Shown here: one piece after another, positions 1 through 64,000 of the stretch
Layout: every line of letters starts with the position of its first letter
How positions within the stretch are numbered: the first letter of the stretch is position 1
Source: an uncultured Acidimicrobiales bacterium
GTDB lineage: Bacteria; Actinomycetota; Acidimicrobiia; Acidimicrobiales; SZUA-35
Reading direction: 5' to 3'
NCBI GenBank assembly: GCA_937922785.1
Contig: CALAJQ010000019.1
Location: 1 to 64,000 of the forward strand
Length of the DNA stretch: 64,000 nucleotides
The notes under the pieces: generated by a model
Databases searched by the model: none
Told to the model about the DNA's origin: nothing
Seen by the model: only the letters and a program-made list of their open reading frames with translations
Translations under genes and position numbers: made by a program

Positions 1-27
1 CCGCTGTGTATCTCCCTGCACAGAGTT

Positions 28-58
28 AGGTCCGAGTGTCGTTTCGGCGCTCGGACCT
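28..58. terminator. Perfect hairpin, possible terminator
   Basis: AGGTCCGAG at 28-36 pairs with CTCGGACCT at 50-58, and the interior can extend the stem with GC and GU pairs. No long T-run follows on either strand, so an actinobacterial-type terminator without a U-tract, or an RNA structure at the end of a gene left of the window, are both possible. Confidence 0.45.
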
Positions 59-70
59 TGCGCGTCGTAG

Positions 71-141
71 AGCGGGTGACGGGAATCGAACCCGCGTATT
101 CAGCTTGGGAAGCTGATGTTCTACCATTGAACTACACCCGC
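71..141 (-). tRNA. tRNA-Gly (anticodon CCC)
   Basis: The reverse complement folds as a cloverleaf. The acceptor GCGGGTG pairs with CACCCGC, the T-loop is GGTTCGATTCC, and the anticodon stem TCAGC/GCTGA closes the loop TTCCCAA, giving anticodon CCC (codon GGG). The 3' CCA is not encoded. Confidence 0.95.
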
Positions 142-202
142 AGATGATCGACGGTAGCCTCAACTGGTCAAGTTTTGCCACACGAATGCCGATAGGGGGC
201 CG

Positions 203-1525
203 ATGTCTACGCGCCGCAAACTCACAGTCTCATGTTTTGCGTCGCTGGCGTTGATTATCAGCGCGTGTACTTCTCCCGAGAACTCAAACGAGATCGAAAC
301 CGTGGACGAGTCCACCACGACCTCCAGCCAGGAAGCTCCTACAACCACTGTGGCAGCGGCAACTGCCCAGCCCGATTCCTCAGCAGCAACAACCGCTGAC
401 ACCCCATCCAGCTCTGACACTGCGGCCCCGTCCAGCACCGAAGCACCCACTACCACTGGCCCTACAACTACTGCAGCCCCTACAACAACAGCGGCCCCAA
501 CTACCGCCGGCCCAACCACAACCAAGGCTCCACCTCCAGCCGGTGACGGCGGCGGCGACCCCAAGGTTGACCCCTTCTCTATCTACACCGGCATCCTTGG
601 ATTCTTTTCTCCAGACAAGCTGGTAACCCCAGCCATCGCCCCGGATCCGCCAACCGCATCCGGAACATTCCCGCTTACCGGCCTTGCCGGCTCAAGTCCC
701 AGCCGACCTGCCGTCGTCGTGAAGATCGACAACGGTTCAAAGGCCCTTCCCCAACACGGACTGAACGCAGCCGACATTGTTATTGAAGAAGAGGTTGAGT
801 GGGGCATCACCCGCCTGGCCGCAATCTTCCACTCGAACCAGTCAGAAGTTGGCCCGGTCCGCTCGGGCCGAAGCACTGACATCTCGTTCTTGAACTCACT
901 TGGCAAACCAGTACTTGCTTACTCGGGCGCCAACGACGTCATCGACGCATTGCTCCTCAACCAAAAGAGCGTGCAAAACTTCTCAGCCGCTCGCAGCAAC
1001 GCGTACTGGCGCCAAAGCGGTCGAAAGGCACCTTCAAACCTCTGGGCTAACACCGCAAGCTTCACAAAGGCCGCTTCAGGATCTGCACCGCCAGCTCAGT
1101 TCTACTTCCGAGCTGCCGGCGAACCCGCTCCGGTCGGCACCGCTACCACAAACATTTCAGTTCGCTATCCCTCTCGCAGCGTCGGCTGGACTTGGAACGG
1201 CAGCGCCTGGCTTCGGACTCAAGACGGCAAGGCCCACAACACCAATGGCGGGCAAGTAAGCGCCGCCAACGTAGTGGTCATCGAAGCTCGCGTTGTCGGA
1301 ACCGGATTGGTTGATTCTGCTGGTGGCATTGTGCCTGAGGTCGTCTGGCTTGGGAACGGCAACGCTGCTGTCTTCACCGACGGCAAGCGCATCAACGCAA
1401 CCTGGACTCGATCAACGTTGCGCTCAACCGCAACCCTCACCGATGCTGACGGCAACGTGATTGAGTTGACCCCAGGACGCACCTGGGTCGAACTCACTGC
1501 GCCAGGCAACTCATCATCTAGCTAG
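203..1525 (+). CDS. DUF3048 (YerB-like) lipoprotein
   Basis: Exported lipoprotein of 440 residues. A basic and hydrophobic signal peptide ends in a lipobox (LIISAC, Cys22). A Thr/Ala/Ser/Pro-rich linker covers roughly residues 35-115. The rest matches DUF3048, seen in the stretches VVVKIDNG, DIVIEEEVEWGITRLAAIFH and VGPVRSGR. The Bacillus member YerB has no settled enzymatic role; a cell-envelope function is likely. The ATG is preceded by an AGGGGG ribosome site. The gene lies upstream of dcd in the same direction with a 17-bp gap. Function beyond the domain name is not known. Confidence 0.85.
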   Translation: MSTRRKLTVSCFASLALIISACTSPENSNEIETVDESTTTSSQEAPTTTVAAATAQPDSSAATTADTPSSSDTAAPSSTEAPTTTGPTTTAAPTTTAAPTTAGPTTTKAPPPAGDGGGDPKVDPFSIYTGILGFFSPDKLVTPAIAPDPPTASGTFPLTGLAGSSPSRPAVVVKIDNGSKALPQHGLNAADIVIEEEVEWGITRLAAIFHSNQSEVGPVRSGRSTDISFLNSLGKPVLAYSGANDVIDALLLNQKSVQNFSAARSNAYWRQSGRKAPSNLWANTASFTKAASGSAPPAQFYFRAAGEPAPVGTATTNISVRYPSRSVGWTWNGSAWLRTQDGKAHNTNGGQVSAANVVVIEARVVGTGLVDSAGGIVPEVVWLGNGNAAVFTDGKRINATWTRSTLRSTATLTDADGNVIELTPGRTWVELTAPGNSSSS

Positions 1526-1542
1526 CCGATAGCCTCGCAGGT

Positions 1543-2109
1543 GTGATCCTCTCTGACCGCACCATTAAAGAAGAGATTGCTGCCGGGCGAATTATCATCG
1601 AGCCCTTCGATGAGTCCATGATCCAGCCATCTTCGGTTGATGTCCGCCTCGATACCGGGTTCCGGGTTTTTAGAAACCACACCCGCAGTCACATCGACGT
1701 AAAAGAGAACCTCGAAGATCTTGACGAACTGGTTGAGGCCACGCCCGACAAGCCGTTCATCATGCATCCACGGGAGTTCGTCCTTGGCTCAACCGCTGAA
1801 CGAATCGCGATCCCTTCAGACATGGTTGGTCGCATCGAAGGTAAAAGCAGCCTCGGTCGCCTCGGTCTGCTGATCCACACCACTGCTGGTTTCGTAGACG
1901 CCGGATGGGACGGCCAGCTGACTTTAGAATTCTCCAATGTTTCCAGCCTGCCAATCACCCTCTATCCCGGCATGAAGATTGGCCAGATCAGCTTCATCCG
2001 GATGACTACCGAAGCCGACAACCCATACGGCTCGGGTGAACTCGGCTCCAAGTATCAAGGTCAACGAGGCCCCCGTCCCAGTCGCTACTGGGAAAACTTC
2101 GACGCCTAA
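1543..2109 (+). CDS. dcd: dCTP deaminase
   Basis: Converts dCTP to dUTP, or directly to dUMP in bifunctional actinobacterial forms, supplying dUMP for thymidylate synthesis. The 188 residues match the family length. The conserved block GKSSLGRLGL (about 100-109) is followed by HTTAGFVDAGW (112-122) and the catalytic Glu in QLTLEF (Glu129). The start is GTG, with another GTG two bases upstream out of frame. Whether it also has dUTPase activity, as in Mycobacterium, cannot be decided by eye; a separate dut is encoded near 39 kb. Confidence 0.95.
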   Translation: MILSDRTIKEEIAAGRIIIEPFDESMIQPSSVDVRLDTGFRVFRNHTRSHIDVKENLEDLDELVEATPDKPFIMHPREFVLGSTAERIAIPSDMVGRIEGKSSLGRLGLLIHTTAGFVDAGWDGQLTLEFSNVSSLPITLYPGMKIGQISFIRMTTEADNPYGSGELGSKYQGQRGPRPSRYWENFDA

Positions 2110-2136
2110 CTTTCCTCTGGTAGTAGCTTCTACCGA

Positions 2137-3360
2137 ATGCGTCGCCCCAGCCCGATTCGGGCTTATCTCTGGTGGGGCGGTCTGTTCAGCGCAACCCTTG
2201 AAGGCTTCTGGGTGCTGGCGACCGTCTATGCCATTACTGAAGTGGGGCTCGACGCATTTCAGTTGGTGATGTTAGGCACCGCTCTGGAGGTCACTGTACT
2301 TGTCAGTGAGATACCTACCGGCGTGGTGGCCGATGCCTTAAGTCGGAAGTGGTCGGTTGTCATCTCGATGATGGTGATCGGGCTGGGCTTCATCTTGACC
2401 GGAACCTCCGACACTTTCTGGCCCATCTTGTTGGCCCAAATGGTTTGGGGACTTGGCTGGACGTTCACCTCCGGTGCCAACACTGCCTGGATAACTGATG
2501 AGCTGCTTTATGCCGGCGAGCCTCAAACCGTGGTCGACAAGACGGTTACTGCCGGAGCCAAAATCTGGCACGTCGGTGGAGTAGTTGGCCTGGTTACATT
2601 CGGCCTAATCGGCTACTTCGCCAGCCTCGCCACCGGCATAATTGTGGCCGGCATCCTCACCCTCGGAATCGGCGTTTGGGTCATCTGGGCGTGGGAGGAG
2701 CACGGCTTCACCAGGGTCGATGAGAAGCGTCTTGCCAACTCGGCGCGTGTGTTCAAAGGTGGCTGGAACCTGGCCCGAGCCGACCAGACAATCCTGACGG
2801 TCTTGGCAGTCACCGTCATGTTTAACTTCGGTGCCGAAGCTGTCGACCGGCTTACTGACAAACGACTGATCGACTTGGGAGTGCCACTCGAAGACGAGCC
2901 GATCGTGTTCATTATGGCGCTAGCCGCCGTCGGTTGGATACTGGGCGCAATTCTTCTTAACTGGGCCGAGAAACGAATCGAGAAACCGGGCGAAGGCCGC
3001 CGACTCTATATCTGGCTGTCGATTGTCGCGGCCCTAGGAACAGCGATAGTTGCAATGGCACCCAGCCTTGGCCCGGGCGTTGTCGGTTCGTTCTTGGTGC
3101 GCGGCCTCGCTTGGTCGGTGCTGCCAGTTGTTGCCGAAGTCTGGGTTAACCGGCAAGCCGAATCGGAATCTCGGGCCACAGTCCAGAGTTTCTTGGGCCA
3201 GGCTGAATCAATCGGAGAGATTCTCGGCGGCGTGGTCTTGGGTGCCATAGCTAGGCAGTTCGATGTTCCAGTTGCCCTATACGGATCGGCCCTACTCTTC
3301 GCCGCAGCGTCGGTCTTTATCTGGCGGTCAAAATCTGGCGTTAGCTTGGCCTCCGCATGA
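2137..3360 (+). CDS. Major facilitator superfamily transporter
   Basis: A 407-residue polytopic membrane protein with about 12 hydrophobic segments. The MFS loop 2-3 signature appears in degenerate form as GVVADALSRKWSVV (around residues 60-75), following an acidic residue in helix 2 (SEIPTG). The substrate cannot be told; the family moves drugs and small solutes by proton coupling. It overlaps the next transporter gene by 4 bp (ATGA), so the two are probably cotranscribed. No clear ribosome site precedes the ATG, and the start could be slightly misplaced. Confidence 0.85.
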   Translation: MRRPSPIRAYLWWGGLFSATLEGFWVLATVYAITEVGLDAFQLVMLGTALEVTVLVSEIPTGVVADALSRKWSVVISMMVIGLGFILTGTSDTFWPILLAQMVWGLGWTFTSGANTAWITDELLYAGEPQTVVDKTVTAGAKIWHVGGVVGLVTFGLIGYFASLATGIIVAGILTLGIGVWVIWAWEEHGFTRVDEKRLANSARVFKGGWNLARADQTILTVLAVTVMFNFGAEAVDRLTDKRLIDLGVPLEDEPIVFIMALAAVGWILGAILLNWAEKRIEKPGEGRRLYIWLSIVAALGTAIVAMAPSLGPGVVGSFLVRGLAWSVLPVVAEVWVNRQAESESRATVQSFLGQAESIGEILGGVVLGAIARQFDVPVALYGSALLFAAASVFIWRSKSGVSLASA

Positions 3361-4292
3361 CAGCATCAGCCAGCAACAAACCCGGCCGCAAGCCGATCTC
3401 AGTTCAGGCCGCCAACGACGGCAAGTTCGAGACAGGCGATTGGTTGTTGTTCCTGGCCATCTCGCTGGTCTGGGGTTCGTCATTCCTGCTGATCGCTATC
3501 GCTTTGGAGTCGATGGAACCGGGTGTCGTCACGTTCGGACGGGTCAGCCTCGGTGCGCTTGCATTGTTGGCGCTTGGCCCGTTGTCAAAGTCCCCGGGGC
3601 CGCGATGGCCCGAACGAACTGACTACCTGCAGGTCGCCGCCCTTTCGGCTCTTTGGGTTGGCATCCCGTTCACCCTGTTCCCATTGGCCCAGCAATACAT
3701 CAACTCGGCGCTAACCGGTTTGCTTAACGGAGCGACGCCCATCTACGTAGCCATTGCCGGCATGATCTTGGCTCGCGTCAGGCCCAAGGGGTTTCAACTG
3801 GCAGGCACCCTGGTGGGTTTTCTTGGCGTTGTCTGTATCAGCGCGCCAACGTTAACCACGGGCGGTTCCCAGGTTAGGGGCGTGCTTATGGTCCTGGCCG
3901 CAACTGCTTGTTATGGCGTTGCGATAAACGTCGCTTCACCTTTGCAGCGAAGGTACGGCTCGGTCTCACTTATGCGCTGGATGTTGATTGGCGCAACGAT
4001 ATGGACGTTGCCGTTCGGGCTTGTCCATCTCGGGGAATCCAAATTCGAATCCCGCACAATGGTCGCAGTCCTTGTACTGGGCGTAGTCGGAACTGGCCTG
4101 GCCTATCTAATGATGGCCACCCTCGTAGGACGGGTAGGTCCTACGAGAGCGTCCTTCATTACTTATTTCATACCGGTAGTCGCGCTAGTTCTTGGCGTCG
4201 TCTTTCGCAACGACTCTGTAGAGCCCTTGGCGATATTCGGCGTAGCACTCGTTGTCTCCGGAGCCTTGTTGGCTTCACGAAGTCAGAGCTAG
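3357..4292 (+). CDS. EamA/DMT-family transporter
   Basis: A 311-residue inner-membrane protein with about ten transmembrane segments arranged as two EamA repeats. The first repeat begins with LVWGSSFLLIAIALE, and the second follows VLAATACYGVAINVASPL. Drug/metabolite transporters of this type export amino acids or other metabolites; the substrate is unknown here. Its start codon overlaps the stop of the MFS gene (ATGA), pointing to translational coupling. Confidence 0.88.
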   Translation: MTASASNKPGRKPISVQAANDGKFETGDWLLFLAISLVWGSSFLLIAIALESMEPGVVTFGRVSLGALALLALGPLSKSPGPRWPERTDYLQVAALSALWVGIPFTLFPLAQQYINSALTGLLNGATPIYVAIAGMILARVRPKGFQLAGTLVGFLGVVCISAPTLTTGGSQVRGVLMVLAATACYGVAINVASPLQRRYGSVSLMRWMLIGATIWTLPFGLVHLGESKFESRTMVAVLVLGVVGTGLAYLMMATLVGRVGPTRASFITYFIPVVALVLGVVFRNDSVEPLAIFGVALVVSGALLASRSQS

Positions 4293-4321
4293 CAGATTTA
4301 GGTAGTCGCAGTAGTGGGGAG

Positions 4322-4549
4322 CTACTCGACTTTCTTCTTGCGACCCCGGGAACGGCGTCTAGCAGCATCGATTTTTCGAGCGGCCATAACGACGTCTTGT
4401 AATGTCATCAGAGTGGGGTTCTCTTTCAGACAAGGAGCCAGCGCTTCAATCATTGCACTCACACTTACACCATTATTGGCAGCGAAATCGTGCCAGGCGT
4501 CGTGAGCAACGTCAGAAACGTGAGCGTGTATTGCTGGTTTATTGGGCAT
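4322..4549 (-). CDS. Small ribbon-helix-helix-like DNA-binding protein
   Basis: A 75-residue protein. The first 40 residues (PAIHAHVSDVAHDAWHDFA then NNGVSVSAMIEAL) fit a ribbon-helix-helix fold: a short beta strand, a helix, a turn and a second helix. The C-terminus is very basic (RRRSRGRKKK), consistent with nucleic-acid binding. The ATG at 4549 was chosen over an in-frame start 12 codons upstream because an AAGGGA ribosome site precedes it. Two perfect palindromes lie just upstream, suggesting autoregulation. The identification comes from fold pattern alone; no named family was recognised. Confidence 0.6.
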   Translation of the reverse strand: MPNKPAIHAHVSDVAHDAWHDFAANNGVSVSAMIEALAPCLKENPTLMTLQDVVMAARKIDAARRRSRGRKKKVE

Positions 4550-4566
4550 GCGGCGATCCCTTTTGT

Positions 4567-4601
4567 TGTGTTGATTAAAACACACCCTAGTACTACTAGG
4601 G
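4567..4601. promoter_or_regulatory. Two adjacent palindromes, candidate operator
   Basis: TGTGTT-N6-AACACA (4567-4584) abuts CCCTAGTA-C-TACTAGGG (4585-4601). Both are perfect inverted repeats and begin 18 bp upstream of the small basic RHH-like gene on the minus strand. The position suggests a binding site for that protein. Confidence 0.5.
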
Positions 4602-4658
4602 CCGCCCGTGAACCCCTGAGCTGTTAAGAAATTGCAAAGTGTGGAAGCAGATAGCTTC

Positions 4659-6878
4659 CTAAGCCTGCTCGCCCGCCTCTATAGCTTCAAGTAGATGCAT
4701 CGCTATATCTGCAACACGCACCTCAGACTCGTCTTTTCCGTGACCCTTAACGCCATCATCCATCATGATGTAACAGAAGGGGCACGCAGTGGCCACGCGG
4801 CTTGCACCTGTCTCGATTAGCTCACGAGAGCGCTCAACGTTGATGTCAGTGCCGATGTCTTCTTCCATCCACATGCGAGCACCGCCAGCGCCACAGCACA
4901 TGCCTTGGGTGCCGTTGCGGCCAGCCTCAACGATCTGGATGCCCTTAATAGAGCCAATTACGTTACGAGGGCTGATGTAAACGTCGTTGTGGCGGCCGAG
5001 GTAGCAGCTGTCGTGATACACGATTCGCTCTTCAAGGCTGGCGTCAGCAACGTCAAGCTTGCCCTGATCAATCAACCACTCGAGGAACTGGCTGTGGTGC
5101 ACAACTTCATAGTTGCCGCCAAGTTGGGGGTACTCGTTCATCAGGGTGTTGAAGCAATGCGGGCACTGAGTGATGATTTTCTTAACACCCATACCGTTCA
5201 GGTTTGCGACGTTTTGCTTAGCCAGCATCTGGAACAAGTACTCGTTGCCAGCTCGCCGAGCCGGATCACCAGTGCAAAGCTCAGCTGGGCCGAGGATCGC
5301 TACGTCAACGTCGGCCCGGTTTAGCAGCTTGGCCATAGCCTGGGTGACCTTCTGGTTCTTGTCATCGAAGCTGCCAGCGCAGCCAACCCAGTAAAGGTAC
5401 TCATGGGTAAAGGGTTCGTTTTCGTCAACGATGTCAACCGGCAGGTCCTTGGCCCAGTCGGCCCGCGTTCCCTGGCTCATCGCCCACGGGTTTGAGCTGT
5501 TCTCCATTGAGCGGAAGGCCTGGCCAAGCTCTGATGGGAAGTCCGATTCCATAAGGGTCAGGGACCGACGCATGTCCAAGATCTTGTCGAGGATCTCGAT
5601 GTTTACAGGGCAGATTTCGTCACAAGCCTTGCAGCTGGTGCAGGCCCAAACTTCTTCCTGAGTAACTCGCTCGAATACAGACTCACTCTTGACGATGATC
5701 TCAGCATCCACGCCAATTGGAGGTGAAACCGCTGGGCTTCCGGTCCGGGCCATAACCTCGCCCGTCTTAAGAACGATTTCCCGAGGATCAAGCGGCTTGC
5801 CGGTGGCGTTGGCGGGGCAAACGGATGTGCAACGGCCACACATTGTGCAGGCGTCGGTGTCCATCAGTTGTTTCCAGGTGAAGCTTGAAATCTCGTTTGC
5901 GCCGAAGGTCTCAAGTTCTGTGCTGTCTAGGTCTGGCATGGCTCGCATGGCACCCTTTGGGCGATCTTTATCGCTTAAGTACATGTTCAACGGCGATGTG
6001 AACATGTGGCGCAGCATGGTTCCTGGAATGATGATCAGGAATGCGCAGAAGGTGACGATGTGGGCAATCCACCAGGCCTGATGCCATCCGGCCAAGTTCC
6101 CAAGTGGCTCAACCGCCAAGGAAAGCGGGTAGCCAACAACGCTCCAGCGCTCGAACTCAGGCTGGTCTTGTAGTGCGATTCGGAATGCTTCGGCGCCAAA
6201 GCCGGTGATGCCAATGGCGAACAAAGTGCCGTTGATCACCATGTGCTCAGGCCGACTCTTAACTGCAATGCGGTAGGGCCGCATGCTGCGGGGGCCATAA
6301 CGGCGCAAGATCGCCAAGGTCACTCCAGCTAGGAAGCCCAGCCCGGCCAGATCGCCGATCAAGGCGTAAGCCCGATAAACGTTGCCGTTTAGGAACTTGA
6401 TGCTTTCGGGAACCTGGTGGTTGATCTCCAGAACCGTTGTTACGCCCAACAGAATGATGAAGTTGAAGTAGATGAGGCTGTGCATGATGCCCGCGGCCGG
6501 GTCACGCATAAGGGTCTGCATGTAGACACCCGAGCGGAAGTCGGCCATGCGTTTCTTGAAGTTCTTTGGTGTTGTCTTGCGGCGGTCTGGAGCACCACGT
6601 TCCCAGTTCTTGACCCGGTAGCCCATCTGCACTGATGCCCACAGAATCAGAATCGGAACGATGGTGTAGAAGCCCAGACGGAAGGCTGATGGGATGTTCT
6701 CAAACACCTCTCGTTGCACTTCAGAGTCGTCGTGCCACTGAAGAACGGTCGCGGCGATGCCCGAAAGGACGGTTACACCGGCAATCAGCCCGCCAACACC
6801 CACCCAGAGGTGGCTCGCCTTAAGGCGGTTCGAGGAATCAGTGGTGGCGGCGAGTTCTTCGCTTACAGGAGCGTCCAT
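4659..6878 (-). CDS. etfD: Membrane (Fe-S) oxidoreductase, EtfD-like electron-transfer flavoprotein dehydrogenase
   Basis: A 739-residue fusion. The N-terminal third has five to six transmembrane helices of the nitrate-reductase-gamma type. It is followed by two [4Fe-4S] motifs, CTMCGRCTSVCP (about 344-355) and CTSCKACDEICP (about 413-424), and two CCG cysteine domains (CVGCAGSF; HDSC...CCGAGG). This architecture is that of mycobacterial Rv0338c/EtfD, which takes electrons from electron-transfer flavoprotein during fatty-acid oxidation and passes them to menaquinone. No etfAB or acyl-CoA dehydrogenase gene is adjacent. The ATG at 6878 was preferred to a TTG ten codons upstream; neither has a good ribosome site. 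Confidence 0.85.
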   Translation of the reverse strand: MDAPVSEELAATTDSSNRLKASHLWVGVGGLIAGVTVLSGIAATVLQWHDDSEVQREVFENIPSAFRLGFYTIVPILILWASVQMGYRVKNWERGAPDRRKTTPKNFKKRMADFRSGVYMQTLMRDPAAGIMHSLIYFNFIILLGVTTVLEINHQVPESIKFLNGNVYRAYALIGDLAGLGFLAGVTLAILRRYGPRSMRPYRIAVKSRPEHMVINGTLFAIGITGFGAEAFRIALQDQPEFERWSVVGYPLSLAVEPLGNLAGWHQAWWIAHIVTFCAFLIIIPGTMLRHMFTSPLNMYLSDKDRPKGAMRAMPDLDSTELETFGANEISSFTWKQLMDTDACTMCGRCTSVCPANATGKPLDPREIVLKTGEVMARTGSPAVSPPIGVDAEIIVKSESVFERVTQEEVWACTSCKACDEICPVNIEILDKILDMRRSLTLMESDFPSELGQAFRSMENSSNPWAMSQGTRADWAKDLPVDIVDENEPFTHEYLYWVGCAGSFDDKNQKVTQAMAKLLNRADVDVAILGPAELCTGDPARRAGNEYLFQMLAKQNVANLNGMGVKKIITQCPHCFNTLMNEYPQLGGNYEVVHHSQFLEWLIDQGKLDVADASLEERIVYHDSCYLGRHNDVYISPRNVIGSIKGIQIVEAGRNGTQGMCCGAGGARMWMEEDIGTDINVERSRELIETGASRVATACPFCYIMMDDGVKGHGKDESEVRVADIAMHLLEAIEAGEQA

Positions 6879-6980
6879 AGCACCCGAAACCGTAGTCCTA
6901 TTGAGCAATTTCTGCGAGGTTAGGAGCCAGATTTACACTCCGGAAACAGAGTTGAAACAACCAGGCTCTAGGCTGAGCGC

Positions 6981-7319
6981 ATGCAGCTCGTAACGGCCAT
7001 CATCAAGCCCCACATGTTAGAAGAGGTCAAGGCTGGCCTTCAGAGTGTGGGTGTCACTGGAATGACAATCACTGAAGCCAAGGGATTTGGGCGCCAAGGC
7101 GGGCACACCGAGACCTACCGAGGCGCAGAGTACAGAGTCGATTTTGTGCCAAAAGTAAAGCTCGAGATTGTGGTTGAGACGGCTGATGTCTCCAAGGTGA
7201 CAGAGGCCATTACCGCCGCCGCCCAGACCGGCAAGATCGGCGACGGAAAAATCTGGGTAACCCCAGTAGAGAGCCTCATCCGGATCCGAACCGGCGACAT
7301 GGGCTCAGACGCCATCTAA
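6981..7319 (+). CDS. glnB: PII nitrogen regulatory protein
   Basis: Trimeric PII signal protein that senses ATP/ADP and 2-oxoglutarate. The 112 residues are typical. The T-loop [15 protein letters not shown] carries Tyr51, the residue uridylylated in proteobacteria and adenylylated in actinobacteria. The C-terminal signature [11 protein letters not shown] is intact. Unusually it is monocistronic: no amtB, glnD or glnA lies nearby, so glnB versus glnK cannot be decided from context. Confidence 0.93.
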
Positions 7320-7320
7320 T

Positions 7321-7367
7321 CGGGGGTCAAGTCTCAAAAGTGGCTAGGTCAAAATTCTGTGGATAAC
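7321..7367. repeat. Dispersed intergenic repeat, copy 1, with a consensus DnaA box
   Basis: Begins CGGGGGTCAAGTC one base after the glnB stop codon and ends in TGTGGATAAC. The first 21 bases, the GCTAGGT block and the terminal 13 bases are identical to a second copy at 35138-35185; only a 5-6 bp spacer and one base differ. The end holds a perfect DnaA-box sequence (TTATCCACA on the minus strand, 7358-7366). Confidence 0.75.
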
Positions 7368-7372
7368 CCCGC

Positions 7373-8824
7373 CTAGGAAACTAGATTTACGGCCGAAGCT
7401 ATTGCGCCTATCGCCTCGGTCTCGCTGAGCGCGGCGTCCGGGTTCGACGCACCGCCAGCCACAACGAATTGGCGACCGTCGTTGCGCTCAAACCACCACG
7501 CACCGGCCAACACGCCCGGCTCGCTGCCGCCTTTGAACCGGATAGTCGGAAAGCGGTCCCGCTCAAAGCCGAGTCCTGATCCAGGGTTGATTTCCAGGAT
7601 TTCTGCGATTGGCTCCAGACCAGGCGTTTTCGCCAATTCGGCCAGGTGAACGTGAGTGCGGCAGAGGTCCTCGACGGTGGCGAACCATTCGATGTCGAGG
7701 TCACGGGGCTGATTAAAGGACAAACCATCGGCGTTAACCGTGTCGACCTCGCTCGGAGTAGACCAAGGCAGCCCGAAGGCATCCATCTCTTCCAGCAGGG
7801 CTCGTCGACCGTCAGTGTCGAGAGCTCGATAATCAGCCGCATTGGGCTCGGAGGCGGCGAACTTTAACTGGAACAGGTTGCCGGTCGACAGCATCGGGAG
7901 GTTCATCTCGGCCTCGCTGACACCTATTCGGACAAGTGCTGCTTCGACGTTTTCGCGGCCGACTCTGGCCAACAGATGGTCCGTCGCAGTGTTGTCAGAA
8001 ATAGAGATCATGGCCTCTGCGTACTCCTGAAGCGTTAGCTCATCGCCATCTTCAAGCATGAAGATCTGCCCGTCAGGGCTGCTGCGGAAGTTGCCCTGAA
8101 CAGCCAGCAATTCGTCCCAGGAGGCGGTGCCATCGGCTACCTGTTGGCCAAGTTCGGCAAGGATCCAGAGTTTGAAGACCGAGCCCAGTGGGATCGGGTT
8201 TTCGGCTCGAAGCTCCGCTACTGCGACGCAATCCCCATCGGTGACCTCATAGACCCCGAGGGCACTGGATGCCGCGGCTTCACCGAGGGCGACATCGATT
8301 TCAGCAAGAGTTTCGGCTTCGAGGTCCAGACCTCCACCCTCGCCTGGTGTTGCGAGCAGCCCGATTATTAGGTTCGGAGCAGCTGACTCAACCTGGATCT
8401 GAAGATTGAGTTTCACCCCATCAGCCCCGGTCAGCACGGCCGAACCCGACAGTCCGGTTGGGTCGGCCCCGTCGAACTCAGAAAGTACGTAGGGCCTTGA
8501 TGCCGGAGGGAAGATCTGCGGTGTGGATTGGATGAACACAGCAGCTGGCACTTGAGCAAGAAACGCGGGGGCGAAGCGCTTCTCTACCTCGTCCACAGTC
8601 AGATCGCTGTCACCGTTGATTACTGAGACTAGCCAAGCGAGTTGATCAGCCGCCGGTTGGCCGGTTGGAGCGTCGGTCGCGGCCGGAGCGTCAGTCGTGG
8701 TTGGAGCGATCGTGGTGGAGACGGGGGCGGCGGTTGTGTCAGAGGTGTCGGTCGCATCAGGGCTCGAGGTGCAGGCCGTGGCCACAAGTGCCATCGCAGT
8801 GATAGTTGTTAGGAATCTTCGCAT
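7373..8824 (-). CDS. Lipoprotein with class A beta-lactamase-like serine hydrolase domain
   Basis: A 483-residue exported lipoprotein with lipobox LVATAC (Cys18) and a Thr/Ala/Pro linker to about residue 57. Residues 58-160 form a small alpha/beta domain resembling the N-terminal domain of Streptomyces clavuligerus ORF12-type proteins. The serine hydrolase domain follows, with SVFK (Ser215, Lys218), SDN (276-278) and KGG (431-433) in place of KTG. No class A Glu166-type loop was identified, so antibiotic hydrolysis should not be assumed; esterase or peptidase activity is possible. The gene is divergent from a histidine kinase that shares the 58-160 domain. The ATG at 8824 was chosen because the signal peptide starts there. 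Confidence 0.82.
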   Translation of the reverse strand: MRRFLTTITAMALVATACTSSPDATDTSDTTAAPVSTTIAPTTTDAPAATDAPTGQPAADQLAWLVSVINGDSDLTVDEVEKRFAPAFLAQVPAAVFIQSTPQIFPPASRPYVLSEFDGADPTGLSGSAVLTGADGVKLNLQIQVESAAPNLIIGLLATPGEGGGLDLEAETLAEIDVALGEAAASSALGVYEVTDGDCVAVAELRAENPIPLGSVFKLWILAELGQQVADGTASWDELLAVQGNFRSSPDGQIFMLEDGDELTLQEYAEAMISISDNTATDHLLARVGRENVEAALVRIGVSEAEMNLPMLSTGNLFQLKFAASEPNAADYRALDTDGRRALLEEMDAFGLPWSTPSEVDTVNADGLSFNQPRDLDIEWFATVEDLCRTHVHLAELAKTPGLEPIAEILEINPGSGLGFERDRFPTIRFKGGSEPGVLAGAWWFERNDGRQFVVAGGASNPDAALSETEAIGAIASAVNLVS

Positions 8825-8933
8825 GTGACAATCGTAGATTTTCATCAACCGGCGATCATCGTGGACTCCACGGGACTTGATCTCCGTGCTGACACGGTTG
8901 GATGGTCTAGCCAAGCCTGAGAAGATGTTTGAG

Positions 8934-10775
8934 ATGTCAGAGCCGCCCTCACGCCCGATCCCGCGGGTCCGGTTCTTGGCAGCGGCCCTTCTGACGGGGC
9001 TCTTCTTGGCTTGGGCGATCTCTGCGAACGCCGATGTCACAAGACCAAACACTGATCCGTTCCAATCACTTGATGGTCTGCCAGACCCGACACAGTCTGG
9101 TATCGAGGAGCACCTTTCATGGGCTCTTGGCGTTATCGACGGCGAGCCGGTCGACGTCGCTGAGGTTGAGGACCGTTTCGCCCAATCGTTCTTGGATCAG
9201 ATCCCAGCAGATTCCTTCGCAACTGCGACTGCACCAGTGCTTGTCGGGGCGCCCTATGAATTCCTCGGTTTCGCTATTGCTGATGGTGGCATCTTTGCCG
9301 AGGTAGCGTTGCTGGACGCCGCCGGGGTCCCTTCTATTCTCACGCTGGCGGTGGACCCAACAACACCCGACAAGCTCGCCGCCTTGGTGATTGCACCCGT
9401 GGAGCCACCTTTGGGTCCGTTGGCCTTATGGGAATTCAGTCTGCACGTGGCTGCGGGATTGACTTTGCTAGCTACCGCAGCTGCATTGTGGTTCTCTGGT
9501 CGGGCCCGATCCAGTGCCGTGGTCGCCCTTGCCGGGGGTCTCTGGCTAGGTCAGTTGCTCGAACTGGCACAGGGTTCGATCCTGTACTCAGTCGGTCTGA
9601 TTGCAGGACCGGTAGCTGCCGGCGTACTAGCTCTTGCTGTGGTTTCGGGGCCCGATGGCCGGGTCGCTGGCCGACTCAACTGGCTGGCAGCAGGCTTCGT
9701 CAGTGCGGCCGTTTTCAGTTCGCTGTTGGTGTTGACCGCGGTGGACACGTCAGTCTTGACCTTGCCTGATCAATTTCTTGGCTTTGCTCCCGATCGCTCC
9801 AGAGCAAACGCCTTTGCGCGTGCCTCAGGATGGGTTGTGTCTGCAGCTGCTGCGACGGTAGCGGTGGCGGTCCTGGTGAGGCAGTTCCGCGCTGATTGGA
9901 CGCGTGATCGAGGGCTGGTGGCGGCCACTCTTGGCGGCACCAGCGCCGCGGTTTTGGTTGCGATTCCGGCTGTGTCAGCCGGGTATGACCCTGGCGCTTT
10001 TGACTTCTCACAGTCTTCTCTGTTCTCCATTGCGGCGATTGTCGCTGGGTTGGGACTGGCCGGTTCGGCGCTTTGGGATCGCTATGACCTGGGGGAGGTT
10101 GCTGAAGAACTGGCAGCAGAAAACCAGGAGCTACACGGCGAACTGGCGGCTCAGCTTCTTGAGGTGCAGGCTTCCCGGGCTCGCATTGTCACCGCAGGCG
10201 AAGCGGCCCGTCGCCAGATCGAGCGTGACTTACATGACGGTGCCCAACAGCGGTTGCTGGCAGTAGTCCTGGCTCTAAGAGTGGGCCGGGATCGTTTCGC
10301 CAAAGAAGATCCAGAACTCAAGTCCTACTTCGACAGCGTGGCTGATGACCTTGGAATTGCAGTCGCCGAACTTAGAGAGCTGGCCAGGGGATTACATCCC
10401 GCCATTCTCGACGAAGGTATAGCCGCAGCCGCTGAGTCGCTGGCCGAGTCATCGTCGATTCCAGTAACTGTCACGGCGTCAAAGGTTGATCGATGCGCCA
10501 TTGGCGTGGAACAGACTGCCTACTTTGTGATTAGTGAAGCACTCACCAACGCAGTTAGACATTCGAATGCAAGCCACATTGCGGTCGATCTTGAGACCGC
10601 TCGCAATTCTCTTTCGATTGTGATCTCCGATGACGGCTCGGGCGGCGCCGCCCTGCGAGATGGGTCCGGCCTTCAAGGCTTAGAAGACCGGACATTGGCT
10701 TTGGGTGGCACCTGGTCGCTGTCGAGCCCGCCCGGCAAGGGCACAGCGATCAAGGTGACGATTCCATGCGAATAA
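8934..10775 (+). CDS. NarL-class sensor histidine kinase with exported sensor domain
   Basis: Membrane sensor kinase of about 613 residues. A signal-anchor helix (about 13-32) precedes an extracytoplasmic region (about 55-155) with the same pattern as residues 58-160 of the divergent lipoprotein (HLSWALGVIDG and EVEDRFAQSFLDQIPA). Six or so further transmembrane helices follow. The cytoplasmic part has a HisKA_3 domain (ERDLHDGAQQRL, His434) and a HATPase (NAVRHSNASH; DDGSGG; GSGLQGLEDR). The ATG at 8934 has a GAGAAG ribosome site nine bases upstream; an ATG at 8925 is possible. It overlaps the response regulator gene by 10 bp. Confidence 0.88.
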   Translation: MSEPPSRPIPRVRFLAAALLTGLFLAWAISANADVTRPNTDPFQSLDGLPDPTQSGIEEHLSWALGVIDGEPVDVAEVEDRFAQSFLDQIPADSFATATAPVLVGAPYEFLGFAIADGGIFAEVALLDAAGVPSILTLAVDPTTPDKLAALVIAPVEPPLGPLALWEFSLHVAAGLTLLATAAALWFSGRARSSAVVALAGGLWLGQLLELAQGSILYSVGLIAGPVAAGVLALAVVSGPDGRVAGRLNWLAAGFVSAAVFSSLLVLTAVDTSVLTLPDQFLGFAPDRSRANAFARASGWVVSAAAATVAVAVLVRQFRADWTRDRGLVAATLGGTSAAVLVAIPAVSAGYDPGAFDFSQSSLFSIAAIVAGLGLAGSALWDRYDLGEVAEELAAENQELHGELAAQLLEVQASRARIVTAGEAARRQIERDLHDGAQQRLLAVVLALRVGRDRFAKEDPELKSYFDSVADDLGIAVAELRELARGLHPAILDEGIAAAAESLAESSSIPVTVTASKVDRCAIGVEQTAYFVISEALTNAVRHSNASHIAVDLETARNSLSIVISDDGSGGAALRDGSGLQGLEDRTLALGGTWSLSSPPGKGTAIKVTIPCE

Positions 10776-11419
10776 TCGTTGTCGATGATTCGGTGTTGCT
10801 ACGTGAGGGCATCGCCAGCCTGCTGGAGCGGGCCGGACATGACGTTGTCGCCCAACTTGGAGACGCTACCGATTTGGCCTCAGTAGTTGATCAACACGAG
10901 CCTGAGCTAGTGGTGCTGGATATCCGCATGCCGCCGACTCATACAACGGAGGGTCTTGAGGCCGCCGTTGCCTTGAGAGCGTCGCGGTCTGACGTCGCGG
11001 TGATGTTGTTAAGCCAGCACATCGAAACCCGCTACGCCTTGGATCTGATTGCCGATGGTGCGTCGGGTGTTGGGTACCTTCTGAAGGACAGGGTGGCCGA
11101 CGTCGAGGACTTCCTTGGCTCGTTGGATCGAGTGGCGGCCGGGGACACGGCGATTGACCCCCAAGTTGTGACCAAACTCGTCGGGAGGGAAAGGCGAAAC
11201 AATCCGCTGGATCGTCTTACTGACAGGGAGCGGGAGGTGTTGTCGTTAATGGCCGAAGGTCACTCGAACGGATCACTTGCCGAGACTTTGGTGCTAAATC
11301 AGCGGACAATCGAGACCCATGTGAGCAACATCTTTTCAAAGCTCGACCTTCCGCCGGAGCTAGAGGTTCATCGACGAGTCCAGGCCGTGCTCACTTACCT
11401 CACGAACGTTGCTTCCTAG
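10766..11419 (+). CDS. NarL/LuxR-family response regulator
   Basis: A 217-residue partner of the upstream kinase. The receiver domain has the acidic pair Asp7/Asp8, phosphoacceptor Asp52 (VVLDIRMPP) and Lys107 (LLKDR). The C-terminal LuxR-type helix-turn-helix spans about 150-195 (LTDREREVLSLMAEG; RTIETHVSNIFSKL). The 10-bp overlap implies coupled translation. A likely target is the divergent promoter region at 8825-8933 (inference from position). It ends 4 bp into the convergent peptidase-like gene. Confidence 0.93.
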   Translation: MRIIVVDDSVLLREGIASLLERAGHDVVAQLGDATDLASVVDQHEPELVVLDIRMPPTHTTEGLEAAVALRASRSDVAVMLLSQHIETRYALDLIADGASGVGYLLKDRVADVEDFLGSLDRVAAGDTAIDPQVVTKLVGRERRNNPLDRLTDREREVLSLMAEGHSNGSLAETLVLNQRTIETHVSNIFSKLDLPPELEVHRRVQAVLTYLTNVAS

Positions 11420-12186
11420 TTATTGGCAAGAGTTGCTATCAGCTCTAGCTGCTCGCTGTTTGGGGCCGGTCCTAGCTTTGACCGGTAGGACCCCGTGCCA
11501 ACCTGCCACGCAGCAAATCCCTCGGCGAAGTCGCCGGCACCGCTGTGAAAGTCGCTAACGCCGCCGGGGGCGGGCCACCAGTCGGCATCAGGAAAACCGC
11601 GCAGCTCCAACCAAGCCCGCCTCTCGGCACCGTTGTTAAGCGTTACGTCCACGGCGTGGCCAAGCTCATGGGCGATCACGTGGGCGAGAAGCTTCTCCGT
11701 CATCGAGTCCCGAACGTAGACCTCGATGCGCTTTTCGTTGGTATAGGTGTATCCAAGCACGCCCGAGCGTGATGGTTTGAATTCAATCGTCCAGCCCGGC
11801 AATGCGGTCCGCCATGGGTATGAGATCTGAGCCAGAGCGGCTTCGCCACGTTGCTCATGATCCAATTTCAGCGTGGTTCCGGGCGCTGGCTCGTTAGTAG
11901 TTGGGGTCGACGTCGGGGGAGGGCCTGTGGTAGTTGCGCCCGGTTCCAGCGGAGCCGAAGTAACTGCGGGAGCGTCAGTTGAGCTTGAGTTCGAGGCCGT
12001 TTTCGCGGTGCTAGATGTTGTGGTGACCTTTGGTGCAGTGGTCGAAGTGGTTGCCGCTACCGCCAGAGGCTGCACCGAAGTGCCTTCGGAGTTACTAGGA
12101 GCAAATACGTCGAGTTGACCAATGACCACAAGCGGGATCGCCAGAACACCCGCCGAAATCGCTAGTCGAAAGCCCAATACCCGCAT
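11416..12186 (-). CDS. Exported HExxH metallopeptidase-like protein
   Basis: About 256 residues with an N-terminal signal or anchor helix, a Thr/Ser/Ala-rich linker (about 35-105) and a compact domain containing HVIAHELGHAVDV, a HExxH zinc motif at about 173-177. A Glu in DFAEGFAAW may be the third metal ligand. This pattern fits gluzincin-like peptidases or wall-lytic accessory proteins; no named family was recognised. The ATG at 12186 was chosen, though a TTG seven codons upstream is in frame. The 3' end overlaps the response regulator gene by 4 bp, convergently. Confidence 0.7.
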   Translation of the reverse strand: MRVLGFRLAISAGVLAIPLVVIGQLDVFAPSNSEGTSVQPLAVAATTSTTAPKVTTTSSTAKTASNSSSTDAPAVTSAPLEPGATTTGPPPTSTPTTNEPAPGTTLKLDHEQRGEAALAQISYPWRTALPGWTIEFKPSRSGVLGYTYTNEKRIEVYVRDSMTEKLLAHVIAHELGHAVDVTLNNGAERRAWLELRGFPDADWWPAPGGVSDFHSGAGDFAEGFAAWQVGTGSYRSKLGPAPNSEQLELIATLANN

Positions 12187-12311
12187 CGGCACCAACTTAA
12201 GTAACAAATGACCGCTGGGCCAAGGGTGATCTTCCTATAAAGCCCTCCTTTAGTGGGCCTATCGGCTCCCTAAGAGGATCGGCAGGGTGCCTTGACATAA
12301 GTCACAAGAGA

Positions 12312-12338
12312 AAAGTTGATAATAGGGCACTCAACTTT
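12312..12338. promoter_or_regulatory. HAIR-like HspR operator upstream of dnaK
   Basis: AAAGTTGA-N11-TCAACTTT is a perfect inverted repeat about 90 bp upstream of dnaK. Its TTGA and TCAA cores are 11 bp apart, the same spacing as in the HAIR consensus CTTGAGT-N7-ACTCAAG, and the right half reads ACTCAAC. A TTGACA hexamer at 12292 and GATAAT at 12318 are possible promoter elements, though their spacing is long. An HspR gene lies in the same operon. Confidence 0.6.
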
Positions 12339-12427
12339 GTACACTTGTCAAAAGTAAAGCTCCAAAAGCTTAGAAAACCAGCTCTAATAGCGAAAAAGCT
12401 AATAGCGAAAAGAAGGAAAACACAAAC

Positions 12428-14263
12428 ATGGCAAAGGCCGTAGGCATCGATCTTGGTACTACCAACTCAGTCGTTGCAGTCCTAGAAGCAGGCGATCCAG
12501 TCGTTATCCCTAACGCCGAAGGCGCGCGAACCACTCCATCTGTGGTTGCGTTTAACAAAGAAGGCGAAGTCCTAGTTGGAGAGCCTGCAAAGCGTCAGGC
12601 AATCACCAACCCAGACCGCACGATCCGTTCAGTCAAGCGCCACATGGGCACCAGCTGGAGCACAGATGACATCAGTGGAAAGAAGTACACCGCTCAGGAA
12701 ATCAGCGCCCGAACTCTCCAGAAGCTCAAGCGCGATGCTGAGGCCTACTTAGGTGACACTGTTACTCAAGCTGTAATCACCGTGCCCGCTTACTTCGACG
12801 ACGCTCAGCGAACCGCAACTAAAGAGGCTGGCCAAATTGCCGGTCTTGAGGTTCTTCGAATCATCAACGAACCAACAGCTGCTGCGCTTGCATATGGGCT
12901 CGAGTCTGAGACCGAAGACCAGACCATCTTGGTGTTCGACCTCGGTGGCGGAACCTTCGACGTTTCGGTTCTGGAAATCGGTGACGGTGTGTTCGAAGTA
13001 AAGAGCACCTCCGGCGACACCGAACTTGGTGGCGACGACTGGGACGAAGCAGTTATCAGCTGGATGGTTACCGAATTCAAGAACGCTCACGGCGTAGACC
13101 TCGGGGTAGACAAGATGGCCGCCCAGCGCCTCAAGGAAGCAGCAGAAAAGGCCAAGATTGAGCTCAGCTCCACGCAGCAGACATCAATCAACCTTCCGTT
13201 CGTAACTGCAACCGCAAACGGTCCACTTCACCTCGAGCTAGACCTCACACGAGCCAAATTCCAGGAGATTACCTCTGACCTGCTTCAGCGAGTCCGCAAG
13301 CCCTTCGAGGCTGCCATCAAAGATGCCGGTTTGAAGATGGCTGACATCGACCATGTTGTAATGGTTGGTGGCTCCACTCGTATGCCTGCAGTTTCTGAAC
13401 TGGTCGAGTCAATGACCGGCAAGGAAGCCAACAAGGGCGTTAACCCAGACGAAGTTGTTGCAGTAGGCGCAGCTGTTCAGGCTGGCGTACTTAAGGGCGA
13501 CGTTAAGGACATTCTCCTTCTCGACGTCACTCCATTGAGCCTCGGCATTGAGACCAAGGGCCAGGTTTTCCACAAGCTCATCGAGCGCAACACGACCATC
13601 CCAACTAACTCTTCTGAGGTCTTTACAACCGCTGCTGACAACCAGCCTTCGGTAGAGATCCACGTACTTCAGGGCGAGCGGGAAATGGCCAACTACAACA
13701 AGACGTTGGGCAAGTTCCAGCTTGTCGATCTGCCGCCTGCCCCACAGGGCATTCCACAGATCGAGGTCAACTTCGACATCGACGCCAACGGCATCGTTCA
13801 CGTATCAGCCAAGGACCGTTCCACTGGCAAAGAGCAGTCGATCACTATCACCGGACAGTCATCGCTAGACAAAGACGAGATTGACCAGATGGTAAAGGAC
13901 GCCGAGGCTCACGCTGAAGAAGACGCAAAGCGTCGGGAAGAGGCCGAGATCCGTAACTCAGCTGACAGCTTGGCTCACCAGGCCGAGAAGATGCTGAAGG
14001 ACAACGGTGACAAGATTGACGCCGACGCAACTTCAGATCTTGAAGAGAAGATCGCAGCTGTCAGAACCGCTTCTGCCGGTGATGACATTGAAGCCATCAA
14101 GGATTCAGTAGAAGCCTTGAGCTCTGCCTCACAAGCAGTGGGTGCCAAGCTTTATGAGCAGGCTGGCGCCGAAGCCGAAGGTGGGGCCCCCGCCGCAGAT
14201 GACATCGACGATGACGAAGTAGTCGACGCCGAAATCATCGAAGATGAGGATGATTCAGAGTGA
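12428..14263 (+). CDS. dnaK: Molecular chaperone DnaK (Hsp70)
   Basis: ATP-dependent Hsp70 chaperone, 611 residues. It opens with the phosphate-binding motif [15 protein letters not shown] and carries [25 protein letters not shown]-type ([19 protein letters not shown]) and [10 protein letters not shown] signatures. The substrate-binding domain follows residue 380, and the C-terminus is acidic ([16 protein letters not shown]). It leads a five-gene chaperone operon behind a HAIR-like site and overlaps grpE by 4 bp. Confidence 0.99.
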
Positions 14264-14865
14264 CCTCAGGCGGAACTGATGGCCCAGAAGTGCCAGACGG
14301 TCCCGACGTGCCCGAGGGTGAACCCTTCGCCGAGCCGGGCGAACCTGACCCAGTGAGTGAGCAAGAGCTCATTGACGAGTTAGAGGCCCAGTTCGAAGGC
14401 TCGCCAACCAGCGCCGACTTGTCGGTGGAAGACCTGGTTGCCGGCCTCGAGCAGGTAACTGTGGAGCGTGACCAGTATCTGGATTCGCTACGCCGTCTAC
14501 AAGCTGAGTTTGAGAACTACCGCAAGGCCGTTGCCAAGCGGGAAGTCGAAGCTAGAGAGCGAGCCAACGAAGGACTCATACGAGAAATCCTTCCAGTGCT
14601 CGACGCTTGTGACGGAGCAATTTCAAATGGAGCAACCGATGTAGCGCCAATCCACAAGGCGCTTCTCGATTCGCTAACAAAACAAGGCTTGGAGCGGCTA
14701 GACCCCGCAGATGAGCCGTTCGATCCAGACCGTGACGAGGCCGTCATGCATGAGCCAGCTGAAGATGGGGATGATTCCGGACCCATTGTTGCTGAGGTAT
14801 TGCGTGCTGGTTATAGCTGGAAAGGACGTGTAGTCCGCCCAGTCATGGTCAAGGTTCGCGGCTAG
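14260..14865 (+). CDS. grpE: Nucleotide exchange factor GrpE
   Basis: A 201-residue exchange factor for DnaK. An acidic, Pro-rich N-terminus is followed by a coiled coil ([19 protein letters not shown], around residues 80-100), and the C-terminal beta domain ends [20 protein letters not shown]. The GTG start overlaps the dnaK stop (GTGA), so the pair is translationally coupled. Confidence 0.98.
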
Positions 14866-14885
14866 AAATTTCGGTCAGGAGTTAG

Positions 14886-16058
14886 ATGTCATCACAAGAT
14901 TGGCTTGAAAAAGACTTTTATAAAGTGCTTGGGGTTCCCAAGGACGCCACGGAGTCTGAAATAACAAAGGCCTATCGGAAGCTGGCACGCAAGTACCACC
15001 CCGACGCAAACCCCGGCGACGAGACGGCAGAGAAGAAGTTCAAAGAACTCTCTGGCGCCTACGACGTTGTTGGCAACGAAACCAAACGCGCCGAGTACGA
15101 CCAGATTCGTAAGATGGGTCCACTCGGCGGGTTTGGCGGTCGGGGTGCGCCAGGAGGCTTCAGCGGCGGAGGAACGGGCCACAACTTTGATGTTGGTGAC
15201 TTGTCGGATCTGTTCGGCATGTTCAACCAAGGCGGAGCTGGCGGTGCAAGTCGGGCGCCAACTCCAGTGCGAGGCGAAGACCTCAAGGCCGATCTAACCA
15301 TCAGCTTCGATGACGCCATCCACGGCGTTGAGACCTCAGTGCACCTCACTTCCGATGCCCCTTGTTCAAAGTGCAAGGGTTCCGGAGCAAAACCGGGCAC
15401 AAGCCCAAGCGTTTGCTCCGGTTGCAACGGACGAGGCGTCAACGACGCAAACCAGGGCTTCTTCTCGCTTAGCCAGCCGTGCAACAAATGCGGCGGCAGA
15501 GGCCGAGTTGTTACCGAGTCTTGTACAAGCTGTCGCGGTCAAGGTATCGAGCGACGCCCCCGCAAGATCAAGGTGCGAGTTCCGGCCGGAGTAAAGAGCG
15601 GTCAGAAGATCAAGCTCAAAGGTCGCGGCGCCCCTGGGCGCGACGGTGGCTCAACCGGAGATCTCGTTGTGAAGTTGACCGTCGGCGATCATGAACTGTT
15701 TGGTCGCAAAGGCAACAACCTCACGATCAAGGTCCCAATCACGTTCACCGAAGCTGCTTTGGGTTCCAAGGTGACAGTGCCCACGCTTGAAGGCGACACG
15801 GTCACGTTACGGATTCCCGAAGGGACCCCAACCGGACAAACGTTCCGGGTAAAGGGACGTGGAATTGAAACCAAGTCCAAGCAGGGCGACCTGTTAGTAA
15901 CAGTTGAGGTTGCGGTGCCTTCAAAGGTTGATCCTGCTCAGCGAGAGGTGATTGAGAAGCTTTCTCGTGTAGCCACCGCAAATCCGAGAGCCCACTTTGA
16001 CATTCCCGACGATCCCGAAAACGCAGACCAATCAGAGAGCGAGGCCGATGAAACATGA
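14886..16058 (+). CDS. dnaJ: Chaperone DnaJ (type I Hsp40)
   Basis: Full-length type I DnaJ of 390 residues. The J domain holds the HPD triad (38-40) that stimulates DnaK ATPase. A Gly-rich region runs from about 80 to 115. The zinc domain has four CxxCxGxG motifs (CSKCKGSG, CSGCNGRG, CNKCGGRG, CTSCRGQG). The substrate-binding beta domains follow. A CAGGAG ribosome site sits just upstream. It overlaps hspR by 4 bp. Confidence 0.98.
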   Translation: MSSQDWLEKDFYKVLGVPKDATESEITKAYRKLARKYHPDANPGDETAEKKFKELSGAYDVVGNETKRAEYDQIRKMGPLGGFGGRGAPGGFSGGGTGHNFDVGDLSDLFGMFNQGGAGGASRAPTPVRGEDLKADLTISFDDAIHGVETSVHLTSDAPCSKCKGSGAKPGTSPSVCSGCNGRGVNDANQGFFSLSQPCNKCGGRGRVVTESCTSCRGQGIERRPRKIKVRVPAGVKSGQKIKLKGRGAPGRDGGSTGDLVVKLTVGDHELFGRKGNNLTIKVPITFTEAALGSKVTVPTLEGDTVTLRIPEGTPTGQTFRVKGRGIETKSKQGDLLVTVEVAVPSKVDPAQREVIEKLSRVATANPRAHFDIPDDPENADQSESEADET

Positions 16059-16429
16059 TGAACGAAAGCAGAGCTGTCTACGTGATCTCTGTGGCAGCCG
16101 AACTGACCGGAGTGCATCCGCAGACGCTTCGTATCTATGAACGTAAGGGTCTGGTCACGCCAGCTCGGACTGGTGGCGGTAGTCGTCGCTACTCCGAGGC
16201 TGATATCAATCGGCTGCGCCGCATTCAGGACTTAACCGAGACGGGCCTTAACTTGGCCGGCGTTCAAAAGGTTATGGCCTTAGAAGCCGAAGTAGCCCGA
16301 TTGAAACGTCAGATCGCAGACATCGAACGAGCCCGCGAAGTTGCAGTCGCTCAGACCCATTCCCAGTACCGAAGAGATCTTGTCCCACTATCGCAAAAAG
16401 TAGCCGTCTACCAAAAACGCAAAAGCTAG
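16055..16429 (+). CDS. hspR: Heat-shock repressor HspR (MerR family)
   Basis: A 124-residue MerR-type regulator. The winged helix-turn-helix occupies the first 75 residues (VAAELTGVHPQTLRIYERKG; GGGSRRYSEADINRLRRI). A coiled coil (EVARLKRQIADIERAREVA) completes it. HspR represses chaperone operons at HAIR sites with DnaK as co-repressor, as shown in Streptomyces and mycobacteria. Its place between dnaJ and clpB and the HAIR-like repeat ahead of dnaK fit this loop. Two adjacent Met codons make the start 16055 or 16058. Confidence 0.93.
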   Translation: MMNESRAVYVISVAAELTGVHPQTLRIYERKGLVTPARTGGGSRRYSEADINRLRRIQDLTETGLNLAGVQKVMALEAEVARLKRQIADIERAREVAVAQTHSQYRRDLVPLSQKVAVYQKRKS

Positions 16430-16444
16430 ACACAGGAGTGCGCC

Positions 16445-18961
16445 ATGGCCACACTTGACCCCAACCGCTGGACTATCAAGACCCAAGAGGCAATAACTGC
16501 CTCCATCGACCGGGCTCGTACAGAGTCCAACCCCGAAGTCACCCCAGATCACATTCTCAATGCGCTGCTCAGCCAGCCTGAAGGCGTGGTCCTACCAATA
16601 CTCACCAAGATTGGCCGCCAGCCGACTCAGCTTCGAAACGACACTGAGAAGGCCATTGCATCTTTGGCCAAGGCATACGGATCCGACCCGAAATTCTCGC
16701 GCCAGACCAATCGGGTTATGGCCGACGCAGACTCGGTTCGTAGTGAGCTGGGTGATGATTACCTCAGCACTGAACATCTTCTGCTGGCACTAGCTAATCC
16801 CGATCCTGGTGGTGCTACCGCCAAGCGGATCGATACCACTCGGGCCGAACTGCTGGTTGCCCTTGAAGAGGTGCGGGGCTCGCACCGAGTTACAAGTCAG
16901 AACCCAGAGGACACCTACGGGGCACTTGAAAAGTACGGCCGCGATCTAACCGCAGATGCGAGATCGGGAAAGCTTGATCCTGTCATTGGTCGTAACGAAG
17001 AGATCCGGCGCGTCATCCAGGTTCTTAGCCGTCGCACAAAGAACAACCCGGTGCTCATCGGCGAGCCTGGGGTTGGCAAAACTGCAATCGTTGAAGGCCT
17101 GGCCCAACGAGTTGTTGAAGGTGACGTTCCCGAAAGCCTGCGCAATCGCCGAGTGATTTCGCTTGACGTTTCAGCGATGTTGGCCGGAGCCAAGTTCCGT
17201 GGCGAGTTCGAAGAGAGGCTTAAGGCCGTACTCAAGGAGATCACAGACGCCGACGGCGAGGTGATTACCTTCATCGACGAGATGCACACCGTCGTAGGAA
17301 CTGGCGCCGGCGGCGACTCCGCCATGGACGCCTCCAACATGTTGAAACCGATGCTGGCCCGAGGCGAGCTGCGAATGGTTGGCGCGACAACACTGGACGA
17401 GTTCCGCAAGTACATAGAAAAAGACGCTGCCTTAGAGCGCCGCTTCCAACAGGTGTTTGTAGGTGAGCCAACGGTTGAAGACTCGATCGGAATCTTGCGC
17501 GGGCTTAAAGAGCGCTATGAGATCCATCACGGAGTACGCATTCAAGACGCTGCGCTAATCGCTGCGGCAATGCTTAGCGACCGGTACCTCACGGGCCGTT
17601 TCCTACCTGACAAAGCAATCGACCTCATGGACGAGGCAGCAGCAAAGCTTCGTATCGAAATCGACTCGTTGCCCGCTGAAATAGATCAGGTAGAACGACG
17701 GACCCGACAGCTCGAAATGGAACAAGTTGCGCTTGGCAAAGAAACTGACGCAGCATCTGCAGCACGGTTGGTAGAGCTTGAGGGCGAACTTGCTGACCTT
17801 AACGAGCAAGCCAATGCGATGAAGGCTCATTGGCAAAACGAGAAGGATGCGATTAGCCGAATCCAGGTGTTGAAGGAAACGCGAGAAGGTCTCAGTCGTG
17901 ATCTGGAACGCGAGACTGATCTAGAACTGGCGGCCGAGATTCGTTACGGGCGCTTGCCCGAAGTTGAGCGACAGATCACCGAAGCCACTGATGCGCTAGG
18001 AGCGTTACAAAGCGACAAAACAATGCTCAAGGAAGAGGTTGATTCTGAAGACGTTGCCGAAGTGGTCGCAAGATGGACTGGGGTTCCCCTATCGCGTTTG
18101 CTAGAAGGCGAGTCCCAGAAGCTGTTGCGCTTGGAAGAGGAGCTGCATCAGCGAGTGATCGGCCAAAACGACGCCGTTGCGTCGGTGTCAGCAGCGATTC
18201 GACGAAGCCGGGCGGGGCTATCAGATCCTGACAAGCCAATCGGATCATTCCTATTCCTAGGTCCTACCGGTGTTGGTAAGACTGAGCTTGCCCGGTCCCT
18301 TGCAGACTTCTTGTTCGACGACGAGAGAGCGATGACTCGAATCGACATGAGCGAGTACATGGAGAAGCACTCGGTGTCGCGCCTTATTGGTGCTCCTCCG
18401 GGTTATGTCGGTTATGACCAAGGTGGTCAACTAACCGAAGCCGTTCGCCGCCGACCCTATGCGGTTGTCCTATTGGATGAGGTTGAGAAGGCACATCCGG
18501 ATGTCTTTAACGTGCTGCTCCAGCTGATGGATGATGGTCGCTTGACCGATGGACAGGGTCGAACGGTTGACTTCACGAACGTGGTGCTCATCATGACCTC
18601 AAACTTGCCCGGAGATCCCAAAGAATTCTTCCGGCCCGAGTTCATCAACCGAGTGGATGACATCGTTCGCTTCGCCGAGCTGACCATGGCTGACCTTACG
18701 AACATCGTGGATATCCAGCTGAACAACCTGGAGAGCCGCTTGGCCGACAAACGGCTGACGCTTGATGTATCCGATGAAGCCAAGTCAAAGCTGGCCTCAA
18801 TTGGCTACGACCCAGCATTCGGTGCAAGACCGTTGAAGCGAGTCATCCAGAATGAAGTTGCGAACAGGGTTGCAAACGCAATCCTCGCTGGTGATTTGGT
18901 CGAAGGCGGAAAGGTACACGTTGGTGTCGTCGAAGACGAACTTGTGGTTGAGGCCCGATAG
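16445..18961 (+). CDS. clpB: Disaggregase ClpB (Hsp100)
   Basis: A hexameric AAA+ disaggregase of 838 residues that works with DnaK. The Clp N domain covers about 1-145. AAA1 has Walker A GEPGVGKT near 206 and [14 protein letters not shown] coiled-coil middle domain spans about 400-520, and AAA2 has GPTGVGKT near 606 and [11 protein letters not shown]. The segment after the second-domain sensor ([22 protein letters not shown]) is several residues shorter than usual. A CAGGAG ribosome site precedes the ATG. The HspR-linked position is like that of other actinobacterial heat-shock genes. Confidence 0.98.
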
Positions 18962-18971
18962 CCTCACCTAA

Positions 18972-21424
<2,453 letters not shown>

Positions 21425-21527
21425 CGAGTCATCCTGTACGGTGAGAGTGGACAGAGTTCAGTGGATATTTCATCGACGGAAACTTGGTCTGGCTTAACCT
21501 TTTGCCGACTCGAAGTTGGGAGTTACT

Positions 21528-22946
21528 TTGACTGTTCCAAATGTTCTTGCCGATCGCTATTCCAGCAGTGAAATGCTGGATATTTTCGATTCTGAGAATC
21601 GGGTAAAGACAGAGCGACGATTTTGGATCGCTGTTCTAAAGGCTCAAACCGAAGCCGGATTACCCCTTGAAGACGGTGTAATCGCCGACTACGAGGCCGC
21701 GTTAGACAACGTCGACCTGGAATCTATTCGCCAACGAGAACTGATTACCCGTCATGACGTCAAAGCACGTTTGGATGAGTTTTGTGCCATAGCTGGTCAC
21801 GAGCATCTTCACAAAGGACTGACAAGCAGGGATGCAACAGAAAACGTCGAAGGGGTCCTGATTTGGCAGGCGCTCAATCTGACACATGGCCGGGCGGTCT
21901 CGGTCCTGGCCCGTCTAGGCGAACTTGCGGCCGAACACGCAAGCGTCGCAATTGTGGGTCGAACCCACAATGTGGCGGCTCAGCCGACGACGGTTGGCAA
22001 ACGGATGGCCCAGCTTGGTGAAGAGATGCTGGCGGCAATCGAAGGTCTTGAATCGCTCCTAGAGCGATTCACACTTCGAGGTATCAAGGGTCCGGTTGGG
22101 TCTCAGCAAGATCAACTGGACCTCCTGGGGTCACCGGAAGCAGTTCACCGGGTCGAAGAGAATGTGGCCGCCTACCTCGGGATTCCTAGGGTGCTTGGCG
22201 CCGTTGGCCAGGTCTACCCACGGTCGCTCGATTACGCGGTCGTAGCGTCACTGGTTCAATTGTCTGCAGCGCCAGCCAATCTTTCTCTTCTGGTTCGGCT
22301 GATGGCCGGGCACGATTTGGCCACTGAAGGCTTCGCCAAGGGTCAGGTGGGCTCATCGGCAATGCCGCACAAGATGAACACTCGCTCGTGCGAGCGGATC
22401 TCCGGGCTGGCAGTGATCCTGAAGGGTCATCTCACGATGGCTGCGGGACTATCTGGGGATCAGTGGAATGAGGGCGATGTGTCTTGTTCTGTGGTTCGTC
22501 GTGTTCTCTTCCCCGACGCATTTATGGCACTAGATGGATTGTTTGAAACAACCCACTCGGTTTTGAAGAGCTTTGGGGTGTTTGAAGAAGTGATCGACAA
22601 CGAGATCAATCGCTATCTCCCCTTCTTGGCGACGCCGACCCTCTTGATGCACGCAGTACGCAACGGGGCCGGTCGTGAGCAGGCTCACGAGCAGATCAAG
22701 ACATACGCCGTCAAAGCCGCCTTGGCTATGCGTGAAGGCAGAGGCGACGGCATGTTGCTGGTTGACATGTTGGCCTCGGATGCTGACTTCCCGGGCGAAG
22801 CTGAAGAGTTACGCGCCATGGTCAGTGACCCCAGCGCACTGCTAGGTCTGGTTGACGCCCAAGTCGCCCAGTTCATAAAGCGGGCCGAAGCCAAAGTCTC
22901 ATCTGTGGGAGAAGCTGCCAGCTACCGCGGCGCAGAAATCCTGTAG
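21528..22946 (+). CDS. purB: Adenylosuccinate lyase
   Basis: Cleaves SAICAR in IMP synthesis and adenylosuccinate in AMP synthesis. About 472 residues of the fumarase/aspartase superfamily. The signature GSSAMPHKMNTRSCE is intact, as are the catalytic-region motifs TSRDATENV and GRTHNVAAQPTT. The TTG at 21528 was chosen because a GGGAG ribosome site lies six bases upstream and it yields the usual N-terminus (TVPNVLADRY). A TTG four codons upstream is the alternative. Confidence 0.96.
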   Translation: MTVPNVLADRYSSSEMLDIFDSENRVKTERRFWIAVLKAQTEAGLPLEDGVIADYEAALDNVDLESIRQRELITRHDVKARLDEFCAIAGHEHLHKGLTSRDATENVEGVLIWQALNLTHGRAVSVLARLGELAAEHASVAIVGRTHNVAAQPTTVGKRMAQLGEEMLAAIEGLESLLERFTLRGIKGPVGSQQDQLDLLGSPEAVHRVEENVAAYLGIPRVLGAVGQVYPRSLDYAVVASLVQLSAAPANLSLLVRLMAGHDLATEGFAKGQVGSSAMPHKMNTRSCERISGLAVILKGHLTMAAGLSGDQWNEGDVSCSVVRRVLFPDAFMALDGLFETTHSVLKSFGVFEEVIDNEINRYLPFLATPTLLMHAVRNGAGREQAHEQIKTYAVKAALAMREGRGDGMLLVDMLASDADFPGEAEELRAMVSDPSALLGLVDAQVAQFIKRAEAKVSSVGEAASYRGAEIL

Positions 22947-22970
22947 AAAGAGATATGTAAGAAAAATTAG

Positions 22971-23043
22971 TGGTCGGGACCGGCGTCGATCCGGTGACCT
23001 ATCGCTTTTCAGGCGACCGCTCTGCCAACTGAGCTACCCGACC
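22971..23043 (-). tRNA. tRNA-Phe (anticodon GAA)
   Basis: The reverse complement has acceptor GGTCGGG/CCCGACC, discriminator A, a D-arm GCTCAGTTGGCAGAGC and an anticodon loop CTGAAAA giving GAA. The 3' CCA is not encoded. It is the last of three tRNAs on the minus strand. Confidence 0.94.
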
Positions 23044-23046
23044 AAT

Positions 23047-23064
23047 GAAACTCCGAAGAGTTTC
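23047..23064. other. Hairpin between tRNA-Asp and tRNA-Phe (a)
   Basis: GAAACTC-CGAA-GAGTTTC, a 7-bp stem ending 4 bp from the 5' end of tRNA-Phe. It shares the GAAAC/GTTTC arm with neighbouring hairpins and may be a processing or termination element. Confidence 0.55.
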
Positions 23065-23090
23065 TAGAGAAACCCTGTGTGCTCCCGGCA

Positions 23091-23116
23091 AGTTTCGGCC
23101 CCCAAGGGCCGAAACT
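23091..23116. terminator. 11-bp perfect hairpin between tRNA-Asp and tRNA-Phe (b)
   Basis: AGTTTCGGCCC and its exact reverse complement around a 4-base loop (CCAA). This is the strongest stem in the tRNA cluster. It lacks a U-run, so it may act as a terminator without U-tract or as an RNA-processing structure. Confidence 0.55.
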
Positions 23117-23120
23117 GCAA

Positions 23121-23137
23121 GAAACCCGAAGGGTTTC
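23121..23137. other. Hairpin at the 3' end of tRNA-Asp (c)
   Basis: GAAACCC-GAA-GGGTTTC sits two bases beyond the tRNA-Asp 3' end on the minus strand. A related imperfect hairpin (23334-23353) flanks tRNA-Glu. Confidence 0.55.
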
Positions 23138-23139
23138 AG

Positions 23140-23214
23140 CGGTCCTGACGAGATTTGAACTCGCGACCTCCGCCTTGACAGGGCGGCGTGCACTCCAGAC
23201 TGCACTACAGGACC
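23140..23214 (-). tRNA. tRNA-Asp (anticodon GTC)
   Basis: Acceptor GGTCCTG/CAGGACC, discriminator G as expected for Asp, anticodon stem CCGCC/GGCGG with loop CTGTCAA (anticodon GTC), and T-arm GCGAGTTCAAATCTCGT. The 3' CCA is not encoded. Confidence 0.95.
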
Positions 23215-23253
23215 AGTACTACTTGAAGCCAATACCGTACTCCAAGAACTACG

Positions 23254-23326
23254 TACCCCCAACGGGATTCGAACCCGTGTTCCTGCCGTGAAAGGGCAGT
23301 GTCCTAGGCCACTGAACGATGGGGGC
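23254..23326 (-). tRNA. tRNA-Glu (anticodon TTC)
   Basis: Starts GCCCCCATC and ends TGGGGGTA, with a G1-U72 pair as in other actinobacterial tRNA-Glu. The anticodon stem CTGCC/GGCAG closes loop CTTTCAC (anticodon TTC), and the T-arm is ACGGGTTCGAATCCCGT. Confidence 0.95.
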
Positions 23327-23396
23327 CAGCTTCGAAACCTCGAAAGGAGTTTCAGCGGTTGGTAAATGTACCACCAAAGACCCGAGATGCCGCTGA

Positions 23397-23894
23397 TTAA
23401 AAATCTGAGTTGTGCGCAGACATTAAGGCATCGACGATTTCAGACACTACGTAACCCAGAATTCGATACAGGTCCATCATGGGAGCGTTGGGGTCCTCTG
23501 GCGGTAGCTCCTCGTTGTCGTCCTCGCTGATTTCTAGCCGGGTGCCCAGCACCAGGCGAAGATCGTTGCATGTTCTCATCCAGGCGTTCAGTTCATCGAA
23601 CGTGAGAGTGTCTGAATGGGCTGACCTCATCATCAATTCAATTGATTCACGCCTGCCTTCGATCAATTCGTCTCGGGAGAAGATCTGAAATCCTGCGTCT
23701 TTCTCAGGATCGTCGGCGTATGCGGTGGGAAACAGTCTCTTCAGGTCGGGCGAGTCTGATCCGAGCCCTTCGCCAAGTTGGCCAGCAAAACCGACGATTG
23801 CGTCCTTTAGGTCCTGGTTGAAATCGAAACTGAAGGTGCCGTCATCTTGACGAACTACGGGCCGGCGGCGAAACCGATCAAAAAATCCGCTCAC
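23397..23894 (-). CDS. DUF2017-family protein
   Basis: A 165-residue soluble protein of the actinobacterial DUF2017 family, typically encoded next to clpS. The order basic N-terminus (FFDRFRRRP), helical core ([25 protein letters not shown]) and acidic loop before a C-terminal helix ([16 protein letters not shown]) is typical. Its GTG start overlaps the clpS stop (GTGA), so the two proteins are made together. A role in ClpS-linked proteolysis is suggested only by that neighbourhood. Confidence 0.85.
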
Positions 23895-24178
23895 TTATCT
23901 TGTTCCAATGTGGCCCAAAGCCCATGGGCGTGGAGTCGGTGCACGTCGCGTTCGGCTTCACTTCGGGTTCCGTTGGAAACAACAGCCCGGCCTTTTTCGT
24001 GCACGTCGAGCATCAGTTTGGTGGCTTCTTCGACGCTATATCCAAAGAGTTTTTGTAGCACGTAGGTGACATAGGGCATCAGATTGATCGGGTCGTTCCA
24101 GACCAGCACGATGTAGGGACGTTCTTCGGACACGTCGCTGTCGGTGAGTTCGACCTCAATGGGCGCAGTACTACTCAT
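23891..24178 (-). CDS. clpS: Clp protease adaptor ClpS
   Basis: N-end-rule adaptor that delivers substrates to ClpC/ClpA, 95 residues. The signature [16 protein letters not shown] with the downstream [17 protein letters not shown] region matches the family, including the acidic pocket residues (NDP). The ATG at 24178 overlaps the ctaA stop, and it is chosen over a start 20 codons upstream that would lie inside ctaA. The gene order ctaA-clpS-DUF2017 is one transcription unit. Confidence 0.95.
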
Positions 24179-25041
24179 CGGTATCGGATCCACGGTGATC
24201 GGTAGAAAGCCAGGACGATCCAAACAACTCCACACCAAACCATAACTGACCCGACGACATGGGCCAGCACGAGCGAGGGTGGAACTCCGACCGCGTACTG
24301 CCAGTAGCCGATCCCACCCTGGATCACGATTAAGGCAAGAACGAGACGCAACCGAAACAGCCGTGGGTCATCGGCCGGCATGCTCCTATGAGCGGCAATC
24401 GCAAAGACCACGAACCCTGCAAGCAGCAGCCACACGGTCACACTGTGGATTCGAGCGATCGTTTGAATGTCGAAGTCAAGTCGGTCGGCTCGGCTATCAC
24501 CGCCGTTGGGGCCAGTTCCGGTAACCAAAGTTCCTGTGGTCAGCACTGCCGTGGCCCAGATTCCAAGTCCAACACTCGCCTTCCGGAGGATTAACGGAGC
24601 ATCCGCGGCACCGATGGGATTGGAGGTTCTTGACCACATCACAAGAAGAATCCAGATGAGGACCATCGACAACAAGAAATGTGACGTCACCGAGAAGGGA
24701 TTCAGATCGGTTCGAACAGTCACCGCTCCAAGCAGGATTTGTCCAACCGTGCCAGCTAGGACGCCCCATGCCCAAGGCCGCAAACTCTTCCACTGTGACT
24801 GGAGGCGATACGTCGCCCAGACCAACAAGATTGCAACAAGACCAATAAGACCGCTGTAAAGGCGGTTTCCAAACTCGATCCAAGTGTGAAAGGCCCACGC
24901 TGGGATCAGCTCGTCGCTCGAGCACTTGGGCCAATCTTCACAACCGAGGCCCGAATCAGTCAGTCGGACCAATGCACCGGTGAAGACAATGGTCGTGAAG
25001 GCAAAAATCGAGGCAGCGAGCACCTTGCGATATTGACTCAT
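24175..25041 (-). CDS. ctaA: Heme A synthase (COX15/CtaA)
   Basis: Oxidises heme O to heme A for cytochrome oxidase. About 288 residues and eight transmembrane helices. The extracytoplasmic cysteine pair is Cys34 and Cys40 ([10 protein letters not shown]). The first helix-2 motif reads EFGNR (56-60) where Bacillus CtaA has ExxHR, so the His ligand of that motif is Asn here; later His residues ([22 protein letters not shown]) are present. ctaB lies divergently 48 bp away. The start is uncertain among ATG codons at 25041 and 25047 and a GTG at 25074. Confidence 0.92.
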
Positions 25042-25089
25042 CCTCATTCTGATGAGCGTAGAGCGGGCGATCACCTTTAGGCTGATTGG

Positions 25090-25995
25090 GTGACTACCGC
25101 TGTTGCCACGCGATCTCGCGTCTGGGCTTTCGTCGCTTTAACCAAGCCGCGGATAATTGAACTTCTGTTAGTGAGCACTGTGCCCACTATGTTTTTGGCT
25201 CAACAGGGCCTTCCTTCGGTGTCTCTGATGGTGCTGACTGTGATCGGTGGCACCTTGTCTGCAGGCGGTGCAAACGCCTTCAACATGTACATCGATCGAG
25301 ACATCGACGCAGTCATGAACCGAACTAAGGGTCGGCCCCTGGTTACGGGCGAGGTCGAGCCGAATGAGGCACTGATGTTTGCTGCCGCTATCGAAGCGGT
25401 TTCGTTCGTTTGGCTTTGGCAGTTTGTGAATCTGCTTTCGGCGATTTTGGCAGTCGGTGCTTGTGCCTTTTATGTATTCATCTACACAATGTGGCTCAAG
25501 CGGACTTCAACTCAGAACATCGTAATTGGCGGAGCTGCTGGAGCTGCTCCGGTCTTGATTGGCTGGTCCGCGGTCACAAACAGCATCTCGGTAGAAGCGG
25601 TGCTGTTGTTCGCAGTGGTCTTCTTCTGGACCCCACCCCATTTCTGGGCCTTGGCCATTCGATACCAAGAAGACTACGCAGCTGCCAACGTTCCAATGAT
25701 GCCAGTGGTCGAAGGCCACCAGAAGACAGCCATGCAGATGTTGGTCTATTCGGTGATTGTCTGGATTATCACCTTGGTTCTTTGGCCAATCAGCAATTTG
25801 GGGTTCATATATCTGGGCACTGCAATTGTCGTTGGCGCATTGTTCACTGGTGGAGCGGTTCAGATCCTTCGCGAGACTGACCCCGAGCGTCAGTCAAAGC
25901 TCGGTATTCGTTACTTCGGATTCTCTATTACCCATCTGACACTGCTGTTTGCTGCAGTGGCAGTTGACCAGCTGGTTGGCTGGGGCGTCGGGTGA
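25090..25995 (+). CDS. ctaB: Protoheme IX farnesyltransferase (heme O synthase)
   Basis: Adds the farnesyl group to heme B, giving heme O, the substrate of CtaA. A UbiA-family membrane enzyme of 301 residues with about nine helices. It has the prenyl-diphosphate motif NMYIDRDIDAVMNRTKGRP and the second conserved loop YTMWLKRTSTQNIVIGGAAGA followed by WTPPHFWALAI. The start is GTG. Divergent from ctaA and followed by the oxidase genes. Confidence 0.96.
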   Translation: MTTAVATRSRVWAFVALTKPRIIELLLVSTVPTMFLAQQGLPSVSLMVLTVIGGTLSAGGANAFNMYIDRDIDAVMNRTKGRPLVTGEVEPNEALMFAAAIEAVSFVWLWQFVNLLSAILAVGACAFYVFIYTMWLKRTSTQNIVIGGAAGAAPVLIGWSAVTNSISVEAVLLFAVVFFWTPPHFWALAIRYQEDYAAANVPMMPVVEGHQKTAMQMLVYSVIVWIITLVLWPISNLGFIYLGTAIVVGALFTGGAVQILRETDPERQSKLGIRYFGFSITHLTLLFAAVAVDQLVGWGVG

Positions 25996-26114
25996 TGTTG
26001 GAAGATCTGAAGATGAGTCTCGAAATTGCGCCGCTGCCCGGTTACAGTAACGGCCGCAGAGACGCGCCCGTCCACGCCCTGTAACGCATTGCCCGCAGCG
26101 AGGTTCCCCGATCA

Positions 26115-27809
26115 ATGGCACAGAACGAAATGACCCCAACCGACGCACCGTCTGATCAGTCTGTCCTAGAGCGGATTTTGGGCACGTCTGACCACAAGAC
26201 CATTGGTCGTATGTGGATGCTGGCCGGCGCTGCGGTTCTGGCTGCTGGCATGGCAGTTTCGCTGGTGGCAGCCATCGAGCAGATTTCACTAGCCTCGTTC
26301 TCGATCGCCGCTGACGGCGATGAGCTTGTTCAAATCTGGTCTTCCGGCCGAACATTTACGCTAATCGGTGGAGTTGTTGCCCTACTGGTTGGTTTGGCCA
26401 CCTATTTGGTGCCATTGCAGGTCGGTTCGTCGGCAATCGCATTCGGTCGTGGAGCAAACGCTGCCTTCTGGATTTGGTTCATCTCGGTAGATCTCCTCGT
26501 AGTCAGCTACCTCTTGAACGGTGGCCCTGGCGGCGGACGCCGCGACTTTGTTGCTTTGTGGGCGTTAAGCCTTGGTGGTGCGTTGATCGGAATCATGTGG
26601 GCGCTCATTTGTGTGGCCACAACTGTTCTTGCTGCTCGGGCACCGGGCATGACGCTCGAACGAGCACCGATATCTGCCTGGGCCTTTGGGGTCTGGGCTC
26701 TGCTTGGCCTAGTTTCTCTGCCCATTTTGCTGGGTCAGCTTGTTCTTTCTTATATCGATGTTCGCTACGAGTACCTGAGTAGCTACACGCGTTTGGCCTC
26801 GGCCATCGATTCAATATCGCTGGCCCCGGCCATCTACTGGCTAGCAATTCCGGCAATGGGAATCGCCGCTGAAGTTGTTGGCGTTCACTCAGGCCAGCCG
26901 ATCCGATTCCACAAGTCGGTCATGGCTGGAATCGGCGCACTTTCGATCATGGCCTTCGGTGGAGACTTCCTAGGTTTTGCTGGAATAGCCCGCACGTTTG
27001 ATGCAGAAACAGAACTTGGCTTCAAGGCCATTGCGTTTGACAATGGCCTTCTTGTTGTTGCCCTGTTTGGTGCCCTTTTGCCGTTGCTTGTGATCATGGG
27101 CCTCATCTCTGACAGTCTTCGATCAGGGCGAGCATCGATGAACCCGTCAATGCTGGGCGCACTTGGCGGAGGGGCCTTGGTGCTTTTGGGAGCAATCGCC
27201 GCATTGCTGGGCACCATCGAGCCAATCGTTGGATTCTTTGCCGACCTGGCGAACCGCACCCCTGATGTGCCCGACTTCCTCCAGCTGAACGGAACTAGCT
27301 TCAACGCTGGGGTCACCGCCCTTGTTATTGGTGGAGCTGTTCTTGCATCTATCGGGGCCGCTCATCACTGGGCCCACAAGATTTGGGGCCGCTACCTCAC
27401 CGACGGTCTTGGCAACTTGTCGATCACGGCGGTCCTGCTTGGTTCTCTAGCCACTGCTATTGGAAACATTGGCGCCGGGACCCGATCTCAACCAGCTCTT
27501 CCACAAATCGACTCCTCCCCGCTGTCTGGCGTGGAACTCTTCAACGCAATCACTGCATTGGGCGTTGCCCTGGCTCTGTTGGGTGTAGCTATCTTTGCCC
27601 TCGACCTACTTAAGACCGCCACTTCCAAGCGTGATGACACTGAGCGCTGGTCCGGTCACACCCTGGAATGGTCAACCGATTCTCCACCGCCGCTCGCAAA
27701 CTTCGCCGTTGCGCCTTCTGTGGGCTCCGCTTTCCCGCTACTAGACCTGGCCGGTGACGAATCAGATGACGGTGAATCGGCTGACGCACGAGAAGAGGTT
27801 GACGCATGA
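26115..27809 (+). CDS. CtaD paralogue lacking all heme and copper ligands
   Basis: A 564-residue polytopic protein aligning to cytochrome oxidase subunit I. It keeps TSDHKTIGRMW near the N-terminus, RAPGMTLERAPISAWAF (176-192) and TLEWSTDSPPPLANF, matching VDHKKIGIMY, RAPGMTWMRMPVFVWM and TLEWSIQSPTPEHNF in the CtaD encoded 3 kb downstream. At the ligand positions the His of FTMHG is Ile84, the CuB His of FGHPEVY is Ala238 (its Tyr is kept as Tyr242), the HH pair aligns to Gly-Phe near 288, and HFH is V401-T402-A403. No metal centre can form by the usual scheme. The reading frame is intact and overlaps the next gene by 4 bp. Function unknown; a scaffold or assembly role is inference. Confidence 0.8.
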   Translation: MAQNEMTPTDAPSDQSVLERILGTSDHKTIGRMWMLAGAAVLAAGMAVSLVAAIEQISLASFSIAADGDELVQIWSSGRTFTLIGGVVALLVGLATYLVPLQVGSSAIAFGRGANAAFWIWFISVDLLVVSYLLNGGPGGGRRDFVALWALSLGGALIGIMWALICVATTVLAARAPGMTLERAPISAWAFGVWALLGLVSLPILLGQLVLSYIDVRYEYLSSYTRLASAIDSISLAPAIYWLAIPAMGIAAEVVGVHSGQPIRFHKSVMAGIGALSIMAFGGDFLGFAGIARTFDAETELGFKAIAFDNGLLVVALFGALLPLLVIMGLISDSLRSGRASMNPSMLGALGGGALVLLGAIAALLGTIEPIVGFFADLANRTPDVPDFLQLNGTSFNAGVTALVIGGAVLASIGAAHHWAHKIWGRYLTDGLGNLSITAVLLGSLATAIGNIGAGTRSQPALPQIDSSPLSGVELFNAITALGVALALLGVAIFALDLLKTATSKRDDTERWSGHTLEWSTDSPPPLANFAVAPSVGSAFPLLDLAGDESDDGESADAREEVDA

Positions 27810-28447
27810 CCGATGTCTCCACTTTTGATCCAATTCCACTAGACGTCCGGCCAGCGGAACCCGCTCGGCCACGACTTCTTGTAACTGCCACTGCGTTGGC
27901 GTCGGTGGCAACCATCATGATGTTTGCCGGGTTGCTAGGTGCCTACATCAGCCAACGGGCAGACGTCATCGCTACTGGCGAAACTTGGCTACCAGGCGGG
28001 GTTGTGATTCCGCTCACCCAGCCAAACATGATGATGATCACGATGGTTTTCTCAGTTGCCATCATGACCTGGGCGCTTTCTTCGATCCGTAACGACGATC
28101 GCCCAAACACCTACATCGCGCTTGGTCTTTGTGTGATCTTCGGGGTTGCCTACATTAGCCAGACTGCGTTCTTGCTGAACCTTATGGAAATGCCTCTGTC
28201 AGTCGATTTCGCCGCTGGCGACACCATCGACGCCTGGCAGCGAGCGCCTCTCTTCTACTCGATCATTGGGGGCCATGTCATTATGGTCATCGCCGCCATG
28301 ATCTATCTCGTTGTAATGGGTTTCCGCACGTTAGGCGGCCAATACAACGCAAAAGATGTTGAGGGCCTCTACGCAGCGGCTCTGTTCTGGTACGTGACCG
28401 TCGGTGTGTATCTCGTAATTTGGTACACCATCTACATCACCAAGTAG
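27806..28447 (+). CDS. CtaE-like (cytochrome oxidase subunit III superfamily) membrane protein
   Basis: A 213-residue protein with five to six transmembrane helices. Features shared with heme-copper oxidase subunit III include MMFAGLLGAYISQRA at the first helix and the final ALFWYVTVGVYLVIWYTIYI, which parallels the WHFVDVVWVLIFTIVYL end of the true CtaE near 33 kb. The ATG overlaps the stop of the ligand-less CtaD paralogue (ATGA). The pair therefore looks like a subunit I-III duplication that diverged together. Confidence 0.78.
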   Translation: MTDVSTFDPIPLDVRPAEPARPRLLVTATALASVATIMMFAGLLGAYISQRADVIATGETWLPGGVVIPLTQPNMMMITMVFSVAIMTWALSSIRNDDRPNTYIALGLCVIFGVAYISQTAFLLNLMEMPLSVDFAAGDTIDAWQRAPLFYSIIGGHVIMVIAAMIYLVVMGFRTLGGQYNAKDVEGLYAAALFWYVTVGVYLVIWYTIYITK

Positions 28448-28453
28448 GTCGAA

Positions 28454-29248
28454 ATGTTTCCTTGGGGTTCAAAATATTTGCTAGCCGCCTCTGGCGCTTC
28501 CTGGCTTGCCGCCATGGCCTATGGGCTTGTTACCGGCGGAGGCCTAGTTGGCGTCCTCTCGTTTGGGTACAAAGGCGGCGTTGGCGAGCACTTCGGTTAC
28601 GCCATCTTGATGTTCCTGATGGTCTCGACCTTCATGCTGGCCATGGTTCTGTTCTTCACCCGAGATGGTGATGCTGAGGCAATGGCTGCCCTTGTTGGCG
28701 CCGAATCAGCGCCACAAGTTAGCCCTGCTACCGGACCTGCCTATTGGGGTCCAATCGCAGCTTTTGGAGCTGCGGCAATGATGCTGGGCTTGGCGGTGTC
28801 GATCATCTTCTTCTACCTGGGCCTGGCAACGTTCTTTGTAATCCTGATCCTCTGGACAGTTGAGACCTGGGCCGACCGAGTAACCGCCGACACCGACGTG
28901 AACCGCGTCATCCGAAACCGAACCCTCGGCCCAATCGAAGTACCGATGATCGCAACTATCGGCATCGCCGCTGTAGTTATCGCCATGTCTCGTATGTTTC
29001 TGGCAACCTCACACACCGGCGCCGTAGTCATCGGATCGATCTTTACGGTTCTGATCTTCGGTGGCGCTGTGGCGCTAAGCCGTACAGATGTCTCAAGAAA
29101 GACCTGGACTGCAGTAATGGCCATTGGCGCAGTGTTGGTACTGGGCGGCGGTGTGGTCGGAGCAGCCATGGGCGAGCGGGAGATACATCACTCCGAGCAT
29201 CACGGCGACGACCACGGCGAAGATCACAGTGAAGACGAGGGCGAATAG
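28454..29248 (+). CDS. Membrane protein with acidic, His-rich tail
   Basis: A 264-residue protein with about six transmembrane helices and no recognised family. The C-terminus, after the last helix, is a charged tail rich in His, Asp and Glu (HHSEHHGDDHGEDHSEDE), a typical metal-binding composition. It starts 6 bp after the CtaE-like gene and ends 58 bp before ctaC, so it is probably the third member of the paralogue operon. Copper handling for the oxidase is possible but unproven. Confidence 0.7.
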   Translation: MFPWGSKYLLAASGASWLAAMAYGLVTGGGLVGVLSFGYKGGVGEHFGYAILMFLMVSTFMLAMVLFFTRDGDAEAMAALVGAESAPQVSPATGPAYWGPIAAFGAAAMMLGLAVSIIFFYLGLATFFVILILWTVETWADRVTADTDVNRVIRNRTLGPIEVPMIATIGIAAVVIAMSRMFLATSHTGAVVIGSIFTVLIFGGAVALSRTDVSRKTWTAVMAIGAVLVLGGGVVGAAMGEREIHHSEHHGDDHGEDHSEDEGE

Positions 29249-29306
29249 TGAACATTGCCACTTGGTTTCCCATGTCCGGCCCCGCTTTGAGAGGCTTGAA
29301 GTTCAT

Positions 29307-30530
29307 ATGAAAAAGCTATTAACAGGCGCCCCCGTAGCGCTGGCTCTCCTGCTTGCAGGTTGTGGAGATGACTCCAAGCCACTTAACACTTACGAGCCCC
29401 AAGGTCCTAAGGCTGAGGCGATCGATCGCATCATTCAGCCAATCTTCCTCCTGGCGTTTGTCATTGGCTTTTTGGTCTTTGGCGTCGTCGCTTGGTTGAT
29501 CTTTAACAACCGGGTTGACCCCGAGACCTATGACCCGCTGGACTTCCCAGATCAGGTCCATGGCAACGCCAAACTTGAATGGGGCTGGACCTTGGTTCCT
29601 GCGGTAATCCTGGCCATCATCTCTGCTTGGTCAGTTCCTGCCATTTGGGACTTGGAAGAAAAGAACGAGGCCGGCGAGCTCGACGTGCTGGTAATTGGCC
29701 AGCAGTGGTGGTGGGAATACCGCTACGACGTCAACGGGAACGGCTTTTTCCTAGATGTTGATGGCGACGGCGTAGCCGGCGATGAGGACGACCTTCAGTG
29801 GCCACTTGAGCTTCTGCTAGACCCCGAAGACGTCGTCACAGCTAACCAGCTGGTTATCCCAGCAGGCCAACAGGTAGATCTCACCCTGACCTCACGTGAC
29901 GTCATCCACTCATATTGGATCCCGCGACTCAACGGCAAGCGCGACACAGTGCCCGGTCGTTTCCACACGTGGAGCGTTGCGGCAAATGAGGCAGGCGAGT
30001 TCACCGGTTGGTGCACAGAGTTCTGTGGTATTTCTCACGCCCGCATGCGCATGAGCGCAATTGCGCTCGACAAGCCTGATTTCGACGCATGGCTAGCCAA
30101 CCAGTCTGAAGCTGCGGCGATTCCCGAAGAAGGATCGATCGCATGGGAAGGCCGTGAGGTTTTCCAGGCTCAATGCACCCAATGCCACAACATCACCGAA
30201 GATCTTGACGATCCCGCCAACGTGGTCGCAGCTCTGACTGCCAAAGCTGCGCCGAACCTCACCCACTTTGCAACTCGCGCTGCCTTCGCTGGCAACATCT
30301 ACAGCCAATGGGTCGGGATCGACCCTGACGCTGCACAAATGGATGTGAGCACCTACTTGGACCTTGGAGCCAACTACCGCTTCAATGAGCCTGAACTCCG
30401 CCGCTGGATCCGAAACGCACCAGGTCGAAAAGACATGGCGCCAGAGGATGAGCGCGGCATGACAGCATTCCCGCAACTTTCTGACGAACAGCTTGACCAG
30501 CTGATCGCCTACCTAGAGACACTCGACTAG
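29307..30530 (+). CDS. ctaC: Cytochrome c oxidase subunit II with fused cytochrome c domain
   Basis: Accepts electrons from cytochrome c at the CuA centre. A 407-residue lipoprotein-type precursor (lipobox LLLAGC, Cys19) with two transmembrane helices, and the cupredoxin domain has CuA ligands Cys236, Cys240, His244 and Met247 (CTEFCGISHARM) and the upstream His in DVIHSYWIP. A C-terminal heme c domain is attached (CTQCH, 290-294), as in caa3 oxidases. The ATG at 29307 was chosen for the signal peptide; an upstream in-frame extension lies inside the previous gene. An insert of Asp/Gly (DVDGDGVAGDEDD) precedes the CuA sheet. Confidence 0.96.
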   Translation: MKKLLTGAPVALALLLAGCGDDSKPLNTYEPQGPKAEAIDRIIQPIFLLAFVIGFLVFGVVAWLIFNNRVDPETYDPLDFPDQVHGNAKLEWGWTLVPAVILAIISAWSVPAIWDLEEKNEAGELDVLVIGQQWWWEYRYDVNGNGFFLDVDGDGVAGDEDDLQWPLELLLDPEDVVTANQLVIPAGQQVDLTLTSRDVIHSYWIPRLNGKRDTVPGRFHTWSVAANEAGEFTGWCTEFCGISHARMRMSAIALDKPDFDAWLANQSEAAAIPEEGSIAWEGREVFQAQCTQCHNITEDLDDPANVVAALTAKAAPNLTHFATRAAFAGNIYSQWVGIDPDAAQMDVSTYLDLGANYRFNEPELRRWIRNAPGRKDMAPEDERGMTAFPQLSDEQLDQLIAYLETLD

Positions 30531-30542
30531 GAGCCTGACCCG

Positions 30543-32486
30543 ATGACACTCGCACTCCCACCAGCGGAACAAAAATTTGACGGGTCACCGCTTGGCGCTC
30601 TCGTCAGACCGCGGACAAGCACAGGCCTGAAGGGCTGGCTCACCACAGTTGACCACAAGAAGATTGGAATCATGTACGGCGCTGCCGCCATGTTCTTCCT
30701 TCTCATCGGTGGCGCAGCAGCGTTGCTGATCCGAATTCAGCTAGCTGCCCCGAACCAAACGTTGCTTGGCGGCGATGCCTACAACCGTGTGTTCACGATG
30801 CACGGAACAGTCATGGTGTTTTTGGTAGTGATGCCAATTGGTGCCGCCTTCGCTAACTACATGATGCCAATCCAGATCGGCGCACGGGATGTGGCCTTCC
30901 CTCGAATCAACGCCTTCAGTTTCTGGGTCTTCTTGGCTGGCGGACTGATGCTGAACACCAGCTGGTTCCTCGGCGGAGGCGCCAACGGTGGCTGGTTCAA
31001 CTACGCCCCCAACAACGGCATTGCCTTCAGCCCAAGTGCCGGTATTGACTTCTGGAACCTCGGCCTGTTCATTGCTGGTATCGGCTCGCTAAGTGGCGCA
31101 GTGAACCTGATTACAACAGTGTTGAACATGCGAGCGCCGGGCATGACCTGGATGCGTATGCCGGTATTTGTGTGGATGACACTAGTTACCCAGTTCCTTC
31201 TGCTCTTCGCAATCCCAGTGCTTACAGTCGCCCAGCTGCTTCTGATGTTTGACCGCAACTTCGGGGCCAACTTCTTCAACGTGTCCCAGGGTGCAGATCC
31301 TCTGCTTTGGCAGCACTTGTTCTGGGTGTTCGGTCACCCCGAGGTGTACTTGATGATCTTGCCGGCCTTCGGAATTGTCTCTGAAGTCATCCCAGCGTTC
31401 GCTCGCAAGCCGATCTTCGGTTACCCCTTCATGGTGGCCTCCGGTGCGATCATCGGCTTCATGGGTTGGGGCGTCTGGGCTCACCACATGTTTGTCAGTG
31501 GCATCGGCCCCCTATCGGTTTCGGCTTTCTCGGTAGCAACAATGTTCATTGCGGTTCCGACCGGAGTGAAAATCTTGAACTGGGTCGCCACTTTGTGGGG
31601 CGGCAAACTGCTGATGACTACCGCTATGTGGTTCTCAGTTGGCCTGATCGTTCAGTTCACCGTTGGTGGGCTTTCCGGTGTGGCCCACGCGGTGGCCGCA
31701 TCTGACACCCAGCAAACTGACACCTACTTCATCGTGGCTCACTTCCACTACGTCTTGTTCGGTGGAGCGCTCTTTGGCTTCTATGCCGGTCTCTACTTCT
31801 GGTGGCCAAAGGCGTTCGGCTACCTGCTGGATGAGAAGTGGGGAAAGTGGAACTTCTGGTCAATGGTTGTTGGTTTCAACTTGACCTTCGGCCCAATGCA
31901 CATCCTTGGTCTTCAAGGCATGCCTCGTCGTATGCAGACCTACGACGACGCAATGGGTTTCAGCAACTGGAACTTGGTGGCAACCATCGGATCACTGATC
32001 TTGGGCGTCGGCACATTGCTTATTCTTGTAAACGCAATGATCAGTCGCCGTCGTTGGATCGCTGACGGCCGACCGAACCCCGGCCCTGATCCATGGGATG
32101 CACGCACCCTCGAGTGGTCAATCCAGTCGCCAACTCCTGAGCACAACTTTGACTACACGCCACAGGTCACCGAGCTTGATGACTTCTGGCACCGCAAGTA
32201 CGCCATGGATGAGAACCACAACTTAGTGAAGATTGCTGACGCTAAGGATCTAGCCCAGCCTGGAAACGGCGAGGGAGTTCACCTTCCTGCTCCATCCTTC
32301 TGGCCAATTCTTCTTGCTTTCAGCATGCCAATCATTGGTTATGGGGTCATGTTCAGTCTGTGGCTGACAATTCCTGGCGGCATCTTGATGATGGCTTCGC
32401 TTTACGGTTGGGCCCTTGAGCCAGCCGATGATCTAGACCCCAAAATCGATGATCACGATGGTCATGGAGAGCTTGTCAATGTCTGA
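30543..32486 (+). CDS. ctaD: Cytochrome c oxidase subunit I
   Basis: Catalytic heme-copper subunit reducing O2 and pumping protons, 647 residues. Heme a ligands are His87 (FTMHG) and His402. Heme a3 is bound by His400 (HFHY). CuB is held by His265, His314 and His315, with the cross-linked Tyr269 (GHPEVY). After the 12 core helices and the TLEWSIQSPTPEHNF segment, a C-terminal extension has two more helices (SFWPILLAFSMPIIGYG). It sits between ctaC and ctaE, overlapping ctaE by 8 bp. Confidence 0.98.
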   Translation: MTLALPPAEQKFDGSPLGALVRPRTSTGLKGWLTTVDHKKIGIMYGAAAMFFLLIGGAAALLIRIQLAAPNQTLLGGDAYNRVFTMHGTVMVFLVVMPIGAAFANYMMPIQIGARDVAFPRINAFSFWVFLAGGLMLNTSWFLGGGANGGWFNYAPNNGIAFSPSAGIDFWNLGLFIAGIGSLSGAVNLITTVLNMRAPGMTWMRMPVFVWMTLVTQFLLLFAIPVLTVAQLLLMFDRNFGANFFNVSQGADPLLWQHLFWVFGHPEVYLMILPAFGIVSEVIPAFARKPIFGYPFMVASGAIIGFMGWGVWAHHMFVSGIGPLSVSAFSVATMFIAVPTGVKILNWVATLWGGKLLMTTAMWFSVGLIVQFTVGGLSGVAHAVAASDTQQTDTYFIVAHFHYVLFGGALFGFYAGLYFWWPKAFGYLLDEKWGKWNFWSMVVGFNLTFGPMHILGLQGMPRRMQTYDDAMGFSNWNLVATIGSLILGVGTLLILVNAMISRRRWIADGRPNPGPDPWDARTLEWSIQSPTPEHNFDYTPQVTELDDFWHRKYAMDENHNLVKIADAKDLAQPGNGEGVHLPAPSFWPILLAFSMPIIGYGVMFSLWLTIPGGILMMASLYGWALEPADDLDPKIDDHDGHGELVNV

Positions 32487-33231
32487 GGTAGCAACCGCCA
32501 CTGAGGCGCACGACGACCACGATCACGGGCACGAGGAGCACCACTCGAGCCTGGGACTATCCAACATGAAGTTGGCGATGTGGCTGTTCTTGGGCTCTGA
32601 ATGTCTGCTGTTTACAGCTCTGATTTCCAGCTATTTGTTGTCAAAGACAAGGTTCATCGCGGAACTGACCGCTGGCAACCCAGACGTCATTCGCGGGACC
32701 CTTGGAGACAATGTTCCTGCCGACGTTGAAAACGGCGATCGCCTGGCCAACTCGGGCGATCTACTAGAGCCGTTCTCGGAGATGTTTGCCGAGGGTACGG
32801 TCGAGCCGCTTTGGGATATCCCCTTCACTTCGTTCTCGTCCTTTGTTCTTTTGATGAGTTCGCTTTCTATGGTTCTTGCTCACTCAGCAGTTTCCAAGGG
32901 CGACTACAAGAACACTCGTCTTTGGCTTGGAACCACGGCCCTTCTGGGTTCAGTGTTTATTGGTGGCCAGGTCTATGAGTTCACAACCTTCTTCCGTGAG
33001 GGTCTTACCTACCAGGGCACGCTTTTCGGCTCCGCCTTCTACACCCTGACTGGTTTCCACGGCGTTCACGTAACCGGCGGCATCTTGATGTTGGGCTCGT
33101 TGTTGTTCTTGAGCTTCCGAGGAAAGCTCCAGAAGGATCGAGCCGAAACTGTCGAGCTTGTTGGTCTCTATTGGCACTTTGTTGACGTGGTCTGGGTCTT
33201 GATCTTTACCATCGTCTATCTGATCCCGTAA
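32479..33231 (+). CDS. ctaE: Cytochrome c oxidase subunit III
   Basis: A 250-residue structural subunit of the oxidase. A His/Asp-rich N-terminus (HDDHDHGHEEHH) precedes seven expected helices, with WLFLGSECLLFTALISSYLL, TGFHGVHVTGGILML and the final LYWHFVDVVWVLIF typical of subunit III. The ATG at 32479 has a GGAGA ribosome site eight bases upstream inside the end of ctaD. An extracytoplasmic-looking insert near residues 50-100 is less conserved. Confidence 0.96.
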   Translation: MSEVATATEAHDDHDHGHEEHHSSLGLSNMKLAMWLFLGSECLLFTALISSYLLSKTRFIAELTAGNPDVIRGTLGDNVPADVENGDRLANSGDLLEPFSEMFAEGTVEPLWDIPFTSFSSFVLLMSSLSMVLAHSAVSKGDYKNTRLWLGTTALLGSVFIGGQVYEFTTFFREGLTYQGTLFGSAFYTLTGFHGVHVTGGILMLGSLLFLSFRGKLQKDRAETVELVGLYWHFVDVVWVLIFTIVYLIP

Positions 33232-33243
33232 GCAGGTACTGAA

Positions 33244-33570
33244 ATGGCTAATACCGAAACCGCACACGACGTCCACGATGAAGAGCATGTCTCGGAGCGT
33301 CAGTACTGGGTGGTCTTTGTAGTCCTTGCAATCATCACTGCAGTTGAGGTGGCCTGGAGCTACCTAGGGCTTGAGGGCGCAGCACTAGTGCTGCCGTTGA
33401 TCGCAATGATGGTCGTCAAGTTCTTGTTCGTCGTTGGCATCTTCATGCATCTGTACTTCGATCTCAAGATTCTTAATGGCCGCTGGTTTACCTGGTCGTT
33501 CGGCACCGGCCTAATCTTGGCGATATTAGTGTTCTTGGCTGTCATAGCGACTTTCGAATTCCAGATCTAG
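33244..33570 (+). CDS. ctaF: Cytochrome c oxidase subunit IV (prokaryotic COX4/CyoD type)
   Basis: A small accessory subunit of 108 residues with three transmembrane helices. The motif VKFLFVVGIFMHLYFD is characteristic of the prokaryotic COX4 family. A charged, His-containing N-terminus (HDVHDEEHVSER) precedes the first helix. It lies 12 bp after ctaE and is clearly cotranscribed with the oxidase. Confidence 0.92.
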   Translation: MANTETAHDVHDEEHVSERQYWVVFVVLAIITAVEVAWSYLGLEGAALVLPLIAMMVVKFLFVVGIFMHLYFDLKILNGRWFTWSFGTGLILAILVFLAVIATFEFQI

Positions 33571-33598
33571 CTGCGCTCGTTTTAGGCGGGCAGTTCTG

Positions 33599-34477
33599 AT
33601 GGTGGCGGCACTAGTAGCGGCGCTCATACCTTGGGTGGCTCACCCTGAGGTTTGGGTTCTTATCGGCGGCGGTCTAGCCGTTGGCATCTATGCCTCACGT
33701 GTCATTCAGCCCAAAGCAATCGAGGCTGGCTATGAGGCCCTCACGTCCAGGCAGATCTTCTGGTTCGCCGCTGGGCTTCTGGGGCTTTGGGTGGCCTCTG
33801 ACTGGCCAGTGCATGACATAGCAGAGAACTACTTGTACTCAGTCCACATGGGTCAGCATCTGGTGATCTCGCTATTGATACCGGCTGCATTTGTGATGGC
33901 CACGCCCCGATGGTTACTTGAGCTAGTTGTGCAGCCCAGCTCTCGGGCCTGGCGCTGGCTGCGCAAAGGCTCAAAACCGTTGTTTGCAGGAATTGTCTTT
34001 AACATGGTGACGGCCCTGTTGCACCTGCCTCAGGTGGTTCAGCTGGCAGCCGATAGCGGCGTTGCTCACTACCTCATGCACCTCGTTGTATTTGGGTCCG
34101 GGATCTTGCTTTGGATGCCTGTCATCGGGCCCATCCCTGAGTGGCGCCTCCAGCCGCTGGGTCAGTGCATCTACCTTTTCTGCAACAGCCTGCTACCCAC
34201 GATTCCAGGCGGATGGTTAGTTTTCGCCACCGGCGTTGTTTACCCGCACTATGACTCTGCTGAACGCCTATGGGGAATCAGCCTGCTAACTGACCAGCAA
34301 GCGGCTGGAGCAATCATGAAGCTGGCTGGTGGCCTATTCATCTGGGTTGTGATCTTTGTGATATTTGGCCGATGGGCATCGAGAGATCAGCTCGAACAAC
34401 AAACCGCCCGAGCTGAGCGTGACCGGGTTCGTTATGCGGCGTTCAAAGAGGCTCAGCTTTCTGAGAACCAAGGTTGA
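33599..34477 (+). CDS. ctaG: Cytochrome oxidase assembly protein, caa3_CtaG type
   Basis: A 292-residue membrane protein with about seven helices. Motifs include VHMGQHLVISLLIPA, HLPQVVQLAADSG followed by HYLMHLVVFGSGILLWMPV, both in CtaG-type proteins (the caa3_CtaG family, distinct from Cox11). It is needed for assembly of the copper centre in Bacillus. The final position in the cta cluster supports an assembly role. Confidence 0.9.
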   Translation: MVAALVAALIPWVAHPEVWVLIGGGLAVGIYASRVIQPKAIEAGYEALTSRQIFWFAAGLLGLWVASDWPVHDIAENYLYSVHMGQHLVISLLIPAAFVMATPRWLLELVVQPSSRAWRWLRKGSKPLFAGIVFNMVTALLHLPQVVQLAADSGVAHYLMHLVVFGSGILLWMPVIGPIPEWRLQPLGQCIYLFCNSLLPTIPGGWLVFATGVVYPHYDSAERLWGISLLTDQQAAGAIMKLAGGLFIWVVIFVIFGRWASRDQLEQQTARAERDRVRYAAFKEAQLSENQG

Positions 34478-34492
34478 GACCGAAGGGGTCCA

Positions 34493-35137
34493 ATGGAAAT
34501 TGATCTGGCCCGAATGCGAAAAGAATACGAGGACGCCGGCTTGGATGAGGCCGACTTTGGGCCCGAGCCAATGCCCCATTTTGAACAATGGCTGAGTGCT
34601 GCCCATGAGGCCAAGCTGGTTGAACCAAACGCCATGGTGCTGTCCACAGTTGATCCCGACGGTGCCCCAACCGGGCGATGGGTACTTTGCAAAGGCATCT
34701 CAACCGGAGCGAACGGACAACTCGGTGTCGAGTTCTACACCAACTACAACAGCCAAAAAGGCCGGCACCTGGCAGACAGGCCAGTGGCATCGGTGACCTT
34801 TGGTTGGTTGGCGGTGAATCGGCAGGTCCGTATGCAGGGCTCGATCGAAGTCATGACCGCCGAGGAGTCAGACATCTATTTCGCCAAGCGGCCCCCGCTT
34901 TCACAGATCGGGGCCATGGTCTCTGACCAAAGCGAAGTGCTAGCAGACCGGAGCGTCCTAGAAGCAGCGTTCGCCGCCGCCGAAAGCGAAACTCCCGTTA
35001 GGCCAGACCACTGGGGCGGCTATCGCCTGGTCCCCAACGTGATCGAATTCTGGCAAGGCCGCCGCAGCCGCCTGCACGACCGCATCCGCTACACCCACAA
35101 CACCGACAACTGGATCATCGACCGCCTAGCTCCATAA
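34493..35137 (+). CDS. pdxH: Pyridoxamine 5'-phosphate oxidase
   Basis: FMN-dependent oxidase that converts PNP or PMP to pyridoxal phosphate. The 214 residues have the FMN-binding stretch GRWVLCKGI, FYTNYNSQKGRHL and the C-terminal signature WGGYRLVPNVIEFWQGRRSR-type block (split: WGGYRLVPNVIEFWQG and RRSRLHDRIRY). The length equals the family norm. It follows ctaG by 15 bp, and an AAGGGG ribosome site precedes the ATG. Confidence 0.96.
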   Translation: MEIDLARMRKEYEDAGLDEADFGPEPMPHFEQWLSAAHEAKLVEPNAMVLSTVDPDGAPTGRWVLCKGISTGANGQLGVEFYTNYNSQKGRHLADRPVASVTFGWLAVNRQVRMQGSIEVMTAEESDIYFAKRPPLSQIGAMVSDQSEVLADRSVLEAAFAAAESETPVRPDHWGGYRLVPNVIEFWQGRRSRLHDRIRYTHNTDNWIIDRLAP

Positions 35138-35185
35138 CGGGGGTCAAGTCTCAAAAGTAGCTAGGTTGCTTGTTCTGTGGATAAC
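35138..35185. repeat. Dispersed repeat, copy 2, with a consensus DnaA box
   Basis: Identical to 7321-7367 except one base and a 5-6 bp spacer. It starts at the base after the pdxH stop codon and runs into the last eight codons of ccdA, so TTATCCACA (35176-35184, minus strand) encodes Leu-Ser-Thr near its C-terminus. Confidence 0.75.
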
Positions 35186-36042
35186 TTTGAGCCGCTTCCT
35201 TTGGCAGCTAGCCCCGCAACTGCGATGGCCACGTTGATTGCGACAAAGCCCCATCCCAAGATGCTGGCCCGACTTTCGACCGCAGTTGCGACATCTGTCT
35301 GAACTCCTTCGGCGCCGAGGATGAAGTCATCCAACCACATTGGGGGAGTGGAGTTGCCAAGTACTTGAATTGACCAGACCCCGTATAGAGCCACGTATAT
35401 GCCCACGACGATTAGGACAACTGCTGAGATCATGTTGATCTTTGGAAGCAGCTGACGGAACTTGTTGACAAATCCGCCCTTCGCAAACGCCACTGCCAGA
35501 GTCAATGTGGTGGCCAGAAGACCCATGCCAGCGCCGTAGCTGACGAATGAGCCCAGGCGGTCACCGAAGCCTCGTGACGCACTTGAAGTTCCAACCACTG
35601 CGAGGAACAGCCCGATTGTGCATGACAGCGAAGCGACGGCGTAGGAGACTCCGAACAAGAACATAGACACCATCGATCCCGATGTGCCTCCCTTGTTCAG
35701 TTTCGGGATGGCCACGCTGAGCTGGAGGCCTCGGAGCATTGCAATACCTAGCAACACAAGTGCCACGCCAACTACAAGAGTGAACCAAGGGATTGAGTCA
35801 GCAATACTTGAGTAGAAGCCGGCGAAGACAACCCCGAGTAGGCCAAAGACCACCAAGAAGCCAGCGCTCAACGCCAGGCCCACAAGCTGTGCCCTGTTAA
35901 GAGAGACCAGGCGCGACTGGTTGGGCTCTTCGTCAAGGCCTAGGAAAACGCCTAAGTACGCCGGCAAAAGGGCGAACCCGCAGGGGTTGATTAGTGCGAT
36001 CATGCCCACTCCGAAAGCGAAGGCATCAAATGAATCAAACAT
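35161..36042 (-). CDS. ccdA: Cytochrome c biogenesis protein CcdA
   Basis: Transfers reducing equivalents from cytoplasmic thioredoxin across the membrane to apocytochrome c maturation proteins. 293 residues, with six core helices and the two conserved membrane cysteines in NPCGFALLPAYLG and SLSCTIGLF. An additional C-terminal segment includes one more helix. The last codons derive from the dispersed repeat. It follows a TlpA-like thioredoxin gene by 12 bp, a normal pairing. Confidence 0.93.
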   Translation of the reverse strand: MFDSFDAFAFGVGMIALINPCGFALLPAYLGVFLGLDEEPNQSRLVSLNRAQLVGLALSAGFLVVFGLLGVVFAGFYSSIADSIPWFTLVVGVALVLLGIAMLRGLQLSVAIPKLNKGGTSGSMVSMFLFGVSYAVASLSCTIGLFLAVVGTSSASRGFGDRLGSFVSYGAGMGLLATTLTLAVAFAKGGFVNKFRQLLPKINMISAVVLIVVGIYVALYGVWSIQVLGNSTPPMWLDDFILGAEGVQTDVATAVESRASILGWGFVAINVAIAVAGLAAKGSGSKLSTEQAT

Positions 36043-36054
36043 TGCTAGCAGTTC

Positions 36055-36573
36055 CTATCTGAGGTGAAGATCTATTAGTTCCAGGAGGCGCTCCTGGCTA
36101 AGGATTCCGGTGTGACTGTCTAAGATTTCGCCGTCGGGGCTAAGGAAGACTGTTGTCGGCATGCCTTTGGCTTGCATTGCAAGGAACAGCTCGCGGCTTG
36201 GGTCAAACACAGTCTCATAGGTGATCGCTGTTTCGGCCACGAAGCTGCGCCACGTGCTTTCGTTTATGTCGGTGTTAACTCCGAGGAAGGTGACGTCGTC
36301 ACCAACCTGTTCGTGTACAGCCTGGAAGTCTGGAAGCTCGGCCCGACAAGGTGCGCACCAAGATGCAAAATAGTTGACAACTACACCCTCGCCGAGGTGG
36401 TCATCGAGCATGCCAGTCGAACCGTCTTCGGTTGTGAAGACAATCTCGCCAAACCCAAGTTCGTCGGCTGAGTCATCGCCGTCTCCACCAAAGGCCACTG
36501 ACAACAGCGCTACGGCCACCACGAAAGCGGTGGCCAACCCAATGATTAAGCGGCTGTTAGACAATTTGTCCAT
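36055..36573 (-). CDS. Membrane-anchored TlpA/ResA-like thiol-disulfide oxidoreductase
   Basis: A 172-residue exported thioredoxin-fold protein. An N-terminal signal anchor (LIIGLATAFVVAVALLSVAFG) precedes the active site FASWCAPCRAELP, and the helix-strand core ends GMPTTVFLSPDGEI with the cis-Pro loop. With CcdA it probably reduces apocytochrome c cysteines before heme attachment (system II). ResB/ResC genes are not in the window. No clear ribosome site precedes the ATG. Confidence 0.88.
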   Translation of the reverse strand: MDKLSNSRLIIGLATAFVVAVALLSVAFGGDGDDSADELGFGEIVFTTEDGSTGMLDDHLGEGVVVNYFASWCAPCRAELPDFQAVHEQVGDDVTFLGVNTDINESTWRSFVAETAITYETVFDPSRELFLAMQAKGMPTTVFLSPDGEILDSHTGILSQERLLELIDLHLR

Positions 36574-36617
36574 AGGAGAACCAACAGGCTAGGCCCATTG
36601 ATCATTCCGAGCAGATC

Positions 36618-36630
36618 ATGAACAGTTCAT
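36618..36630. promoter_or_regulatory. Palindrome upstream of the TlpA-like gene
   Basis: ATGAAC-A-GTTCAT is a perfect 13-bp palindrome 45 bp upstream of the thioredoxin-like start on the minus strand. It is a candidate operator for the thioredoxin-ccdA pair; short enough that chance cannot be excluded. Confidence 0.35.
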
Positions 36631-36635
36631 TAACG

Positions 36636-36683
36636 TTCTGTCAGAGGTCTATAGGCCTATAGACCGACAAACCTCTGACAGAA
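36636..36683. terminator. Nested palindromes downstream of whiB7
   Basis: TTCTGTCAGAGGT (36636-36648) pairs with its exact reverse complement at 36671-36683. Inside lies a perfect 20-bp palindrome, GGTCTATAGG plus its reverse complement (36646-36665). The two stems share only three bases. Position 27 bp past the whiB7 stop suggests a terminator for whiB7, although no U-run follows. Confidence 0.55.
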
Positions 36684-36709
36684 ACAGTTGGGGGAGGGAC
36701 AGGCTGGCC

Positions 36710-37063
36710 TCAGGCGATGAGCTGCTTTAGCTCTTCGGGGATTGGGACCTCGGCGAAGATGTCTTCGGGAAGAGGAACCTTACGAGGACGTCCACGACGA
36801 CGCTTGGTTAGCTGAACACGACCTCGTTCGAAGAGCTGACCGCCCCAAACACCGCATGGCTCCTTGCGGAGCAAAGCGCCCTCCAGGCACTCTGCGATGA
36901 CTGGGCACTCGGCGCAGATTCGCTTGGCAGCAGAGATTTCGCTGAGCTCCTCAGAGAAGAACAGATCCGCTGCATTTTCGGTCTGGCGGCAAAGGGCCAG
37001 AGTCCACCAGTCCTGGGCCAGTGGGTTAGTGATTCGGTTTTCGATTGCTACTGCAGTGTTCAT
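36710..37063 (-). CDS. whiB7: WhiB7-type iron-sulfur transcription regulator
   Basis: A 117-residue WhiB protein. Four cysteines for a [4Fe-4S] cluster are Cys25, Cys50, Cys53 and Cys59 (ICAECPVIAEC). GVWGG (71-75) binds the sigma factor region. An AT-hook RGRPRK (about 90-95) distinguishes WhiB7 from other WhiB proteins. WhiB7 acts with SigA at promoters having an AT-rich element upstream of -35 and controls intrinsic antibiotic resistance. The 464-bp upstream region has features of WhiB7-type autoregulation. Confidence 0.9.
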   Translation of the reverse strand: MNTAVAIENRITNPLAQDWWTLALCRQTENAADLFFSEELSEISAAKRICAECPVIAECLEGALLRKEPCGVWGGQLFERGRVQLTKRRRGRPRKVPLPEDIFAEVPIPEELKQLIA

Positions 37064-37172
37064 TGTTCTGCCCGCTTCATTCGGGTATTTGATTTGAGAT
37101 TGATGAGTTGATGAACCGACCCCTAGCGACTGAGCTAGAGCTCAGCGCTGGCTAGGGTCCAAGGGGACCGCT

Positions 37173-37201
37173 AAAAGAGCCGGTGAGCTAATGCTCCCGG
37201 C
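37173..37201 (-). terminator. Attenuator-like terminator in the whiB7 leader
   Basis: On the minus strand GCCGG-GAGC, loop ATTA, GCTC-A-CCGGC forms a 9-bp stem with one bulged A, followed at once by TCTTTT. It is 116 bp upstream of whiB7, where premature termination would keep the gene off. Confidence 0.6.
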
Positions 37202-37223
37202 GGCGGTGTGTGTAGATCTTGCG

Positions 37224-37502
37224 AGCTAGTTAGCTAGCTAGATCTCCATCGCAGGGAGCGTAAATGGTGGTTTGGCTTTGTAATCCAGACACCATTTGGC
37301 ACGTAGGTAAAACCGGTCGCCATCGCTGATGCGGTAGCTAGTTCGGATCCAAGGCGCGCACATGCCGGGCGCTGTATGGCGTCTCGGTTGTGGGTTTGGA
37401 TGAACATTGTTTGGTCCCTGCGGATTTGAGGTTCAGTCAGAAATCTTCTCAACTGCTTATGACACCGAACTACGTCTTTGGGAGAGTGTCAACTGATTTA
37501 AT
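37224..37502 (-). promoter_or_regulatory. whiB7 promoter and leader region
   Basis: The 464 bases between whiB7 and the divergent thioesterase gene hold no ordinary gene. On the minus strand an AT-rich ATTAAAT (37502-37496) lies three bases before TTGACA (37492-37487), the arrangement reported for WhiB7-activated promoters; no clear -10 was found. The leader carries a 57-codon uORF and a hairpin AGCTAG-N4-CTAGCT (37224-37239) whose first arm contains the uORF stop codon. Downstream lie the attenuator-like terminator (37173-37201), a small stem GGTCC/GGACC (37156-37169) and a long stem built on CTGAGCT/AGCTCAG (37122-37156). Confidence 0.55.
37234..37407 (-). CDS. Candidate whiB7 upstream ORF (leader peptide)
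   Basis: A 57-codon frame starting with ATG at 37407, preceded by AGGGA seven bases upstream. Its stop codon forms part of the 37224-37239 hairpin, so ribosome position could alter leader folding. The peptide itself shows no recognisable domain. Mycobacterial whiB7 uses an uORF with a downstream terminator to respond to stalled translation; the same scheme is inferred here. Confidence 0.4.
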   Translation of the reverse strand: MFIQTHNRDAIQRPACARLGSELATASAMATGFTYVPNGVWITKPNHHLRSLRWRSS

Positions 37503-37527
37503 CGAAGATTCCCCCTAGGGTGCGTCG

Positions 37528-38265
37528 ATGCCAGTGGATGAGATGCCAAAACCCAGCCCAGAATCGCGGACCTTCATCGGCGAGCGGAAGGTGCGGTTGG
37601 GCGACGTCGATCGACAAGGTCGACTCCGGTTTGATGCTTTAATGCGCTACGCCCAGGATGTGTCCAACGATGACACAAATGACGCTGATCTAGCGGAGGA
37701 TATGACTTGGGTCGTCCGAAAAACGGTTGTCGATACTTACGTCGAAGCGACGTTTCGAGAGGATCTCACCTTCACTACTTTTTGCTCTGGAACGGGCTCT
37801 CGGTGGGCGGATCGACGGCTCATTGTCAGGGGCGATCTAGGGGCGGTTTATGAAATCTCAACAATTTGGATATTTGTTACCGAAGAAGGTGCCCCGAGAC
37901 GCCTAACCGAGCAATTTCACGACATTTACGGCAAGGGTGTCACTAACAACCGGGTCTCTGCTCGTCTAACCCATCCTGATGTCACCGATGAGGCTGCAGT
38001 AAGCGAATGGCCAATGCGGGTTGTTGACTATGACACTTTGGATCATGCCAATAACGCTGCGTATTGGGCTGTTGTGGAACAAGAAAGACCAAACCATCCC
38101 GACACTTTCGAGGTTCCGTACAGGGCCGAGCTTGAGTATGGGGGTGGCATTGCAGCCGATGCGGCTGTTCAGTACCGAACCGACACCGTCGACGGGGCCT
38201 TAGTTATTTGGTGGTTTAGTGACGGGGATTTCGTGGCTTCTAGCCGGATTTCCGCGGGTGCTTAG
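37528..38265 (+). CDS. Acyl-ACP thioesterase (double hotdog)
   Basis: Releases fatty acids from acyl carrier protein. The 245 residues contain two hotdog domains. The N-terminal one begins ERKVRLGDVDRQGRLRFDALMRYAQD, split as RKVRLGDVDRQGRL and LMRYAQDVSND. The C-terminal one has VDYDTLDHANNAAYWAVVEQ, the counterpart of the plant FatA/B Asn-containing active-site helix (D-x-N/H-x-HVNN). Divergent from whiB7. The final 26 bp overlap the convergent orn gene. Confidence 0.82.
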   Translation: MPVDEMPKPSPESRTFIGERKVRLGDVDRQGRLRFDALMRYAQDVSNDDTNDADLAEDMTWVVRKTVVDTYVEATFREDLTFTTFCSGTGSRWADRRLIVRGDLGAVYEISTIWIFVTEEGAPRRLTEQFHDIYGKGVTNNRVSARLTHPDVTDEAAVSEWPMRVVDYDTLDHANNAAYWAVVEQERPNHPDTFEVPYRAELEYGGGIAADAAVQYRTDTVDGALVIWWFSDGDFVASSRISAGA

Positions 38266-38815
38266 CCGTTCCAGCCTCGACAAACACGGTGTCTCGGTAG
38301 TGAATTAGCTCATTCAAGCTTTCTTTGATGTCATCAAGCGCTCGATGGCTAACGTCTTTACGCGGAGCGGATTTCAAGACCTTTGGAAACCAGCGACGGC
38401 TGAGTTCCTTGATGGTCGTTACATCCACGGAGCGATAGTGCAGGAACTCTTCAATTTCGTTCAGGTGGACGGCCAGAAATCGTCGGTCCATGCCAATTGA
38501 GTTTCCACAAAGGGGCACCGTCTTGGGCTCCGGAATGTGTTCTTTGAGGAACGCCAGGGTCTGAGCGCCAGCCTCTTCAAGAGTGACCGTCGAGTTCTCG
38601 ATCTGCTCAAGTAGTCCAGACTTGGTGTGCATCGCCAAAACGACTTCATCCATCCCAGCCAGCTGTTCGGGTGTTGCGTGAATCACCAGCTCAGGACCTT
38701 CCGCGATGATTTCGAGGTTGTCGTCGGTGATCAGGGTTGCGATTTCCACGATCACATGTTTCTGCGGGTCTAACCCCGTCATTTCAAGATCCATCCAGGC
38801 CAGCACGTTGGTCAC
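38240..38815 (-). CDS. orn: Oligoribonuclease
   Basis: A DEDDh 3'-5' exonuclease that degrades short RNA and pGpG. 191 residues. Exo motifs are WMDLEMTGLD (ExoI), NSIGMDRRFL (ExoII) and HRALDDIKES (ExoIII, with catalytic His). The start is GTG at 38815. Since Orn completes c-di-GMP turnover, it complements the HD-GYP and RsiG genes in this window. It overlaps the preceding gene convergently by 26 bp. Confidence 0.95.
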   Translation of the reverse strand: MTNVLAWMDLEMTGLDPQKHVIVEIATLITDDNLEIIAEGPELVIHATPEQLAGMDEVVLAMHTKSGLLEQIENSTVTLEEAGAQTLAFLKEHIPEPKTVPLCGNSIGMDRRFLAVHLNEIEEFLHYRSVDVTTIKELSRRWFPKVLKSAPRKDVSHRALDDIKESLNELIHYRDTVFVEAGTAKHPRKSG

Positions 38816-38830
38816 ACTACCCTCTCAAAC

Positions 38831-39265
38831 GTGGTCAAAGTTCATCTCAAACAACTACCGAACTGCGTCTCGATGCCTCAGCGAATGCGAGCCGGTGATG
38901 CTGCAGCAGATTTGACGGCCGCTGAAGACAAAAAGCTCAACCCAGGAGAGCGAGCGCCAATTGCGACAGGGGTGGCTGTGGCGATTCCTTTGGGCTGGTG
39001 CGGTCTGGTATTGCCAAGGTCGGGAATGAGCTTGAAACAGGGTGTAACAGTGCTGAATTCCCCCGGTCTGATTGACTCCGGCTACCGGGGCGAAATCGTC
39101 GCGATCATGTACAACACAAGTGATGAGACCGTTGCGATTGAGAGAGGCGACCGGATCGCCCAGCTACTTATCGTCGAGGCTCCAGCTGTCACCTTTGTGG
39201 AAATCGACGAACTTCCAGAAGCTCCGGATGATCGCGGTTCAGCGGGATTCGGAAGTTCGGGTTAG
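38831..39265 (+). CDS. dut: Deoxyuridine triphosphatase
   Basis: Trimeric dUTPase that makes dUMP and keeps uracil out of DNA. The 144 residues show the five motifs: AGDAAADLTA (I), PRSGMSLKQG (II), GLIDSGYRGEI (III), RGDRIAQLLI (IV) and DRGSAGFGSSG (V, the phosphate-binding arm). The start is GTG. It ends 4 bp into the convergent gene. Together with dcd it completes the route to dUMP. Confidence 0.96.
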   Translation: MVKVHLKQLPNCVSMPQRMRAGDAAADLTAAEDKKLNPGERAPIATGVAVAIPLGWCGLVLPRSGMSLKQGVTVLNSPGLIDSGYRGEIVAIMYNTSDETVAIERGDRIAQLLIVEAPAVTFVEIDELPEAPDDRGSAGFGSSG

Positions 39266-39621
39266 GGCGGAATCGTGAAAGCCACCGAGGTTGCCTTCAC
39301 CGACGTTTTTGTGGCGCCCAGCTCTGTCAGGATGTCTTGAAGTTCCTGGATTTCTGACTTGGAAAGCTTGGCTTTGGAATTGCCCATGGTCAGGCTGAGC
39401 GGCCCCGAACCCCATTCGGCTTGCATCTTGATGTTGCCCGTCCCGCCTAAGGCCTCACTGACAGCGTCCACGGCCCCCTGCAGGCGCCTGACGGTCTTTG
39501 TGGAGTAGTTCAAGCGGTACCCAATGTTGGACGCAGCGACGTTTGCCACGGTGCTGAAGGCAGTCGCGGCTGGGAAGCTCATCTGCATTGTTGAGTCGGC
39601 CCGAGAGTTCACCGCTACCAC
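39262..39621 (-). CDS. Small protein resembling a truncated RsbW/GHKL fold
   Basis: A 119-residue soluble protein, not firmly recognised. Residues 12-55 (MSFPAATAFSTVANVAASNI; LQGAVDAVSEAL) resemble the start of anti-sigma kinases of the RsbW type. The N-box (NAxxH) and G-box expected after VSEAL are missing, replaced by GGTGNIKMQAEWGSG, so ATP binding is doubtful. It is transcribed with the ligase gene upstream (TAGTG overlap). Confidence 0.6.
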   Translation of the reverse strand: MVAVNSRADSTMQMSFPAATAFSTVANVAASNIGYRLNYSTKTVRRLQGAVDAVSEALGGTGNIKMQAEWGSGPLSLTMGNSKAKLSKSEIQELQDILTELGATKTSVKATSVAFTIPP

Positions 39622-40589
39622 TATCCCATGTTTGGAGAGATTCGCCTCGTCTCATCCACTACGTCAGTCGGCTCCCGATCGACACGAATTCCCCGAAACC
39701 TTGGGTGTCGAAGCTGGAAGTCTTGCTCCCACTGGCTAAATCCAACTTCAACCACCATCGTCGGCTTAACAAAGTGAGGCACCTTGTCACGCGGCAGCGG
39801 GCCGCTAAAGGGTGAAGCTTCGGCTGGCACAAAGCCATCCCAGAGCTGCTTTCGGTATGCATCGGTTAAACCCGAGCCGCACCGGCCTGCGAAAATCAAG
39901 TCTGCGCCTGTCTTGGTGCGTGCTGGGTACACACCAAGCAGGACCGATCCGATTTGGCCATCTAGTTTCCCGGTGCCGCCGACCCAGCCGCCAACAACAA
40001 ACTCCTGGGAATGAACAACTTTCACCTTTACCCAGCGCTGACTTCGCGTCCCTGGCCGGTAAGGGCTATCGAGTTGTTTAGAGACAAGACCTTCAAGGCC
40101 ACGCTCGATTGCCAAGTCGAGAAGAGGTTGGCCGTCGCCCTCTACATGCGGAGGTACTCGCCAGCCCGGCCCGTCGCTAAGGAGCTCTTGTAAAAGCTGG
40201 CGCCGCTGGCCATAGCCAAGGTCGGTTAGGTCGTTGTCGCCAAGGCTCAACAGATCAAACACCACCAAAACAACTGGGTTGGCGTTGACCAATTCTTGAC
40301 TCGGGCGGCCAACATGAATTCTGTTTTGCAGACGGCTGAACGAAGGCTGATCGCCTTCAAATACAACAGCTTCAGCGTCAAAGGTTCCGTCGGCGCCGAC
40401 GTGTGCCCCAAAGTCAGCCAGCTCAGGAAAGCTGGAGGTGACATCACGGCCCGAGCCTGAATAGAGCCGAAGTTGGCCATTGGTGACAACCACACAAAGC
40501 CGCATGCCGTCCCATTTCAATTCATGGGCCCACTGTTCGCCCGAAGGCAGCCCGCCGATGCTGGGTTTCATCGGTTTGATCCAGCTCAT
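39621..40589 (-). CDS. ATP-dependent DNA ligase (LigC/LigD-type ligase domain)
   Basis: Seals nicks using ATP. The 322 residues comprise the adenylation domain with motif I ELKWDGMR (nucleophile Lys25), then DAEAVVFEG, GLVSKQLDSPYRPG, WVKVK, and the OB-fold end. No polymerase or phosphoesterase domain and no ku gene are adjacent, unlike full LigD. Repair or recombination use is likely. It overlaps the small RsbW-like gene by one base (TAGTG). Confidence 0.9.
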   Translation of the reverse strand: MSWIKPMKPSIGGLPSGEQWAHELKWDGMRLCVVVTNGQLRLYSGSGRDVTSSFPELADFGAHVGADGTFDAEAVVFEGDQPSFSRLQNRIHVGRPSQELVNANPVVLVVFDLLSLGDNDLTDLGYGQRRQLLQELLSDGPGWRVPPHVEGDGQPLLDLAIERGLEGLVSKQLDSPYRPGTRSQRWVKVKVVHSQEFVVGGWVGGTGKLDGQIGSVLLGVYPARTKTGADLIFAGRCGSGLTDAYRKQLWDGFVPAEASPFSGPLPRDKVPHFVKPTMVVEVGFSQWEQDFQLRHPRFRGIRVDREPTDVVDETRRISPNMG

Positions 40590-40628
40590 TTTCCCAGGTT
40601 AGAAGGTTTTTCGCTGATTATCTGTGTC

Positions 40629-40650
40629 GCCTACCTACCGGTAGGTAGGC
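40629..40650. promoter_or_regulatory. 22-bp perfect palindrome, TetR-like operator
   Basis: GCCTACCTACC is followed directly by its exact reverse complement, ending eight bases before the desaturase ATG and 40 bp from the ligase start. This form resembles operators of TetR-family lipid regulators. Binding would block initiation and the ribosome site (AGGTAGG is part of the palindrome). No TetR gene lies in the window. Confidence 0.65.
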
Positions 40651-40657
40651 TGAACTA

Positions 40658-41596
40658 ATGGTTAGAAAAGAAGATGTTGCTTTCTTGGCCGATCTTGAGT
40701 CAGAGGCTGAACGCCTGCTCGAGCGTCACCTGTCATCCACCAAGGAGTGGCACCCCCACACTCTAGTTCCGTGGAGCCGTGGCCGAGACTTCGAAGCTGA
40801 CTACGAATGGGATCCGTCAGAGTCAGATGTTTCGCCAGAGGTCCGAAGTGCTCTGTTTGTAAATCTTCTGACCGAAGACAACCTGCCCTATTACTTCAGA
40901 GACATCGAGCGAATGTTCGGTGCCGATGGCGCCTGGGGAACCTGGGTTCGTCGCTGGACTGCAGAGGAGGGCCGGCACGCAACTGTGATTCGCGAGTACT
41001 TAACAATTACACGAGCAATCGACCCTGTGGCCCTGGAGCGGGGGCGTATGGCGCAGATGTCTGGTGGTGTGGTCCCGGAACCTCCGACTGCTGCTGACGG
41101 CATGTGCTATGTAGCTCTTCAAGAGTTGGCCACTCGAATTTCTCACCGCAACACTGGCAAGGCAATTGCTGACCGTGCCGGTTATGACATCATGCGCCAG
41201 GTCGCAATTGATGAGAACCACCACTTCTTGTTCTATCGAGACATTGCTAAGGCCGGTTTTGATCGAGACCCGTCGGAGATGGTACTGGCTCTTGAGCGTC
41301 AGGTTATTGGGTTTGCAATGCCTGGTGAGGGAATCCCCGACTTCGAAGCCCACTCGAAGGTCATTGCTAGTGCTGGCATCTACGACATGATCTCCCACTA
41401 CGAGAACATCATCATGCCGGTGGTCATGCGAGATTGGAATCTGCCCGGTCTAGAGGGACTATCCGGCGAGGCCGAAGATGCCCGAGAGCGCCTGATCGCC
41501 TACATCAACAAGGTCGGGCGCATTTCTGATCGCCTCAAGACCCGGCGTGAGGCGGCCGCAGCAAAGGCCGCCGAATCTGAGCCAGCGCCGGCCTAG
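40658..41596 (+). CDS. Acyl-ACP desaturase (ferritin-like di-iron)
   Basis: Introduces a double bond into an ACP-bound fatty acid. The 312 residues are all helical, with the two di-iron motifs EEGRH and DENHH at the usual spacing, and belong to the group of mycobacterial DesA1/DesA2. The N-terminus holds HTLVPWSRGRDF and NLLTEDNLPYYF, both typical. The C-terminus is Ala/Glu-rich. A 22-bp palindrome overlaps its upstream region. Confidence 0.93.
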   Translation: MVRKEDVAFLADLESEAERLLERHLSSTKEWHPHTLVPWSRGRDFEADYEWDPSESDVSPEVRSALFVNLLTEDNLPYYFRDIERMFGADGAWGTWVRRWTAEEGRHATVIREYLTITRAIDPVALERGRMAQMSGGVVPEPPTAADGMCYVALQELATRISHRNTGKAIADRAGYDIMRQVAIDENHHFLFYRDIAKAGFDRDPSEMVLALERQVIGFAMPGEGIPDFEAHSKVIASAGIYDMISHYENIIMPVVMRDWNLPGLEGLSGEAEDARERLIAYINKVGRISDRLKTRREAAAAKAAESEPAPA

Positions 41597-41608
41597 CAAG
41601 CTCCAAAC

Positions 41609-42469
41609 CTAGTTCTCAAATAGTCGAAGCTCGAACATCTCAGGCCAAAGCTTGCCGGTCACAAAAAACGTGCCAGTCTCTGGCCTGTAAGCGATGCCGT
41701 TCAGAACATCGTCTCGGTCGTCGTTGTTTCTGAGGTCATCAGGTTCGAGGTCGTCTAGATTGACCCAGGCCTCCACTTCGCCCGAATCGGGGTTGATCGC
41801 AACTATGTGGTTCTGTTGAAACACGTTCGCCCAGATCTGATTGCCAACACATTCAAGCTCGTTGAACTGGCCAAGTAGTTCAGGGCGATCCGAAGTGACC
41901 GGGACTCTCCTTATGGCTGAGAAATCGGCGGGGTCTCGAAACGCAAGTTCCTGGGATCCGTCAGACATCGCCAATTCGTTACCCGTCCAGCAAAGGCCCC
42001 ATCCCTGACCGCTGTATGAAGCGGTTCTAGTTTCTGCTAGCGATTCCGCATCAGAGACAATCAGGGTCTCGGCAAGCCAAGTGAGCTGGAACAGCTCCTC
42101 TCCCACTTGAGTGACGCCTTCGCCAAACTGATCTCGCTCGAGAGGCACAAACGCCAGATGCTCACCAGATTCGAGATCAACAATTGCTCGTCCCGACTGG
42201 CGTCTCAGCCCGAGACTCTCGACAAGCTGACCATTGTCCAAGAACTCCAGTCCTTGTGTGAAGGAAGTGGTCAGGTGGGGATAGACCCCGACGATCTCAA
42301 AAGCGAGCTCGCCGGTGAGGTCTGGCGGCACCGGTATCGCAGGTTGTGCCGTTGTCGCTTCTAGTGTCGATGTTGGCGACTGTGCCGTCGTCGCCAGTGG
42401 TGCAGGGTCGGTGGAACAAGCCGAGGCCGCAAAAACTAGAACCAATAGCCGTAACGGCACGCGGGGCAT
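41609..42469 (-). CDS. Glutaminyl-peptide cyclotransferase lipoprotein (plant-type)
   Basis: Forms N-terminal pyroglutamate. A 286-residue lipoprotein, lipobox FAASAC, followed by a short Thr/Pro linker and a five-bladed propeller. The family motifs are intact: SFTQGLEF, SGQGWGLCW followed by MSDGSQELAFRDPADF, FNELECVGNQIWANV, LNGIAYRPETGTFFVTGKLWPEMFEL. The start is ATG at 42469 or GTG six bases upstream. A diverged paralogue lies 1.1 kb away beyond the monooxygenase gene. Confidence 0.87.
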   Translation of the reverse strand: MPRVPLRLLVLVFAASACSTDPAPLATTAQSPTSTLEATTAQPAIPVPPDLTGELAFEIVGVYPHLTTSFTQGLEFLDNGQLVESLGLRRQSGRAIVDLESGEHLAFVPLERDQFGEGVTQVGEELFQLTWLAETLIVSDAESLAETRTASYSGQGWGLCWTGNELAMSDGSQELAFRDPADFSAIRRVPVTSDRPELLGQFNELECVGNQIWANVFQQNHIVAINPDSGEVEAWVNLDDLEPDDLRNNDDRDDVLNGIAYRPETGTFFVTGKLWPEMFELRLFEN

Positions 42470-42552
42470 CGGCACAAGTTAGCGCCGGTTTTTGGTCCAG
42501 CAGAGCCAGCCTGGCTATGGCCTCTTAGGCAGGTCGTGGTTTACTGGAGCCC

Positions 42553-43563
42553 ATGACTACCGGCCTTGCTCGAAAGCTTCCGCTATCAGTTCTTGACCTT
42601 GCGCCGGTCTATGAGGGCAACTCCAGCACCGAGGCCTTAAAGGCAACCACGGCACTCGCGAAGAGGGCCGATGAGTTGGGGTTTGAGAGGTTTTGGGTGG
42701 CCGAGCACCACAACATGAGCTCGGTTGCAAGCACCGAACCCGCAGTTCTCATGGCTCACCTCGCAGCCAACACGGATCGAATTCGTGTGGGCTCTGGGGG
42801 CGTTATGTTGCCCAACCACGCGCCTTTGGTGATTGCCGAACAGTTCGCAATGCTTGAAGCGCTGTATCCCAACCGAGTTGATCTTGGAATTGGGCGTGCT
42901 CCGGGCACTGATCGGATGACGGCGGCTGCGCTTCGCCGCAACACCGATGGTTCAGAAGAAGACGAATTCCCAAGCAACGTCATAGATGTTCTTGGTCTCT
43001 TGGGGGATCCGCGACGCGACAGCGGACTTCATGTGCAGTTTTCTGCAACCCCTGCTGCGACATCTTCGCCGCAGGTCTTGCTGCTGGGCTCTAGCGGGTT
43101 CAGTGCCCAGCTTGCTGGGATCTTGGGCTTGAGTTTTGCTTACGCTCACCATTTCGACATGGGCGGTCACACCAATTCAGCTGCGGACATCTACCGCCGT
43201 CACTTTGAACCGTCACCAGTGCTAGATGAACCCAACATGATTGTGACCGCTGTTGCCTTGGCTGCAGATTCCGCAGATGAGGCTGAGTATCTTTCAAGTT
43301 CGCACCGGCTACGCAAGTACGGCATGCGAATGGGCCGACGTTATGGCCTGCTACCGCCCGATGAAGCACTAGCGCACCCGGACTACGCCCAGGCCCTTCA
43401 AATGCCGTCCAACTCCCATATGGGGACCGGTGACGAGGTGGTGGCCGGTTTGGCCCAGCTTGGGTCTGAGACTGGTGCAACCGAACTAATGGTGACGATT
43501 CCGGTGACCGATTCAGCCCAGCGGGTGAGAAGCCTAGAGCTGTTGGCCAAGGCCTGGTTCTAG
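42553..43563 (+). CDS. Luciferase-like monooxygenase (MsnO8-like)
   Basis: FMN- or F420-dependent TIM-barrel enzyme of 336 residues. It begins LPLSVLDLAPVYEG and has WVAEHHNM, the loop VGSGGVMLPNHAPLVIAEQF, and LGIGRAPGTD, all markers of the MsnO8-type LLM group. Substrate unknown. A CTGGAG ribosome site precedes the ATG. The genes on either side are on the opposite strand. Confidence 0.88.
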   Translation: MTTGLARKLPLSVLDLAPVYEGNSSTEALKATTALAKRADELGFERFWVAEHHNMSSVASTEPAVLMAHLAANTDRIRVGSGGVMLPNHAPLVIAEQFAMLEALYPNRVDLGIGRAPGTDRMTAAALRRNTDGSEEDEFPSNVIDVLGLLGDPRRDSGLHVQFSATPAATSSPQVLLLGSSGFSAQLAGILGLSFAYAHHFDMGGHTNSAADIYRRHFEPSPVLDEPNMIVTAVALAADSADEAEYLSSSHRLRKYGMRMGRRYGLLPPDEALAHPDYAQALQMPSNSHMGTGDEVVAGLAQLGSETGATELMVTIPVTDSAQRVRSLELLAKAWF

Positions 43564-43574
43564 CAGGCCTGGTT

Positions 43575-44516
43575 TTAGGTGGGGAAGGCTATGGAGATTT
43601 CGTAGAACGCTCCCCATTGTCGTCCCGCGACGTAAAAAGTCTCGGTGCTTGGGTTGAAGGCAATTGCGCTGAGTGCATCGTCGGGGCCAGCAGTGCTTGG
43701 GATCAGGTCCGTAACGTCCACAAGGCCAGCTAGCTCGCCTGACTCAACCTCAATTGCGACCAAGGTGTTTGTGTCGCCGACTATTGCCCAGATCCACTCT
43801 TTGGCGCACTCTAGTGCTCTCAGATTCGTTAGCTCGGGAGGAGATGGCTGTGGGGAGACGATGGCCAAGGTCACTGGATTGCGACGCACCAGGGTCTCGG
43901 TGTTGTCGCTCATCACGACCGTTTCGCCGTCTAGACAGATTCCCCACCCCTCACCGTCATATTGGATCTGGCCAATCTCGTTGAGGTTCTCAACGTCGAA
44001 GGTGGTGGCGATACCTTCTCGGCCCGAGAGCTGGATTCCCACATCACCCGCAATCGTCAGGTCGGTTCCGAACAGCTCTGGAACTAAGAATTTCTCTTGA
44101 GAGGTTTGGGCTGACACCGGGCTTAAGAAACGCCGCTCGCTGCTTCCGTATGCGCCAGTGCTTTCGATCAGGGCGGGGCCCTCCCAGGCCAGACCCTGAG
44201 TCTGGGCGGCGAAGTCATGCGGAAGAATCTGGATGACGGAGGCTTCAAGTGTGCTTTCGCCCTCCAGAACCGCGCCAACCTGGATTTCGACAGGAGCTTC
44301 GGTTGGCTGTGTAGTTGGCTCGGTAGTCGGATCGTCGGGCGCCGGAGTTGTAGTTTCGGACTCCGGGTCCGGCGTCACTGTTGTTACTTCGTCATCAACT
44401 GTCGTCGACGCAGCGGTGGTATCCGAACCATCACTGGGAGACGTTGAATCAGAGTTGCTGTTGGTGCACGCACTCAGCATCAGCAGTGTGCCAACTAGTC
44501 CCGCCCGGAGTTTCAT
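43575..44516 (-). CDS. Diverged glutaminyl-cyclase-like lipoprotein
   Basis: A 313-residue lipoprotein (lipobox LLMLSAC) with a long Thr/Asp/Glu/Pro linker to about residue 75. The propeller keeps YDGEGWGICLDG, MSDNTETLVRRNP, LRALECAKEWIWAIV and AIAFNPSTETFYVAGRQW, matching the neighbouring enzyme. Conserved positions have changed: FTQGLEF is AQTQGLAW, DGS is DNT, LNGIAY is LSAIAF and TGKxWP is AGRQWG. Loss or change of catalysis is likely (inference). Confidence 0.75.
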   Translation of the reverse strand: MKLRAGLVGTLLMLSACTNSNSDSTSPSDGSDTTAASTTVDDEVTTVTPDPESETTTPAPDDPTTEPTTQPTEAPVEIQVGAVLEGESTLEASVIQILPHDFAAQTQGLAWEGPALIESTGAYGSSERRFLSPVSAQTSQEKFLVPELFGTDLTIAGDVGIQLSGREGIATTFDVENLNEIGQIQYDGEGWGICLDGETVVMSDNTETLVRRNPVTLAIVSPQPSPPELTNLRALECAKEWIWAIVGDTNTLVAIEVESGELAGLVDVTDLIPSTAGPDDALSAIAFNPSTETFYVAGRQWGAFYEISIAFPT

Positions 44517-44528
44517 TTTCTCAAACCC

Positions 44529-44924
44529 TTAGCCGAGGATGCGAGTTTTAGCCGCACGGCTGCGCTCGAGAAGAGCCTCAGGGATCCCAAAGTTGTTTCC
44601 ACCGCCGCCACCGCCGCCATCGCCGGCCGCTTCAACCGCTGGGGTGTCTGCTGCTGTTAGCGCCGCCTCTGCAGCGGCTGCCTCTGCCACCTTGGCTTCA
44701 GTCCACTGAGACAACATTGCCGGACGTACAAGATCGTCGTGGTCGATTGAACCAACCATCTGACCATCGTTGAATTGCACCCAGTAGCGAGACCAGTTGG
44801 TCAAACCGTTTGCGAGCTTGACCTTGCCGACGGCACCTTCGGGAATAGGACCGAGGCTTCGAGTCGTAATGACCTTCTCGTTCTTGCGAAACGGAGTATC
44901 GAGTTCAAGAACTTTCTTGGCCAT
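44529..44924 (-). CDS. Conserved small protein with KOW-like N-terminus and IPEALLERSRAAK tail
   Basis: A 131-residue soluble protein. The first 65 residues form a probable SH3/KOW-like barrel (KVITTRSLGPIPEGAVGKVK; SRYWVQFNDGQMVGSIDHD). An Ala-rich and poly-Gly linker leads to a C-terminal tail IPEALLERSRAAKTRILG. The same motif occurs at the N-terminus of the cytochrome near 62 kb. No function is known to me. Confidence 0.7.
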   Translation of the reverse strand: MAKKVLELDTPFRKNEKVITTRSLGPIPEGAVGKVKLANGLTNWSRYWVQFNDGQMVGSIDHDDLVRPAMLSQWTEAKVAEAAAAEAALTAADTPAVEAAGDGGGGGGGNNFGIPEALLERSRAAKTRILG

Positions 44925-45014
44925 TGGCGAGTGTCTCTCCTGTTTGGCTACCGCGCTGCCCGGTTTGGCTACTGCGCTGCGATGTTGTCTGGCAGTAAAG
45001 CTTGCCAGAGTTTG

Positions 45015-45090
45015 TGCCCCCGGTGGGATTCGAACCCACGAATCTTCGGATTAAAAGTCCGCTGCCTTAACCAGACTTGGCTACGGAGGC
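45015..45090 (-). tRNA. tRNA-Lys (anticodon TTT)
   Basis: The reverse complement gives acceptor GCCTCCG/CGGGGGC (with one T-G pair), discriminator A, anticodon stem GCGGA/TCCGA with loop CTTTTAA (anticodon TTT), and T-arm GTGGGTTCGAATCCCAC. The 3' CCA is not encoded. The D-arm is longer than usual. Confidence 0.9.
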
Positions 45091-45147
45091 ACCGATTAGG
45101 TTACAAGGTGCGCACGAGATAGGGCTCGGTAATGCGAAGATGGTTCA

Positions 45148-46245
45148 GTGCCTTCATTTTGGTCTCTTCCCAAAGCCATCGGTGTAACTGGCCTCCTGCT
45201 TGTTGGGGGATGTGCTCCGGTTGGAGATCCCGAGATCGGATCGCCACCCGCGACAGCGGCCGAAACTGCAGAAACGATCCCCGATGATGGAACGAGCCAG
45301 AACGGATCAACCGCTACAACCATTGCGCAGTTGCCGCCCGCACGACCTCTCGGTTTTGTGCCTTCGCTAGTGGTAGCAACTGATGCTGGGGTGGTTCTCA
45401 TCCCTGATGGCGAGCCCCCTCGACTGTTGGACCTTGCCCCGCCGACTCCCTTAGCGGAACCAGACGAGGAACCTGACCCCGAGGCAGAACCCGAGTTAGA
45501 TCTCGGAGCACCCCGATTGGTCATTGATGATTTCTTCCGCGGAGTAGTTGTCCAGTTCGAGTCAGGGACCGTGCAGTGGTTTCAGGCTGAAGGTGGCGAT
45601 GCGCGCACCATCAACCTGAACAACGGTCGCCTGCTGGATGTGGGTTTCTTTGACGGAACTACTGAAGCAATCGTTGCCGTCGGCACACAAATCGATCGCG
45701 TTCGCCTCGTCGACACTCAACGCCTGCCTTTGCTGACCATGAGAACTGGCGACCAACTGCTGGACCTATCTGCCGGCGGGGGCCTCTACGCAGGTGCCAT
45801 TGCTAACGACGAGTGTGGTCAGTTGTTGTTCGTGAACGGGGTGGGTGAAGAAGTCTTGGTAGCCCGACCGACAGTACCGACGTGCCAAAGCGTGCGACGA
45901 CCTTTGTATGGCTCTGTTGCTCTAAGCGAAGACGGAGGCGCTGTTGCTTACACCGAAGTCTCCTATCGAGCCGATGGCGTCGAGGCCCAGACCAAGCTGG
46001 TTGTAGTTGATCTTGCCGCGGGTGCGGTTGCACTTTCCAAGATTGTGGGCGAGTCCGGAGACAGAATCACCGGCCTCAGCTTTGATGGTCAGCGGGTGGC
46101 CATGATGCGTGAAGCTGCAAACGCAGAGATCGAAGTGCTGATTGTTAGTGATGCTGAAACCATCACCCCTGATCTCACCGCGTTCGGCCAGCCCGTGGCG
46201 GCTACATGGGCTCGTATCCCGGTCGCTGTGGGATCAGTCGAATAG
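45148..46245 (+). CDS. Lipoprotein, probable beta-propeller, unknown function
   Basis: A 365-residue exported lipoprotein (lipobox LLVGGC) with an Ala/Thr linker and a Pro/Glu/Asp stretch (EPDEEPDPEAEPELD). Repeating beta-rich segments such as SVALSEDGGAVAYTEVSYRA and KIVGESGDRITGLSFDGQRV suggest a WD40- or TolB-like propeller. The start is GTG. No family was recognised. Confidence 0.65.
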   Translation: MPSFWSLPKAIGVTGLLLVGGCAPVGDPEIGSPPATAAETAETIPDDGTSQNGSTATTIAQLPPARPLGFVPSLVVATDAGVVLIPDGEPPRLLDLAPPTPLAEPDEEPDPEAEPELDLGAPRLVIDDFFRGVVVQFESGTVQWFQAEGGDARTINLNNGRLLDVGFFDGTTEAIVAVGTQIDRVRLVDTQRLPLLTMRTGDQLLDLSAGGGLYAGAIANDECGQLLFVNGVGEEVLVARPTVPTCQSVRRPLYGSVALSEDGGAVAYTEVSYRADGVEAQTKLVVVDLAAGAVALSKIVGESGDRITGLSFDGQRVAMMREAANAEIEVLIVSDAETITPDLTAFGQPVAATWARIPVAVGSVE

Positions 46246-46261
46246 AAGTACCATCGCCCAG

Positions 46262-46417
46262 GTGTTTCTAGATCGACTCGAACAGCCAGAACAAGACGCC
46301 CTAAGCGACTCCGGCCAAAGTGCCAGCTCTCAGGCTTTGCCGACGATGGCTGATCTTGATGCCCTAACAGCCGAGCTAGACGTCATCGACGCAACGCTGG
46401 CCGACCTTCAAGACTGA
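46262..46417 (+). CDS. Possible small acidic helical protein
   Basis: A 51-codon GTG-initiated frame starting 16 bp after the lipoprotein gene. The last half (MADLDALTAELDVIDATLADL) is an acidic amphipathic helix with heptad-like leucines. No strong ribosome site and no family match, so it is a weak call. Confidence 0.35.
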   Translation: MFLDRLEQPEQDALSDSGQSASSQALPTMADLDALTAELDVIDATLADLQD

Positions 46418-46435
46418 GGCGACTTAGAGGCAAAA

Positions 46436-46969
46436 TCAGCGGCCCTCGGCCTCAACCGAGGCCATCGCGATTAGGTAGCCGCGCGCTCTCTCGGTCTTGG
46501 TGTACTGATTGACCAGCGCCCAGAAATCGTCGTTGTGCCCGGGCTCAGTGAGATGAGCAAGTTCGTGCACGATCACGTAGTCAATGACCCAGTCCGGGTA
46601 CCTAACAAGAGCATCAGAAAGCCGAATCGTGCCGTCGTCGGGGGTGCAGGAACCCCAGCGCTGGTTTTGGTTCGAAACCCATCGAATCGAGTTCGGAGTT
46701 TCAAGTCCGTAGCGCTTGGCAAGCTTTGCCGCTCTAGCCACCAAATCGATCCGGGACGCTCCATATTTTGTTTCGAACTTCTCGGTGAAGTAGGTGACGA
46801 CCTCGGCCTCTTCGGCGGCTGTCATATGACCCGGAATCCGGATTCGAATCTCCCGGCCGACAAGGACGGCTTCGGATGATTTCTTTCGCTTGTTAGAGCG
46901 GACGACAACAACTTCAAACTCTGAAGTGGCCTGGTCGTCAAAAAGCGTGCGTTGCAAAGCAGTGGTCAT
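46436..46969 (-). CDS. YgjP-like metal-dependent hydrolase (DUF45)
   Basis: A 177-residue protein with zinc motif VIVHELAHLTEPGHNDDFW (His-Glu-x-x-His then His) and the preceding NQNQRWGSCTPDDGTIRLS, both diagnostic of the YgjP/SprT-like family. A catalytic zinc site is expected. The substrate is unknown. It faces the small ORF tail to tail. Confidence 0.9.
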   Translation of the reverse strand: MTTALQRTLFDDQATSEFEVVVVRSNKRKKSSEAVLVGREIRIRIPGHMTAAEEAEVVTYFTEKFETKYGASRIDLVARAAKLAKRYGLETPNSIRWVSNQNQRWGSCTPDDGTIRLSDALVRYPDWVIDYVIVHELAHLTEPGHNDDFWALVNQYTKTERARGYLIAMASVEAEGR

Positions 46970-46996
46970 AGGCGGAACTGGATGATAGTCAGGCTG

Positions 46997-47596
46997 CTAC
47001 ACGCGAAGGTGGTGGCCTCCGGTTGATAAGTCATCGGGCAACAAGGCCAGCGGCTCCACTGCCTTGAAGCCAGCCCCGTCGTGGCTGATCACCCAGCCAG
47101 CCAAGTTCGGGATTCGAACTGCGTCCGCCCCGATGAAACTGGCGAAGGTGCCTATCACGCCTCCGTGGCTTGCAACTAGAACATCAGAGCCTTCAAAGTT
47201 CTCGACGATCTCCAGCATTGCCTCGGTCACTCTTTCCAGTAACGATTCGTCGCCTTCATAACTAGGCGGCCGTCGGTCCTGATCTAGGTAGCCCGGAAAT
47301 TGCTCCTCGATTTCTTCTTTCGTCAGCCCGGACCACTCGCCAGCGCCGCGCTCGACAAGTCCGTCATGGGTCACCACGGGCTCGATGCCCGCAGCTTCGG
47401 CGAGGATCGAAGCGGTCTCAAGTGCTCGAATCTGTGGTGAAGATACAACCACGTGAATCTGCCCGATCCGCTTGCTTGCTGTTCGGGCTTGCTTGCGCCC
47501 AAGATCTGTCAGCGGTGGATCGGCCTGGCCTTGCCATCGCCCTTGTGCATTCCAGGTGGATTGTCCGTGGCGCACCAACATCAGCTTCGTAATCAC
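46997..47596 (-). CDS. Histidine phosphatase family protein
   Basis: A 199-residue phosphoglycerate-mutase-like hydrolase. The catalytic LVRHGQSTWN, the acid GERGAGEWSGLT and the second His in VASHGGVIGTF are intact. It resembles the cobalamin-phosphatase or glucosyl-3-phosphoglycerate phosphatase groups, and the substrate cannot be assigned. The start is GTG at 47596; an ATG five codons later is possible. Confidence 0.88.
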   Translation of the reverse strand: MITKLMLVRHGQSTWNAQGRWQGQADPPLTDLGRKQARTASKRIGQIHVVVSSPQIRALETASILAEAAGIEPVVTHDGLVERGAGEWSGLTKEEIEEQFPGYLDQDRRPPSYEGDESLLERVTEAMLEIVENFEGSDVLVASHGGVIGTFASFIGADAVRIPNLAGWVISHDGAGFKAVEPLALLPDDLSTGGHHLRV

Positions 47597-47644
47597 AGTT
47601 GACGACGATACAGGACGGGGTCGGTCGCTCTAGACTCACCTCTG

Positions 47645-47881
47645 ATGGCAACGCTTCGATTATTCGCCCAGGCTCGTGAGGCCGCAGGAACAAAGACAGC
47701 CCAGATCAATGGCGTGACAGTAGGTGAAATCCTTGATGCCGCCGTTGCGACCTATGGCGATTCTTTCGAAGCCGTTCTCGGCCAGAGCAACGTGTGGCTA
47801 AACGGAGATCCCACCGATCGAACCACTGGCGTGTCTGATTCTGACGAGGTTGCGGTGTTACCCCCGGTTTCGGGAGGGTAG
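47645..47881 (+). CDS. MoaD/ThiS-type sulfur-carrier protein
   Basis: A 78-residue ubiquitin-like protein (MATLRLFAQAREAAG) ending in the GG dipeptide (VLPPVSGG) that is adenylated and thiocarboxylated. It could serve molybdopterin, thiamine or another thiolation. No moaE, thiG or E1-like gene is adjacent. Its end carries a GGGAGGG ribosome site for the next gene, which begins directly after the stop. Confidence 0.88.
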   Translation: MATLRLFAQAREAAGTKTAQINGVTVGEILDAAVATYGDSFEAVLGQSNVWLNGDPTDRTTGVSDSDEVAVLPPVSGG

Positions 47882-48772
47882 TTGACTATCGCTAACCCGG
47901 ACTCAGGTCCGAACGAGGCTCCGCCGCCCAAGGTGGACTCTGTCCCTGGGGCCAAAGAGCGTCGCCATCAGAGAGTCGAAGAAAGAGCGATGGCCCGCGA
48001 ATCACGCTGGCGTCATCATCGGTTCTCTGTGCCCTACCGCACCTCGGGTCCAAAGGTCACCCTTGGCGTAATCTGGTTCGTGGGAGTCATATCGGGAGCT
48101 CTTTTCTACGCTCCAGCGGCCGGTCTTCTAGTTGCATTTGTTGCTGTGCTTGCGGCCTTGCAAAGCGCTGATGCTCATTTCGGCGGCGAGGGTTCGGTTA
48201 GTCGCAACATGTCTCTGAGCCTGGCAGGAGGTCTTGCGGGCCTAATTTCTGTGGCAGGACTAAGCGGAATGTTCTACGTCGGATTGACGGCTGTTTTGGC
48301 AGTCATGTTGTGCTTAGCAGTCGCAATCTGGGCTGAAGGTTTAGGTGAGTATGACGCGGTGGTGCATGACGCTCAGATTGCAATTCGCTCGGCGATTCCT
48401 GTGGGCGTCGCTGCCGGATGTATGACGGCTCTCGCCCAGGTTGCCCCGCTGGCCCTAGTGACGCTCGTGGTGCTCGTAAGCGCCTACGAGGTTGCTGATT
48501 TTGTAGTTGGCACCGGCTCGGCGAATGCCCTAGAGGGCCCGATCGCCGGTATCGCAGCCTTGGCTGTGGTTACCTTTACTGCTCGACTGTTGCCACTAGA
48601 ACCTCTAACCGCAAGAACTTTGGTGGCGTTCGCTGCCCTTACTGCGGTCTGCTGTCCTCTGGGCCAGATCCTGGCCTCGGCACTGCTGCCTCACGGCGAT
48701 AGGTGGGCCCCTGCCCTTCGAAGACTGGATTCGTACCTGTTAGCAGCGCCCCTTTGGCTGGTGCTTCTCTGA
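47882..48772 (+). CDS. Membrane protein related to CdsA (phosphatidate cytidylyltransferase)
   Basis: A 296-residue protein with a basic N-terminus (ERRHQRVEERAMARESRWRHH) and about eight helices. The C-terminal part, SAYEVADFVVGTGSAN then EGPIAGIAAL and LRRLDSYLLAAP, parallels the CdsA signature ending RxDSxxFAAP. Key acidic residues of active CdsA are only partly present, so activity is doubtful. The TTG start lies directly after the MoaD-like stop with a strong GGGAGGG site. Confidence 0.65.
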   Translation: MTIANPDSGPNEAPPPKVDSVPGAKERRHQRVEERAMARESRWRHHRFSVPYRTSGPKVTLGVIWFVGVISGALFYAPAAGLLVAFVAVLAALQSADAHFGGEGSVSRNMSLSLAGGLAGLISVAGLSGMFYVGLTAVLAVMLCLAVAIWAEGLGEYDAVVHDAQIAIRSAIPVGVAAGCMTALAQVAPLALVTLVVLVSAYEVADFVVGTGSANALEGPIAGIAALAVVTFTARLLPLEPLTARTLVAFAALTAVCCPLGQILASALLPHGDRWAPALRRLDSYLLAAPLWLVLL

Positions 48773-48791
48773 TCGCCTTTATAATGACCCG

Positions 48792-49334
48792 GTGATCGAC
48801 GCTATAGCCAAGTTGCTAGACCCAAGTGCCATTTCCGGATTAGCCACAAGGCCCATCGCCGAACTTCGTGAAGTTCGGATTGCTTGCGCTGAGGTCGAGC
48901 GGGACGTATCCCTTGTGCGCCGTATGGCCCAAGGCCGGCTCGACATTGTTGGTCATGAGTTCAGGCGTCGCAAAGGCACAGACTCTGAAGCAGCGGTAGA
49001 CAGCCTGTTGTTCGATCTTCCCGAGCTGATGACCGATGACAACGTCGGTGGTGGCGCAATTCCTGGTGCTCGCCCGATCGACGTGAGTGAGCCTGGAGCT
49101 GCAGCTGGGGAGCTATTAGGCCAGCTTGATTCTCACGCCTCTCCGTCTGTTCTTAGCGGCATCCAGGATGTGTCAGAACCACAACTTCGGGAAATATTTG
49201 AGCGCATTCGGGCGTTTGAAGTAGAGATGTCCGGAATCCGCCGCCAGCTTCATGAACGAATTGACTCTGTCCAGTCTGAGATCGCTCGCCGTTACCGAGA
49301 TGGCGAAGCGTCGGTGGACTCTCTACTTTCATAA
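48792..49334 (+). CDS. rsiG: RsiG-family c-di-GMP-dependent anti-sigma factor
   Basis: A 180-residue helical protein carrying two copies of the c-di-GMP signature E-x3-S-x2-R-x3-Q-x3-D. The first is exact (Glu36, Ser40, Arg43, Gln47, Asp51). The second reads Glu143, Ser147, Arg150, His154, Asp158 with His for Gln. In Streptomyces, RsiG bound to c-di-GMP holds the sigma factor WhiG. The mshA gene follows by 2 bp, as in Streptomyces. No whiG is in the window. Start GTG. Confidence 0.8.
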   Translation: MIDAIAKLLDPSAISGLATRPIAELREVRIACAEVERDVSLVRRMAQGRLDIVGHEFRRRKGTDSEAAVDSLLFDLPELMTDDNVGGGAIPGARPIDVSEPGAAAGELLGQLDSHASPSVLSGIQDVSEPQLREIFERIRAFEVEMSGIRRQLHERIDSVQSEIARRYRDGEASVDSLLS

Positions 49335-49336
49335 CC

Positions 49337-50563
49337 ATGTCAGCGATGGACTACGCCCGCAGAGTTGCTGTGCTTTCGCTGCACACGTCGCCGCTTGCTC
49401 AACCGGGCACAGGCGATGGTGGGGGCATGAACGTCTATGTCCGTGAACTTGTAAGCGCTCTGGCTCAAGCCGGTGTGCAGTGCCGGGTCTATGTGCGGCG
49501 CTGGGACGATTCCCTTGAGCCAGTGGTTCAAGTCGAGCCGGGATTTGAGGTTGTCCACGTCGATGCCGGACCGATGGAGCTATCGAAGGAAGAACTCGAG
49601 GGTTATGTCGAAGAGTTCGCCGATGGTGTTGCCAAAGACTGTGAGACCTTTGCTCCTGACGTTATTCACGCCAACTACTGGCTATCGGGGGTGGCCGGGC
49701 AGATTCTTAAAAGGCGCCTCAACTTGCCTCTGGTCACCACCTTCCACACCCTGGCTCGAGTGAAGGCCGAAATGGGTGACCCCGAACCGGAGAGAAGAGC
49801 CAAGGCTGAAGCAGGAGTCATCGCTTGTGCAGACGCGGTGTTGGCCAATTGCACGCCCGAATCAGAACAGCTTGTAAAACACTATGACGCTCCCCCTGAG
49901 CGGATTGAAATTGTTCCTCCCGGCGTAGATCACGCTTTTTTCTCCCCCGGAAACCAAGCTGGTGCCCGCTCAGCCATCGGGGCATCGGACGTTCCGTTGC
50001 TGCTTTTTGTTGGACGACTGCAGCCTCTGAAAGGCGCTGACGTTGCGATCAGAGCGTTGGCTCTAGCTGAACGCCAAGACGCAGAACTTTGGATTGTTGG
50101 AGGCGCTAGTGGTCGTCTCGGTGATACCGAGGTTGATCGCATTCATGCGCTGGTGGCCGAACTCGGACTCACGAACCGCGTGAGGTTCATCAAGCCGCAG
50201 CCTCATCACCTTCTGTCCACCTATTACCGAGCAGCCGATGTCTGCCTAGTCCCGTCTCGTTCCGAATCCTTTGGGCTTGTTGCTTTGGAAGCCGCAGCGT
50301 GTGGAACTCCGGTTGTCGCATCAGCGGTTGGCGGTCTGTTGACACTGGTAGAACACGGACGAACTGGCTACTTGATCGAAGGCCGGGACCCCGCCGACTA
50401 CGCCGACCGGATCGACGAGATTTTGAACGATCCTGTCTGGGCCCGCCGGCTAAGTGTTTCTGCTGCTGCAAAAGCGAACACCTACACATGGAGCACTTCA
50501 GCCGCTCGATTGCGTCGGCTGTACTCGGACCTGACGCTGCGAACGCTTGCCCCGTGTCCTTAG
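49337..50563 (+). CDS. mshA: D-inositol-3-phosphate glycosyltransferase MshA
   Basis: Catalyses the first step of mycothiol synthesis, transferring GlcNAc to 1L-inositol 3-phosphate. The 408-residue GT4 enzyme has HTSPLAQPGTGDGGGMNVYV at the N-terminus and SRSESFGLVALEAAACGTPV in the nucleotide domain. Mycothiol is confined to actinobacteria. The gene is followed by a YbjN gene overlapping by 10 bp, the same neighbour as in Streptomyces. Confidence 0.96.
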   Translation: MSAMDYARRVAVLSLHTSPLAQPGTGDGGGMNVYVRELVSALAQAGVQCRVYVRRWDDSLEPVVQVEPGFEVVHVDAGPMELSKEELEGYVEEFADGVAKDCETFAPDVIHANYWLSGVAGQILKRRLNLPLVTTFHTLARVKAEMGDPEPERRAKAEAGVIACADAVLANCTPESEQLVKHYDAPPERIEIVPPGVDHAFFSPGNQAGARSAIGASDVPLLLFVGRLQPLKGADVAIRALALAERQDAELWIVGGASGRLGDTEVDRIHALVAELGLTNRVRFIKPQPHHLLSTYYRAADVCLVPSRSESFGLVALEAAACGTPVVASAVGGLLTLVEHGRTGYLIEGRDPADYADRIDEILNDPVWARRLSVSAAAKANTYTWSTSAARLRRLYSDLTLRTLAPCP

Positions 50564-51018
50564 AACCCAGCTCCCAAGCCGAGCTTGATCGGCTTCAGGC
50601 CCACATCTGCGAATGGCTCACTGACGAGTTGGAAAACAACGACATGGTTGCATCGCTTGAGACTGACGTTGCAGGCCCGCGCACTTGGTATGTCCGGCTA
50701 TTAGGCGAAACGAAGGATGCGATCGCTATTGAGCTGGCCCTGGGTCAACGGACTCTGGCGTATGAGACCTACTTAATGCCAACGCCCGATGAGAATCACG
50801 CCGAGTTTTACAAGCACCTGCTTGTGCGAAACCTGAAGCTCTACGGAGCCGCTTTCGTGATGGGGAAAGAGGATGGGATCTATCTCCAAGGCCAGCTAGA
50901 CAACCGCTTGATTGAGACCGATGGCGAACTGGACCGAGTGCTCGGGTCCGTCTGGAGTTACGTCGAGCAGTGTTTCCAACCGGCATTACGAATCGGCTTC
51001 GCATCCCGATTCAGCTAA
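50554..51018 (+). CDS. YbjN domain protein
   Basis: A 154-residue alpha/beta protein of the YbjN superfamily, similar in size and position to the gene found after mshA in Streptomyces. It shows the typical order of helices, WYVRLLGETKDAIAIELALG, RTLAYETYLMPTPDE and a C-terminal helix. The GTG at 50554 was chosen because it overlaps the mshA end modestly. An ATG at 50488 is possible. Confidence 0.8.
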   Translation: MSLEPSSQAELDRLQAHICEWLTDELENNDMVASLETDVAGPRTWYVRLLGETKDAIAIELALGQRTLAYETYLMPTPDENHAEFYKHLLVRNLKLYGAAFVMGKEDGIYLQGQLDNRLIETDGELDRVLGSVWSYVEQCFQPALRIGFASRFS

Positions 51019-51028
51019 CTTGGACAAA

Positions 51029-51814
51029 ATGACGATCCTTCAAATCATCGGCGGCGGCCGAATGGGCCAGGCCCTCTTGTCGGGCCTGATCGAAGCTGAG
51101 TGGGCGAGACCAGATCAACTTGCGGTGATTGAGGTTGAGCGCTCCCAACATGTGACGCTGGCAACCAACTTTCCGGAGGTAAGGCTGGAGCATGCACCGC
51201 TGCCGAACGTCGATGCGGTTCTGGCAGTTAAGCCCTATCTAGCGGCTCAGGTCTGTGGCTTTATCGTGAACCCTCGGCGAGTTATCTCAATTGCGGCCGG
51301 AATCACCGTTGCAACCCTGGAAAACGCTCTCGGCCCCAGTGCCAGAGTTGTTCGAGTGATGCCGAACACGCCGTCACTTCTTGGAGTTGGGGCATCAGGA
51401 GTTGCGGGCGGCTCCCGAGCCTCCCACGCAGACATCCAGTGGGCGTTGGGCATTCTGGGCGCCGTCGGAATCGCTATAGAGGTCGAGGAGGCTGCAATAG
51501 ATGCAGTCACTGGTCTTTCCGGATCGGGCCCGGCGTATGTGTTTGCTTTGGCTGAAGCGATGGCTAAGGCAGGAGTTGAGGCCGGGCTGACCGTTGAGGC
51601 CGCAACCCTGCTGGCGAACCAAACGATTCTTGGGGCAGGGCGAATGTTGGCTGAAACTGGTCAGCCAGCCCATGAACTTCGTGACATGGTCACCACTCCC
51701 GGAGGCACTACAGAGGCTGGGATCGCCGCACTTGTGGATGGCGATTTCGATCGGCTTATCGGTGAAGCAGTTGCAGCTGCCACCAAAAGATCTCGTGAGC
51801 TAGGCGCAGAGTGA
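51029..51814 (+). CDS. proC: Pyrroline-5-carboxylate reductase
   Basis: Reduces P5C to proline with NAD(P)H. About 261 residues. The Rossmann start IIGGGRMGQALLSGL, RVMPNTPSLLGVGASG and the C-terminal signature DMVTTPGGTTEAGIAALVDG are intact. The ATG at 51029 begins at the Rossmann domain. It overlaps the next gene by 4 bp. Confidence 0.95.
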   Translation: MTILQIIGGGRMGQALLSGLIEAEWARPDQLAVIEVERSQHVTLATNFPEVRLEHAPLPNVDAVLAVKPYLAAQVCGFIVNPRRVISIAAGITVATLENALGPSARVVRVMPNTPSLLGVGASGVAGGSRASHADIQWALGILGAVGIAIEVEEAAIDAVTGLSGSGPAYVFALAEAMAKAGVEAGLTVEAATLLANQTILGAGRMLAETGQPAHELRDMVTTPGGTTEAGIAALVDGDFDRLIGEAVAAATKRSRELGAE

Positions 51815-52716
51815 TCGAATTCGAAGACGCTGACGATTCGTACCTAAAGTTCGACACCATCTCCTTTATCTCTGATCTTGGCTTTGTCGACGAAACAGTT
51901 GGGGTAATCAAGAGTGTCATTCGGTCAATTTCTGAAGACATAACGGTCTTAGACATCACCCATGGCATCGACGCTCACGACGTTCGAGCGGCCGGTCTTG
52001 CTCTGGCCAGGTCAGCCCAATACATGGTGCCTGGGGTTGTGTTGGGTGTTGTTGATCCCGGCGTTGGCACCGATCGTAAGCCAATCGCCATCGAGGTCGG
52101 TGATGGCCAGAGTTTCTTAGTGGGTCCCGACAACGGTCTGTTTGCTCCAGCTGTCTCTATGGTTGGGGGAGCCACGCGGGCAGTGGTATTGGACAACGCT
52201 AACTATCACCTGCCTTCTCCTGGGCTCGATTTCGCTGGCCGCGACATTTACGCTCCGGTCGCTGCCCAGCTTTGCCTAGGTGTGCCTCTTGAGCAGCTCG
52301 GCACGCTAATAGATCCCTCCCAGCTGATGCCCGGGATCTTGCCAGTCTCAACAGCAACTGATGAAGGCTCGCTTCACACTGAAGTTCTATGGGTTGACCA
52401 TTTTGGCAACGTTCAACTCAACGTCGATCCGGCTGCGCTGTCTGAATGGCCTAAGGGCATTCGGCTTAGTGGAGAGAACCTGGAGCGATCTTGCTTGCGT
52501 GTCGAATCGTTCTCCGAGGTTCCGACTGGCGGCATCGGAGTGCTAACCGACTCCTACGGACTGCTTACTGTGGCGGTAAACCGTGGGTCAGCGGCGGCCG
52601 AATTGGCACTAAATGAGGGCGATGGAATTACCCTGTATCCCACCGAGATGGCTCGTGTGTCATCACCGGTTGTCCTAAAGCCGAGCCGAACTCAGCCCCA
52701 AGAGAATCCTCAGTGA
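51811..52716 (+). CDS. SAM hydroxide adenosyltransferase (SAM hydrolase, DUF62)
   Basis: Hydrolyses S-adenosylmethionine to adenosine and methionine. The 301 residues include the N-terminal FISDLGFVDETVGVIKS, DITHGIDAHDVRAAG, VDPGVGTDR, VGPDNGLF and the C-terminal domain. The start is GTG. Coexpression with proC is likely because of a 4-bp overlap. Confidence 0.88.
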   Translation: MIEFEDADDSYLKFDTISFISDLGFVDETVGVIKSVIRSISEDITVLDITHGIDAHDVRAAGLALARSAQYMVPGVVLGVVDPGVGTDRKPIAIEVGDGQSFLVGPDNGLFAPAVSMVGGATRAVVLDNANYHLPSPGLDFAGRDIYAPVAAQLCLGVPLEQLGTLIDPSQLMPGILPVSTATDEGSLHTEVLWVDHFGNVQLNVDPAALSEWPKGIRLSGENLERSCLRVESFSEVPTGGIGVLTDSYGLLTVAVNRGSAAAELALNEGDGITLYPTEMARVSSPVVLKPSRTQPQENPQ

Positions 52717-52747
52717 CCAAACAAATCCCTAGAAAGACCAGTCTGCG

Positions 52748-52837
52748 ATGAGACCACAGGTAATTTTGGCCCTAGGAATCCTTGCGCTTCTGATTCTTGG
52801 GGCAGGTGCGCTTCAACTGTTCGTTTTGGCTCGCTAA
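52748..52837 (+). CDS. Possible 29-residue single-pass membrane peptide
   Basis: ATG-initiated 29-codon frame, MRPQVILALGILALLILGAG followed by ALQLFVLAR. It is hydrophobic throughout, with a basic residue at each end, as in small membrane proteins. The 3' end overlaps the CAP gene by 4 bp. AGAAAGA lies about 17 bases upstream, a poor ribosome site, so this is a low-confidence gene. Confidence 0.4.
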   Translation: MRPQVILALGILALLILGAGALQLFVLAR

Positions 52838-53388
52838 AGCCGGGCGAGATCTTCAAGGATCCCGCTTACGACACCAACATTTGGGGTGGCTGCGCCCGAA
52901 CGTAGTTGGGGAGCCACAAAGCCAGATCCCGCTGTAGTTGTCTGTTCTGAGCGCTGCATGAAGCGGTGGGTTGTCCACATTCTGCCATCCCGGTAGACAA
53001 CGCCGATACCTATCGAGTCATAGGCGGGGTCGACCAGGTTGGCGTAGTGGGAAGGACTGTTGATGAACGCCTCAAACAGCCGCGAGATCTCGCCTTCAGG
53101 AGAGACGCCGACATTTTCGCCCAGCTTGGTCCAGCTTTGAGTTAGTCCGACAGCGAGGTCTGGTGAATGGGACAGTTGACCGGTGTTGGACAGCGAGGTT
53201 GTCCAGGATCGAGCAAGTTGAGTTAGTTCGCCGTCAAGCTCAAGCTCTCCAAGCCCCTGCCCTGAACGAAGCTCGTTGATCAAGTCCACAAACCGCTGTT
53301 CGTCAGACACCGCATCGGCCGAGGTGGGCACGGCAAAACCGAGCAGAACCATGAGCACAACTACTACTGCGGCGACGCGTTGGTTCAC
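52834..53388 (-). CDS. Exported CAP (SCP/PR1) domain protein
   Basis: A 184-residue protein with a signal peptide (VAAVVVVLMVLLGFAVPTSADA) and a complete CAP domain. It has ELRSGQGLGELELD, LGENVG and SPSHYANLVDPAYDSIGIGV, the family's conserved His/Glu segments, and ends VSGILEDLARL. Function of bacterial CAP proteins is poorly known. Start GTG. Confidence 0.85.
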   Translation of the reverse strand: MNQRVAAVVVVLMVLLGFAVPTSADAVSDEQRFVDLINELRSGQGLGELELDGELTQLARSWTTSLSNTGQLSHSPDLAVGLTQSWTKLGENVGVSPEGEISRLFEAFINSPSHYANLVDPAYDSIGIGVVYRDGRMWTTHRFMQRSEQTTTAGSGFVAPQLRSGAATPNVGVVSGILEDLARL

Positions 53389-53616
53389 GGGCGAATGAGA
53401 TCCTTGAAGCGAGGTGGACGGGGGGACACATATGCATCGTCGATGACCCTCGATTTCTTAACCCCTCTCTTCGGCATAGATTGGCTCCGCCAAATGGTGG
53501 GTTAAGCCACTCTTTAAGCGAAAATCGTTTATTTACATGTGTTGCAGCAGCTTGCCGTGTCTAGGCGCGAACCAGTCAATTTCACAAGTTCACAATCTCC
53601 GATAGCGTTCTCAGTG

Positions 53617-54315
53617 ATGGAGCGACCGGCAAAACAAGTGTCAGAAGCGACCATCTCTCGATTGCCGCTCTACCTCAGTGCTCTTGTAGAGCTGCCCGAG
53701 GCGTCAAATGCCAGTGTGTCCTCAGATGGTCTTGCTGAACTTGCGGGCGTCAATGCGGCAACAGTTCGTCGCGATTTGGCTTCGCTAGGCATCACTGGCA
53801 CCAGGGGGGTCGGTTATGACGTTGGTTATGTGCTTCACGAAATCGGCGTCGAACTCGGGGTTAACGATGAATGGCCGGTTGTCATAGTGGGTGCCGGCAA
53901 CCTGGGTCGAGCGCTTGCTAACTATCGCGGGCTGGCCTCTAGGGGCTTTCCGGTCAGGGCAGTGGTTGATGTCGATGCCGAGCTTGTTGGCTCCAAAGTT
54001 GGAGACATAGTTGTTCGTCACGCCGATGACTTAGCTGAAATCGTTGCCAAATATGGTGTTGGGGTCGGGGTGATAGCGACACCGCCTGACGCCGCCCAGA
54101 CTGCGACTGACCGGCTGGTTTCCGCTGGTGTCACTGCAGTTCTGAACTTCACGTCTCAGGTGTTGGTTGTAGGAGAGGCTGTTCAGGTAAGACGTGTCGA
54201 TCTAGCTACGGAGTTGCAGATCTTAAGCTTCTATCAACAACGCACTGCGGCAGCACGTTCTGGCACCGGAGTGCCGCTAGCCTTACGCAGTGATTCGCGA
54301 ACCGAATCCCTGTGA
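53617..54315 (+). CDS. rex: Redox-sensing transcriptional repressor Rex
   Basis: A 232-residue winged-helix repressor that senses NADH/NAD+. The DNA-binding domain includes ISRLPLYLSALVEL and LAELAGVNAATVRRDLASLG. The Rossmann domain begins VVIVGAGNLGRALANY, and the C-terminus has the dimer-swapped helix. It leads a heme operon, like the rex-hemACD order in Streptomyces. The ATG at 53617 was chosen; GTG at 53614 and an ATG 26 codons upstream are in frame. Two direct TTCACAA half-sites lie 20-36 bases upstream. Confidence 0.95.
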   Translation: MERPAKQVSEATISRLPLYLSALVELPEASNASVSSDGLAELAGVNAATVRRDLASLGITGTRGVGYDVGYVLHEIGVELGVNDEWPVVIVGAGNLGRALANYRGLASRGFPVRAVVDVDAELVGSKVGDIVVRHADDLAEIVAKYGVGVGVIATPPDAAQTATDRLVSAGVTAVLNFTSQVLVVGEAVQVRRVDLATELQILSFYQQRTAAARSGTGVPLALRSDSRTESL

Positions 54316-54375
54316 CAAAAAACAGACTTCTCGACTAGGCAATTCTGTGTTTCTACCGTCACACTGGAGCCAGCT

Positions 54376-55620
54376 ATGACCCTCATCGCCATTGGCCTAA
54401 ACCATCGCTCGGCGCCTCTTGGTGTCTTGGAGCAGGTTTCCATTGGCCCCGATGACCTTCCAAAGGCTCTAAGTCAAGTCACTTCCGGCGAAGTCATCAA
54501 CGAAGCAGTCATTCTCTCAACCTGTAACCGCGTCGAGATTTTCCTAGACGCCGAACGTTTCCATGACGCTTACCACGATGTCCGCAACGCGCTGTCGTTG
54601 CTTTCGGGCTTGGGGCCAGAGAAGTTTCTGGACCACTTGTATGTCCACTACGACAACGAAGCTACCGAACATCTCTTCCAAGTGACCGCCGGCCTTGATT
54701 CGGCAATTCTTGGCGAACACGAGATTCAAGGTCAGATCAAGAACGCCTGGGACGTGGCCCGGCACAATGGGGCCTGCGGCTCACTGTTAAACCCAATCTT
54801 TGAACATGCAATCTCAGCTGGCCGTCGGGTGCGGACAGATACCGCAATCGGTCGTCGGACGGCGTCGCTTTCTCAAGCTGCGGTGAATCTGGTTGAGGAA
54901 CAAGTTGGCACTTTGGCCGGCAAACGAGTTCTGCTAATCGGTGCCGGCGAAGTCGGCAAAGGTGTTGCCCAAGCACTGCAACGCACGGCTGAAGTCTCAC
55001 TGACAGTTTGCAACCGAACGGAATCGACCGCGGCCGCAGTAGCAAGTCAGCTGGGCGCTGAGGTGGTCCCAATGTCAGGGCTGGCGAACGCGATTTCTTC
55101 CACCGACGTGTTGGTTAGCGCAACTGGTGCTCCCGGAGCAGTTGTTACGGCGGAAATGGTTGGTGGCGCCACCGCACCGCTGCTCGTACTGGACTTGGCT
55201 GTTCCCCGCGATGTCGCAGCAGATGTCGTCAAGTGCGCCAACGTAGATCTTCTAGTGCTAAGCGACTTGCAGAACTTCGCCAACCGCGGTGTGGCTGAGC
55301 GTCAGCAGCACCTCGCCGAGGCCCAAGCCGTGTTGGATGAAGAGCTGTCGCGTTATCGCCGCACTCTAAGCGAGGCTGAGCTTGAACCTCTGGTGAAAAG
55401 TTTGTATCGGTCGGCCGAAGCGGTTCGCGTTAGCGAGATCGAGCGGTATGGAAAGCATCTGAACACACTTTCACCTCAGCAAGCCGAAGCAGTTGCTTCG
55501 CTCACATCGGCCATTGTTTCAAAGCTCCTTCACGAGCCCACGGCGCGACTGCGCAATTCTGCCGGCACACCCCGAGCTGATCGTTTGGCCGAGGACGTGC
55601 GCGACCTGTTCGACCTGTAG
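54376..55620 (+). CDS. hemA: Glutamyl-tRNA reductase
   Basis: First committed C5-pathway enzyme; reduces Glu-tRNA to glutamate-1-semialdehyde. 414 residues, with GLNHRSAPLGVLEQ and active-site Cys50 (STCNRVE), the NADPH domain start VLLIGAGEVGKGVAQAL and VFAVPRDV-type LDLAVPRDV. It is the second gene of the rex-hem operon. Confidence 0.97.
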   Translation: MTLIAIGLNHRSAPLGVLEQVSIGPDDLPKALSQVTSGEVINEAVILSTCNRVEIFLDAERFHDAYHDVRNALSLLSGLGPEKFLDHLYVHYDNEATEHLFQVTAGLDSAILGEHEIQGQIKNAWDVARHNGACGSLLNPIFEHAISAGRRVRTDTAIGRRTASLSQAAVNLVEEQVGTLAGKRVLLIGAGEVGKGVAQALQRTAEVSLTVCNRTESTAAAVASQLGAEVVPMSGLANAISSTDVLVSATGAPGAVVTAEMVGGATAPLLVLDLAVPRDVAADVVKCANVDLLVLSDLQNFANRGVAERQQHLAEAQAVLDEELSRYRRTLSEAELEPLVKSLYRSAEAVRVSEIERYGKHLNTLSPQQAEAVASLTSAIVSKLLHEPTARLRNSAGTPRADRLAEDVRDLFDL

Positions 55621-55631
55621 AAGGCTCACAA

Positions 55632-56501
55632 ATGCTGGTTCGGATAGCTACTCGAAAGAGTCCTCTCGCAATGTGGCAGGCTCACTTTGTGGGTGACCAG
55701 CTTCGCGCCAAACACGATGATGTCGAAGTGACGTTCGTTTCGCTGGATACTTCGGCTGACAAAGATCTCACGAAAGCTATTTCAGAGATCGGCGGCAAGG
55801 GCGCCTTCGCTAAAGAGATTCAACAGCTGGTGCTAATTGGCGAGGCCGACTTTGCAGTGCATTCAGCCAAGGATCTGCAGGCGGTCACGCCCGAGGGGTT
55901 GCAACTAGCCGGTTACTGTCAGCGCGGTGATGCCCGGGACTGTCTAGTTGGTTCAACGCTGGAGGACCTCCCGGAAGGGGCCACCGTCGGAACGGGCTCA
56001 AATCGACGCCGTGTTCAATTGAACCAACTAAGGCCGGACCTCAAGGTTGTTGGACTTCGAGGCAACATTGCAACCCGTCTGTCGCGGTTGTCAGAAATGG
56101 ACGCCATAGTGATGGCCGCTGTTGCGTTAGAACGTCTCAACACTCACCCCGGCACGGTCGACTTATTGTCCCCGGCACAAATGGTTCCTCAAGTCGGGCA
56201 GGGGGCGTTAGCTATTGAGTGCCGTGAGGCAGACTCAGCCATGGTCGATCTTCTGGGCGAAATAGATCACGCGCCAACACGAGAAGTTGTGTCAATGGAG
56301 CGGCGGTTCCTAGAAACATTGGGCGGAGACTGTGACTTGCCGGCAGGCGCCCACGCGGTACGTGGAGCTGACGATGTCATCACAATTACAGGAATCCTGG
56401 CTGACGCCGACGACAGTCCTACGCGCCGCCAGGTAAGCAGCGCTGAATCCCCTGACCCTGGGGCCGAGCTTGCCAATCTTCTTTTGGGTGACAACAGTTG
56501 A
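55632..56501 (+). CDS. hemC: Hydroxymethylbilane synthase
   Basis: Polymerises four porphobilinogens. The 289 residues contain IATRKSPLAMWQA, GGKGAFAKEIQQ, FAVHSAKDLQ and the cofactor-binding Cys in GGDCDLPAGAHA. The start is ATG, 11 bp after hemA. It overlaps hemD by 4 bp (TTGA). Confidence 0.96.
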   Translation: MLVRIATRKSPLAMWQAHFVGDQLRAKHDDVEVTFVSLDTSADKDLTKAISEIGGKGAFAKEIQQLVLIGEADFAVHSAKDLQAVTPEGLQLAGYCQRGDARDCLVGSTLEDLPEGATVGTGSNRRRVQLNQLRPDLKVVGLRGNIATRLSRLSEMDAIVMAAVALERLNTHPGTVDLLSPAQMVPQVGQGALAIECREADSAMVDLLGEIDHAPTREVVSMERRFLETLGGDCDLPAGAHAVRGADDVITITGILADADDSPTRRQVSSAESPDPGAELANLLLGDNS

Positions 56502-57220
56502 AAGCCCTTGCGGGATTGTCGGTGGTCAATTGTCGACCCCGTGAACAGGCCGCTGAACTCAACCGGGCTTTGATCGACGCTGGCGCTGAAGTGGTAGCGC
56601 TGCCGCTATTGGAGGTTGTCACAGCGCGTGACGGGGGAGGCGCCTTACTGGACGCCCTGAATGAGTTAGACAACTTCGACTGGGTCGTGTTTACCTCCAC
56701 CAACGCGGTTCGCTCAGTAGCGGAAAGCTTCGATGGCGATTGGCCCGACAGACCTCGGGTTGGGTCAGTTGGTGTTGCCACTACTCGCCTACTGCAAGAC
56801 TCGGGCATCAACGTTCATTTCACATCAGACGAAGGTACCGCCGCCGACCTGGCGGAGTCTCTACCGATTACCCCGGGCCAACGAGTGCTTGCCCCCTTGG
56901 GGGATAGAGCCAAAGATGCACTGAGTAACGGACTAGCGGCCCGCGGTGCATCGGTAACCCGAGTTGAGGCATACCGCACGCTGTGGTCAAAACCCGGGCC
57001 GGCAGCGTTGGCCGTCGCGGTTAAAGCGGATTATATGTTTGTGACATCACCAGCGATCGCGCAAAGACTTGCTGAATTGGTTGAGGCGGGCCCAAAGGTC
57101 ATTTGTATAGGACCAACAACTGCCGCAGCGGCCAAAGAGCTGGGCCTTGACGTCGTCGCAACGGCTACTAAGCGAAGCCCGGATGGGCTGATCTCGGCGT
57201 TAGTCAATACGATCAACTAA
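56498..57220 (+). CDS. hemD: Uroporphyrinogen-III synthase
   Basis: Cyclises hydroxymethylbilane with inversion of ring D. The 240 residues form the expected two-domain fold, with sequence divergence typical of the family. Recognisable points are VVFTSTNAVRSVAESF, GVATTRLLQ and FVTSPAIAQRLAELV, with CIGPTTAAAAKELG near the end. Start TTG overlapping the hemC stop. Confidence 0.9.
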   Translation: MKALAGLSVVNCRPREQAAELNRALIDAGAEVVALPLLEVVTARDGGGALLDALNELDNFDWVVFTSTNAVRSVAESFDGDWPDRPRVGSVGVATTRLLQDSGINVHFTSDEGTAADLAESLPITPGQRVLAPLGDRAKDALSNGLAARGASVTRVEAYRTLWSKPGPAALAVAVKADYMFVTSPAIAQRLAELVEAGPKVICIGPTTAAAAKELGLDVVATATKRSPDGLISALVNTIN

Positions 57221-58198
57221 ATGTTCCCAGAACGCCGACTCCGTCGGATGCGTCGTACCCCAGCGTTGCGTCGCCTCGTGGCCGAAACCAATCTGACAAC
57301 CAATGACCTGATAGCACCGTTGTTCGTGCGTGAGGGCATAACTGAGCCTCAACCGATTGTGTCGTTGCCCGGAGTGATGCAGCACACTCAAGATTCGCTG
57401 CGCGACGAGGTGGACAAGCTCGCAAATCTAGGCGTTCCGGCCGTCTTGCTTTTTGGCATTCCGCTTGCCAAAGATGCCGAGGGATCCGAAAGCTGGAATC
57501 CATCTGGCGTAGTTCAAGTGGCTCTGGAGAACCTGCGTTCCGACGTTGGTGGCGAAATGGTTTTGATGGCCGATCTGTGTGTTGACGAGTACACAAGTCA
57601 TGGCCACTGCGGAGTGCTTGATGCAGCTGGAGACGTTGACAACGACAGGACTCTTGAGCTTTACGCCAAGGCGGCCATAGCCCAGGCAAATGCTGGGGCT
57701 GACATCGTTGCACCCTCAGGAATGATGGATGGCCAGGTCGCAAGAATTCGTAGAGCCTTGGACTCAACCGACCATTCCCAGATTGCGATCCTGGCTTATG
57801 CAGCCAAATACGCCTCCGCCTTTTACGGGCCGTTCCGTGACGCTGTCGATGTAACTATCGAAGGTGGCGGTCACCGCAAGAGCTATCAGCAGGACCCTGC
57901 CAACAGCAGAGAAGCCCTAGCCGAGGTCCGTGCCGACATCGCCGAAGGCGCCGACGCAGTGATGGTTAAGCCGGCCGGTCCATACCTAGACATCCTCACG
58001 AAGGTTCGTGACATCGTTGATGTACCTGTAGCGGCATACCACGTCAGCGGCGAGTACGCGATGCTAAAGGCAGCCGCCGAAAAGGGCTGGATCGATGGCG
58101 ATGCCGCTGCCATGGAAGTGCTGACTGGAATCAAACGAGCGGGTGCGGACATGATCCTCACCTATCTCGCCGGGGAAGTCGCCGCCAAGCTTGATTGA
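57221..58198 (+). CDS. hemB: Delta-aminolevulinic acid dehydratase
   Basis: Condenses two 5-aminolevulinates to porphobilinogen. 325 residues. Schiff-base lysines lie in AYAAKYASAFYGPFRDA and AVMVKPAGPYLD. The metal loop DLCVDEYTSHGHCG has two of the three zinc cysteines, with Asp in place of one, so the metal requirement may differ from strict zinc enzymes. It overlaps hemL by 4 bp. Confidence 0.97.
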   Translation: MFPERRLRRMRRTPALRRLVAETNLTTNDLIAPLFVREGITEPQPIVSLPGVMQHTQDSLRDEVDKLANLGVPAVLLFGIPLAKDAEGSESWNPSGVVQVALENLRSDVGGEMVLMADLCVDEYTSHGHCGVLDAAGDVDNDRTLELYAKAAIAQANAGADIVAPSGMMDGQVARIRRALDSTDHSQIAILAYAAKYASAFYGPFRDAVDVTIEGGGHRKSYQQDPANSREALAEVRADIAEGADAVMVKPAGPYLDILTKVRDIVDVPVAAYHVSGEYAMLKAAAEKGWIDGDAAAMEVLTGIKRAGADMILTYLAGEVAAKLD

Positions 58199-59478
58199 CT
58201 GAGCTTGTGACTGAATCAAAGACGAACGAATCCCTGTTTGCCCGAGCGGTTGAGGTATTGCCCGGAGGCGTCAACTCACCGGTGCGAGCCTTTGGTTCAG
58301 TTGGTGGCACCCCGTACTTTGTGGCTAGTGCAAAGGGGGCCTACGTAACTGACGTCGAGGGTCGCCAGTACATCGACTATGTGCAGTCCTATGGAGCCAG
58401 CATCTTGGGTCATGCCGATGAGCGCATCCTTTCAGCTGTTGCTGACGCTGCCCAACGCGGCACGACCTTCGGGGCGCCTACCGAAACCGAAGTTCTGCTG
58501 GCTGAGACAATGTGTGAGGCGGTTCCTGGTCTTGAGATGGTCCGGATGACCTCCTCCGGCACCGAAGCAGCGATGTCGGCTATTCGTTTGGCCCGCGGGG
58601 CCACCGGGCGTGACAAGGTCGTCAAGTTTGCCGGGTGTTACCACGGCCACGTTGACTCGCTCCTAGCGGCGGGCGGATCCGGCGTTGCTAATCAGGGCCT
58701 TGTCGGTTCTGCTGGCGTGCCCGAAGCCGCAGTGGCAGACACCATCGTGGCGCCCTACAACGTTGTTCCGATGTTGGATGAAGACGTCGCAGTTGTGGCC
58801 GTCGAAGCTGTGGCTGCGAACATGGGTGTAGTCGCCCCCGCCCCTGGATTTCTGCAGGGCCTGCGCGACGAGTGCGATCGAGTCGGTGCACTGTTGCTAT
58901 TTGACGAAGTCATCACCGGATTTCGCGTTGGCCGAGGCGGAGCGGGTCCCATGTATGGAGTCACACCCGATGTATGGGCCTTCGGCAAAGTAATTGGTGG
59001 CGGGATGCCCGTTGGGTGCTTTGGGGGATCAACCGATGTCATGGCCAACGTGTCACCGCTGGGACCGGTCTACCAAGGGGGCACTTTGAGCGGCAATCCT
59101 CTGGCAACTGCGGCAGGGCTAGCCTGTCTTGAGGCAATGACGGACACGGCCTATGAGCAACTAATCGGAATCGCCACATCCTTGGCTGCCGGGCTGACCG
59201 AGGCGTTTGCTTCGGCCGGAGTTGAGGCTCAGGTGCCACGAGTCGGACCCCTGGTTGGATTGTTCTTTGGTGACACAATGCCAACGAACTATGACGAGGC
59301 GCAGGCTTCGGCGAATCTGGGTCACTATCCAGCCTTCTTCCACGGCATGTTGTCACGTGGTGTCTCATTGGCACCAGGCGCATATGAGGCAATGTTCCCC
59401 AGTCTTGCTCACACCCAAGCCGACATTGATCGGACTGTGGAGGTAGCTGCGGAGGCAGCGGGGGACATCGCTGTCTGA
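58195..59478 (+). CDS. hemL: Glutamate-1-semialdehyde 2,1-aminomutase
   Basis: A PLP enzyme giving 5-aminolevulinate. The 427 residues have VLPGGVNSPVRAF, AGCYHGHVDSLL, FDEVITGFR and the PLP lysine in FGKVIGGGMPVGCFGG (Lys265). The TTG start overlaps the hemB stop; a GTG four codons on is the alternative. It completes the hem set in this operon. Confidence 0.96.
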   Translation: MTELVTESKTNESLFARAVEVLPGGVNSPVRAFGSVGGTPYFVASAKGAYVTDVEGRQYIDYVQSYGASILGHADERILSAVADAAQRGTTFGAPTETEVLLAETMCEAVPGLEMVRMTSSGTEAAMSAIRLARGATGRDKVVKFAGCYHGHVDSLLAAGGSGVANQGLVGSAGVPEAAVADTIVAPYNVVPMLDEDVAVVAVEAVAANMGVVAPAPGFLQGLRDECDRVGALLLFDEVITGFRVGRGGAGPMYGVTPDVWAFGKVIGGGMPVGCFGGSTDVMANVSPLGPVYQGGTLSGNPLATAAGLACLEAMTDTAYEQLIGIATSLAAGLTEAFASAGVEAQVPRVGPLVGLFFGDTMPTNYDEAQASANLGHYPAFFHGMLSRGVSLAPGAYEAMFPSLAHTQADIDRTVEVAAEAAGDIAV

Positions 59479-59488
59479 ATCGAGCGGT

Positions 59489-61078
59489 TTAGTTCTCTTG
59501 CACGGCCACTGTCACGCTACCGATGGCGCAGTGGCCGCCCATGTTGCAGACCACATATGAGAACGTGTCAGGGCCGGCGTATTCAGCAATCGGCTGGTAA
59601 CGCAACTTGCCTTCAGCTAGAACTTCCCACTGGTCGCCGTGTTCGGGCTCAACATAGAAATCCAAGGTGGCAAGATCCCAAACGAAGTCGCCAGAGTCGT
59701 CGTTGTCGAGCACCTTCATCGTCACCGATTGGCCAGGACCGGTGGAGTATTCGTCGTCTGAAGCAGTGGGGTAGGTGACCTGGCCTGTGGTTGCGGGGGA
59801 TTCTGGTTCAGAATCGGTTACAGGTCCGGTCGCCTCTGTGGTTTCAGGTTCGGTTGTCTGTGTGGTTTCAGGTCCGGTTGCCTGATCAGGGGCCGCACTG
59901 GAAGTGGTTGTTGAATCTGGGTTCGGATCCGATTCTGAGGTGGTTTCTGGGCCACCATCCTCTGGACCGTCGCTGTCATCGGAAACCGAAGCAAGTTCTT
60001 CCGGTGGAGAGTCAGCGTTGGTGGCGCCGGAGGACCCAAGCGCACTAACTGCAACACCGAGACCTAGAACGACGGTGGCTAATGCCAGGGGCGCTAAACC
60101 CAACGAGTTAAGGCCAAATCCGGGCGTCTCGAAGATCCAAGACGCGGGCCGAGTCCAACGCTTGGGTAGCGACAGGTTTACAAATGCCCTTACCACTGCA
60201 GGGTCAAACTGGGTTCCCGAACAGGCCAAGAGCTCGTTCCGTGCCTCGCTGACTGACACGGTTTCTCGATAGGAGTTGGGAGCCGTCATGACGTCAAATG
60301 CGTCAGCTACTGCGGTAATCCGGCCGGCAATGGAGATCTCGTCTTGATTGAGCTGCAACGGATAGCCGCTGCCATCCCAATGCTCGTGGTGCTCGGTTGC
60401 CGCACCAAAAGCTTCGCCCAGCCATTCATAAAGCGAGCGCATGAGGTCAGCACTGTGTCCGGGGTGGCCCTCGAGAGTTATTTTCTCCTGAGCTGTCAGC
60501 TCGCCCTTTGCCCGCAGGATCTCTGAGCTGATCTTGAGTTTCCCTATGTCGTGCAAAAGGGCCGCCCACCTCAGCATGGCCCGTTCATCGGCGGCTAGTC
60601 CCATGGCTTCGGCAGTTATGTCTGCGTATTGGCTCACCCGGGCACTGTGACCTCCGGCAAGTCCGTCGTGGCGATCCAGCTGGCCGACTAGCACCAGGGC
60701 TCGTTCTGCGGCTGCCTGGGGATCCTCGGGTACGAACTCCTCATCGGTAGAGATGGCCAAAATTTCTTCGTCGATGTTGGTAGACCGAATGCGTTTGGCG
60801 ATGGCCCAGCGGGTGGGAGCTACCTCGGGAAAAACAAGAGACAGTTCATACAACGTGGACAGCGGGCCGAGATGTCGGGCGAACCTATCAGTTGCAACTG
60901 CAGCTATGAGTCCACAAAGTAGCGATACCAGCGCGCCGGAGGGCACTAGCCACATGACGATGAGACCAGCGAGGAGGGGCAGCACAAACATGGCTGAGCG
61001 CGCCGCTAGTGCAGCCGCCCGGTTAGCGCTCCATTGCTTGGCTGAGATCGTGTTGATCTCTGAGTCTTTATCGCTCAT
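59489..61078 (-). CDS. HD-GYP phosphodiesterase with exported Ig-like domain
   Basis: A 529-residue membrane protein. Two N-terminal helices (28-63) precede a cytoplasmic HD-GYP domain with HDIGK (176-180), HHEHWDGSGYP (230-240) and the later NELLACSGTQFDP. HD-GYP enzymes degrade c-di-GMP. A further helix (325-348) leads to a Thr/Glu/Asp/Ser linker (about 350-440) and an Ig-like C-terminal domain (about 445-529) with DNDDSG and AGPDTFSYVVCNMGG. An envelope-located sensor linked to c-di-GMP breakdown is inferred. Convergent with hemL. Confidence 0.85.
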   Translation of the reverse strand: MSDKDSEINTISAKQWSANRAAALAARSAMFVLPLLAGLIVMWLVPSGALVSLLCGLIAAVATDRFARHLGPLSTLYELSLVFPEVAPTRWAIAKRIRSTNIDEEILAISTDEEFVPEDPQAAAERALVLVGQLDRHDGLAGGHSARVSQYADITAEAMGLAADERAMLRWAALLHDIGKLKISSEILRAKGELTAQEKITLEGHPGHSADLMRSLYEWLGEAFGAATEHHEHWDGSGYPLQLNQDEISIAGRITAVADAFDVMTAPNSYRETVSVSEARNELLACSGTQFDPAVVRAFVNLSLPKRWTRPASWIFETPGFGLNSLGLAPLALATVVLGLGVAVSALGSSGATNADSPPEELASVSDDSDGPEDGGPETTSESDPNPDSTTTSSAAPDQATGPETTQTTEPETTEATGPVTDSEPESPATTGQVTYPTASDDEYSTGPGQSVTMKVLDNDDSGDFVWDLATLDFYVEPEHGDQWEVLAEGKLRYQPIAEYAGPDTFSYVVCNMGGHCAIGSVTVAVQEN

Positions 61079-61118
61079 CGATCCCCAGTCGGCATGCGGG
61101 GTCCGAAGTTGAATTTAG

Positions 61119-61982
61119 CTATTCTTCTTCTAGATGAGGTCCGGGGCAGATGTTCTCGCCGTCGTCATCGACAGCGCCTTCACCAGTAGCACCTGGGGTA
61201 ATTTCTGGGTCAGAACAAGCCAGCAACATCTCGAAGTACTCATCGGTGACGTCGCCAGTTCCTTCGCCTGCTTCTAAGCGCTCACGAAGGTGGTCGATGT
61301 ACTCGATGTATTCGTCGCTAGAAGTGTCTTCGCCTGCCAGAACTACTCGCTCGTGGAAGATAACCAGTTCAAGCTCGATCTGGTGGAGAGTAGTTGCGGC
61401 TGGCATTGCGCCACGGCTGCCCGAAATTCGCCGACCGTCGGCCCGTTCCGCTCCATAGGCCTCGCCCTTGATGGCGTCAGACCCGCGGTAGACGTGGACC
61501 ATCTGGTCAGCCACGTGAGGGAATGTCTCAACTACAGAACCGTCGTTTAACTGATAGCCAACGCCGCCTCCGCCGCCCCCACCGTGACAGCCGGCGCATC
61601 CGCCGGTCACGTTGTAAAGCTCTGCAGCTTCGGTGAAGAGGGGATCCTCGACATCTGGCAATTGCATGGTGCCGCCAAAGGAAACGGCCCACAGTGGAAC
61701 AAAGAAGAGCAAGAACATGGCCCACATGGGCATTCTCTTTCGCTTCTCGGCGGCCTGAACGAAGTGCGGCTTTTCGGGCTCGGGAGCCTGCGGGGCGTCG
61801 GCGCCAATAGCAGCGGCAGCTGCAACTAGGGCTGGTGGGCCAGCCGATACAGCTTCTGTCTTGGCTGCAGGGGTAACTGCCGCTGAAGAAGCACCAGAAT
61901 CTGCTCCGGCGTCAGCGGCTGAATCGTCTTTACCTTTAGCTGCTCGGGAGCGCTTGAGGAGGTGTTCAGGGATCTCAGTCAT
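61119..61982 (-). CDS. Membrane-bound monoheme c-type cytochrome of a b6-type complex
   Basis: A 287-residue protein. The N-terminal cytoplasmic part starts TEIPEHLLKRSRAAK and is Ala-rich. One transmembrane helix (about 86-106) precedes an exported heme-binding segment CAGCH (129-133) followed by seven glycines, and a mainly acidic remainder. Position beside a cytochrome b6 and ferredoxin cluster suggests it is the electron acceptor of that complex (inference). Start ATG at 61982. Confidence 0.75.
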   Translation of the reverse strand: MTEIPEHLLKRSRAAKGKDDSAADAGADSGASSAAVTPAAKTEAVSAGPPALVAAAAAIGADAPQAPEPEKPHFVQAAEKRKRMPMWAMFLLFFVPLWAVSFGGTMQLPDVEDPLFTEAAELYNVTGGCAGCHGGGGGGGVGYQLNDGSVVETFPHVADQMVHVYRGSDAIKGEAYGAERADGRRISGSRGAMPAATTLHQIELELVIFHERVVLAGEDTSSDEYIEYIDHLRERLEAGEGTGDVTDEYFEMLLACSDPEITPGATGEGAVDDDGENICPGPHLEEE

Positions 61983-62097
61983 GGGCACCGTTACTGTAGG
62001 CGGGTTTTGCTGAACAATCGGAAACTCAGCGCTGCTTTTTATAGAAACATCGAACCTATACGTCTTGGGTTTGTTCGAGTAGTGTGGATTTACAGTA

Positions 62098-62119
62098 GAT
62101 TGTGCATACGTTCACAATC
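62098..62119. promoter_or_regulatory. Near-consensus Rex operator
   Basis: GATTGTG-N8-CACAATC is a perfect inverted repeat. Its core TTGTG-N8-CACAA and the TTCACAA right half match the Rex consensus (TTGTGAA-N4-TTCACAA) at all but one base. It lies between the divergent cytochrome c and membrane protein genes. Rex itself is encoded 8.5 kb away. Confidence 0.75.
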
Positions 62120-62192
62120 GGTTCGAACCCGCTGTAGATACAGTCGCTTATCGAGACAGTACTGCTGCTCGTCCCGGAGGTACCCCAAACTT

Positions 62193-62636
62193 ATGGTCGC
62201 TCTCGTCGCATCCACAATCATCACAATTCTTATGTCGGTTGCCGTAGTGGCCTACGCCAAACGCCGACCAGTCGATCCTCCACTGAGCTGGGGCGAAGCG
62301 ATGATTTTCAGCTCCGTCATTTTCTCAATCATGTTCTTGGCGTGGGGCATCGTGCCTCACCAGTGGTTGACACTGGCCGAGAACGAGTGGAGCTTCCGAG
62401 AAGACCGCATTTGGACCGCATGGGGCGCCTTGGTCCCAATCAGTCAAGGTGGATGGTTCCCGTTCAACATTACTTACCGAGTTCTGTCTGACTCAGTAGC
62501 GGCCCTTATCTACATCATCAGCTTGGGGCCAATGGTGGCCCTGTGGCGAATCTGGCAGACGCGAGAAACTCTGAACGCCCCAACTACAGCGGTTCAGACC
62601 AGCACCTACGGTCGCCCACTGGTGAGGAAGGGTTGA
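62193..62636 (+). CDS. Membrane protein of the b6-type complex cluster
   Basis: A 147-residue protein with three predicted transmembrane helices (TIITILMSVAVVAYA; MIFSSVIFSIMFLAWGIV; the segment near ALIYIISLGPMVALW). No family recognised. GGAGG lies 12 bases upstream of the ATG at 62193. It is tightly followed by a ferredoxin gene (1-bp gap). It is probably a subunit or partner of the b6-type complex. Confidence 0.65.
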   Translation: MVALVASTIITILMSVAVVAYAKRRPVDPPLSWGEAMIFSSVIFSIMFLAWGIVPHQWLTLAENEWSFREDRIWTAWGALVPISQGGWFPFNITYRVLSDSVAALIYIISLGPMVALWRIWQTRETLNAPTTAVQTSTYGRPLVRKG

Positions 62637-62637
62637 G

Positions 62638-63054
62638 ATGGTCACAACCGATGCCAATCCGCCGCTCCCGGAATTTCGTGACGACTATGTGCTTGTCGAA
62701 GTCGACGCCGACTACCTAGCAAAGGCTGTTAAGCCCAAGCAGTTTATTCATATTGATCAGTCCGAGTGCATTGCTTGTGAGGGTTGTGTCGATATTTGCC
62801 CGTGGAAGTGCATTCATATGCAGCCAACTGAGGCTATTTCGGAAGCCTTTGGTGTTGCAAAGCCAGGCGATGACCCCAACGATGCATTTATATTCACAAT
62901 CGATGACGATGTCTGCACCCGCTGTGCGCTTTGTGTTGATCGCTGCCCTACCGGGGTGATCATCCTCGGCAAGATCTCCGATGCCCCCGCAACCGGCGAC
63001 GCACACCAAAGAACTCAGTCACACGGTTACGGCTACGGGATGCGCCTTGCGTAA
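62638..63054 (+). CDS. Di-cluster ferredoxin
   Basis: A 138-residue electron carrier with two CxxCxxCxxxCP motifs (CIACEGCVDICP and CTRCALCVDRCP) for two [4Fe-4S] clusters, separated by a 40-residue insert. Cytoplasmic. It is placed between the membrane protein and cytochrome b6 genes, suggesting a link to the complex. Typical of low-potential donors. Confidence 0.88.
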   Translation: MVTTDANPPLPEFRDDYVLVEVDADYLAKAVKPKQFIHIDQSECIACEGCVDICPWKCIHMQPTEAISEAFGVAKPGDDPNDAFIFTIDDDVCTRCALCVDRCPTGVIILGKISDAPATGDAHQRTQSHGYGYGMRLA

Positions 63055-63138
63055 CCTGAACATCTAGCTCTTAAAGTCTGTTCTCTTAATCTCTCAAATA
63101 CTCGCAAGAATCTCTCTAGTACTCGCAAGGCAGAATCA

Positions 63139-63930
63139 ATGGCAAAGTCAATTTCAGACAAGCCGACACTGGCTGAAAAAGCAGGTGACGCAGTCTCCAA
63201 TGTGATGAACTCAACTCAGGGTTCACAGACTTGGAACTCGATCTTCCGTCCTGGTTCGGTTTTCCGAAAGGGCTATACCGATAGCCCACGTAACCGAAGC
63301 TACGTGATTATGAACTCGGTGCTTTACCACCTTCACCCGGTGAAAGTTAAGCGACACGCAGTCAAGGTCAGCTACACGCTCTGTCTTGGTGGCCTCAGCT
63401 TCTTCTTGTTCATTTTGCTAACGATCACTGGCATCTTCTTGATGTTCTTCTATCGACCAACAGCATCTGCAGCCTGGGAGGACATCTCGTCACTTCAGAC
63501 TTCGGTGAGCTTTGGACTACTGGTGAGAAATATGCACAGATGGGGGGCCCACTTGATGGTGCTCTCGGTGTTCTTGCATATGGCCCGAGTCTTCTATCAT
63601 GGCGCGTACAAGCCGCCACGAGAGTTCAACTGGGTTATCGGCGTCATGCTTCTCCAGTTCACACTTTTGCTTTCGTTCACCGGCTACCTGTTGCCTTGGG
63701 ATCAGCTCGCACTTTGGGCTGTGACAGTGGGAACAAACATGATGGGCTACACGCCGGTCTTTGGAACCCAGGTCCGGTTCGTGCTTCTTGGCGGCACCGT
63801 TATTGGAACCGATACTTTGTTGCGTTGGTACGTGCTCCACGTGCTGATGTTGCCCTTTGTTGTAGTGATCTTTATGGCCATCCACTTCTGGCGGGTTCGT
63901 AAAGATGGCGGAATCTCCGGACCGCTGTAG
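63139..63930 (+). CDS. Cytochrome b6-type quinol-oxidising subunit
   Basis: A 263-residue protein with four helices. Heme ligands are His133 and His147 (helix B), and His234 and His249 (helix D). The 15-residue step in helix D and the GISGPL terminus are those of cytochrome b6, not bc1 cytochrome b. Cys82 in CLGG matches the cysteine that holds heme c_n in b6. The next gene (subunit IV position) begins 30 bp later. Confidence 0.9.
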   Translation: MAKSISDKPTLAEKAGDAVSNVMNSTQGSQTWNSIFRPGSVFRKGYTDSPRNRSYVIMNSVLYHLHPVKVKRHAVKVSYTLCLGGLSFFLFILLTITGIFLMFFYRPTASAAWEDISSLQTSVSFGLLVRNMHRWGAHLMVLSVFLHMARVFYHGAYKPPREFNWVIGVMLLQFTLLLSFTGYLLPWDQLALWAVTVGTNMMGYTPVFGTQVRFVLLGGTVIGTDTLLRWYVLHVLMLPFVVVIFMAIHFWRVRKDGGISGPL

Positions 63931-63960
63931 AGCATTATTCGAACCAGCAGGAATTGACTG

Positions 63961-64000
63961 ATGACTGAGATACCTGAACACCTCCGCAAGCGGGCCGAAG
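63961..64000 (+). CDS. Partial gene start, IPEHLRKRAEA motif protein
   Basis: ATG at 63961 opens MTEIPEHLRKRAEA before the window ends. It may be the second subunit of the b6-type complex by position. The same N-terminal motif is in the cytochrome at 61-62 kb. Confidence 0.6.
   Translation, partial: MTEIPEHLRKRAE

Follow-up and report, generated by a model that had tools for sequence, protein, structure and literature searches.

In bla systems the genes for the sensor and the enzyme are encoded in opposite directions, an arrangement also found at the locus described here, which lies in a window of 64,000 nucleotides (the whole stretch of DNA that was analysed). In BlaR1/BlaI-BlaZ and MecR1 induction (PMC9834060, PMC3356374), the outside domain of the membrane sensor is homologous to a part of the adjoining enzyme, and the same relation holds in the window. 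However, BlaR1 shares the catalytic (acylatable) domain of its enzyme and signals via a metalloprotease, whereas the two window proteins share a non-catalytic accessory domain and the output consists of a histidine kinase and a response regulator. The Pfam matches of the window kinase include neither a penicillin-binding sensor domain nor a metalloprotease, which places it outside the BlaR1 type.

The enzyme of the window resembles ORF12/Cpe and the LpqF-type lipoproteins, for which we know of no established role. In these proteins, as in the window hydrolase, an ORF_12_N domain precedes a class A beta-lactamase-like domain, and the SxxK, SDN and KxGS motifs are kept. The N-terminal domain of Cpe/ORF12, which has no known function, packs on the catalytic domain, contributes to the wall of the ligand pocket and is required in vivo (PMC6478378). 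LpqF of Mycobacterium abscessus binds carbapenems and is a poor beta-lactamase (PMC13162264). The domain family itself (Pfam PF18042, ORF_12_N) was mentioned in no paper found by our literature search.

An accessory domain common to a lipoprotein hydrolase and a divergent sensor kinase

The coordinates given in the first-pass annotation, the 109-bp divergence of hydrolase and kinase and the position of a regulator gene after the kinase gene all agree with the open reading frames (Table 1). The start of the response regulator gene overlaps the stop of the kinase gene in a different reading frame (10766 versus 10775). Convergent neighbours flank the module on both sides, a P-II gene at 6981-7319 and an ORF at 11416-12207, leaving the hydrolase as the only neighbouring target.

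Table 1. Features of the hydrolase-kinase locus, with positions in the window
Feature	Position	Strand	Description	Basis
Lipoprotein hydrolase gene	7373-8824	-	483 aa, ATG at 8824	ORF call; Pfam PF18042 and PF13354; PDB ORF12, 1e-32; motifs
Hydrolase ORF_12_N domain	8384..8659	-	Residues 56-147	PF18042, 1.4e-13; genome search, 5.6e-14
Divergent intergenic region	8825-8933	.	109 bp between the two starts	ORF starts
NarL-type sensor histidine kinase gene	8934-10775	+	613 aa, ATG at 8934	Pfam; hydropathy; NarL-type family matches
Kinase ORF_12_N domain	9093..9356	+	Residues 54-141	PF18042, 2.5e-10; genome search, 1.0e-10; hydrolase-only profile, 1.3e-18
Response regulator gene	10766-11419	+	217 aa, receiver and LuxR/GerE helix-turn-helix	PF00072, 1.1e-16; PF00196, 6.1e-14

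It had been claimed that the hydrolase and the kinase show the same pattern over about 100 residues, and this was borne out by every comparison that we made. BLASTP aligned the two regions with 45 bits and E 3e-9 (36 of 102 residues identical, 35%), and their Smith-Waterman score of 114 compares with a maximum of 73 among 5000 shuffles. Both copies pass the Pfam gathering score of ORF_12_N (26.7 bits), the hydrolase copy with 51.5 bits and the kinase copy with 41.1 bits. We also built a profile from the hydrolases of other genomes only, to which no kinase contributed, nor the window hydrolase or the two relatives nearest to it. This profile found the window kinase at E 1.3e-18, compared to 0.38 for the best shuffled decoy, and gave no match to unrelated NarL-type kinases at E up to 1. 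The 4.9-Mb genome of the window holds just two convincing ORF_12_N copies, and these lie in adjacent genes; in a genome of roughly 4,700 genes, a randomly chosen pair would by our estimate be adjacent with a probability of about 4e-4. In profile comparison, the only confident match of the family was to the N-terminal domain of ORF12. On this sequence evidence, the regions of about 100 residues in the hydrolase and the kinase are homologous and do not represent a chance pattern. The probability that the similarity is due to chance or to an annotation artefact is negligible given the agreement of independent tests (BLASTP and shuffles, Pfam, genome search, hydrolase-only profile and the ORF12 profile match), and the match of the hydrolase-only profile to the kinase refutes it.

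Structural models of these proteins are weak; the claim of homology is carried by the sequence comparisons. An AlphaFold2 model of the kinase domain, made from the two window sequences, consists of helices followed by four strands, the order expected of the domain, and has a pLDDT of only 57. With this low-confidence model the first six Foldseek matches were all ORF12 chains (best E 1e-3, low TM-scores), after which came NTF2-like proteins and ketosteroid isomerases, while VIA-align returned no strong match, ORF12 being absent from its 50 best. Prediction of the full-length hydrolase without an alignment reached a pLDDT of 35.

By its sequence, the window hydrolase belongs to the Cpe/ORF12-type (LpqF-like) serine hydrolases and is an exported lipoprotein, unlike Cpe, which is cytoplasmic (PMC6478378). 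Its nearest solved structure is ORF12/Cpe (PDB 2xep), with E 1e-32 across residues 30-456, in keeping with the earlier suggestion that the shared domain resembles the N-terminal domain of ORF12. Residues S215, K218, S276, K431 and S434 align with Ser173, Lys176, Ser234, Lys375 and Ser378 of ORF12, the catalytic residues whose roles have been described (PMC6478378). The NCBIfam equivalog cut-off for true class A beta-lactamases was missed (39.5 bits versus 200). In contrast to Cpe of the clavulanic acid cluster, the hydrolase lacks the clavulanate contacts His88, Lys89 and Trp91, which are replaced in both window domains as judged by the family alignment to ORF12; thus no ligand can be transferred from ORF12, and clavulanate is not implied. 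No biosynthetic cluster was seen beside the window hydrolase.

The kinase has a hydrophobic segment at about residues 11-33, then ORF_12_N, about seven spans between residues 168 and 382 (Pfam, hydropathy) and a core made up of HisKA_3 with a DLHDGAQQR motif (426-490) and HATPase_c (525-612). This layout predicts an extracytoplasmic ORF_12_N and a cytoplasmic kinase core. With HisKA_3, HATPase_c and an adjoining regulator with receiver and GerE domains, the pair belongs by Pfam to the NarL type; it shares these domains and the overlapping genes with MctS/R, UhpB, LiaS and relatives of MadR, but every score against the equivalogs of these systems falls under the cut-off, including that of the NCBIfam family closest to the response regulator (MadR, 3.9e-34). 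An outside domain, about seven spans and a cytoplasmic kinase are also found in the 7TMR-DISM receptors, a resemblance of layout only: the 7TMR-DISM Pfam models gave no match to the kinase at E up to 10.

Distribution, gene neighbourhoods and ancestry

Our searches for the domain took in 61 relatives, 396 genomes of the phylum, 397 of the order and 395 of the class, the class being covered two times, each time with another profile. The families to which the kinase-bearing genomes belong were also included, and many genomes came up in more than one search. ORF_12_N was found in about 40 places, nearly all of them fusions to beta-lactamase-fold hydrolases, in which the partner is mostly PF13354 and in a few cases PF00144. 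In the class C-like PF00144 fusions the ORF_12_N-like domain is found at either end, C-terminal in L014 (151-1815) and L177 (1-1734) and N-terminal in L012 (1249-2598), and one hydrolase (L172 1066-3060, genome G852) has two tandem ORF_12_N domains before its beta-lactamase-like domain.

Kinases with ORF_12_N are rare, and four were found: that of the window and those of genomes G059, G364 and G370, which appear to be Acidimicrobiia-like, judging by the nearest named relative (L046, Ilumatobacteraceae). The latter three lie under the Pfam cut-off (15-17 bits) and are found by the hydrolase-only profile at 2e-10, 3e-6 and 1e-8, respectively; by hydropathy they too have one segment followed by seven spans. 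A scan of genome contigs with the whole kinase, which provides a negative control, returned kinase-core relatives only: both ORF_12_N and an adjoining ORF12-type hydrolase were absent from all of the 80 loci whose kinase cores are most similar. Viral contigs, scanned with the profile of the kinase domain, yielded no relative. L046, which has the closest kinase core, may itself carry the domain, its N-terminus being cut by the contig end; an ORF_12_N hydrolase is encoded on a separate contig of the same genome (G1042).

Conservation of the pair, proposed in the first-pass annotation as a check on its reading, held in part. On the one hand, the kinase was absent from all 38 other genomes of the window's family in which it was sought, and the closest orthologues of the hydrolase (52-56% identity in G009 and G027, 47% in G998) have an ECF sigma factor gene immediately after them (L111, L110 and L167 being the loci concerned, at 2653-5362, 3315-5961 and 1162-3266). 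On the other hand, the G059 kinase, in a family other than that of the window, is divergent from a secreted PF00144 lipoprotein hydrolase that itself has no ORF_12_N domain and keeps the beta-lactamase fold. In a third family, furthermore, three genomes of two genera carry histidine kinase, response regulator and hydrolase as an operon of overlapping or nearly overlapping genes on the same strand (L109 2454-5777 in G318, L108 5221-8558 in G093, L156 5832-9164 in G389); the kinase, Pfam-scanned in G318, is without ORF_12_N and has a DUF7134-type membrane part. Members of the hydrolase family thus stand next to different types of regulator, as would fit an envelope enzyme that is inducible, although few independent events are involved.

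The kinases of G364 and G370 have no adjoining hydrolase. In both genomes, which belong to two families, the kinase gene is divergent from two genes for CPBP/Rce1-like membrane proteases upstream on the minus strand (L106, L107), a conserved arrangement. An ORF_12_N hydrolase is encoded on a different contig in G364, and none was found in G370, a genome that is 77% complete. Two further neighbourhoods contain additional genes: in G027 and G009 the hydrolase and ECF sigma genes precede that of a membrane protein without family assignment, which may regulate the sigma factor, and in G059 (L105 3607-5820) the gene after that of the PF00144 lipoprotein, in the same orientation, encodes an ABC transporter ATPase and may belong to one operon with it.

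A tree of the domains places the window kinase, with weak support, next to the lineage of its own hydrolase (86/46) and unites the other three kinases (82/98). In the tree of kinase cores the partner of the window kinase is L046 (95/76), and here too it does not join the other three. Similarity of the membrane regions is at the edge of noise (E 0.04). Since the window kinase is separate from the other three in both of the best trees, the ORF_12_N kinase may have been assembled more than once; however, a single origin of all four is not rejected (p 0.38 for the domain tree, p 0.30 for the core tree). Its domain was possibly captured from the neighbouring hydrolase gene.

Possible roles of the receptor domain

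The first-pass annotation read the locus as a signalling circuit, a reading that finds partial support in gene order and domain sharing. We consider it quite possible, if somewhat short of probable, that the locus is an induction module in which the kinase senses the ligand of the hydrolase and the regulator raises hydrolase expression. The kinase would then be a receptor with an outside ORF_12_N domain (probably NTF2/SnoaL-like) mounted on about seven spans and a NarL-type core. In ORF12-type hydrolases this domain packs against the catalytic domain and helps to form the ligand pocket; the kinase would reuse such a domain to bind a small molecule, derived from the envelope or resembling a beta-lactam, in whose binding by the hydrolase the enzyme's own copy takes part. 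The kinase would then phosphorylate its LuxR-type regulator, which would act in the 109-bp divergent region and raise the expression of the hydrolase and of itself. A ligand common to both proteins, the kind of molecule it is, the sign of the regulation and the operator are all inferred from gene order and domain sharing.

Induction by a shared ligand is favoured by the homology of the two domains (BLASTP, Pfam and the hydrolase-only profile), by the adjacency of the only two convincing copies in the genome, by the near-restriction of the domain elsewhere to fusions with beta-lactamase-fold hydrolases, whether PF13354 or, at either end, PF00144, and by the convergent flanks that leave the hydrolase as the sole adjoining target. 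The divergent PF00144 lipoprotein of G059 and the recurrence of regulators near the hydrolase family (histidine kinase and response regulator in G093, G318 and G389, ECF sigma factor in G009, G027 and G998) point the same way, as do the pocket-lining residues and in vivo requirement of the ORF12 N-terminal domain (PMC6478378) and the binding of carbapenems by M. abscessus LpqF (PMC13162264). Against it stand the absence of the kinase from relatives of the window's family, where the closest hydrolase orthologues have another regulator, the location of two of the four kinases (G364, G370) beside Rce1/CPBP-like proteases instead of hydrolases, and the replacement of His88, Lys89 and Trp91 in both window domains. 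The intergenic region is similarly unhelpful to this reading, as a search of 8825-8933 for a conserved operator or promoter yielded nothing above chance. No sigma-70-like promoter was found there either, and the one perfect palindrome, CGTGGA-C-TCCACG at 8860-8872, is a candidate site only, being expected by chance about once per three regions of this size by our estimate.

The same facts about distribution can be read as shared ancestry without shared function. NarL-type kinases would have taken up an NTF2-like scaffold as a sensor, perhaps from a neighbouring hydrolase gene; the kinase domain would now bind something else, and the regulator would control genes elsewhere or only itself. The pairwise identity of just 33-36% between the window's two domains is consistent with such a history, as are the two kinases located away from hydrolases, the absence of the pair from family relatives and the domain tree, with its weak placement of the window kinase by its own hydrolase lineage and apart from the other three. 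However, capture of a random scaffold predicts neither a domain nearly confined to beta-lactamase-fold hydrolases nor a hydrolase of that fold as the divergent neighbour at two of the four kinase loci, and we regard this explanation as rather unlikely.

Lipoprotein partners of other kinases provide a precedent for a lipoprotein setting kinase activity. Here the kinase ORF_12_N might contact the hydrolase lipoprotein itself, either by pairing with its homologous domain or by docking on the catalytic domain at the usual seat of that domain, so that the empty or occupied state of the hydrolase would set kinase activity in a feedback. The membrane-anchored lipoprotein and the receptor domain face one compartment, the N-terminal domain of ORF12 does pack against its catalytic domain (PMC6478378), and the G059 hydrolase, which is without the domain, still offers a beta-lactamase fold for docking. 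However, G370 has the kinase with no ORF_12_N hydrolase found in its incomplete genome, and we judge contact of this kind unlikely.

If induction by a shared ligand does apply, ORF_12_N, seven spans and a kinase core could together define a new class of actinobacterial envelope receptor, which would use a copy of the accessory domain of a beta-lactamase-fold hydrolase to sense what that enzyme converts or releases, its substrate or product, and would induce the enzyme. The logic would be BlaR-like but would run over another shared domain and a histidine kinase; as a class, this remains a doubtful proposal. A receptor that has retained ORF_12_N as its only part of the hydrolase would suggest that the domain can act alone, probably as a binding module. 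The soluble sensor domain of 100 residues and a divergent gene that could serve as reporter offer a handle for finding the ORF_12_N ligand, and were this a beta-lactam or a cell-wall fragment, the locus would represent a route of beta-lactam or wall-damage sensing unlike that of BlaR1.

Outside the module, the ORF at 11416-12207 (minus strand), which is convergent with the response regulator gene, matched no family above cut-off in a Pfam scan and encodes an exported protein with a zincin-like motif, HVIAHELGHAVDV.

Follow-up and report, generated by a model that had tools for sequence, protein, structure and literature searches.

Between ctaB and a complete aa3 cytochrome c oxidase operon bearing all its ligands, the window (the whole 64,000-nucleotide stretch of DNA analysed here, from an uncultured Acidimicrobiales bacterium) holds a three-gene unit, psD-psE-X3 (Table 1). 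Its first product, psD, is, by alignment and predicted structure, a subunit I fold without any heme or copper ligand at the known sites. The cofactor sites have been lost to graded extents among relatives, a series that is most simply derived from an ancestor bearing heme and a cupredoxin. The initial annotation, made from the letters of the DNA and their open reading frames, drew attention to psD but missed both the complete module of subunit I, subunit III and X3 and the graded loss in relatives.

Table 1. Genes of the psD unit and of the surrounding aa3 cluster in the window
Feature	Coordinates	Strand	Product and basis
ctaA-like	24175..25074	-	heme A synthase, divergent; sequence and family knowledge
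ctaB	25090..25995	+	heme O synthase, conserved upstream neighbour; sequence and family knowledge
psD	26115..27809	+	subunit I (CtaD/COX1)-fold protein, 564 aa; sequence, profile match, predicted structure
psE	27806..28447	+	subunit III (CtaE/COX3)-like membrane protein, 213 aa
X3	28454..29248	+	membrane protein, 264 aa, His-rich C-terminal tail
ctaC	29307..30530	+	subunit II; CuA motif GWCTEFCGISHARM, fused cytochrome c (CTQCH)
true ctaD	30543..32486	+	subunit I, all ligands present: H87, H265, H314, H315, H400, H402
ctaE	32479..33231	+	true oxidase subunit III; sequence, profile match
small subunit IV (COX4_pro)	33244..33570	+	profile match
ctaG (Caa3_CtaG)	33599..34477	+	assembly factor; profile match

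Fold and ligand sites of psD

The psD frame is open over its full length and matches PF00115 (88.7 bits, E 5e-25; the true CtaD of the window scores 515 bits), as expected of the full-length 564-residue subunit I homologue that had been recognized beside the real CtaD. The two proteins are 25% identical, and psD reaches 124 bits with the NCBIfam CtaD model, whose cut-off is 671 bits. An AlphaFold2 model computed with 43 sequences (pLDDT 90.5, pTM 0.92) has the 12-helix COX1 fold, and its best PDB matches are the mycobacterial and corynebacterial aa3 subunits I (TM about 0.78–0.80), which bears out the fold suggested for it.

Ligand positions were assigned by alignment with the window CtaD and with relatives, using R. 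sphaeroides numbering as the reference. The low-spin heme ligands H102 and H421 are replaced by G78 and A402, the high-spin heme ligand H419 by V400, and the CuB ligands H284, H333 and H334 by A237, L286 and G287; the bis-His low-spin site, the high-spin ligand and the three CuB histidines by which an aa3 subunit I is recognized are therefore all missing. E286 is A239. The D-channel residue D132 is A107 and the K-channel residue K362 is I327, and these two are replaced throughout the psD sequences examined; the true CtaD of the window keeps D116 and K343. The Tyr at the Y288 position is kept (Y241), and the RAPGMT and TLEWS blocks are retained, just as first described. The replacement of all six histidines had also been seen correctly, except that the residue given as Ile84 should be Gly78 and that the other positions were off by about one.

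Have the histidines been lost, or merely moved? Since the model places all seven histidines of psD on the cytoplasmic side or close to it, and none in the half where the hemes sit, the ligands have been lost rather than shifted, and relocated ligand histidines are ruled out. Despite its fold, psD does not pass the tests that define a heme-copper oxygen reductase, and the name oxidase should therefore not be applied to it. Judged by the known ligand sites, its sequence is that of a cofactor-free protein, which should not reduce O2 by the oxidase mechanism. Position 397 (window numbering) is at the outer end of TM10 and precedes the site of the lost heme a3 ligand by three residues; here, 19 of 27 psD of the window's family have His, and the window has Asn.

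Compared with aa3 subunit I (CtaD/CoxA, A-family, of the actinobacterial bcc-aa3 type), psD is alike in fold, in length, in its adjacent subunit III homologue and in the cytoplasmic motifs DHK..GR, VPLQVG, RAPGM and TLEW..SPP..NF, but it is without the heme a, heme a3 and CuB ligands and the D132/K362 equivalents. NO reductases and other branches of the heme-copper superfamily also have the fold of subunit I around a changed metal site in the active centre. Their heme ligands are kept, and the CuB/FeB site still holds a metal, whereas no psD relative has an intact metal site. An analogy may be drawn with the CydAA' bd-type oxidases, for which Murali et al. in 2021 (cited in PMC12342949) reportedly proposed that the CydA' paralogue pairs with the standard core subunit; here too a paralogous core subunit stands beside a standard one, although the bd-type superfamily is unrelated.

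psE, X3 and the neighbouring aa3 genes

The coupling of psD to a CtaE-like gene and a His-tailed membrane protein, already pointed out in the initial annotation, holds for psE and X3. psE overlaps psD by 4 bp (27806-27809) and matches PF00510 (COX3) at 36.9 bits, above the curated cut-off of 23.8 (E 4.7e-9). For X3, the window copy has no Pfam match, and its structure model, which is moderately confident, has no PDB match by fold; CtaF chains appear in its PDB search at E about 1–6. The N-terminal part of X3 weakly resembles Cyt_c_ox_IV (the actinobacterial subunit IV) in some relatives. PF12270 gives weak matches in 5 of 37 relatives (best E 1.3e-4) and none in the window copy, and the X3 of locus L078 gives E 2.9e-5, just under the cut-off.

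The C-terminal ~110 aa of X3 form a 3-TM module that is often a cupredoxin anchor elsewhere in the phylum. It matches the anchor of the membrane-bound cupredoxin found after ctaG in aa3 operons of other Actinomycetota, where this segment is a separate gene beside an intact CtaD and is often followed by one or two cupredoxin domains. In the X3 of Acidimicrobiales, by contrast, the anchor module is fused to a further N-terminal membrane part and lies within the psD unit, and the copper domain is absent in most lineages. Loci L205–L224 (e.g., L221:4722-5708 and L211:6054-7088) have the 3-TM anchored cupredoxin after ctaG, sometimes with two tandem cupredoxin domains. In the window X3, the cupredoxin is absent, the type-1 Cu ligands H, C, H and M are not present, and the His-rich tail (GEREIHHSEHH...) sits where the deep forms described below have the cupredoxin linker. 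Among relatives, the length and His content of this tail vary freely; in one family it is ~140 aa long, without type-1 ligands or recognition by Pfam, and is read as a degenerate cupredoxin.

Only two PF00115 genes, psD and the true ctaD, are present in the genome, which also has one bd oxidase, one cytochrome b of a bc-type complex and SURF1; SCO1 has no match there. A scan of promoters and terminators gave nothing useful. The starts of ctaC and ctaE were chosen at MKKLL and MSEVATATE, respectively, and the genes that we take to be ctaB and ctaA were named from their sequence and from knowledge of these families. Residues 574–626 of the true CtaD correspond to the C-terminal half of a Cyt_c_ox_IV domain; similar partial matches are found in long CtaD-sized frames of other Actinomycetota.

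Distribution, selection and graded cofactor loss

The searches yielded about 119 distinct psD sequences, each from the window's order, Acidimicrobiales. Every one of the 40 relatives searched gave matches. In the loci inspected, nearly every genome sampled from the window's family has a psD distinct from ctaD, as do most of the order's remaining families; some families have other CtaD types and no psD. Searches of the class and phylum found no full-length psD/X3 units outside the order, and the high-scoring outside matches that were fetched proved to be ordinary CtaD. A scan of named genomes yielded 80 loci, which by their records belong to Acidimicrobiales, Acidimicrobiia, other Actinomycetota or unclassified bacteria and include Candidatus Microthrix, Candidatus Poriferisocius and Aquihabitans sp. 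G128. The order ctaB-psD-psE-X3-ctaC-ctaD-ctaE-ctaF-ctaG, part of which the initial annotation had suggested looking for in other Acidimicrobiia, is conserved across the Acidimicrobiales on all contigs of sufficient length; exceptions are rare (in L023 and L121, ctaB is on the opposite strand). Since the open psD frame and the gene order recur in more than 100 loci, the frame is beyond chance.

The dN/dS of psD in close pairs is 0.06–0.24, and psE and X3 are mostly in that range. These values were taken from other lineages because the nearest relative of the window psD is only 49% identical; one pair from the window's own family gives 0.10. The argument that an intact frame implies a selected unit is thereby strengthened. 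A decaying, functionless pseudogene remnant would fit the loss of the cofactor sites and an evolution faster than that of CtaD, but it is hardly credible given frames intact in so many loci and the conserved gene order, and it is contradicted by the dN/dS values.

In the tree, psD is monophyletic with full support (100), apart from CtaD. The pairwise distances of psD and ctaD in 88 loci are correlated (Mantel r 0.83, reached by 0 of 999 permutations), with psD evolving at ~3.2 times the rate of ctaD. This vertical tracking of CtaD and the purifying selection together mark the unit as old, inherited mainly by vertical descent and under constraint. With the sides of the membrane assigned by helix prediction and by the established topology of subunit I, conservation of psD is higher in the cytoplasmic half by 0.44 bits, which 8 of 481 circular shifts reach; the difference in true CtaD is −0.13 bits, i.e., even. 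The half that serves heme, CuB and electron entry in an oxidase has been released, and the cytoplasmic loops and the TLEW..SPP..NF tail are still conserved. psD displays which part of subunit I, the cytoplasmic half, survives once catalysis is not selected.

The loss of ligands is graded. None of the six ligand histidines is present in 86 of 110 distinct psD, no psD among the relatives has an intact CuB site, and the low-spin pair H102/H421 is kept in 15 of about 119 relatives. A deep psD group keeps H102 and H421, with H419 too in some members, and has Arg at H284 (in an RPE or RPD motif) in all but L046, which has Leu. The X3 of this group ends in a cupredoxin with type-1 Cu ligands, a motif that is intact in 14 relatives. 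In the first set, three heme histidines were found in five psD, and these were the very five that had the type-1 Cu motif. Nine further deep loci, picked by similarity to the deep profile, all have the cupredoxin motif and H102/H421, with H419 replaced by Gln or Asn in four; in L062, the low-spin pair is kept and the cupredoxin is absent. The statistics of heme and cupredoxin co-loss carry no significance because only about two independent events underlie them. The psD of L062 (L062:6091-7653) keeps no ligands beyond the low-spin pair; its CuB position is occupied by Arg, and its shortened C-terminus is without the TLEW motif. Several deep relatives have a gene for a TlpA-like thioredoxin between X3 and ctaC (L050:9591-10229, L052:7555-8100 and L062:9226-9795).

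Gln at former active-site positions is common in intermediate lineages (it replaces H333 in 59, H284 in 41 and E286 in 52 of 110 psD), and the window's family has small or apolar residues in its place. Derived lineages, the window's among them, have neither the heme ligands nor the copper domain. Since type-1 Cu forms occur in both branches of the deepest psD split, the sequences are most simply explained by a psD ancestor that would have had a low-spin heme and a cupredoxin but no CuB.

Possible roles of the psD unit

What, then, would such a unit do beside a working oxidase? The explanation that we prefer, and to which we give about an even chance, is that psD-psE-X3 is an ancient second oxidase turned pseudo-oxidase and kept as a structural or assembly partner of aa3. 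It would have started as a second complex of the heme-copper oxidase type, made of subunit I, subunit III and an X3 combining a subunit-IV-like part with a 3-TM anchor for a cupredoxin. Loss of CuB and of the proton channels would have come first, that of the hemes and copper protein later, and the window lineage would be the cofactor-free end, encoded in one cluster with the true aa3 and retained as its partner, with psD held through its conserved cytoplasmic face. The three proteins would form a complex; its partner would be the aa3 oxidase or the bc-aa3 assembly, and its service would be either structural or in assembly. On the other hand, conservation of the cytoplasmic face could reflect folding or membrane insertion rather than docking, the fast evolution of psD fits a peripheral role, and aa3 works without psD in other groups.

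Among the functions proposed in the initial annotation, a scaffold fits best. Copper handling is unsupported for the window form, since it has no copper ligand set and its His tail occupies the position of the cupredoxin linker. A regulator is without evidence: a copper or heme sensor might be imagined from the His tail of X3, but domain searches found no sensor or DNA-binding domain, no ligand set is conserved and the tail itself is unconserved, and we consider this role very improbable. A dedicated aa3 assembly factor or chaperone, holding CtaC/CtaD/CtaE intermediates or aiding heme A or copper insertion and absent from the mature enzyme, is another possible role. The neighbours of the unit are ctaB, ctaA and ctaG, the deep forms carry a cupredoxin and several of them the TlpA-like thioredoxin, and copper delivery to CuA is unexplained because of the missing SCO1 match in the window genome. 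PCuAC, a cupredoxin-like protein with a His/Met tail, is a known CuA chaperone and offers a precedent (PMC9145763). However, the genome already has SURF1 and CtaG, the cupredoxin is gone in most lineages, the window's included, and the His tail of X3 varies in length and His content, so that a dedicated assembly factor seems unlikely to us. It would be rather improbable, too, that the unit is a separate complex with a non-oxidase function of its own, independent of aa3, such as passage of ions or small molecules, or binding of lipid or quinone in the former heme pocket. The set of I, III and X3 is complete, and the Gln that recurs where active-site residues once stood suggests that many lineages have a shaped polar pocket; yet the window's family has small or apolar residues where others have Gln, the D- and K-channel residues are gone throughout, and the unit is always embedded in the aa3 operon.

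For the deep relatives (e.g., L050–L053 and L226–L234), we tentatively entertain a further possibility. They may form a redox-active, CuB-less complex, in which type-1 Cu on X3 would feed a bis-His heme in psD; the CuB site is occupied by the conserved Arg, and a subset retains the high-spin heme ligand. Such a complex would be a membrane electron-transfer or peroxidase-like unit, not an oxidase, and the window form would be its cofactor-free end, kept in the aa3 machinery through much of the order.

In line with the initial annotation, which knew of no description of such a unit, searches of open-access journal literature found no published description of psD-psE-X3, and an open review of oxidase assembly proteins has no mention of Ilumatobacter or of names beginning with Acidimicrobi. 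If a pseudo-oxidase kept as a partner of aa3 is the true explanation, the unit would offer a rare example of a complete series, from the core of a heme-copper oxidase to a pseudoenzyme without cofactors, kept across most of an order and beside the working enzyme. It may also represent a set of subunits, not described before, of the aa3 or bc-aa3 respiratory machinery of Acidimicrobiales. As a warning, automatic annotation can count psD genes as oxidases.

At the end of the window (62638-63930), a 4Fe-4S ferredoxin-like gene lies directly upstream of a split cytochrome b of the PetB/QcrB N-terminal type (263 aa); for a bc complex, this seemed an unusual layout.
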